Positions 1 through 29,313 of a stretch of DNA of 29,313 bases are shown in pieces. Within the stretch, counting starts at the first letter, position 1; each line of letters begins with the position of its first letter. The DNA comes from a virus. A program made the position numbers and the translations under genes. A model generated the notes under the pieces. It made no database searches. It had not been told where the DNA came from and was given only the letters and a program-made list of their open reading frames with translations. The stretch lies in IMG/VR virus record IMGVR_UViG_3300042864_001501, positions 1-29,313 of that record; one strand, given 5' to 3'.

Positions 1-1686
1 TCTAACTTTACTTGCTCTCCAACTCATAAAATGTATGTTGATGGTAAAGGTTGGATATTAGTTACCGATATGGTAATTGGTGATGTTATAAGTAATCAAA
101 AACTATTGTCAGTAGAACCTGCTGAAAGTGGAGATGTTATTGTTATTGAAGTTGATGAGGCATATACTTTTATTGGTGAAGGATTGTTATCGCGTACAGT
201 GAAGATTGAATTAACAGAATCTCCACTGCCAATTTTTAATCCATTTCCAAAGATTTTGATGTCAGATAAGACTCAAAAAAATGCTAGAGATTTGAAAGTT
301 GGTGATTTAATTAAAACTCAACATGAACATACTTTAGAATGGGGAGAGTATCCAATTACACATAATTCAACCTTACAGTCGGAAAGATTAAAACTTACTT
401 TTGATAATGCTAAGGTTATTTTTTCTCCAACTCATAAAATGTATGTTGAAAATAAAGGTTGGACTAGAGTTTGTGATATGGCAATTGGTGATGTTGTAAG
501 TAATCAAAAATTAATAAGTGTGGAGAGTGTTGAATATGGTGATGTTGTTTCAATTGAAGTTGATGATGCACATACTTTTATTAGTGACGGATTATTATCG
601 CACAACAGAAGAAATCCTCCTCCACCACCGCCACCACCGCCAAAATCACCGCCACCACCTCCATTTGTTCTCCCACGAACACAGCAAGACCCCTTGTTAG
701 CATTTGTGTCACCACCACCGCCACCGCCACCACCAAAAGCACCACCACCAAAAGCGCCAAAGCCACCCGCACCAGTTGCGCCACCAGTTGCGCCACCAGT
801 TGCGCCACCAGTTGCGCCACCATCACTGGCACCATCTTGTCCTGCACCATGGGCAAAGATATTAATGTCTGACGGGACTCTTAAGAATGCGGGTGATCTA
901 AAAGTTGGTGATTTAATAAAAACTCAAGATGAACACACTTTAGAATGGGGTGAATACTCTGTATTAAAAGTTTCTATCGTTCAAGAAGATAGATTTAAAA
1001 TGAAATTTGACCACAAAGATTTGGTCTGCTCAACATCTCATAAAATGTATGTTGAAAATAAAGGTTGGACTAGAGTTTGTGATATGGTAATTGGGGATAT
1101 TATAAGTGGACATACCTTACTTGAAATTGATGATTATGAATATGGAGATGTCGTTGCAATTCAAATTAAGGGTGCTCACACTTATATCTGTGAAGGATTA
1201 TTATCTCACAATTTAAAGATAGTTACTCCACCAGTAACGAATCCACCTGTAACGAATCCATCACCACCAATTACATCCTGTCCTGCTCCATGGACAAAGA
1301 TCTTAATGGCAGATGGAACTCAAAAGAATGCAGGTGATCTAAAAGTTGGTGATTTAATTACAACTCGACATGAACATACTTTAGAATGGGGTGAATACTT
1401 AATTGATTATGTTAAGCAAGTTGATTCTGAAAGATTGAAAATTATCTTTGATCATGTTGAATTTACCTGCTCACCTACTCATACATTTTATAGTGAAGAA
1501 AGTGGTTGGGTTTTAGCTTGTAGTTTAAAAGTTGGTGATATTATTTCTGGGCATACAATTATAAAAATTGAAAGTGCAGAACCTGGAAAGGTTGTTGCAA
1601 TTCAAGTTGATGGTGGTCACACCTATATCTCAGAAAACTTATTATCTCACAATAAACTAGTCTCACCACCACCAACAGGCAAATAA
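1..1686 (+). CDS. Proline-rich protein with four tandem Hint (intein-like/BIL) domains, 5'-truncated
   Basis: The frame is open from base 1, so the gene begins upstream; ATG 31 lies inside a Hint domain and is not the start. Four Hint copies are visible: copy 1 (1-195, C-terminal half only), copy 2 (238-606), copy 3 (838-1212) and copy 4 (1279-1653). Copies 3 and 4 are both exactly 125 residues. Each starts SCPAPW[AT]KILM, then GDLKVGDLI, a block-B-like [CF]S.[ST]H.[MF]Y motif, and a terminal HTYI..LLSHN. Cys at the start and His-Asn at the end are the Hint residues used for N-S acyl shift and Asn cyclisation. The residue after HN is Arg, Leu or Lys rather than Cys/Ser/Thr, as in B-type bacterial intein-like domains, so cleavage is more likely than splicing. 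Copy 1 ends SRT instead of SHN and copy 2 starts with Asn instead of Cys. Linkers are almost pure Pro/Ala/Val. Role in the virion is unknown; a fibre or surface rod is inferred from the neighbours. Confidence 0.85.
   Translation, partial: SNFTCSPTHKMYVDGKGWILVTDMVIGDVISNQKLLSVEPAESGDVIVIEVDEAYTFIGEGLLSRTVKIELTESPLPIFNPFPKILMSDKTQKNARDLKVGDLIKTQHEHTLEWGEYPITHNSTLQSERLKLTFDNAKVIFSPTHKMYVENKGWTRVCDMAIGDVVSNQKLISVESVEYGDVVSIEVDDAHTFISDGLLSHNRRNPPPPPPPPPKSPPPPPFVLPRTQQDPLLAFVSPPPPPPPPKAPPPKAPKPPAPVAPPVAPPVAPPVAPPSLAPSCPAPWAKILMSDGTLKNAGDLKVGDLIKTQDEHTLEWGEYSVLKVSIVQEDRFKMKFDHKDLVCSTSHKMYVENKGWTRVCDMVIGDIISGHTLLEIDDYEYGDVVAIQIKGAHTYICEGLLSHNLKIVTPPVTNPPVTNPSPPITSCPAPWTKILMADGTQKNAGDLKVGDLITTRHEHTLEWGEYLIDYVKQVDSERLKIIFDHVEFTCSPTHTFYSEESGWVLACSLKVGDIISGHTIIKIESAEPGKVVAIQVDGGHTYISENLLSHNKLVSPPPTGK
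431..1087 (+). repeat. 51-bp exact direct repeat shared by Hint copies 2 and 3
   Basis: Bases 431-481 and 1037-1087 are identical over 51 bp, covering the codons for the H-K-M-Y-V-E-N-K-G-W-T-R-V-C-D-M segment. The rest of the two domains has diverged more, including the loss of Cys1 in copy 2. This patchy identity suggests recent gene conversion or duplication within the array. Confidence 0.85.
607..837 (+). repeat. Proline-rich linker between Hint copies 2 and 3
   Basis: This 77-residue linker contains runs of eight to nine prolines, PPPKAP-type units, and then PVAP-type units (APPV repeated) encoded by a near-perfect 12-bp tandem repeat around 775-820. Such composition favours a stiff polyproline-II rod. 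A shorter linker of the same kind (PPVTNPPVTNPSPP) follows copy 3 at 1213-1278, and a 10-residue tail follows copy 4. If the Hint domains excise or cleave, proline-rich segments are what would remain. Confidence 0.8.
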
Positions 1687-1690
1687 AAAT

Positions 1691-2260
1691 TCAATCGTTA
1701 TAAACGGGAGCGGCATGTGGATCATAAGTCAAAAAAACGCTTAATGTCTGCCTAACGCCGCTCTCAACTTTTTTAACTCCATGTGTGAATTTTAAATCTG
1801 CTGGATGAACAACTAGCATTCTTGGTTCTGGTTTAACTTCTATATTCAAATTTGGATAATATAATTCTCCACCAACAAAAGAACTATTAAAATAAAGAAC
1901 ACTTCCGTGCGATCTCCAAGGAGATGAGTTTGGAGTAACTCCATCTTGCTCAATATTATCTGCATGTGGAGTAAGTTCTACTTTATTTTCCCACCTAACA
2001 AATTGTGGATATTCTATAAAAAGTTTTTGGTCAGATATAGAAGTTTTCTCTACAACACTTCTAATTGATACAATTAACTTAATTAATTTTTCTCTAACTT
2101 CTTCTTCCTTAATTGAAGAATAATATATGCATCTTTTGGACCAGTAATCTTCTGAACTTATATGTTGATCATATGAAGATTTATTTTCTTCTATCCAGTT
2201 TAAAAAATAATCATTTTCTTCTTCTGTAATAAAATTTCTAATTACCAATGGATAAGACAT
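1691..2260 (-). CDS. 2OG-Fe(II) oxygenase, prolyl-4-hydroxylase-like
   Basis: This 189-residue protein has the double-stranded beta-helix signature of 2-oxoglutarate/Fe(II) dioxygenases: metal-binding H99-x-D101 (TPHADN), distal H160 (FTHGVKKV) and 2OG-binding R170 (VRQTLSVFLTYD), with the S..YFN...GGELYYP segment typical of prolyl-4-hydroxylase-like members (residues 120-136). Such enzymes hydroxylate protein side chains using O2 and 2-oxoglutarate. It is the only gene here on the minus strand, ending 4 bases from the 3' end of the Hint/proline-rich gene. Its start at 2260 is preceded by an AATAAATA box 30 bases upstream on the same strand but no strong Shine-Dalgarno. Substrate is unknown; proline-rich linkers of the convergent neighbour are an attractive guess. 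Family assignment is strong, target weak. Confidence 0.85.
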   Translation of the reverse strand: MSYPLVIRNFITEEENDYFLNWIEENKSSYDQHISSEDYWSKRCIYYSSIKEEEVREKLIKLIVSIRSVVEKTSISDQKLFIEYPQFVRWENKVELTPHADNIEQDGVTPNSSPWRSHGSVLYFNSSFVGGELYYPNLNIEVKPEPRMLVVHPADLKFTHGVKKVESGVRQTLSVFLTYDPHAAPVYND

Positions 2261-2290
2261 AAATGTGAATTTTAAAATTGTTCATATTCG

Positions 2291-2298
2291 TATTTATT
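2291..2298 (-). promoter_or_regulatory. Putative T4-type late promoter box for the 2OG oxygenase gene
   Basis: On the minus strand the bases read AATAAATA, a one-base variant of the T4 late promoter box TATAAATA recognised by the gp55-type sigma factor. It lies 30 bases upstream of the oxygenase ATG and 7 bases from the plus-strand box, giving divergent promoters. The short motif in AT-rich DNA could arise by chance. Confidence 0.45.
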
Positions 2299-2305
2299 TC
2301 TTTAT

Positions 2306-2313
2306 TATAAATA
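2306..2313 (+). promoter_or_regulatory. T4-type late promoter box TATAAATA
   Basis: This is an exact match to the T4 late promoter consensus, 28 bases upstream of the ATG of the S74 fibre gene and inside the 81-bp divergent intergenic region. It probably drives the fibre and propeller gene run 2342-7076. Confidence 0.7.
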
Positions 2314-2341
2314 CTTAAAATAAGGTTGGCGTTCTCCACCT

Positions 2342-3958
2342 ATGGCAATTAAAAAAGCGTTTGTTATAAAAGACGGATTAGAAGTTAATTCTGACGTTCT
2401 TATTGTAAGCGGTCAAACTAAAAATGTTGGCATAGGTTCTACTATTCCAAGAGTGGAATTAGATCTACGTGGTAGGTTTATTGCAACAGATTCTTATCTA
2501 ACAGGAATCTCAACTGTTATAAACGAACTAAACGTCGGAACGAATGGAACGGTTCTTACAGCATTAGGTAGTGGTTCTGTTGGTGTAGGAACAGCACTGC
2601 CAAACTACTTATTAGATGTTCGTTCTTCAGTCTCTACAGGACAAACAGCACTTTATGTTCAAGGCGATACAAGTGTTACTGGAAAGTTGGATATTGGGGG
2701 TAGTATATCCTTTAGTGGGTTTACTGCACTTAATGCCAATATCACTGGTATTGCAACAATTGGGACGGTAAAAATATTTTCTGGTATTGTAACTGCCACA
2801 AGTACAAGTGGTGTTGTAACTTATTATGGTGATGGTTCTAAACTTACTAATATTTCTGCTTCTTCTGCTGTCTATGCCATAAATTCTGGTATAGCAACTT
2901 ATGCAACCTCTAGTGGTATTTCTAGTACTGCTACTTATGCATTAACTGCAGGAATTTCTACTGCTGCAACTTATGCGACTAGTGCTGGTATAGCAACTTA
3001 TGCAACCTCTAGTGGTATTGCAACTTATGCAACTAGTGCTGGAATTTCTTCTGCACTTACGGCAGCAGCATCAGTTAATACTACTGGTATCATAACCGCA
3101 GCATCATTTGTTGGAAATGGTTCTGGATTAACAAATGTTCCTATAAGTGGTATTGCTACTTATGCAACCTCTAGTGGTACAGCAACTTATGCTACTTCTA
3201 GTGGTATTGCTACATCAGTTATGGGTGGTATTGCATCTGTTGCACAATTAAATGTTTCTGGTGTTTCTACCTTCTCTGGAATAACAACTTATACAGCATC
3301 CTTATTTGGAACTACCGCAAGTTTTACTGGCGTTGTTACCGCATTATCATTCTCTGGCTCTGGCGCAAACTTAACTGGACTTGTTGCTGGTGTCGGAATT
3401 GCAACTGCTGGAGGAACAGTAGGAACTGGAGCAACATTCTTAGACTTTAGAGGTTCGGGAATTTCTACTGTAACAGTTAGTTCTGGAATCGCAACTATTA
3501 ATATTAGTGGAGGTGGTGGAGGTGGAGTAACAATAAGCGATGATATCTCAACAAATGCAACTAGGTATCTTACATTTACTGACTCTACATCAGGATCTAT
3601 TTCTGCAGCAAATGTTTCTTCAACAAATCTCCAATTTAATCCACTATCTGGAAACCTAGCAGCAACTCAATTTACATCACTATCAGACGCAACTCAAAAA
3701 ACTAACGTAAGACCTATAGAAAATCCGATTGAAATTACGAAACAACTTGATGGAGTTAGGTTTGATTGGATAAATAACAATAAACCTTCACTTGGTTTGA
3801 TTGCTCAGGAAGTAGAAAAAGTACTTCCTGAACTCGTTGAGACCAATAGCGATGGCATTAAGTCAGTAAGTTATTCCAATATGGTTGGACTTTTAATTGA
3901 AGCAATCAAAGAACAACAAGTTCGTATTGAAGAACTGGAGAGAAAATTAGATGCCTAA
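2342..3958 (+). CDS. Tail fibre protein with C-terminal Peptidase_S74 chaperone
   Basis: This is a 538-residue fibre-type protein. Residues 1-60 carry the VGIGST.P..ELDLRG motif common at the start of phage fibres. Residues about 180-310 are repeats of the type SGIATYATSSGIA, low-complexity beta-rich shaft. From about residue 400 a short linker (SGGGGGG) leads to the S74 intramolecular chaperone (about 440-538): LSDATQKTNV with the S448-D449 cleavage site and K453, [23 protein letters not shown], and a C-terminal trimerising coiled coil (EQQVRIEELERKLD). S74 domains of phage tailspikes guide trimer folding and then cut themselves off before the Ser. It overlaps the next gene by 8 bases. The last 100 residues match the end of the 1265-residue fibre at 21122-24919, so the domain is duplicated in this genome. 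Confidence 0.88.
   Translation: MAIKKAFVIKDGLEVNSDVLIVSGQTKNVGIGSTIPRVELDLRGRFIATDSYLTGISTVINELNVGTNGTVLTALGSGSVGVGTALPNYLLDVRSSVSTGQTALYVQGDTSVTGKLDIGGSISFSGFTALNANITGIATIGTVKIFSGIVTATSTSGVVTYYGDGSKLTNISASSAVYAINSGIATYATSSGISSTATYALTAGISTAATYATSAGIATYATSSGIATYATSAGISSALTAAASVNTTGIITAASFVGNGSGLTNVPISGIATYATSSGTATYATSSGIATSVMGGIASVAQLNVSGVSTFSGITTYTASLFGTTASFTGVVTALSFSGSGANLTGLVAGVGIATAGGTVGTGATFLDFRGSGISTVTVSSGIATINISGGGGGGVTISDDISTNATRYLTFTDSTSGSISAANVSSTNLQFNPLSGNLAATQFTSLSDATQKTNVRPIENPIEITKQLDGVRFDWINNNKPSLGLIAQEVEKVLPELVETNSDGIKSVSYSNMVGLLIEAIKEQQVRIEELERKLDA
2886..3019 (+). repeat. 35-bp exact direct repeat in the fibre shaft
   Basis: Bases 2886-2920 and 2985-3019 are identical and encode the GIATYATSSGI unit; further degenerate copies occur around 3150-3210. 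The units encode the repetitive shaft and could recombine to alter fibre length. Confidence 0.8.
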
Positions 3959-5165
3959 TCAGTTTAATTCTCCAGAAGGAGATTTAGAAAATTACTTTGT
4001 GAGTGAGTATTGGTTAATTGACCAATGGGTTGGTGATACTTTATGGACTTGGGGAGAAGGATTTAATGGACGGTTAGGAAATAATGCAACATCCAATAGA
4101 TCCACTCCAGTCACTACATTTGAGGGAGGAACCAACTGGAAACAGGTTTCTTATGGATATGGACATGCAGCAGCAGTGAAAACTGATGGAACTTTGTGGG
4201 TATGGGGAGGACGTTTTGGTGGAGCACTGGGAACAAACGATTTAGCTTCCAATAGATTAGTTCCCGTTCAAACATTCGCAGGAGGAACCAACTGGAAACA
4301 AGTTTCTTGTGGTTATAAAAGAACAGCAGCAATTAAGACAGATGGAACTTTGTGGGTGTGGGGAGACAATACTGCAGGAGTATTAGGAACCAATGATACA
4401 ACACAAAGAAACACACCAGTAACCACATTCGCAGGAGGAACCAACTGGAAACAGGTTTCTTTAGGATATGGTAGTAGTATGGCAGCAATCAAAACTGACG
4501 GAACTTTGTGGGTTTGGGGTGGTAATGATGCAACTTTGGGAACTAATGATGCAATATTCAGATACACTCCAGTCACAACATTCGCAGGAGGAACCAACTG
4601 GAAACAAGTTTCTTCCGGCGCTTCATTTCTTGGTTGCAGTGCAGCAATTAAAACTGATGGAACTTTATGGGTTTGGGGAGATAATTCTTATGGAGGACTA
4701 GGAACCAATGACACAAATAAAAGATCAACTCCAGTCACAACATTCGCAGGAGGAACCAACTGGAAACAAGTTGATGTTAGTCCGGGCAATATGGCAGCAA
4801 TCAAAACCGATGGAACTTTATGGACTTGGGGCCGTAATCTTTATGGGCAACTAGGAATCAATAACACAACTGCAAGATGCACTCCAGTCACTACATTCGC
4901 AGGAGGAACTAACTGGAAACAAGTTGCTGTTGGAATTGGTGGATCATCAACGACATTTAGTATGATATCAATTAAAACTGATGGAACTCTATGGACATGG
5001 GGCGCAGATTTAGGCACGGGGATGTTGGGAACTAATGATGCAACACAAAGAAACACACCAGTAACCACATTCGCAGGAGGAACCAACTGGAAACAGGCTA
5101 CATCTGGCAGGACCTCTAAAGGCGCAATCACATCAGGCACTGATCCTACCTACTTCATCGCATAA
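3951..5165 (+). CDS. RCC1/BLIP-II-type seven-bladed beta-propeller protein, paralog 1
   Basis: After a 30-residue N-terminal segment (MPNQFNSPEGDLENYF...) the protein is made of seven tandem units of about 50 residues, each of the form TLW[TV]WG.N..G.LG.N.T..R.TPVTTFAGGTNWKQVS.G....AAIKTDG. This is the RCC1 repeat seen in seven-bladed propellers such as RCC1, UVR8 and bacterial BLIP-II. Strand residues are almost invariant, while the stretch between NWKQV and AAIKTDG and the residues around LG.N vary in sequence and length, as expected for exposed loops. There is no signal peptide. It follows the S74 fibre with an 8-base overlap (GGAG about 10 bases before the ATG). Role is inferred as a virion-attached adhesin or fibre tip; no catalytic residue is visible. 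The RCC1 call is strong. Confidence 0.85.
   Translation: MPNQFNSPEGDLENYFVSEYWLIDQWVGDTLWTWGEGFNGRLGNNATSNRSTPVTTFEGGTNWKQVSYGYGHAAAVKTDGTLWVWGGRFGGALGTNDLASNRLVPVQTFAGGTNWKQVSCGYKRTAAIKTDGTLWVWGDNTAGVLGTNDTTQRNTPVTTFAGGTNWKQVSLGYGSSMAAIKTDGTLWVWGGNDATLGTNDAIFRYTPVTTFAGGTNWKQVSSGASFLGCSAAIKTDGTLWVWGDNSYGGLGTNDTNKRSTPVTTFAGGTNWKQVDVSPGNMAAIKTDGTLWTWGRNLYGQLGINNTTARCTPVTTFAGGTNWKQVAVGIGGSSTTFSMISIKTDGTLWTWGADLGTGMLGTNDATQRNTPVTTFAGGTNWKQATSGRTSKGAITSGTDPTYFIA
4399..5097 (+). repeat. 57-bp exact direct repeat between RCC1 units 3 and 7 of paralog 1
   Basis: Bases 4399-4455 and 5041-5097 are identical over 57 bp, encoding TTQRNTPVTTFAGGTNWKQ (the first codon differs in the base before the repeat). 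The intervening units differ more, so this looks like recent unit duplication or gene conversion rather than uniform constraint. Confidence 0.85.
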
Positions 5166-5168
5166 ATA
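5161..5168 (+). promoter_or_regulatory. Putative late promoter box CATAAATA
   Basis: CATAAATA overlaps the stop codon of the first RCC1 gene and lies 14 bases before the ATG of the next gene. It fits the NATAAATA late-promoter pattern but leaves a very short leader, so it may be weak or accidental. Confidence 0.4.
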
Positions 5169-5182
5169 ATTAAAAAAGTCAT

Positions 5183-5842
5183 ATGTACGCACTCGTTAAT
5201 GGTCAGGAATTACTTTTAGGACCAATCGCATTCAACTATAGAATGATTAATGATGAACTAGAAGAACTTGAAGTAGATTATAGAGTGACTTCACAAGATT
5301 ATCAAAATGTTCCTATTGTGATCACAGAGGATATTAAGATTCTTCCTGCAAGAAATGAGATCCCAGAGTATAATCCAAGATTTCAAACAGCATCTCAAAC
5401 AAGTCATACAATTGCAGATGATGAAGTAGTCTTTGTTTATACTGTTGAAGATAAAACACTTGGGCAAATTAAAGAAGAATATAAATTAGGTGTAAAACCA
5501 GAAAGACAAAGAAGAGAAAATACATCAATTGAAGTTACTATTAATAATTCTGGAATTACAGTATCAACAGATAGAGAAAATCGTCTAGCACTTATTGCAA
5601 AATATATTGCTGGACCTGGACCTCATAACTTTAAGTTTGATAATGGAACTTGGTTGCAAATTACAACAGAAGATTTACAAACCATTATTCAAGCAGTGGA
5701 TACAAAAGTCCAAGAAGCATATGATTGGGAACTTGCAAAACTTCAAGAGATTGATGCTTGTGAAACTAAAGAAGAAGTTTATGAAGTAGAGATTGTTCCT
5801 CCTGTAGAAAAACCTGGAGTAGTTCAAAATGCCCAATCCTAA
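5183..5842 (+). CDS. Small fibre-accessory protein with DUF4376-like C-terminus
   Basis: The 219-residue protein begins MYALVNGQ.LLLGPI, with a beta-rich N-terminal half. The C-terminal half (about 145-200) reads NGTWLQITTEDLQTIIQAV, then VQEAYDWELAKLQEIDACET..E, which resembles DUF4376, a helical domain found in many phage tail-fibre-associated or assembly proteins. It sits between two RCC1 genes and overlaps the second by 14 bases, so it may help fold or attach the propeller proteins. There are no catalytic motifs, transmembrane segments or signal peptide. The DUF4376 resemblance is moderate; the assembly role is inference from position. Confidence 0.6.
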   Translation: MYALVNGQELLLGPIAFNYRMINDELEELEVDYRVTSQDYQNVPIVITEDIKILPARNEIPEYNPRFQTASQTSHTIADDEVVFVYTVEDKTLGQIKEEYKLGVKPERQRRENTSIEVTINNSGITVSTDRENRLALIAKYIAGPGPHNFKFDNGTWLQITTEDLQTIIQAVDTKVQEAYDWELAKLQEIDACETKEEVYEVEIVPPVEKPGVVQNAQS

Positions 5843-7076
5843 TACCAATTTTAAAGATTCTTTTGGTACTGATTTAGGTAATAAACTCATTACCAAAGAA
5901 TACTTGATGACTGTGTATCCACAGATTGCAAATCAGTTGATTACTCCAGAATTATGGAGTTGGGGTCGTAACAGTGCTGGACAACTCGGAGACAATACAA
6001 CAACCAATAGAGTGACTCCAGTTACAACTATTGGGGGAGGAGCAAATTGGAGACAAGTTTCTTGTTCAGGTGTCGGTAATGCCATCACTGGAGCAATCAA
6101 ACTTGATGGAACACTATGGACTTGGGGTTGGGGACAAGACGGGATTCTGGGGAATAATAACGGTGGGTCTTTTTCATGGCCCTCACCATCCACAACATTT
6201 GCTGGAGGAACCAATTGGAAACAAGTTTCTGTTTCTCGTAGTCATTCTGCAGCAATCAAAACTGATGGAACCTTATGGACTTGGGGACTTAATAGTAATG
6301 GTCGGCTAGGAGACAATACATCATCCACTAGACTCACTCCAGTCACCACATTTGCAGGAGGAACCAACTGGAAACAAGTTTCTTGTGGATGTAATCCATA
6401 TGATGTATTCATGGGATGCACTGCAGCAATCAAGACTGATGGAACTTTATGGACTTGGGGTCGCAATGCTTATGGGCAACTCGGAGACAATACAACAACC
6501 AATAGAGTGACTCCAGTCACCACATTTGCAGGAGGAAACAACTGGAAACAAGTTTCTTGTGGAGGACAATTTGTTTCAGCAATCAAAACCGATGGAACTT
6601 TGTGGGGTTGGGGGTATAATAATTTAGGGCAACTGGGAACCAATAATACAACTAATAGACCTACACCAGGCACAACATTTGCAGGAGGAACCAACTGGAA
6701 ACAAGTTTCTTGCGAAGGTGGATTTTCTTCATCTGCAATCAAAACTGATGGAACTTTATGGGTTTGGGGAGTTAATTCCGGAACTTTGGGGACTGGCAGT
6801 GATGTAAGTATTAAACTTACTCCAGTAACTACATTTGCTGGAGGAACGAACTGGAAACAAGTTTCTATGGGAGAAGGGACTACGGCAGCAATCAAAACTG
6901 ATGGAACTTTGTGGGGTTGGGGTCGCAATGCTTATGGTCAGTTAGGAACTAGTAGCGCAATAACCCCAATATGTTCACCAGTCATAATATTCGGAGGAAC
7001 TAATTGGAAACAAATTTCTTCTAATGCAGTGAACATGTCGGCAATAAGAACTTCAGATGATTTACAAGGTATCTAA
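5829..7076 (+). CDS. RCC1/BLIP-II-type seven-bladed beta-propeller protein, paralog 2
   Basis: A distinct N-terminal segment of about 45 residues (MPNPNTNFKDSFG..., helical GNKLITKEYLMTVYPQIANQL) is followed by seven RCC1 units with the TLWTWGRNAYGQLGDNTTTNR and TPVTTFAGG.NWKQVSCG consensus. Unit 1 is divergent (TTIGGGANWRQV), and the seventh ends IIFGGTNWKQI, lacking the final AAIKTDG, as expected where N- and C-terminal strands close a propeller. Unit 3 has a longer loop (CGCNPYDVFMGCT) with extra cysteines. It overlaps the DUF4376-like gene by 14 bases. The unit DNA is nearly identical to parts of paralogs 1 and 3. Adhesin role is inferred. Confidence 0.85.
   Translation: MPNPNTNFKDSFGTDLGNKLITKEYLMTVYPQIANQLITPELWSWGRNSAGQLGDNTTTNRVTPVTTIGGGANWRQVSCSGVGNAITGAIKLDGTLWTWGWGQDGILGNNNGGSFSWPSPSTTFAGGTNWKQVSVSRSHSAAIKTDGTLWTWGLNSNGRLGDNTSSTRLTPVTTFAGGTNWKQVSCGCNPYDVFMGCTAAIKTDGTLWTWGRNAYGQLGDNTTTNRVTPVTTFAGGNNWKQVSCGGQFVSAIKTDGTLWGWGYNNLGQLGTNNTTNRPTPGTTFAGGTNWKQVSCEGGFSSSAIKTDGTLWVWGVNSGTLGTGSDVSIKLTPVTTFAGGTNWKQVSMGEGTTAAIKTDGTLWGWGRNAYGQLGTSSAITPICSPVIIFGGTNWKQISSNAVNMSAIRTSDDLQGI
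5982..6517 (+). repeat. 41-bp exact direct repeat between RCC1 units 1 and 4 of paralog 2
   Basis: Bases 5982-6022 and 6477-6517 are identical and encode QLGDNTTTNRVTPV. The flanking parts of the two units have diverged, pointing to patchwork exchange between blades. Confidence 0.85.
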
Positions 7077-7083
7077 ATACCTT
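7066..7083 (+). other. Short hairpin after the second RCC1 gene
   Basis: Inverted arms AAGGTAT (7066-7072) and ATACCTT (7077-7083) flank a CTAA loop. The hairpin overlaps the RCC1 stop codon. It has no following T-run, so it is not a typical intrinsic terminator. It contains the CTAAATA box listed separately. Confidence 0.5.
7073..7079 (+). promoter_or_regulatory. Putative cyanophage late promoter box CTAAATA
   Basis: CTAAATA is a late-promoter variant reported for T4-like cyanophages. It stands 21 bases before the ATG of the TPR-glycosyltransferase gene, at the head of the glycan cassette. It is preceded by AAGGTAT, as is the CTAAATA box at 15795. Confidence 0.5.
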
Positions 7084-7100
7084 CAAATACATTATTTTAT

Positions 7101-8450
7101 ATGAACCCCATTGAGTTAGTTGCAAAAACATTATATTCCTTTCAAGAACATCAACTTACATTTGAACTTCTAGATGCTTTTGGTAAAAGAGCACAAGTAT
7201 TCTCACAATATGATGAGATTGCAAAGTGCTTCTTTGAACTCAAGAACTTCTCCAAAGCAATTGAGTATGGAGAAAAAGGTCTTAAATTAGCAAAGTCAAA
7301 AGAAGAACTTTATATCACTACAAAGAATTTGATTAATGCTTATAATCAAAACAACTATCCAGAAAAAGCAATAACACAAATTTCAAAAATCAAATCACAA
7401 AATCCTCAAGATACTGAACTTCTTCTTGAGGAAACTTTTGCTTATTCTGCAATTAATCAAAAAGAAAAATCAGAAAAACTTTTATTCAATCTTCTTCAAA
7501 AGAAACTACCAGAAGAAATTGAAAGAAAAGCATATCACAACTTATCTGGACATTATTTCCGCAAGAATGATATTCGTACAGGACTTCAACATTTTCTCAA
7601 AGCAGGAGAAGTAGAAGCATATAAGAATAGAAAACTTCCTGAATATGAGAAATGGGATGGAACCATCACACCTGGAAGAACTATTATTGTAGATAATGAA
7701 TGTGGTGCTGGTGATGAAGTGATTCATATCAGGTTTATGAAGCATCTCAAAGAACTTGGAATGAAACCTATCTGGAGTTCAACCAGAAGAGAACTTGTAG
7801 AACTCTTTCAACATAATGGATATGATGCTGTTTGTGTTTATGACAATCCAGAGTTTCCTAAAGATTCCTGTTGGGTTTATGGACTTGCACTTCCTTATTA
7901 TCTCAATCTAACAATAGAAGATTTGGGACAAGAACCTTATCTTCAAACCATTCCAAAGTATGATGAGAAATGGAAATGGATTCAGGAAGATACTGGATAT
8001 AAGATTGGTATGTTCTGGGCATCTAGTTCTGGATTTGAACAGAACTCATTTAGAAGTGTAGAACTCAAGGATTATATGAGTGTTCTTGGGAATAAAGGAT
8101 ACTCGTTATACTCACTACAAACTCATAGTGATAATAAGGATGCTGATGAGTATCCAGAAATCAAACAATCACTTTCAGTTCAAGGTAGAGAATTTGCTGA
8201 TACATTCTCCATCATTAAGAACCTGGATATGGTTGTGACTTCTTGTAGTTTTGTATCTCACGTTGCAGCATCACTAGGAAAAGAAGTTTGTGTCTTTGTT
8301 CCGATTATGGAATATTATGTTTGGACAAGTTCAACAGGAAAATCTATGTGGTATGGGGATAATGTTCATCTATTCAGACAAAAGAAACCAAGAACTTGGG
8401 ATGCCCCTATTAAAGAGTTTGGAGAGTTTATGAATGATAGAGGAGTATGA
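7101..8450 (+). CDS. TPR protein fused to a GT9-like glycosyltransferase
   Basis: Residues about 30-190 form helical TPR-like repeats (AKCFFELKNFSKAIEYGEKG is a typical TPR unit). Residues about 195-449 resemble the GT-B fold of family 9 transferases in TPR-linked proteins: ECGAGDEVIHIRFMKHL (200-216), KIGMFWASSS followed by FRSVELKDY (301-325) and DMVVTSCSFVSHVAASLG (376-393), the last matching the nucleotide-sugar-binding D.v.t.dt...H.A..lG pattern. Members transfer sugars to glycans or proteins; donor and acceptor cannot be read from the sequence. It is the first gene of the cassette, downstream of a CTAAATA box, and overlaps the next gene by 17 bases. No membrane segment or signal, so probably cytoplasmic. 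Confidence 0.7.
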   Translation: MNPIELVAKTLYSFQEHQLTFELLDAFGKRAQVFSQYDEIAKCFFELKNFSKAIEYGEKGLKLAKSKEELYITTKNLINAYNQNNYPEKAITQISKIKSQNPQDTELLLEETFAYSAINQKEKSEKLLFNLLQKKLPEEIERKAYHNLSGHYFRKNDIRTGLQHFLKAGEVEAYKNRKLPEYEKWDGTITPGRTIIVDNECGAGDEVIHIRFMKHLKELGMKPIWSSTRRELVELFQHNGYDAVCVYDNPEFPKDSCWVYGLALPYYLNLTIEDLGQEPYLQTIPKYDEKWKWIQEDTGYKIGMFWASSSGFEQNSFRSVELKDYMSVLGNKGYSLYSLQTHSDNKDADEYPEIKQSLSVQGREFADTFSIIKNLDMVVTSCSFVSHVAASLGKEVCVFVPIMEYYVWTSSTGKSMWYGDNVHLFRQKKPRTWDAPIKEFGEFMNDRGV

Positions 8451-8892
8451 TTTATCTTTTCTGAATCTCAATACTATTAAGAGTAAACTTTTACAGATAG
8501 AAACCAATTCTCACGGTCTTGTAAGCAAAGGTGCTTCTACTTACAATCACGGAATGCCTGTTCTAATGTATCCAGAATTAACTGGATTGAAGAATATTAT
8601 CAAACAATATGTGAGATTGTATTGCAATAAGTATGAGATTCCTCCACTCAAGTTTATCAACAGTTGGTTCAATATTTCACAACCAGGAAATAAACTTAAA
8701 GCACATAAGCACGAAGAAAGTATTGTAAGTGGAGCATTTTATATTTCTGGAAAAACTCCTTTAATATTTCCAGATACATCAATCAATCCTTATCCTGGAT
8801 TATTAGTCATCTTCTCAAGTGATTTGGTTCATTATACAGAAGAAGAAACAGAAGAACGAATTATTATTAGTTTTAATACAGATTACCTATGA
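8434..8892 (+). CDS. 2OG-Fe(II) oxygenase (2OG-FeII_Oxy_5-like)
   Basis: The 152-residue protein has SWFNIS (77-82), H91-K-H93-EESIVSGAFYIS, PG.LVIFSSDLVH133 and E-R142-IIISFN. This order is typical of the small 2OG-FeII_Oxy_5/TIGR02466 group of phage and marine bacterial oxygenases, where the H.H..S..SG.YY segment supplies metal ligands, the later His is the distal ligand, and Arg binds 2-oxoglutarate. Which of the proximal residues binds iron here is not certain. It differs clearly from the prolyl-hydroxylase-like enzyme at 1691-2260. It overlaps the previous gene by 17 bases and the next by 4 (ATGA). Its place among glycosyltransferases suggests modification of a sugar or of the acceptor protein, but the substrate is unknown. 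Confidence 0.75.
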   Translation: MIEEYDLSFLNLNTIKSKLLQIETNSHGLVSKGASTYNHGMPVLMYPELTGLKNIIKQYVRLYCNKYEIPPLKFINSWFNISQPGNKLKAHKHEESIVSGAFYISGKTPLIFPDTSINPYPGLLVIFSSDLVHYTEEETEERIIISFNTDYL

Positions 8893-9569
8893 AATTTCAT
8901 ACATTTTATACAGATAACCTTCCTAAGCAACTGATAGAAGACCATAAAAAAGTTTGTAATCACATAGGTATTGAAGTTCAATATCATAGTGAAGAATTTA
9001 CTGATTATGATAATGTTTATACTGCTCACGGAAAGTTTATGACTTCTGTGATGGAAAAGGAAGAGGTTGCTTGTTTTTTAGATATTGATTGTCTTCCTCA
9101 CAACAAAGAACTTCTGGAGAAAGCATATTCCTGGGCAGTAGATAATCAATCATTTGTGGGTAATGCTCAAAATATTTCTCATACACAAATGAGAAATCAC
9201 ATCTATGCGGCTGCTTCTTGTTTGATTGTAACAAAAGATGCTTGGAATACATTAGGTAATCCAGACTTTTCTTGGTTTATGCAAAATGGAGTACAGATAG
9301 ATACTGCACAACTTTTAACTTTAAGAGCAGACCAAATTGGAATGTCTTATCAGTTAATGTATACAGTTGGTTATGATGGTCCTGAAGAATATAAACTTTC
9401 TGGTTATGGAATGTATGGAACAGGAACTTTATATCCAGCAACCTGGCATTATTTTAGAATTAGTAGATTTAAAGATTCAATTCCAGACCTTTGGACAACT
9501 CGTGTAAATAATATATTAGAAGACCAAAAAATCATTCCACATCATTCATCGTGTTTTTATGAACTATAA
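8889..9569 (+). CDS. Putative GT-A glycosyltransferase
   Basis: The 226-residue protein has a Rossmann-like start (MKFHTFYTDNLPKQL) and a FLDIDCLPHN segment whose D65-x-D67 fits the metal/nucleotide-sugar DxD motif of GT-A enzymes. Further on, AASCLIVTKDAW and ATWHYFRISRF are consistent with acceptor-site elements. The protein starts with an ATGA overlap on the oxygenase and itself overlaps the next gene by 11 bases. No hydrophobic anchor. Family is not certain; donor and acceptor cannot be predicted. Confidence 0.6.
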   Translation: MKFHTFYTDNLPKQLIEDHKKVCNHIGIEVQYHSEEFTDYDNVYTAHGKFMTSVMEKEEVACFLDIDCLPHNKELLEKAYSWAVDNQSFVGNAQNISHTQMRNHIYAAASCLIVTKDAWNTLGNPDFSWFMQNGVQIDTAQLLTLRADQIGMSYQLMYTVGYDGPEEYKLSGYGMYGTGTLYPATWHYFRISRFKDSIPDLWTTRVNNILEDQKIIPHHSSCFYEL

Positions 9570-10326
9570 GTTTTTGTTTTTAGTTGGGTCTGCAATCAAT
9601 CATTTCAACGAAGAACATATAAGTGCTTTCAAAGCAGAAGAAAGATTTCAGCAGACATTAGACACCATTCAATCTATTAGAGATAAAGCTCCTGATGCTT
9701 ATGTTTTAATCTATGAAGCATCAGAAACTTCTATTAAAGAAGAATACAAAGACATCTTAAGAGAAAAGTCTGATTTATTTCTTGAGTGTGGAAATGACCC
9801 ATATATGAAATCTCTTTATGAAAATGTTCATAGAGACCCAGATAAATTTACATTTGTAAAGTCTATGCTTGAGTGTAGATGTTTAGAACTTGTTCTTCAA
9901 CATATGGTAGAACATAATGTCTTTAGTGATGTAACTAGAGTATTCAAGCTAAGTGGTAGATATAAACTGAACGAATACTTTGATATTAATGACTATAAGA
10001 CTAGGTTTTTAACAAATAAGTATGTGATGAAGTATTATGATTATGAGGAAAGATTTGAAGATATTGAAAACATTTACTCACTTCTTTATGGGTGCAAAGG
10101 TAGTATTGTGACTGGGTTGTGGTCATTTGATAGATTCTTGTTTAATGATATTTTTAGTGTTCTTCAAAGAAGTTTTCAGTATATGGAAAGGGCAATTCAA
10201 CTGACTGCTGGAATTGATATTGAACACTCTTTCTATCATTTTATTGATAGGGATAAAATTCTAAATGTTCCTGTTCTTGGTCTAGATTTAATCAAAGGTA
10301 TGGATGGAGATAGATATTCATTATGA
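9559..10326 (+). CDS. Putative glycosyltransferase-like protein of unknown family
   Basis: This 255-residue protein starts with a hydrophobic beta strand (YKFLFLVGSAINHF), followed by residues like those of nucleotide-sugar-binding folds, a VFKLSGRYKLNEYF segment (the K.SGRY motif recurs in phage and capsule glycosyltransferases of GT-A type), and GSIVTGLWSFDRFLF. No convincing DxD is seen. The gene is translationally coupled on both sides (11-base overlap before, ATGA after) inside the cassette. Assignment rests on SGRY and on context, so it should be read as a hypothesis. Confidence 0.45.
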   Translation: MNYKFLFLVGSAINHFNEEHISAFKAEERFQQTLDTIQSIRDKAPDAYVLIYEASETSIKEEYKDILREKSDLFLECGNDPYMKSLYENVHRDPDKFTFVKSMLECRCLELVLQHMVEHNVFSDVTRVFKLSGRYKLNEYFDINDYKTRFLTNKYVMKYYDYEERFEDIENIYSLLYGCKGSIVTGLWSFDRFLFNDIFSVLQRSFQYMERAIQLTAGIDIEHSFYHFIDRDKILNVPVLGLDLIKGMDGDRYSL

Positions 10327-11027
10327 AAATTGCAATCTTCTATCATACCTTTCAATCTGGTATGAGTGCTTTTGTCTATCAATCACAAATTCATAGGTTG
10401 TATTGTTCTGGACTGATTGATGCTGCTGATTATATTCATATTGGCGTGAATGGTGACCAGGAAATGTTTAATGTTCCAGAAAAAGCAAAAGTTGTTTATA
10501 ACAGTAACTGGAAAGAAGAAACAGAAACTCTAATTGCACTCAAGAACTTTGCATATGAAAATCCAGATTATAAGATTTTATATTTTCATATGAAGGGAAC
10601 AAGTAAAGAAACTCTTGTTGCCAATTCTTGGAGATTGATGATGGAATATTTTGTAATTGATAAATGGAAAGAATGTGTAGAGTATCTAAATGATTATGAT
10701 TGTGTTGGACAGACATTTAAACCACTAGGGCCAACTATATGGGGCGATGGGTCTATTACTTCTAATGAGGGTATAAGTTGTTATTGCGGAAACTTCTGGT
10801 GGGCAAATGCATCTTATATTCAAACACTAGACCATAATTATTTGAATACTGATTATCGTTTTGATAGAGAGTTCTGGATAGGAACTAATAAGAATGCAAA
10901 AGCAAAATCTTTTATGGAATATGGACAAGATGATTATATTGCAGACAATCATCCAATTCCATTAAAGAAAGGTATGAGTGATTATGAACCTTATACTTAT
11001 TACTTTAAAGAGGTAGAATACTTATGA
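10323..11027 (+). CDS. Putative glycosyltransferase-like protein (KGTS / GNFWWA motifs)
   Basis: The 234-residue protein has MKIAIFYHTF at the start, YKILYFHMKGTSKE in the middle, then SWRLMMEYFVIDKW..C, YDCVGQTF and CYCGNFWWANASYIQTL. This arrangement (H.KG.S, then W...MEYF.I, DCVG, GNFWWA..Y) is shared by a set of bacterial and phage proteins found in surface-glycan gene clusters that I recognise only as glycosyltransferase-like. There are ATGA overlaps with both neighbours. No signal peptide. Precise family and sugar are unknown. Confidence 0.5.
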   Translation: MKIAIFYHTFQSGMSAFVYQSQIHRLYCSGLIDAADYIHIGVNGDQEMFNVPEKAKVVYNSNWKEETETLIALKNFAYENPDYKILYFHMKGTSKETLVANSWRLMMEYFVIDKWKECVEYLNDYDCVGQTFKPLGPTIWGDGSITSNEGISCYCGNFWWANASYIQTLDHNYLNTDYRFDREFWIGTNKNAKAKSFMEYGQDDYIADNHPIPLKKGMSDYEPYTYYFKEVEYL

Positions 11028-11392
11028 GACCCTGTGGAGACTGTACTGCTTGCTGCACTTGGTTAAAAGGAAGTGCTTATGGTTATGAGTTTGGTGGTGG
11101 AAAGTCCTGCAAATTCTTATGTGAAAGTGGATGTAGTGTTCATAAGGCAAGACCGAAGGTATGTGAGGGGTATTTTTGTGCTTGGTCTCAAGAATTAATA
11201 TCAGAAGAACTGAGACCTGATAAATGCGGAGTTCTTGCTTCTGTTGAAAATAATGAGAATGGTCAGTATTTGAGATTGACTTTAATGGGAAAAGAGATAA
11301 ATACAGATATATTAGAATATTTTAAGGAGTGGAGTATTAAGATGAACACTCCAGTTTTGTATTTAAACAATCATATCTGGGAAGTTCTCTAA
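11024..11392 (+). CDS. YkgJ-type cysteine-cluster protein
   Basis: The 122-residue protein starts with a cysteine cluster C4-x2-C7-x2-C10-C11, followed by C29, C33, C37, H40, C47 and C52 (CGDCTACC, then CKFLCESGCSVHKARPKVCEGYFC). This matches the YkgJ/UPF0153 family, thought to bind zinc or an iron-sulfur centre. The C-terminal half has no recognised motif. The start is an ATGA overlap with the preceding gene, and the third RCC1 gene begins 1 base after its stop. What a metal-binding protein does in a glycosylation cassette is not evident; in bacteria the family sits beside diverse modification enzymes. Confidence 0.7.
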   Translation: MRPCGDCTACCTWLKGSAYGYEFGGGKSCKFLCESGCSVHKARPKVCEGYFCAWSQELISEELRPDKCGVLASVENNENGQYLRLTLMGKEINTDILEYFKEWSIKMNTPVLYLNNHIWEVL

Positions 11393-11393
11393 A

Positions 11394-12431
11394 ATGCCTA
11401 CTTTTTACAACTATACGGAAGGTGGTCAAGTATATTCTTTTGATGATGTCTTTGTACCTGCTGAGGCTTTTAGGCAAGGGACTTTATTTACTTGGGGTTC
11501 TAATGATGACCCCTTCGAGGGTAATGGATTTTTAGGAACCAATGATTCAACCAATAGACGCACTCCAGTCACCACATTTGCTGGTGGAACAAACTGGAAA
11601 CAAGTTGCTACTGGAAGTTTTCACACAGCAGCAATCAAGACTGATGGAACCTTATGGACTTGGGGAGTTAATTATAGTGGACAACTAGGAGTAGATGGTT
11701 CATCCAGTCAAATTCCAATCACCACATTCAACGGAGGAACCAACTGGAAACAAGTTTCTTGTGGAGTTAAACATACAGCAGCAATCAAGACTGATGGAAC
11801 CTTATGGACTTGGGGACGCAATGCTTATGGAGAACTAGGAATCAATACACCAACCCAAATAAACACTCCAGTCACAACATTTACAGGAGGAACCAACTGG
11901 AAACAAGTTGCTTGTGGATATGATCATACAATAGCAGTCAAAACTGATGGAACCCTATGGACTTGGGGTAATAATAGTAGTGGACAACTAGGAAACAATA
12001 CAACAACCACTAGATCCACTCCAGTTACTACATTTGCAGGAGGAACCAACTGGAAACAAGTTGCTGCTAAAGCGTCTTATACGTTTTATAATGCGGCAAT
12101 CAAGAATGATGGAACTTTATGGACTTGGGGAGATAATTCTAATGGACAACTAGGAGATAATACAACAACCCAAAGACTCACTCCAGTCACCACATTTGCA
12201 GGAGGAACCAACTGGAAACAAGTTGCTTGTGGTAGTGGTCATAGTGCGGCAATCAAAACTGATGGAACTTTATGGACTTGGGGTGCGAATAATGGTGCTG
12301 GACAACTAGGAATTAATAATACAAGCACTAGACTCACGCCAGTCACCACATTCGCAGGAGGAACCAACTGGAAACAAGTTGCTTGTGTATCTCATACAGC
12401 AGCAACCACATACATAGATAGTTACCAATAA
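11394..12431 (+). CDS. RCC1/BLIP-II-type beta-propeller protein with six units, paralog 3
   Basis: An N-terminal segment of about 28 residues (MPTFYNYTEGGQVYSFDDVF) leads into six RCC1 units with the TLWTWG.N..GQLG.NTTT.R.TPVTTFAGGTNWKQVACG....AAIKTDG pattern. The last unit ends VSHTAATTYIDSYQ. It therefore has one unit fewer than its two paralogs and would form a six-bladed or an incompletely closed propeller. Unit 2 lacks a few residues (GVDGSSSQIPITTF). It begins 1 base after the YkgJ-type gene and lies inside the glycan cassette, separating the transferases at 7101-11027 from the sulfotransferase block. Adhesin role is inferred. Confidence 0.83.
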   Translation: MPTFYNYTEGGQVYSFDDVFVPAEAFRQGTLFTWGSNDDPFEGNGFLGTNDSTNRRTPVTTFAGGTNWKQVATGSFHTAAIKTDGTLWTWGVNYSGQLGVDGSSSQIPITTFNGGTNWKQVSCGVKHTAAIKTDGTLWTWGRNAYGELGINTPTQINTPVTTFTGGTNWKQVACGYDHTIAVKTDGTLWTWGNNSSGQLGNNTTTTRSTPVTTFAGGTNWKQVAAKASYTFYNAAIKNDGTLWTWGDNSNGQLGDNTTTQRLTPVTTFAGGTNWKQVACGSGHSAAIKTDGTLWTWGANNGAGQLGINNTSTRLTPVTTFAGGTNWKQVACVSHTAATTYIDSYQ

Positions 12432-12447
12432 AATATTATTCTTTATT

Positions 12448-13230
12448 ATGAAAACATTATTTTTTCTTTCTGGTCTTCCAAGATCAGGTTCTACTTTACT
12501 TGGATCAATTCTTTCACAACATCCAGAACTACAAGCAACTCCAACATCACCACTTGCAGATTTGCTTTGTTGGATTGATGAAGGTTTCTCTAAACTAGAT
12601 CTTCAACACACTTATGATAAGCAACAGATACAATATAATACTTACAATTCAATTCTAGAAAACTTTTATAATCACATAGAGAAACCTTGCATACTTGACA
12701 AACATCGTGGTTGGTGCAAGAATGTACCTTCTATTGAAAAGTTTCTACATCAAACTCCAAAAATCATAGCAACCAACCGTAGAATAAGTGAAGTTCTTGC
12801 TTCTTATATTCTACTCATTCAAAGAAATAATGAAGAAGATAATTTTGTAGATGCTCATTTAAGAAGAGAAGGAAAACCAATTACAACAGATAATCGTATT
12901 GAATGTCTTTGGAAGAATTATGTCTGCGATCCTTATGAAAGTTTGGTTTATGGATTGACACATAACAGATCAAATATTCATCTAGTAGATTATAATGATC
13001 TTACACAAAAACCAGAAAGAGAACTGAATAAAATCTATGAGTTTCTAGAAATAGAATCTCATTCACACGATCTTTCCAGCATCTTTAATACTTGTGCCGA
13101 AGAAAAAGACCACGAATGGGGTATTGATAATCTTCATCAAATTCGTTCAAAACTTCAAAGAACTTCACCACCTCCTGAAGAAGTGATTGGTGAAGAAAAC
13201 ACTAAACTTTATGATAAATTCAATATATGA
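12448..13230 (+). CDS. Sulfotransferase family protein
   Basis: The first residues MKTLFFLSGLPRSGSTLL contain the PAPS-binding P-loop (PRSGST, residues 11-16) that opens the sulfotransferase fold, followed by the helix SILSQHPELQAT. Further on, PKIIATNRRISEVLASYI (about 108-125) fits the 3'-phosphate-binding region (R..S.v..S), and HLVDYNDLTQKPERELNKIYEFLEIE is the late segment typical of Sulfotransfer_3 members. Such enzymes move sulfate from PAPS to hydroxyls on sugars, lipids or proteins. The gene follows the third RCC1 gene after 16 bases and shares an ATGA overlap with the next transferase. A sulfated glycan on the fibre or on the host surface is the simplest reading; no substrate is proven. 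Confidence 0.8.
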   Translation: MKTLFFLSGLPRSGSTLLGSILSQHPELQATPTSPLADLLCWIDEGFSKLDLQHTYDKQQIQYNTYNSILENFYNHIEKPCILDKHRGWCKNVPSIEKFLHQTPKIIATNRRISEVLASYILLIQRNNEEDNFVDAHLRREGKPITTDNRIECLWKNYVCDPYESLVYGLTHNRSNIHLVDYNDLTQKPERELNKIYEFLEIESHSHDLSSIFNTCAEEKDHEWGIDNLHQIRSKLQRTSPPPEEVIGEENTKLYDKFNI

Positions 13231-13913
13231 TTGAAGTATTTTTAAGACATTGTTATACATCCAAGGTTAATCTTTCTGGAGCAAATCGTCCAGATTGGTG
13301 GAATAAAGAGAAAGTATTCCAGAATTTCAAGAATACCCTCAATCCAAAAACCACCAACTATACAATCATTTTTGATGAGTGTTATGGCAAACAGGAAGAT
13401 ACTTTCCTCAAAGATGAAAGTTCAATCATAATTAACTGTGGTAAAGAAAGTTCTAGTTTTTGTAAGACACTAGACCATATTCTTTCTCAAGACTTTGATG
13501 ATGATACAATCATCTATTTTCTTGAAGATGATTATGTACACCGTCCAGAATGGGATAGGGCTCTCATAGATGCATTTACTCTTCCAGTTCAGTACGCAAC
13601 CTTGTACGACCACGGAGATAAGTATCAGGAGATGTATAAGGACTTTATGACTAAAGTTCTGGCAACAAAATATTCACACTGGATGCCAACTCCTTCAACA
13701 ACAAATACTTTTGCAGTAAAATTCAAAACACTTAAAGAAGATAAAGAAATTCATAGGCACTTCTCAACAGGATTTGAACCTTCTGCAGACCACGGTAAAT
13801 TTTTAGAACTACATAAGAAAGGAAGGAATTTAATCTCAAGCATTCCTGGTTATTCTACACATTGCCATTCACAATTTTTATCACCTTGTATTGATTGGAG
13901 CACATACTTATGA
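13227..13913 (+). CDS. Putative GT-A glycosyltransferase (EDD motif)
   Basis: In the 228-residue protein the segment TIIYFLEDDYVHRPEWDRAL contains E100-D101-D102, the usual acidic cluster of GT-A transferases, followed by an acceptor-side region (ATLYDHGDKY; TTNTFAVKFKTLKED). The C-terminal GYSTHCHSQFLSPCIDW matches the end of a group of phage and bacterial transferases acting on surface glycans. ATGA overlaps join it to the sulfotransferase before and the GT2-methyltransferase after. Donor and acceptor unknown. Confidence 0.65.
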   Translation: MIEVFLRHCYTSKVNLSGANRPDWWNKEKVFQNFKNTLNPKTTNYTIIFDECYGKQEDTFLKDESSIIINCGKESSSFCKTLDHILSQDFDDDTIIYFLEDDYVHRPEWDRALIDAFTLPVQYATLYDHGDKYQEMYKDFMTKVLATKYSHWMPTPSTTNTFAVKFKTLKEDKEIHRHFSTGFEPSADHGKFLELHKKGRNLISSIPGYSTHCHSQFLSPCIDWSTYL

Positions 13914-15445
13914 AAGTTACACTATACGCAATCGCAAAGAACGAAGAAAAGAATATTGAAAAGTTTCTCAAGAATGCAGAGAAGTTTGATGATGTAGTTG
14001 TAGTTGATACTGGAAGCACAGATGATACAGTTCAACTACTGAAGGATGCTGGTATTAAAGTCTATGAGCATCCACAAACTCGTGAGGAGTTTGATTTTTC
14101 GGTTGCAAGAAATCAGGCACTTTCTTATGTAGAAACTGATTGGGCATTCGCACTTGATTTTAATGAGGATGTTGCTGAGTTTCATCCAGAAGGATTTGGT
14201 GTGATTGCTGGCGAATTTACCACATTCAGACATTTGAGATATGATGATAATGGTGGTGATGAACCTGTTCAATCTAATGAGGTTCATACTCGTCTTCATA
14301 GAACCAAGAATTATACTTGGGTGAATGCTGTTCACGAAGTTCCAAACTTTATTCCAACAGAAGAATATTTGAGTGAAGTTGGTGTAGATACAACTATTAA
14401 GATTACAAAGAAGGTTAATAAGACTGTAGATAAAGAATTATTCTACTTTAATATTTGCGAAAGGGAGTATAAAAAAGACCCAACTAATTGGTATTGGATT
14501 TGGTTTATTTTCAATCATTATTATAATGTCCAAAATGCACAAAAAGCACTTGAATATGGTCAAGAGTTTCTAAACGTATCTAAACCTTACTTTGATAGTT
14601 TTAGAATTCTTGCTTTTATTCGTTGTAGTCAAATTCTACTGAATACGGGTGATATGCAACGAGGAATGAATTATGCATTCCACGCAGTTAGTGAAGGAAT
14701 GAATATGGGAGGTTCTCATCTGTCCCAAGCATTCCAATACTTGTTTGAACTTTCTAAGAGATTGAATAATCCCAATCTTACAATCTTTGCAACTGGTTTT
14801 AATCCAGATATGCTTTCATCACCAGAAAGAATTGATGCGATTGATAAACTATTCTTAACCAATCTTGAAGATATTCCTTCTTGTTGGAGAGGTCACCGTA
14901 GATTTGCTGAATGGTTGGTATCGCAAGTCAATCCAGAAGTAACTGTGGATCTTGGAGTTGATTGGGGATTCTCAACTTTCTGTTTTGCGATGCCTCGTAT
15001 TGGACAAGTTTATGGTGTTGATACTTTTGAAGGAGACCAATTTACTGGCGGAAATCACGGATCTTATGAGTATGTTCTTAACAAGCAAGAGAAACTGTTT
15101 ATGAATGACAATGTGACTTTCATCAAAGGACTTTTTGATGATGTTGCAAAGACTTGGGATAAGCAAATTGACATTCTTCATATTGATGGTGATCATGCAT
15201 ATGAAAGTGTGAAGCACGATTATGAAACTTGGTGCCCATTTGTAAAAGAAAATGGTGTGATACTATTCCACGATACTTGTATTGAAGAACTGAATGGAAA
15301 TCAATATGGCGTGAAGAAATTCTTTGATGAACTTGATCTTCCAAAAGTAACATTTACTCATACTTTTGGTCTTGGAGTTGCTTCAAAAAATAAGGATCTG
15401 ATTGAGTTTATCAAGAATAACTTTGATTTGAATAATCCACTATGA
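13910..15445 (+). CDS. GT2 glycosyltransferase - helical repeat - SAM methyltransferase fusion
   Basis: The start is placed at ATG 13910, which overlaps the previous stop as ATGA; a TTG five codons upstream is unlikely. Residues 1-165 are a family 2 glycosyltransferase: YAIAKNEEKNIEKFL, VVVDTGSTDDT (31-40), ALDFNED (81-87) and YTWVNAVHEV (135-144). Residues about 175-290 are alpha-helical and TPR-like. Residues about 325-511 form a Methyltransferase_24-type SAM domain: VTVDLGVDWGFSTF (344-357, motif I), VYGVDTFEGD (367-376) and ILHIDGDHAYESVKHDYETW (422-441). The protein could both add and methylate a sugar. The usual GT2 DxD is replaced by DFNED, so metal binding should not be assumed. It ends in an ATGA overlap with the DUF6165 gene. 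Confidence 0.8.
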   Translation: MKVTLYAIAKNEEKNIEKFLKNAEKFDDVVVVDTGSTDDTVQLLKDAGIKVYEHPQTREEFDFSVARNQALSYVETDWAFALDFNEDVAEFHPEGFGVIAGEFTTFRHLRYDDNGGDEPVQSNEVHTRLHRTKNYTWVNAVHEVPNFIPTEEYLSEVGVDTTIKITKKVNKTVDKELFYFNICEREYKKDPTNWYWIWFIFNHYYNVQNAQKALEYGQEFLNVSKPYFDSFRILAFIRCSQILLNTGDMQRGMNYAFHAVSEGMNMGGSHLSQAFQYLFELSKRLNNPNLTIFATGFNPDMLSSPERIDAIDKLFLTNLEDIPSCWRGHRRFAEWLVSQVNPEVTVDLGVDWGFSTFCFAMPRIGQVYGVDTFEGDQFTGGNHGSYEYVLNKQEKLFMNDNVTFIKGLFDDVAKTWDKQIDILHIDGDHAYESVKHDYETWCPFVKENGVILFHDTCIEELNGNQYGVKKFFDELDLPKVTFTHTFGLGVASKNKDLIEFIKNNFDLNNPL

Positions 15446-15798
15446 AGTTAGTAGTTCCTATATCAGTTGGAGAACTTTTAGATAAGATTACTATCTTAGA
15501 AATCAAATCTATGTTCACCAATGATGAATATGTATCTAAAGAACTGAATGATTTGAATGTTATCCGTAGTACTATAACTTCTTATACTACGGATAATATG
15601 AATCAGTTAAGAGAGGTAAATAAAAAACTTTGGAAAATAGAAGATAGACTCAGAGAAAAAGAAAAATTACAACAGTTTGATGATGAATTTATTGAACTTG
15701 CTCGTAGTGTTTATATCACTAATGATGAACGAGCAAGAATTAAAAAAGAAGTTAATGAGTTGTGTAATTCTGATTACAGAGAAGTAAAGGTATACTAA
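15442..15798 (+). CDS. DUF6165 family protein
   Basis: The 118-residue protein reads MKLVVPISVGELLDKITILEIK, then LREVNKKLWKIEDRLRE, FIELARSVYITNDERARIKKEVN and a C-terminal EVKVY. This is the conserved layout of DUF6165, a small helical family that in bacteria and phages sits next to lipopolysaccharide or glycan transferase genes. Biochemical role is unknown. It is the last gene of the cassette, coupled to the GT2-methyltransferase by an ATGA overlap; a CTAAATA box follows at its stop codon. Confidence 0.75.
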   Translation: MKLVVPISVGELLDKITILEIKSMFTNDEYVSKELNDLNVIRSTITSYTTDNMNQLREVNKKLWKIEDRLREKEKLQQFDDEFIELARSVYITNDERARIKKEVNELCNSDYREVKVY

Positions 15799-15801
15799 AT
15801 A
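15795..15801 (+). promoter_or_regulatory. Putative cyanophage late promoter box CTAAATA
   Basis: CTAAATA overlaps the DUF6165 stop codon and lies 21 bases before the ATG of the next structural gene, the same spacing as at 7073. It is preceded by AAGGTAT plus one A. It likely starts transcription of the structural run from 15823. Confidence 0.5.
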
Positions 15802-15822
15802 TTTAAAAATATATTCAATCTA

Positions 15823-16158
15823 ATGGCAGCAGTAAGTGCAGTTAATCTCACAATACATAAAGGTACTTATTTTGAGGAAACTTTTCAGTTAGCTGCTGAA
15901 GATAATAGTGGATTGAATTTAACTAACAATATTGCGACTGCTAAATTAAGAAAGCATCCGTCGTCACCTACTTCACATACATTCAGTACAACTCTTACTG
16001 TTGCAGATAGCACAGTAAAAATTTCGATGGGATCTACAATTACTGCAGCACTTCCAAGTGGTAGATGTTATTATGATGTAATTTTGACTACTAGTGGTGG
16101 AATGATTTCAAAAGTAGTTGAAGGAAATGTAATCGTAGAGGAGACTGCTTCCGTATGA
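15823..16158 (+). CDS. Putative small virion structural protein
   Basis: The 111-residue beta-rich protein (VNLTIHKGTYFEETFQL, ATAKLRKHPSS, SGRCYYDVILTTSGG, VVEGNVIVEETASV) resembles the short N-terminal beta-sandwich proteins or domains of phage baseplates that lead into fibre genes, with an HKG.YFE...QL start and a Y.Y.V.L...G....V.EG.V.V end (compare BppU-type N-termini). No catalytic motif. It overlaps the next gene as ATGA. The comparison is by pattern only, so the structural role is moderately supported. Confidence 0.55.
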   Translation: MAAVSAVNLTIHKGTYFEETFQLAAEDNSGLNLTNNIATAKLRKHPSSPTSHTFSTTLTVADSTVKISMGSTITAALPSGRCYYDVILTTSGGMISKVVEGNVIVEETASV

Positions 16159-16454
16159 CTTACCAAGTAAGAGTTGCAGGTAGAGGAACTAACATCAAAA
16201 CAACAGTAGCTTCGGGGGTAATTATGGCAAGAAACCTAAGCGAACTTTTGGATGTTGATATCGTTGGAAAAAGTGACAAGTATGTATTAATGTATGATAA
16301 TGCAACTAAAAAATGGACTGCGGTAAATCCAGATGAAGTTTTATCTGCAGCATCAACAACTGAGACGACTCAACCGGGTCTTCCTACTAATTTTGTTGAC
16401 GAACTTGATGTAGACCTAGATGATAAAATTGATCTTGATGCAGGAAGTTTTTGA
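16155..16454 (+). CDS. Conserved small virion-associated protein ending DAGSF
   Basis: The 99-residue protein has ARNLSELLDVDIVGKSDKYVL, YDNATKKWTAVNPDEVL and an acidic tail FVDELDVDLDDKIDLDAGSF. The LSELLDVD...DKYVLMYD...W.AV.PDEVL pattern is common to a small protein next to fibre genes in T4-like marine phages. The last five residues DAGSF recur as DAGTF at the end of the next gene, which may mark a shared docking tail. ATGA overlap with the gene before. Function unknown. Confidence 0.55.
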   Translation: MTYQVRVAGRGTNIKTTVASGVIMARNLSELLDVDIVGKSDKYVLMYDNATKKWTAVNPDEVLSAASTTETTQPGLPTNFVDELDVDLDDKIDLDAGSF

Positions 16455-16457
16455 ATC

Positions 16458-16465
16458 AATAAATA
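16458..16465 (+). promoter_or_regulatory. Putative late promoter box AATAAATA
   Basis: AATAAATA lies 22 bases before the ATG of the 710-residue fibre gene and just after the stop codon of the preceding small gene. It fits NATAAATA, with the caveat that the sequence is A-rich. Confidence 0.45.
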
Positions 16466-16487
16466 ATAAAAAAAGAGTATAAAGAAG

Positions 16488-18620
16488 ATGGCAGCTCCTG
16501 TTTTACAGTTTAAGAGAGGTCTTCTTGCTAATCTTCCCGGTTTAAGGGTAGGTGAACCTGGTTTTACAACTGATTCATACGACCTTTATGTGGGTATTGA
16601 TAGTTCTACAAATAACAATAAGTTCTTTGGTTCTCATAGATATTGGACCAAAGGAACTGCTTCTACAGGTAGCGGCGTAAATCTTGTAGAAGGAACTTCA
16701 AATGGCACTTCATATATCACACTAAAGTCACCAGATTCTCTTGCTGGAATTGTAACTTATACACTTCCAGCAACTCCGGTAAATGGTGATGTTCTCACAA
16801 CAGATGCTAATGGTGTTCTTTCTTGGACATCAGCTCTAGATGAATTAGCAATTACTAATCTTGTAAGTGGGATTGGAACTTTTTCAAACAATGTTGCTTT
16901 TACTACTACTACTGACAATACTCTTGGTGATGTTAATACTGGTGCGGTTCAAATTGTTGGTGGAGTAGGAATTGCCAAAAATGTAACTATTGGTGCAGGT
17001 CTTTCTGTTACTGGACAATCACATTTTATTGGTACTGCAACATTTTATGGTGGGCAGATTAACCTTGGTGATAGTGACACTGACGATATTGTAGTTGCTG
17101 GAGAATTTAAGTCTAACTTAATTCCAAGTGATGATGCAACTTATAATCTTGGAAATATATCAAAGAGATGGAATAATGCATCCTTTGCCGGAGTAGGTAC
17201 ATTTGCTACGGGAGCAGTTGTTGATGCTGTTCAGATTGGTATTAGTAATGGCAATACAATTGATACTACAATAGGAAAATTAACTCTTAATTCTATAATT
17301 GGACTTGTAGAAGTCGCACAACATCTTGATGTTCTTGGTGATTTAGATGTAACTGGTAATGTTTATATTGGCGGAACAACAGTTACTCTTCGTGGTACTG
17401 ATGTCTTTATTGAGAACAAAGATATTGTTCTCGGATACACTACATCAGTAACACCAAACGATGCAACTGCAAATCACGCTGGTGTTGCAATTGCATCTAC
17501 TGAAGGAACTCCATTAACATCTTTCACTGCATCGGGAATTAATACACTTCCAGATACTTATAAGCAAATGATGTGGTTCAAGAGTGGAACTCTTGGATTC
17601 AGCACTGATGCATTTGGTTTTAACTATGGCGTTGCGATTGGAACCACAACAATGGCGAATGGAGTTCGCCTGGCCGTTGGTTCTGGTGTTACTGTTAGTG
17701 ATACTTCAGTATCTGCTACAACCTTCTACGGTTCTGTAGTTGGTAATGTTTCTTCTGCAGACCAAGTTAAGACGGTAGATGCGGGTAGTGCAAATGCAGA
17801 TTATTATCTAACCTTTGTAAATTCAAATAATGGTTCTTCAACCAATGAGATTGTTTATACTGATGATGGCGTTTACTACAATCCAGGTACAAATACTTTT
17901 ACGACACAATATGGACGTTTTACTGGTAATTTGATAGTTGATGGTGATATTAAAGTTGGTGGTAATGATATTCAAGCAAGTGATGGTAACACCAATATTA
18001 CACTCACTTCCAATACTCTAACTGCCTTTGCTGGTGATATTAAAGTTGGTGGTAATGATATCCAGGCAAGTGATGGCACAACTGCCATTACTTTAAGTAG
18101 TGCAGACGTAACTATTGTTGGTGACTTGCAAATTACGGGTAATGATATTAAATCAAGTACTGGTGATATTGCAATTACCTTGATGTCAAATGATGTTACA
18201 ATTGCTGATGACTTAACAGTTAATGGTAATCTTTATGTTCAGGGAAATACTACTCAAGTTAATACATCAACATTAACTGTAGAAGATCGTACTATTGAAC
18301 TTGGTCGTGTTGGTGGACTTACTCCACCATCATCCACTACTTGGGACCTTGGCGTTCTCTTCAATTATAATGCATCAGGTGCTAAGAAGTCTGCTGTTAT
18401 CTGGGAGCATTCTGCAACAAGATTCCAGTTTGCAAGTGTTCTTGGTTCTGATACTGATGGTACTGATGTAAACACTCCTCAACTTTCAGTAACTACCTTT
18501 GCTCCGATTGAAATTGGTTCTCTGTGGGTAACTGACTGTGCAGGAACATCTCAAGTTATTTCTTGCACTGGAACAACAAGAAATCTTGAGAACATTACGA
18601 TTGATGCTGGAACTTTTTGA
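16488..18620 (+). CDS. Long fibre/structural protein with Mtd-N-like start
   Basis: The 710-residue protein starts APVLQFKRGLLANLPGLRVG, followed by EPGFTTDSYDLYVG, the pattern of the short N-terminal beta domain seen in phage fibres (compare the Mtd N-terminal domain). Next is a long beta-repeat body with VQIVGGVGIAKNVTIGAG, ATYNLGNISKRWNNASF and IENKDIVLGY. A DTYKQMMWFKSGTLGF-type module around 330-400 is shared with the 1265-residue fibre. Three imperfect repeats of GDIKVGGNDIQASDG occur at about 485-560 and the protein ends ENITIDAGTF. No S74 domain or transmembrane segment is present. Distal or short tail fibre is the likely role by similarity in style and position. Confidence 0.72.
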   Translation: MAAPVLQFKRGLLANLPGLRVGEPGFTTDSYDLYVGIDSSTNNNKFFGSHRYWTKGTASTGSGVNLVEGTSNGTSYITLKSPDSLAGIVTYTLPATPVNGDVLTTDANGVLSWTSALDELAITNLVSGIGTFSNNVAFTTTTDNTLGDVNTGAVQIVGGVGIAKNVTIGAGLSVTGQSHFIGTATFYGGQINLGDSDTDDIVVAGEFKSNLIPSDDATYNLGNISKRWNNASFAGVGTFATGAVVDAVQIGISNGNTIDTTIGKLTLNSIIGLVEVAQHLDVLGDLDVTGNVYIGGTTVTLRGTDVFIENKDIVLGYTTSVTPNDATANHAGVAIASTEGTPLTSFTASGINTLPDTYKQMMWFKSGTLGFSTDAFGFNYGVAIGTTTMANGVRLAVGSGVTVSDTSVSATTFYGSVVGNVSSADQVKTVDAGSANADYYLTFVNSNNGSSTNEIVYTDDGVYYNPGTNTFTTQYGRFTGNLIVDGDIKVGGNDIQASDGNTNITLTSNTLTAFAGDIKVGGNDIQASDGTTAITLSSADVTIVGDLQITGNDIKSSTGDIAITLMSNDVTIADDLTVNGNLYVQGNTTQVNTSTLTVEDRTIELGRVGGLTPPSSTTWDLGVLFNYNASGAKKSAVIWEHSATRFQFASVLGSDTDGTDVNTPQLSVTTFAPIEIGSLWVTDCAGTSQVISCTGTTRNLENITIDAGTF

Positions 18621-18636
18621 AGTTTAACTGAAAACT

Positions 18637-18644
18637 AATAAATA
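18637..18644 (+). promoter_or_regulatory. Putative late promoter box AATAAATA overlapping a terminator
   Basis: AATAAATA ends inside the left arm of the hairpin at 18641-18664. Transcription starting about 6-8 bases after the box would omit the left arm, so new transcripts would escape the terminator that stops upstream ones. Confidence 0.45.
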
Positions 18645-18669
18645 GACCCAGAGATGGGTCTATTTTTTT
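18641..18669 (+). terminator. Intrinsic terminator, perfect 10-bp stem with GAGA loop
   Basis: Arms AATAGACCCA (18641-18650) and TGGGTCTATT (18655-18664) are perfectly complementary, with a GAGA (GNRA) tetraloop and a T-run to 18669. It is the clearest rho-independent terminator here and closes the 710-residue fibre transcript. The next ATG begins directly after the T-run. Confidence 0.9.
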
Positions 18670-18855
18670 ATGAGTGAAGAAGATTTGAAGTTGGTTCTTT
18701 CAAAGTATCAACAAAAAACTTTTGAGTTATTCAATCAAAATATCGTATTAGAAACTCAAGTAGAAAAACTCAATATTACAGTAAGTGATTTGAGTGCAGA
18801 AATTGAGAAACTGAAGAAACCAAAAAGAGGAACAAAAACAGAAGAAGATTTTTGA
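18670..18855 (+). CDS. Coiled-coil microprotein
   Basis: The 61-residue protein is predicted to be almost entirely helical, with heptad-like spacing in LFNQNIVLETQVEKLNITV and LSAEIEKLKK, and ends with a charged PKRGTKTEEDF tail. The ATG follows the terminator T-run with no room for a standard Shine-Dalgarno; the only purine-rich candidate (GAGA) is in the hairpin loop about 16 bases upstream. A GATAAATA box overlaps its stop codon. The composition and a clean stop argue for a real gene. It could act as an oligomerisation or chaperone helper for the neighbouring fibre proteins. Unrecognised family. Confidence 0.55.
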   Translation: MSEEDLKLVLSKYQQKTFELFNQNIVLETQVEKLNITVSDLSAEIEKLKKPKRGTKTEEDF

Positions 18856-18861
18856 TAAATA
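18854..18861 (+). promoter_or_regulatory. Putative late promoter box GATAAATA
   Basis: GATAAATA overlaps the stop codon of the microprotein gene, 54 bases before the next ATG. A start 6-8 bases downstream would place the 18-bp palindrome at 18867 at the very 5' end of the mRNA. Confidence 0.5.
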
Positions 18862-18866
18862 ATAGA

Positions 18867-18884
18867 AACTCTTATATAAGAGTT
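18867..18884 (+). other. 18-bp perfect palindrome in the leader of the beta-helix gene
   Basis: AACTCTTATATAAGAGTT is a perfect inverted repeat. Flanking TAGA and TCTA extend the stem with one bulged A. It has no T-run. A second palindrome, GGTATATACC, follows at 18889-18898. Possible roles are a 5'-end stabilising hairpin or a protein-binding site. Confidence 0.55.
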
Positions 18885-18915
18885 CTACGGTATATACCAT
18901 CAATGAGAGGATTGA

Positions 18916-20778
18916 ATGGCGGATCCAAATATTAAGATAAAAAGGTCAGCAGTTCCCGGTAAATCGCCGCAGGTAAGTGATTTGCCTTTGGGAGAACTTG
19001 GGCTTAATACATATGATGCAGAGTTATATGCCCGTAGAGAAAGAGCAGGTATCGGCACCGATATTGTAAGACTTGGTGCTGGAGCAACAGTTACTAATAT
19101 ACTTTATGTTACGCAAGATGGAAGCGACACCAATACAGGAAAAAAACTTGGAGACGCAAAAAGAACAATCGGAGCAGCACTTACAATAGCAACAACAGGA
19201 ACAGTTATTAAAATTAGTGCTGGATCTTATCTAGAAAATAATCCTCTCACTATTCCAGAGCAAGTATCAATTGTTGGAGATAGTTTAAGAGAAGTATCAG
19301 TATCTCCACAGAATGCAAATCAAGACTTGTTCTATGTTTCTAATGGAAATTATATTGCAGAGATGTCTTATACAGGCACTCTGAATTCTGGTAAAGCAAT
19401 CTTTGCATTCAATCCAACTCAAGTAGGATATTTCAATCAGTCACCTTATATACAGAACTGCACTAACTTTATTCCAAACAGTATTGGACTAAAGATTGAT
19501 GGATCAAAGGCAATAGGACCATTAAAGTCAATGGTCCTAGATTCTTATACACAATACAATCAAGGTGGTATTGGTTGCTCAATTACCAATGAAGGTTATG
19601 CCCAGTTAGTATCACTATTTACAATTTGCAATGAGACTGCAGTTTATTGTGGTTCTGGTGCTGCTTGTGATTTAACAAACTCCAACTCTTCATTTGGAAA
19701 TTATGCACTAGTTGCTGATGGAAGAGGTCCACTTAAATATACAGGTATTGTTACCAGTGCATCTGCAGAGAATTCAGATACTTTTGTTCTAGATTTAAAT
19801 GTCCCAACTTTAAATGTAACAAATGCTTCTTATAATAATGTAACTGGATTAACCACCATTACGGTAGGTTCAAATCATAACTTCAATGTTGGAATGGGAG
19901 TTTCGATTGTTGGACTTGCATTTACTTGTTCTTCTGGTCCAGGAATTGTAACTTATCCATCAGGAAATAAAGGATATATTTTTGAGGTTGCAGGAGTTCC
20001 TTCACCAACTTCTTTTGAAGTTTATGTCGGAGTTTCTACTTTATCACATACTTATCAGTCAGGCGGAATAGTAAAAATAAATGTAGTAAGACCTTTTGAC
20101 GGTCAAGTGATTTACTTTGATACTCTTTATTATACTGTTGGTGGAGTAACTGTAAGTTCTGGTGGAACAGGTTACTCCCAGAATGTTGATATTACTTTTG
20201 ACAATCCTTCTACGCCTTGGGGAATTCCTGCAACTGCCGTAGGAGAAGTTAAAAATGGTTCTGTAACTTCTGTTGAAATGGTCTCAAATGGTCGTGGTTA
20301 TACAACGGCACCAGTACTAACCTTCAATTCTCCCGATGTTGGAATAAATTCGGCAACAGGAACAGCAAATCTTGTTCCGTCTTATTACGTAATACAATCA
20401 TCAACACCAATTTCTGCTGGAATCTGTACTATAACTATTACTGATAATGTTCCTTATGCAATTGGCGTTGGAACAACAGTTCCTTTCTTTAAGCAAAGTA
20501 GAGTATTAGCATCGGGACATTCTCTTGAATATATTGGTTCGGGAACAAACATTGCATCTGCACTTCCACAAAATGGTGGTGTACCAATTCAAGGAAATGA
20601 AACTGATTCTCTCAATGGTGGTCTTGTAGTATTTACTTCAACTGACCAATCTGGTAATTTTAGAATTGGTGATGGTGTTGTAATTAATCAGCAAACAGGA
20701 ACCATTAGTGGAACATTCTATTCTAAGAGTTTGTTTTCAACAATGACACCATTCATACTCGCACTAGGAGGAGATTAA
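18916..20778 (+). CDS. Fibre protein with right-handed beta-helix (pectate-lyase-like) domain
   Basis: The 620-residue protein starts IKIKRSAVPGKSPQVSDLPL, followed by GELGLNTYDAELYARRE, an Mtd-N-like phage fibre start, then LYVTQDGSDTNTGKKLGDAK, RTIGAALTIATTGTVIKISA and GSYLENNPLTIPEQVSIVGD, which is the opening of a parallel beta-helix of the pectate-lyase/DUF1565 type. Residues about 300-500 are beta-rich repeats (VGMGVSIVG, VSSGGTGYSQNVDITFDNPS). It ends LFSTMTPFILALGGD. The beta-helix suggests a polysaccharide-binding or depolymerising spike; catalytic acids are not assignable. GAGAGG 5 bases before the ATG is a good ribosome site. This type is widespread in cyanophages. Confidence 0.75.
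   Translation: MADPNIKIKRSAVPGKSPQVSDLPLGELGLNTYDAELYARRERAGIGTDIVRLGAGATVTNILYVTQDGSDTNTGKKLGDAKRTIGAALTIATTGTVIKISAGSYLENNPLTIPEQVSIVGDSLREVSVSPQNANQDLFYVSNGNYIAEMSYTGTLNSGKAIFAFNPTQVGYFNQSPYIQNCTNFIPNSIGLKIDGSKAIGPLKSMVLDSYTQYNQGGIGCSITNEGYAQLVSLFTICNETAVYCGSGAACDLTNSNSSFGNYALVADGRGPLKYTGIVTSASAENSDTFVLDLNVPTLNVTNASYNNVTGLTTITVGSNHNFNVGMGVSIVGLAFTCSSGPGIVTYPSGNKGYIFEVAGVPSPTSFEVYVGVSTLSHTYQSGGIVKINVVRPFDGQVIYFDTLYYTVGGVTVSSGGTGYSQNVDITFDNPSTPWGIPATAVGEVKNGSVTSVEMVSNGRGYTTAPVLTFNSPDVGINSATGTANLVPSYYVIQSSTPISAGICTITITDNVPYAIGVGTTVPFFKQSRVLASGHSLEYIGSGTNIASALPQNGGVPIQGNETDSLNGGLVVFTSTDQSGNFRIGDGVVINQQTGTISGTFYSKSLFSTMTPFILALGGD
20766..20773 (+). promoter_or_regulatory. Strong Shine-Dalgarno AGGAGGAG
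   Basis: AGGAGGAG lies within the 3' end of the beta-helix gene, 9 bases before the ATG of the next gene. It is the best ribosome-binding site in the window; most genes here have weak or no match. Confidence 0.75.
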
Positions 20779-20782
20779 TCAA

Positions 20783-21112
20783 ATGGCACTAGCACTTAAC
20801 GTATTCAAGACAGTTACTACAGTTGTAAATACAAATCCAACAGAGGTTTATTCGGCACCTGTCGGATATACGGGTGTCGTCCTTTTAGCGCAAGTTGCAA
20901 ATATTGGAGTAATTTCTGCAGATGTAACTTTAGTTCATCGTAGAAGTTCTACTGATACTGAAATGTTAAGGGAATATCCAATCTCAGCAAATGATACTGC
21001 AAATCTTCTAGCAGGAAAATTAGTATTAGAAAGTGGAGATAAATTAGTTCTATCAGGTAGTAATGAAATTACTTTGAAGTTTATTGCAAGTATTCTAGAA
21101 ACACTTAACTAA
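20783..21112 (+). CDS. Small conserved virion structural protein
   Basis: The 109-residue beta-rich protein (VYSAPVGYTGVVLLAQVANI, DVTLVHRRSSTD, LLAGKLVLESGDKLVLSGSN, EITLKFIASILETLN) resembles small phage proteins that accompany fibre genes, with the YTAP.G..gVvl..qvaN pattern and a GD.L...s....L... end. Strong Shine-Dalgarno. No catalytic residue or transmembrane segment. Likely a fibre-base or tail adaptor, based on composition and neighbours. Confidence 0.55.
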   Translation: MALALNVFKTVTTVVNTNPTEVYSAPVGYTGVVLLAQVANIGVISADVTLVHRRSSTDTEMLREYPISANDTANLLAGKLVLESGDKLVLSGSNEITLKFIASILETLN

Positions 21113-21121
21113 TATAAAGAA

Positions 21122-24100
21122 ATGGCAAAGTTCATCAGTAATCGTCAAAAAAATCTTAAGATTGGTATTAGTTCATATACCGAAAGTCAGACAGTGCTTG
21201 AGGTTACTGGTAAGGTTGGTATTGGAAACACAAATGCAACACAAGAATTAGATGTTGATGGAAATGTTAGAATTCGTGGTGCAATCTACGATAATAATAA
21301 TAGTCCCGGAAATAATACATATGTTCCTGTTGCAGATGGTAGTGGTGGTTGGAGTTGGCAACCAGTTACTCAAGCAGGTGCAGGAACTCTTGATGGCATT
21401 GTAGTAAGAGAAGAAGGAAATATTGTAGGAACTGCTGGTAGCGTAACAAATTTAGACTTTAGAGGAAATAACATAATTGCTATTTCCACTACTGGAGGTG
21501 CTATTGCAACGATAAGGGTTTCCGATACTCCAACATTCAATAGTTTGACGGTTTCTGGAATTTCTACATTTGTTGGATTAGTAGAACTTGATAGTTCTTT
21601 AAGAGACTTTTATGGAAATGTAGGTGCTGCAGGTAGTGTTTTAATTGCTATTGGAGCTGGTGTTTCTTGGGCGGCGCCGGCATCTGTAGGAACGCAAGGT
21701 ATTCAAGGAACTCAAGGCACTCAAGGTATTCAAGGCACTCAAGGACTTCAGGGTACTCAGGGAACTCAAGGTATCCAAGGAACTCAAGGTATCCAAGGAA
21801 CTCAAGGTATCCAAGGCATTCAAGGATCCACAGGCACTCAAGGTACTCAAGGAACCCAAGGCATCCAAGGAACTCAAGGTGTCCAAGGAACTACTGGAAC
21901 TCAAGGAACTCAAGGAACTGATGGAACTCAAGGAACCCAAGGTACTCAAGGTGTCCAAGGTACTCAAGGTATCCAAGGAACTACTGGAACTCAAGGAACT
22001 GATGGAACTCAAGGAACCCAAGGAACCCAAGGCATCCAAGGAACTCAAGGTATCCAAGGAACTACTGGAACTCAAGGTGTTCAAGGAACTCAAGGTATTC
22101 AAGGTGTCCAAGGTACTCAAGGTATCCAAGGAACTACTGGAACTCAAGGAACCCAAGGTACTCAAGGTGTCCAAGGTACTCAAGGTGTCCAAGGTGTCCA
22201 AGGTACTCAAGGAATTACTGGAACTCAAGGTATTCAAGGTGTCACAGGTCCAGTAGCAGGTTCTACCAATCAAATTGTTTATAAAGATGGATCAAATAAT
22301 CCTACCGGGTCTACCAATTTAACTTTTGATGGTTCTAATCTCTATGTTGGTGGAAACATCACAATTGGTGGTACATCATCATATATTGTATCTAATGAAC
22401 TTAGAATCAAAGATAAGGATCTTGTAGTTGGTATTGTTACCGATGGTCTTGGTAATGATACCTCTACAGATACAACAGCAAATACTGGTGGTATTGCGAT
22501 TGCTTCTACCGAAGGCAGTCCATTAGTTAGTTTAAGTTCTGCTGGAGAAGTAACACCAGATACCTATAAGCAGTTAATGTGGTTTAAGTCTGGTTCCTTT
22601 ACTGGTCTCAATACTGATGCTTGGATATTTAATTATGGTGTTGGTATTGGTAAGACTCAAATTCCATTAGGAGTTAGACTTGCTGCTGGAGGAATGCAGG
22701 TTACTGATTCTACAGTAAGCACTCCACAATTGAGTGTTTCTGGGATTTCCACATTTGGTGGATTAGTAGAACTTGATTCTTCACTGAAAGATTTTTACAA
22801 TAATGTAGGTACTGCAGGATCAGTTTTAATTTCTACTGGAGCTGGTGTTTCTTGGACAACTCCATTTGCTGCCGGAATTCAAGGTGTCCAAGGAACTCAA
22901 GGAATCCAAGGAACTCAAGGAATCCAAGGAACTCAAGGAATCCAAGGAACTACGGGAATCCAAGGTGTCCAAGGAACTACGGGAACACAAGGTGTCCAAG
23001 GAACTCAAGGAATCCAAGGAATCCAAGGTGTCCAAGGAACTCAAGGAATCCAAGGTGTCCAAGGTATTCTTGGAACTCAAGGAACTACGGGAACACAAGG
23101 TATCCAAGGTATTCTTGGAACTCAAGGTATAACAGGACCAACAGAATATAGAACACCAAATGCTCAGTATGCGTTAAGTGGTGGTGGATTAGTTACTTGG
23201 ACTGGTTCAAGTGTTCTTTGGGGCACTAGAGTTATTGCAATTCCAGTAGAAAATACGGAATTTGGTGCTAATGGATATATTGATATATCTTGCCCAACTT
23301 CTGGAACTGTTACTTATTATAATGGTGCTAATGTAACTACAACAGTTACTTGTACGGCATCTGGAATTCCTATGGCTTCTTGGGAAGCATTATATTATCA
23401 AGTAACTCCAGGACAAACAAGTACATCAGACCAAACTAAATTTAGAGTAGTAAATTATCAAAACTCTACTTGGTCTCCTGGTGTAGGTTGGATATTACTT
23501 GCAACAACTAATGGAGATGGAACTAATATTGGACATTTGAGGTGGTTGCCAGGACAAGTTAATTTACCAACAACTGGTTCAACCGTAACTTACAATACAG
23601 GCACTGGACAATCTTCTTGGCAAGTAGGACCTCAGGGTGTTCAAGGAACTACAGGTGCTCAAGGTATTCAAGGTACAACAGGAACTCAAGGTATCCAAGG
23701 TATTCTTGGAACTCAAGGAACCACAGGAACTCAAGGTATCCAAGGTATCACAGGCCCAGTAGCAGGATCTGCTAATCAAATCGTTTACAAGAATAGTTCA
23801 AATAATCCAGATGGTTCTACCAGTCTTACATATACTGGAGCAGTATCTGGTGTAGGTACTGTGGGAATCGGTACTATTATTGATATTGTTCATTATGACG
23901 CTTTAAATTCAGGCACTCTTTCTTTTGAAGGTTCTGCAGGGCAGTTATTCAGTATTACTAATAACCTTACCACTGGTTCTATTTTCTCTGTTAATGATGT
24001 TTCTGGCATTCCTAGTATTGATGTAGGTGCTGCGGGGACAGTTTCTCTTGCACCTTATGGTGGTGATGTTGTAGTAGGACAAGCAATTATTAATAGATGG

Positions 24101-24919
24101 GTAAGAAAAACTGCAAACTATACTGCAGTAAATGGTGATAGCATAATTGCAGACACTTCTGGAGGAACCTTTACAATTACACTTCCAGCAACACCATCAA
24201 TAGGTCATAATATTAGAATTGCGGATGGTGCAGATTGGGCAACAACCAATCTAACATTAGGTAGAAATGGTTCAACAATTGAAGGTATTACTGATGATTT
24301 TACTTTTAATATCAAAGGCATTACTGCAGATATAGTTTATGATGGAAGTACTTGGGAAGTTTATGCTAATGCTGGTCCAAGTGGTCCTCAAGGTATTCAG
24401 GGTAGTGCTGGTTTTGTTGGTAGCAATGGTGCTCAAGGTACTACAGGTGCTCAAGGTACAGCAGGAACTAGCGGAAGTTCCTCAATTACAAATGACAATT
24501 CCACGAATGCAACAAGATATCCTACATTTGTTGATGTTACAACAGGAACACCTAGTGCAACAAATGTTTCATCATCAAAATTTACATTTAATCCATCTAC
24601 AGGAACCTTATCTGCTACGATTTTTACATCATTATCTGATGAAACAGAAAAAACAAACATTAAAATCATACAAAATTCTATAGAAAAAATTAATAAACTT
24701 GACGGTGTAACATTTAACTGGGTAGATAATAATGCTCCTTCATCTGGTGTTATTGCTCAACAAGTTGAAAAAGTTTTACCAGAACTGATATTAAATATCA
24801 ATGGCAAAAAGACAGTTAATTATAATGGTTTGATTGGTCTTTTAATTGAGGCATTTAAAGAATCTCAAAAAGAAATGCAAAAAATTAAAAATCATCTAAG
24901 TAATCTAAATAATCAATAA
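21122..24919 (+). CDS. Giant collagen-like tail fibre with C-terminal S74 chaperone
   Basis: The 1265-residue fibre starts with [20 protein letters not shown]. There are four collagen-like Gly-X-Y arrays: residues about 190-377, 585-673, 836-879 and 1088-1118, with Y mostly Gln (GTQ, GIQ, GVQ) or Thr-containing triplets (GTT), proline being rare. A module around 140-188 (ending IGAGVSW) is repeated at about 540-583. Residues about 675-835 form a globular beta domain. The C-terminal S74 domain (about 1165-1265) has [10 protein letters not shown] with S1172-D1173 and K1177, [14 protein letters not shown] and a terminal coiled coil. Likely a long fibre that trimerises and then self-cleaves. Proline scarcity makes collagen-type hydroxylation unlikely. 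Confidence 0.88.
21689..22252 (+). repeat. Collagen-like G-X-Q array 1
   Basis: About 62 tandem Gly-X-Y triplets, mostly GTQ, GIQ and GVQ, encoded by near-identical 9- and 18-bp DNA units (GGTATCCAAGGAACTCAA). The shadow frames over it are artefacts. Confidence 0.88.
22874..23143 (+). repeat. Collagen-like G-X-Q array 2
   Basis: About 30 triplets with [12 protein letters not shown] and GIL. It follows a module similar to the one before array 1. Confidence 0.85.
23627..23758 (+). repeat. Collagen-like array 3
   Basis: About 14 triplets ([21 protein letters not shown]) ending ITGPVAG as in array 1. Short arrays separate globular modules. Confidence 0.8.
24383..24475 (+). repeat. Collagen-like array 4
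   Basis: Short Gly-X-Y stretch ([18 protein letters not shown], then [13 protein letters not shown]) before the S74-linked module. Confidence 0.75.
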
Positions 24920-24920
24920 A

Positions 24921-25430
24921 ATGCCTACTTCTCTTTCAAGTTTTTTAGGTACAACTTATCAAGGAGCCACAGGTGCTCAAGGAACCACAGGTGCTCAAGG
25001 AACCACAGGTGCTCAAGGAACCACAGGTGCTCAAGGTGCAACAGGTGCTCAAGGTGCAACAGGTGCTCAAGGAACCACAGGTGCTCAAGGAACCACAGGT
25101 GCTCAAGGAACCACAGGTGCTCAAGGACCATCAAATGTTCCTCAAAATGCAAAAACTACTTCGTATACATTAATTGCATCAGATGCTGGAAAACATATAT
25201 CAATTACTACAGGCGGAGTAACCGTTCCTGCATCAGTTTTTAGTGTAGGTGACACAATTTCTGTTTATAATGATTCTGGTTCAAATCAGACAATCACTCA
25301 GGGTTCCGTAACTTTGAGAAATGCTGGCACTACTAGTACTGGAAATAGAACACTTGCCTCATATGGAATTTGTACTATTTTATGTGTTGCATCAAATACC
25401 TTTGTAATTTGTGGAGCTGGGTTATCTTAA
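24921..25430 (+). CDS. Collagen-like short fibre protein
   Basis: The 169-residue protein has a short N-terminal anchor ([14 protein letters not shown]), then nine hexapeptide repeats G-[AT]-T-G-A-Q (residues about 15-68), then a 100-residue beta-rich head: [53 protein letters not shown] and a cysteine-bearing end (ICTILCV). The head pattern ([11 protein letters not shown]....[16 protein letters not shown]) recurs in phage tail proteins. It begins 1 base after the previous stop. Likely a trimeric fibre; receptor unknown. Confidence 0.75.
24963..25124 (+). repeat. 18-bp tandem repeat, nine units
   Basis: Nine consecutive 18-bp units with the pattern GGANCCACAGGTGCTCAA, giving (G[AT]TGAQ)9. 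The units are identical or differ by a few bases, so slippage could change copy number. Confidence 0.9.
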
Positions 25431-25432
25431 TT

Positions 25433-27205
25433 ATGGTAATACATCAATTATTTTTTACTTCTATACAATTGGGATTATATCCATTTACAACTTTTACGTT
25501 TACAAATGGAACTCAAATTGGAAATATTGGACCCTCAACGGCAAATCTCCTAGCTTCATATGATACTGCATCTAATTCTTGGTTAAATAATGCATCATAT
25601 TTTACCACATCAAGTGGAATTCAACTATGGACTGTTCCACGAACTGGAACCTATACTATAGAAGTTGCGGGAGCAGCTGGCGGGGGAACTGCTACTACTC
25701 CGGGATATGGTGCCAAAATGATTGGAACATTTTCACTAACTCAAGGAGATGTTATTAAAATTCTTGTAGGGCAATTAGGTCGTAACGGAACAGCTGATTG
25801 TGGCCAAGGTTTTGGTGGTGGAGGAGGAGGAACTTTTGTTGCAACAAATTCCAATGTCCCATTAATTGTAGCAGGTGGTGGAGGAGGTTCTTCTTCAGGA
25901 GTAATTACTGCTTCTAGATTAAATGGAACAACTTCCACATCAGGAAATCAAGGAGATGGTGGTTCTGGTGGAGCAGGAGGGACTGCTGGTGGTGGTGGGG
26001 GTGCTGGAACTGGATGTGTACCCGCAAGTTCTGGTGGCGGTGGATTTACTGGAAATGGTACTACAGCACAAGGAAATCCGGGGCTTTCCTTTATAAACGG
26101 AGGAACCGGAGGGACAGGGACAAGAGCAGATGGTGGATTTGGTGGAGGAAGTGGAACCGCTAACTACACTGGTGGCGCCGGCGGTGGATATAGTGGCGGC
26201 GGCGGCGGTGGATTAAATAGCTGTGCTTGCTCCGACTTGCAGGGTGGCGGTGGTGGTGGTTCGTACAATAATGGAACAAATCAATCTAATACTGGTGGAG
26301 TAAATACTAGTAATGGTTATTGTAAAATAACTCTCCAAGGAGCACCATCACCAGTGGTTCAGTACCTCGTTATTGCTGGCGGTGGTGGTGGGGGAGGATA
26401 TATTGGAGGTGGCGGTGGTGCTGGTGGTTATAGAACTGCAACAGGATTTACTTTCAGTACTGCAACAAACTACACTGTAACAGTTGGTGCAGGTGGTGCT
26501 GGCGGTACATCCTCTGCAAACTTTAGTACTCCAGGAAATCAAGCAATCTCTAATGCAACTAATGGAGGAAATTCCGTCTTCTCAACTATTACTTCAACTG
26601 GTGGAGGAAAAGGTGCTAATGCATATTCCCTAAACGGTGCGAATGGTGGTTCTGGTGGTGGTGCTTCTCAAGAATATGTCGGTGCTGCAACTGCAGGTAC
26701 TGGAACTTCTGGAGAAGGTAATAATGGTGGAAGAGGGTCAACATCAACAAACTATGGTTCAGGTGGTGGTGGTGGTGCTGGAACAGTTGGTGCAACAGCA
26801 TCTGGATCTGGAACTGGTGGAAATGGTGGAGATGGATTATCTTCAAGTATAACAGGAACTGCAGTTACTCGTGCAGGAGGTGGTGCTGGTGCAAGTTATA
26901 CATCTCAGGGCGGTGCTGGCGGGAGTGGCGGTGGCGGTCAGGGAGGCAGCGGTGGCGGAACTTCACCAACAAGAGCATCAATTTCAGGAACTACAAATAC
27001 TGGCGGTGGCGGTGGTGGTGCTGCTGTAGGTGATGGAACTAATGGAGTTGGTTCTAATGGTGGTTCAGGTGTCGTTATTCTTAGTTATTCGACTACTTAC
27101 ACTATAAGTAATCCAGGAGGAGGTCTAACCTTCACCACACAAACTGTAGGAAGTAATAAAGTAACTACTTTCACTCTAGGAACTGGAAACATTCAATTTA
27201 ATTAA
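25433..27205 (+). CDS. Glycine-rich fibre/adhesin with ALK/LTK-type glycine-rich domain
   Basis: The start is set at ATG 25433; an upstream in-frame ATG at 25370 would lie wholly inside the preceding gene and give an unlikely Cys-rich leader. Of 590 residues, about 20-315 match the ALK/LTK glycine-rich domain layout: LWTVPRTGTYTIEVAGAAGGG, GYGAKMIGTFSLTQGDVIKI followed by LVGQLG, then GGGGGGTFVATNS and PLIVAGGGGGSS. There are Cys residues at 123 and in later CVPASS, CACS and YCKI segments. A second glycine-rich domain (about 320-560) starts YLVIAGGGGGGG and continues GGGGGAGGYRTATGFTF and YTVTVGAGGAGG, and ends SGVVILSY. Polyglycine-II packing is expected, as in phage adhesin gp38-type tips. 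Likely receptor-binding protein. Confidence 0.8.
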   Translation: MVIHQLFFTSIQLGLYPFTTFTFTNGTQIGNIGPSTANLLASYDTASNSWLNNASYFTTSSGIQLWTVPRTGTYTIEVAGAAGGGTATTPGYGAKMIGTFSLTQGDVIKILVGQLGRNGTADCGQGFGGGGGGTFVATNSNVPLIVAGGGGGSSSGVITASRLNGTTSTSGNQGDGGSGGAGGTAGGGGGAGTGCVPASSGGGGFTGNGTTAQGNPGLSFINGGTGGTGTRADGGFGGGSGTANYTGGAGGGYSGGGGGGLNSCACSDLQGGGGGGSYNNGTNQSNTGGVNTSNGYCKITLQGAPSPVVQYLVIAGGGGGGGYIGGGGGAGGYRTATGFTFSTATNYTVTVGAGGAGGTSSANFSTPGNQAISNATNGGNSVFSTITSTGGGKGANAYSLNGANGGSGGGASQEYVGAATAGTGTSGEGNNGGRGSTSTNYGSGGGGGAGTVGATASGSGTGGNGGDGLSSSITGTAVTRAGGGAGASYTSQGGAGGSGGGGQGGSGGGTSPTRASISGTTNTGGGGGGAAVGDGTNGVGSNGGSGVVILSYSTTYTISNPGGGLTFTTQTVGSNKVTTFTLGTGNIQFN

Positions 27206-27213
27206 GAAAAGTT

Positions 27214-27597
27214 ATGGCCCATTATGCATTTTTAGACGAAAATAACATTGTAACTGAAGTTATCACTGGCAAAAATGAAGGTGAAGATGGAATTAATTGG
27301 GAAGAACACTATGGAAACTTTAGAGGTCAGGTTTGTAAAAGAACCTCATATAATACTATAGGAGGGAATCATAATAATGGTGGAACTCCCTTTAGAAAAA
27401 ATTATGCTGGTGTTGGATATATTTACGACGATGAAAAAGATGCTTTTATTTCACCAAAACCATATGAAAGTTGGATATTAAATGAAGATACTTGTTTATG
27501 GGAATCACCAATTCCTTATCCAGAAGATACAGAAAACTTATATTTTTGGAATGAAGAGGAATATAAATGGGATAATATGAACAGTTCATTAGGTTGA
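27214..27597 (+). CDS. Conserved marine-phage protein of unknown function
   Basis: The 127-residue protein has MAHYAFLDENNIVTEVITG, then CKRTSYNTIGG, GGTPFRKNYAGVGYIYDDE, DAFISPKPYESWIL and CLWESPIPYP. This set of segments recurs in a small protein found beside fibre genes in marine T4-like phages; I recognise the pattern but know no function. It follows the glycine-rich gene by 8 bases and has no signal peptide or membrane segment. A late promoter box and a new transcription unit follow it. Confidence 0.6.
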   Translation: MAHYAFLDENNIVTEVITGKNEGEDGINWEEHYGNFRGQVCKRTSYNTIGGNHNNGGTPFRKNYAGVGYIYDDEKDAFISPKPYESWILNEDTCLWESPIPYPEDTENLYFWNEEEYKWDNMNSSLG

Positions 27598-27605
27598 ATC
27601 TCACT

Positions 27606-27613
27606 CATAAATA
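27606..27613 (+). promoter_or_regulatory. Late promoter box CATAAATA
   Basis: CATAAATA stands 32 bases before the ATG of the next gene in a 48-base intergenic gap. It fits the NATAAATA pattern. Confidence 0.55.
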
Positions 27614-27645
27614 CAGTATCAAAGGATTTAATTGATAATTAAATT

Positions 27646-28617
27646 ATGAATTTTGCAAAAATTGCTTTAGATAATGGTGGTTCAATTCATCCAATCATAA
27701 TTCCATCTCATTTAAATGATGGGTTGGGTATTATGAACCCATCGGTTTATATTCATAAAGGTAAGGTTTTAGTTAATCTCAGAGCAGTCAATTACACATT
27801 TTATCATTCGGAAAAGAAACTTTTCCAGCATCCATATGGACCATTGACATATCTTCATCCAGAAGATGATATGCACCTGAGAACTAAAAATTATTATTTG
27901 GAACTCAATGATAAGTATGAAATCACTAGAATAAATGCAATAGATACTTCAAAATTTGATACATACGAACCCCAATGGGACTTTGTTGGTCTTGAAGATG
28001 CAAGACTCTTTGAATGGGAAGGGAAACTTTATACTTGTGGAGTTAGAAGAGATTTAGATACTGTTGGAACTGGCAGAATGGAACTTTGCGAAATCAAAGT
28101 TTCTGATAATAAAGTCGTAGAAACATCAAGATTTCGCATTCCAACTCCAGGAAATGATGACGAATATTGCTCAAAGAATTGGATGCCAATTCTAGACAAA
28201 CCATATCATTTTATAAAGTGGAGTAATCCAACAGAAATTGTTAAAGTAAATCCAGAAGATAAAACCTGCGAAACAGTGTTCACTGGAGAATATAAATCAA
28301 TTCCAAGAGATCTTAGAGGAGGTTCTCAGGTCATTCCTTGGAGAGATTATTATGTTGCAATTACTCATGAAGTTGATTTGTTCAAAAGTGGAACTGGAAG
28401 AAAAGATGCAATATATCGCCATAGAGTAGTATTCTGGGATAAAAATTTTAACCTAGTTAAATGGACAAATGACTTTTCCATTATGGGAGGGGATGTTGAA
28501 TTTTGTGTTGGATTAATTCAACAAGGTTCTGATTTCCTAATGACTTATGGATTTCAAGACAATGCAGCATATCTTATTAAGTTTCCAGAAAAAGTGTTTG
28601 AGGATTTTATCAAATGA
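27646..28617 (+). CDS. GH130/GH43-like five-bladed beta-propeller protein
   Basis: The 323-residue protein has the layout of the five-bladed propeller glycosidases and phosphorylases: MNPSVYIHKGKVLVNLRAVNY (split over 30-50), FVGLEDARLFEWEGKLYTCG (113-132), ELCEIKV, CSKNWMPI (about 175-182) and RGGSQVIPW (about 225-233). The GLED.RLF and KNW.P motifs point to the GH130-like side, where substrates are mannosides or related sugars; related uncharacterised propellers occur in phage and bacterial glycan clusters. The catalytic Asp cannot be fixed with certainty. It begins after a late promoter box and overlaps the next gene as ATGA. It could trim or bind the glycan built by the cassette, or act on the host surface. 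Confidence 0.7.
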   Translation: MNFAKIALDNGGSIHPIIIPSHLNDGLGIMNPSVYIHKGKVLVNLRAVNYTFYHSEKKLFQHPYGPLTYLHPEDDMHLRTKNYYLELNDKYEITRINAIDTSKFDTYEPQWDFVGLEDARLFEWEGKLYTCGVRRDLDTVGTGRMELCEIKVSDNKVVETSRFRIPTPGNDDEYCSKNWMPILDKPYHFIKWSNPTEIVKVNPEDKTCETVFTGEYKSIPRDLRGGSQVIPWRDYYVAITHEVDLFKSGTGRKDAIYRHRVVFWDKNFNLVKWTNDFSIMGGDVEFCVGLIQQGSDFLMTYGFQDNAAYLIKFPEKVFEDFIK

Positions 28618-29313
28618 ATGAACTACAAGAACTTCTAGATTATTATGTACATCATACTGAAGAACCAGAGATTAATTTCAAATTAGCAATTTATTATCAT
28701 TCTATTGGGCAAACTGCATCTGCTATTTCTTATTATATCCGAACCGCAGAAAGAACAGAAGATAAAACTTTAATGTATGCTTGCCTGCTTTCTGCATCAG
28801 AATGCTTTGATTCTCAGGGATGTAGGAGCAATTCTGTCAAAGGACTTCTTCAAAGTGCAATTGCAGTAGATCCAAAGAGACCTGAAGGATATTATCTACT
28901 CTCAAGATTTTATGAAAGAGAAAAGAATTATCACGATTCATATTTGATTGCATCTATTGGGGAAAAAGTTTCTGATTTTAATGCAAAACCACTACCACTC
29001 AAGGTTGATTATTTTGGATATTGTGGAATTTTATTTGAAAGAGCAGTATCTGCTTGGTGGTGTGGACTTTGTGATGACAGCCATTTAATGTTTTTGGATC
29101 TCAAAACAAATTATTGGAATCAATTAAATGAATCGCATAAGCAAGCAGTTTTGAATAATTTAAAACTCTTCAAAAAAGAATTTGATTGGGGAGAAATTGA
29201 ACAAAACAAATGGTTCAAAAAGGTTATAATCGATGAAGTCTTTACCAGAGATGTCTATCAAAAATTCTTTAAAGTGGATGAGGATGATTTGGTTGTAGAT
29301 ATTGGTGCAAGTG
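28614..29313 (+). CDS. TPR protein fused to FkbM-type methyltransferase (3'-truncated)
   Basis: The ATG at 28614 forms an ATGA overlap with the preceding gene, and the frame stays open to the end of the window (233 codons). Residues about 10-110 are alpha-helical and TPR-like (FKLAIYYHSIGQTASAISYY, LLQSAIAVDPKRPEGYYLLS). The end of the visible part reads VYQKFFKVDEDDLVVDIGAS, the entrance to an FkbM-like SAM methyltransferase, where the next residues would be a glycine-rich loop. A competing ATG at 28618 stops after six codons. Function likely sugar O-methylation; the SAM part is outside the window. Confidence 0.7.
   Translation, partial: MNELQELLDYYVHHTEEPEINFKLAIYYHSIGQTASAISYYIRTAERTEDKTLMYACLLSASECFDSQGCRSNSVKGLLQSAIAVDPKRPEGYYLLSRFYEREKNYHDSYLIASIGEKVSDFNAKPLPLKVDYFGYCGILFERAVSAWWCGLCDDSHLMFLDLKTNYWNQLNESHKQAVLNNLKLFKKEFDWGEIEQNKWFKKVIIDEVFTRDVYQKFFKVDEDDLVVDIGAS

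Follow-up and report, generated by a model that had tools for sequence, protein, structure and literature searches.

A tandem array of type-A BIL-like Hint domains behind a probable tail adhesin in a phage from environmental DNA

Introduction

Why would a phage carry four intein-like Hint domains in a row behind what is probably a tail adhesin, and what would become of the pieces between them? The question is raised by the first open reading frame (1–1686, + strand) of the window analyzed here, a whole virus record of 29,313 bases that belongs to a virus of bacteria and comes from environmental DNA. A preliminary description, made from the sequence, had read this frame as an array that may cut itself into pieces or fuse its Pro-rich exteins.

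The phage inteins described in the accessible parts of earlier papers are located in terminase, ribonucleotide reductase, dCTP deaminase and a minor head protein (PMC3556154, PMC5259590, PMC5526547, PMC6293099, PMC7468147). In the last of these, as far as its text was available, the minor head protein of a phage has an intein, whereas 36 tail fibre/collar/protein genes gave 0 intein matches. In the literature searched, mostly non-subscription papers, we found no report of Hint/BIL domains in phage tail or fibre proteins.

Architecture of the gene

The reading frame lacks its 5′ end and is open at the first base of the window. The same region is encoded at ten loci of the viral collection. All 1686 bases are identical in L004–L007, where the whole gene encodes 1167 amino acids from an ATG that follows AAAGGAG; L009, L010, L012 and L013 encode homologous proteins of 1152–1154 residues, and the gene is cut in L008 and L011. 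The order of the 1167 residues is an Ig-like part (an assignment that is our own reading of the sequence), a Gly-rich part, P14, Hint1, a short linker, Hint2, a 76-residue linker, Hint3, a 21-residue linker, Hint4 and KLVSPPPTGK.

In the window, all these elements lie on the + strand. The window starts inside Hint1, of which it holds the C-terminal half only (1–195); a whole copy lies at 6996–7373 of L004. The short linker TVKIELTESPLPIF (196–237) leads to Hint2 (238–606). The linker between Hint2 and Hint3 (607–834) starts with RRN at the Hint2 C junction, and 40 of its 76 residues are prolines. Hint3 (835–1212, Cys1 at 838–840) and Hint4 (1276–1653, Cys1 at 1279–1281) are separated by LKIVTPPVTNPPVTNPSPPIT (1213–1275; 7/21 prolines), and the C-extein KLVSPPPTGK of 10 residues (1654–1683) is followed by the stop codon (1684–1686). 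Both counts agree with linkers described as Pro-rich. The four repeated units of about 125 residues were likewise recovered by a repeat search (repeat D1, n = 4; D3, n = 3). Because the four copies score 169–216 bits against the family profile, of which copies 3 and 4 are themselves members, and form a group in a tree, the repeat is not due to chance.

The copies differ in the residues that they retain. Hint1 carries SCPAPW and TCSPTH, then AYTF…LLSRT, so that the block-F His is a Tyr and no His-Asn is left. Hint2 has NPFPKI(LM) instead of SCPAPW and no Cys1, and keeps IFSPTH, the block-F His and the C-terminal end (AHTF…LLSHN), followed by Arg-Arg. Hint3 (CSTSH, Lys at +2) and Hint4 (CSPTH, Lys at +1) are catalytically complete, with Cys1, block B, HTYI and LLSHN all present. 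The N-terminal nucleophile Cys1 is therefore found in Hint1, 3 and 4 and absent from Hint2, and the C-terminal His-Asn is found in Hint2, 3 and 4 and absent from Hint1. The preliminary description correctly counted two copies with both Cys1 and His-Asn; its common borders, SCPAPW and LLSHN, occur together in copies 3 and 4, but copy 1 ends in LLSRT and copy 2 starts with NPFPKILM. Block B reads SPTH or STSH in all four copies, and its His is invariant across 11 aligned rows. The block B motif of type-A BIL domains is Ser/Thr-x-x-His. The +1 residues are Arg (Hint2), Leu (Hint3) and Lys (Hint4) as had been noted, and the regular feature is a Lys at +1 or +2.

Hint1, 3 and 4 thus carry the residues needed to form a thioester, and Hint2, 3 and 4 those for Asn cyclization. 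We consider it slightly likelier to be right than wrong that this is an array of self-excising type-A BILs which matures an adhesin, with some joining of the flanks; its activity, the ligation and their timing are what we infer. The reading frame would be the C-terminal half of a pro-adhesin, in which four Hints follow a complete Ig/Gly-rich adhesin and P14. In an active copy, the N–S shift would leave the N-extein held by Cys1 as a thioester, and Asn cyclization would release the C-extein, upon which the Hint would leave. The +1 backbone amine, or the side chain of a Lys at +1 or +2, could then react with the thioester, linking the flanks with no need for Cys, Ser or Thr. Hint1 and Hint2 would act as a unit, cut on the N side by Hint1 and on the C side by Hint2. 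The net product would be the adhesin minus about 500 Hint residues and with a Pro-rich tail, further Pro-rich pieces being added insofar as ligation outruns hydrolysis. To judge from the residues, the outcome could be cutting, backbone rejoining or joining through Lys.

Hint fold and family identity

The window reading frame matches Intein_splicing (E 3e-11), Hom_end_hint (2e-9) and PT-HINT (5e-8) in an HMM search of Pfam, all above the curated cut-off, and NCBIfam intein_Cterm, also above cut-off. Against the PDB, a profile of six phage Hint rows gave BUBL BIL2 (E ~1e-8), 8w20 (9e-6) and the BIL 2LWY (2e-5); Hint4 alone gave 2LWY first (E 3e-4) and BIL2 second (1.3e-3).

An AlphaFold2 model of the L031 Hint, a homologue and not a window copy, reached a pLDDT of 93.1 and has a Hint fold, with BUBL BIL2 as the first Foldseek match (E 1.1e-9). 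VIA aligned this model with the Ssp DnaB intein (Z 20.1, 129 aligned residues, 1.7 Å), BUBL BIL2 (Z 19.6, 128 residues, 1.6 Å) and the Clostridium thermocellum BIL 2LWY (Z 18.7, 125 residues, 1.6 Å); since these Z values are nearly tied, structure cannot choose among the three. The Hint/BIL identity proposed for the array is borne out by the profile matches and by the predicted fold of this homologue, but a didomain model of Hint1–Hint2 was weak (pLDDT 68).

The only Pfam matches of the 1167-residue protein, down to E 0.1, are of Hint type and AXH; neither a homing endonuclease nor the ubiquitin-like domains that surround BILs in BUBL proteins were found at this threshold.

Lysine behind the C junction

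We compared the residues that follow the His-Asn end in 56 distinct domains with such an end, which form 34 clusters at 80% identity. Lys stands at +1 (15 clusters) or +2 (17 clusters) in 32 of these 34 clusters, which are not independent: under midpoint rooting, one large clade unites Hint3 with the +1 cases, and a second clade contains the remaining +2 cases. At 60% identity the count is 23 of 25. Both exceptions are inner tandem copies: Arg-Arg follows Hint2 of the window, and LVGK follows the first Hint of L073. From +3 to +8, Lys is outside the six commonest residues. The counts leave out both Hint1 copies (no HN), the L022 fragment, L100 (split; same genome as L106), L093 and L096 (Cys at +1) and the Chloroflexi MAGs L101 (Lys at +1) and L103 (Cys at +1, Lys at +2). 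On this basis no cluster has Cys, Ser or Thr at +1 (0/34), in line with the earlier argument that canonical splicing is disfavored.

At the first residue, Cys1 is present in 33/34 clusters and missing only in Hint2. This includes L120 and L094, where local alignment missed a Cys1 that was found upstream, and L032, which is cut by the contig and was counted through its cluster mate L042.

At the PF07591 control loci, the four distinct HN ends are followed by AC, CG, AC and GG, without Lys; a further control, L125, has no HN end by the pattern used. Distant bacterial Hints with an HN end (L108, L109, L111–L117) have Lys at +1 or +2 in six of nine cases, so that this Lys is not exclusive to phages.

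One reading of the rule is that the Lys at +1 or +2 replaces Cys, Ser or Thr, the thioester-activated C-terminus of the adhesin or tail tip being passed to the Lys side chain in cis, as isopeptide splicing, or to amines of other virion subunits or of the host surface. In its favor are the constant place of the Lys beside the scissile bond and the relationship with BIL2; the BIL2 of a Tetrahymena BUBL forms an isopeptide bond with a Lys amine, according to the part of PMC8616854 available. With Arg-Arg behind Hint2 counting against it, we regard such a transfer as quite unlikely. If true, it would offer an ATP-free route to cross-link the tail or to attach it covalently. Purely electrostatic help of the Lys to Asn cyclization would explain the rule as well.

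The Hint1–Hint2 pair

Hint1 and Hint2 are sisters in the tree (support 98/89). The eight array copies, four from each of two lineages, lie on one side of a branch with support 89/88; this branch, which gives the array one origin, requires a single change in 90% of 200 bootstrap trees, and its support is moderate. From the sister relation and the complementary losses it follows that the inner junction of a duplicated Hint lost both of its ends while the outer ends were kept. We read Hint1 and Hint2 as one functional unit, although the losses alone do not prove activity. A domain swap, in which the N-terminal half of Hint1 and the C-terminal half of Hint2 form one active Hint, is consistent with the losses but receives no support from the didomain model, whose 50 listed structure matches cover only residues 143–268, Hint2 as one contiguous domain.

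We then calculated dN/dS between the two array lineages (L004 versus L009); with 5–18 changes per Hint, the values are rough. They are 0.10 for Hint1, 0.36 for Hint2 (4 synonymous and 6 non-synonymous changes), 0.06 for Hint3 and 0.09 for Hint4, compared with 0.23 in the Ig-like and 0.25 in the Gly-rich part of the adhesin. The long linker, with indels, has 0.30, and the linker between Hint3 and Hint4 has 1.28 (4.5 synonymous and 13.5 non-synonymous changes). Purifying selection thus appears, on these rough values, stronger on Hint1, 3 and 4 than on the adhesin, but not on Hint2, whose dN/dS is no lower than the adhesin's. The first C-extein residues (RRN, LKIVT and KLV) are identical in both lineages.

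The array could also consist of idle Hint folds, which would act as stiff beads or as binding modules along the Pro-rich rods of the adhesin, with motifs that are merely structural. One catalytic end is missing from each of Hint1 and Hint2, and the array linkers are Pro-rich in both lineages, as such beads would have it. We nevertheless hold this to be very unlikely: beside the near-universal Cys1 and the invariant block-B His, the HN/HQ end is missing, among the unbroken domains in the family table, only from Hint1, and the paired losses in Hint1 and Hint2 leave both outer ends intact.

The probable adhesin and its neighborhood

Upstream of the Hint-array gene lies a gene that matches the tail-fibre family phrog_529 (E 1.8e-294); the N-terminal part of the 1167-residue protein itself matches phrog_24848 (unknown function; E 1e-125). 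Nine phage records, some of them duplicates, contain homologues of this N-extein. Their gene lies directly behind the fibre gene in S-SM2, Bellamy and P-TIM68, and the proteins stop at the point where the polyproline of the window protein starts. From its position, composition and kin, the N-extein is probably a tail adhesin. These neighbors agree with the suggestion of a virion component near fibre genes, and the protein would have its place in the virion. As part of our preferred explanation, the phage that encodes the array would be related to T4-like cyanophages. The polyproline, in turn, is not the main body of the protein, as the preliminary description had it: the Pro-rich pieces are linkers after the probable adhesin.

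Downstream, a convergent 2OG-Fe(II) oxygenase gene (1691–2260, − strand) and a gene for a fibre-like protein with a C-terminal S74 chaperone domain (2342–3958, + strand) were identified with Pfam. The nearest PDB sequences of the oxygenase are prolyl 3-hydroxylase 1 (E 4e-4) and prolyl 4-hydroxylases (E 0.05), and as a speculation, it could hydroxylate the Pro-rich linkers of the array. A second 2OG-Fe(II) oxygenase gene lies at 8434–8892 (+ strand; Pfam). The S74 fibre gene contains short near-repeats at 2722–3495. Two genes for RCC1-type beta-propellers (PF25390) follow at 3951–5165 (E 1e-55) and 5829–7076 (E 2e-64), with a tail-fibre-like gene (phrog_10508) between them.

Homologues without Hints

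Comparison with related proteins bears on the fate of the flanks. L073 encodes the same type of adhesin, followed by P9, a Ser-rich stretch, two Hints connected via LVGKG, then KLVAP and a C-terminal domain of about 70 residues. L137 encodes a homologous adhesin, P9, a short Ser/Pro stretch and a C-terminal domain like that of L073 (56% identity, E 4e-18), and no Hints. This domain lies at 5964–6164 in L137 and 6802–7017 in L073, and that of L137 had no tblastn match in named phages. As the chain of L137 is continuous, the flanks of the L073 Hints form one chain elsewhere, and splicing of L073 would give the same make-up. The C-extein of the window starts with KLVSP, the counterpart of KLVAP in L073. 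Joining after excision is therefore plausible from this pair of sequences. Homologues of the L031 protein without a Hint also exist (L179, L180 and L181).

A scan for the adhesin gave at least 51 loci, near-copies included; L073 is not among the matches listed. Among the 51 listed, four have Hints, all of the window type, 25 end within 12 residues past the adhesin, where the linker of the window starts, 21 have other C-terminal parts (L137 included) and one is cut by the contig. For the window type, no homologue whose C-extein is continuous with the adhesin was found among these 51. The Pro-rich linkers are missing or different in the adhesin homologues and thus form a non-conserved region. 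In L029 (Synechococcus phage SynMITS9220M01; 5995–7845), the adhesin homologue is followed by about 50 prolines, eight arginines and a different C-terminal part.

With a C-extein of 10 residues and 25 of the 51 listed loci ending at the adhesin, mere removal of a tail also fits. The array would then be a C-terminal pro-region, removed as in a self-cleaving fibre chaperone, and the rest would be discarded. The S74 endosialidase chaperone is such a C-terminal, self-removed part of fibre proteins; it belongs to a different Pfam family from the Hints, which are multi-copy here. Cleavage alone would also suit the 16 Lys +2 clusters outside the window array, a clade of tail proteins, in all of which the Hint ends 5–14 residues before the stop. 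According to the accessible text of two papers, BILs yield mainly cleavage products (PMC7664689), and A-type BILs are unable to ligate their flanks (PMC7765530, a review), for which reason joining may be minor or absent. However, a conserved Lys behind the junction would then have no use, and the His-Asn kept in Hint2, 3 and 4 is not needed for N-cleavage alone. Moreover, some Hints of the family lie near the N-terminus (L031) or in mid-protein, and L073 and L137 suggest a continuous product. We judge cleavage alone to be somewhat unlikely.

The existence of Hint-less homologues (L137, L179) and the grouping of the copies, as though multiplied in place, could also point to selfish mini-inteins that spread in a tolerant linker and lost the +1 nucleophile. 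This is highly improbable in our view: the protein has no homing endonuclease match in Pfam at E up to 0.1, purifying selection is stronger on three of the Hints (1, 3 and 4, but not 2) than on the adhesin, and the Lys rule spans two large clades. The sites also lie in non-conserved linkers, and conserved sites are preferred by inteins, not by BILs, according to the part of PMC2814812 available.

Related Hints in other tail proteins

The array is not an isolated case: Hints of the same group recur in other phage tail proteins. A scan with A2, whose patterns lie in the Hint core and not at the C junction, detected 62 viral loci, those of the window type among them. In genome contigs, a scan with A3 gave five bacterial loci and one with A1 gave none. 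Among the host proteins are J-like tail tips: the N-extein of L099 has matches named ‘host specificity protein J’ or ‘tail fiber protein’, and Phage-tail_3 is found in L028 and L100. Tail assembly and tail proteins are the hosts in L076, L085 and L094, and that of L066 belongs to phrog_358, in which named relatives bear the annotation structural protein or VrlC. Other host proteins had no match in the family search. A Gly- or Pro-rich linker often precedes Cys1, and six virus records (L076, L079, L080, L081, L083 and L084) each carry two genes with a C-terminal Hint. The array domains are members of this group, whose Hints resemble type-A BILs and sit in tail and other virion proteins of phages. 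Those in sphingomonad genomes probably belong to prophages.

Hint3 and Hint4 together matched 2 of 50,697 records of named phages by tblastn at 1e-5. Hint4 alone, at E ≤ 1, matched 50 records, many of them annotated terminases, and a search with the L023 Hint at E ≤ 0.1 matched seven. Among 385 alphaproteobacterial genomes, ten match at 1e-6, the start genome G001 and nine with distant Hints; in a family-level draw of genomes, 4/397 match at 1e-10, G001 included.

Discussion

By the features compared, the array domains belong with type-A BILs and not with canonical inteins, Hog domains, pretoxin Hints or BUBL proteins. As described in the parts of PMC4031507 and PMC7664689 available, type-A BILs have His-Asn and no +1 nucleophile and mainly cut; in the splicing proposed for them, the amine of the C-extein, once free, attacks the N-terminal thioester. 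With the C. thermocellum BIL (2LWY), the array shares Cys1, the block B His, His-Asn, the lack of Cys, Ser or Thr at +1, a non-conserved host region and, through the L031 Hint model, the fold (Z 18.7). It differs in its phage virion hosts and in its four tandem copies. In the BIL literature searched, parts of which were accessible, we saw no Lys rule at +1/+2.

BUBL BIL2 (PDB 6Y75/6TMM) is the best PDB match of the phage profile and ranks first with Foldseek. It is likewise a BIL between protein modules, there Ubl domains, and can use a Lys amine as acceptor, as the accessible text of PMC8616854 has it. In contrast to the ubiquitin-like exteins of a eukaryote, those here are a phage adhesin and Pro-rich linkers; the array family has Lys fixed at +1/+2, and the window has a pair in which each Hint is half degenerate. 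BIL2 is not uniquely nearest, as its VIA Z is tied with those of several inteins and Hint4 matches 2LWY first. Tandem BILs are known from ciliate BUBL genes.

Class 1 inteins (gp41-1, Ssp DnaB) have the same fold and the N- and C-terminal catalytic residues, but the array has no Cys, Ser or Thr at +1, no endonuclease and no conserved enzyme site. The PT-HINT of bacterial pretoxins (PF07591) also matches the window frame; unlike these pretoxins, the array has no toxin domain, Hint4 being followed by 10 residues, and the control loci of that family have no Lys. Unlike the Hedgehog Hog domain, Hint2–4 keep His-Asn, and the 10 residues after Hint4 leave no sterol-recognition region.

If the domains are active, they would represent a self-processing and possibly protein-joining step inside phage receptor-binding proteins, in a group that extends over cyanophage-like phages, other virus records and tail genes of sphingomonad genomes. 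Type-A BILs would gain a biological home, and splicing domains with Lys at +1 would need no Cys, Ser or Thr there. The isopeptide chemistry reported for BUBL would become testable in small phage proteins, and Hint1 and Hint2 would be a natural case of two Hints sharing the two ends of one excision.

A different protein is encoded in Achromobacter phage 2-1 (L034, 2053–3513), near a baseplate hub gene. It has a Hint-like end after the Cys-rich NCNCDCNCSC and no obvious His-Asn end, and from its sequence is perhaps a cleavage-only, Hog-like case.
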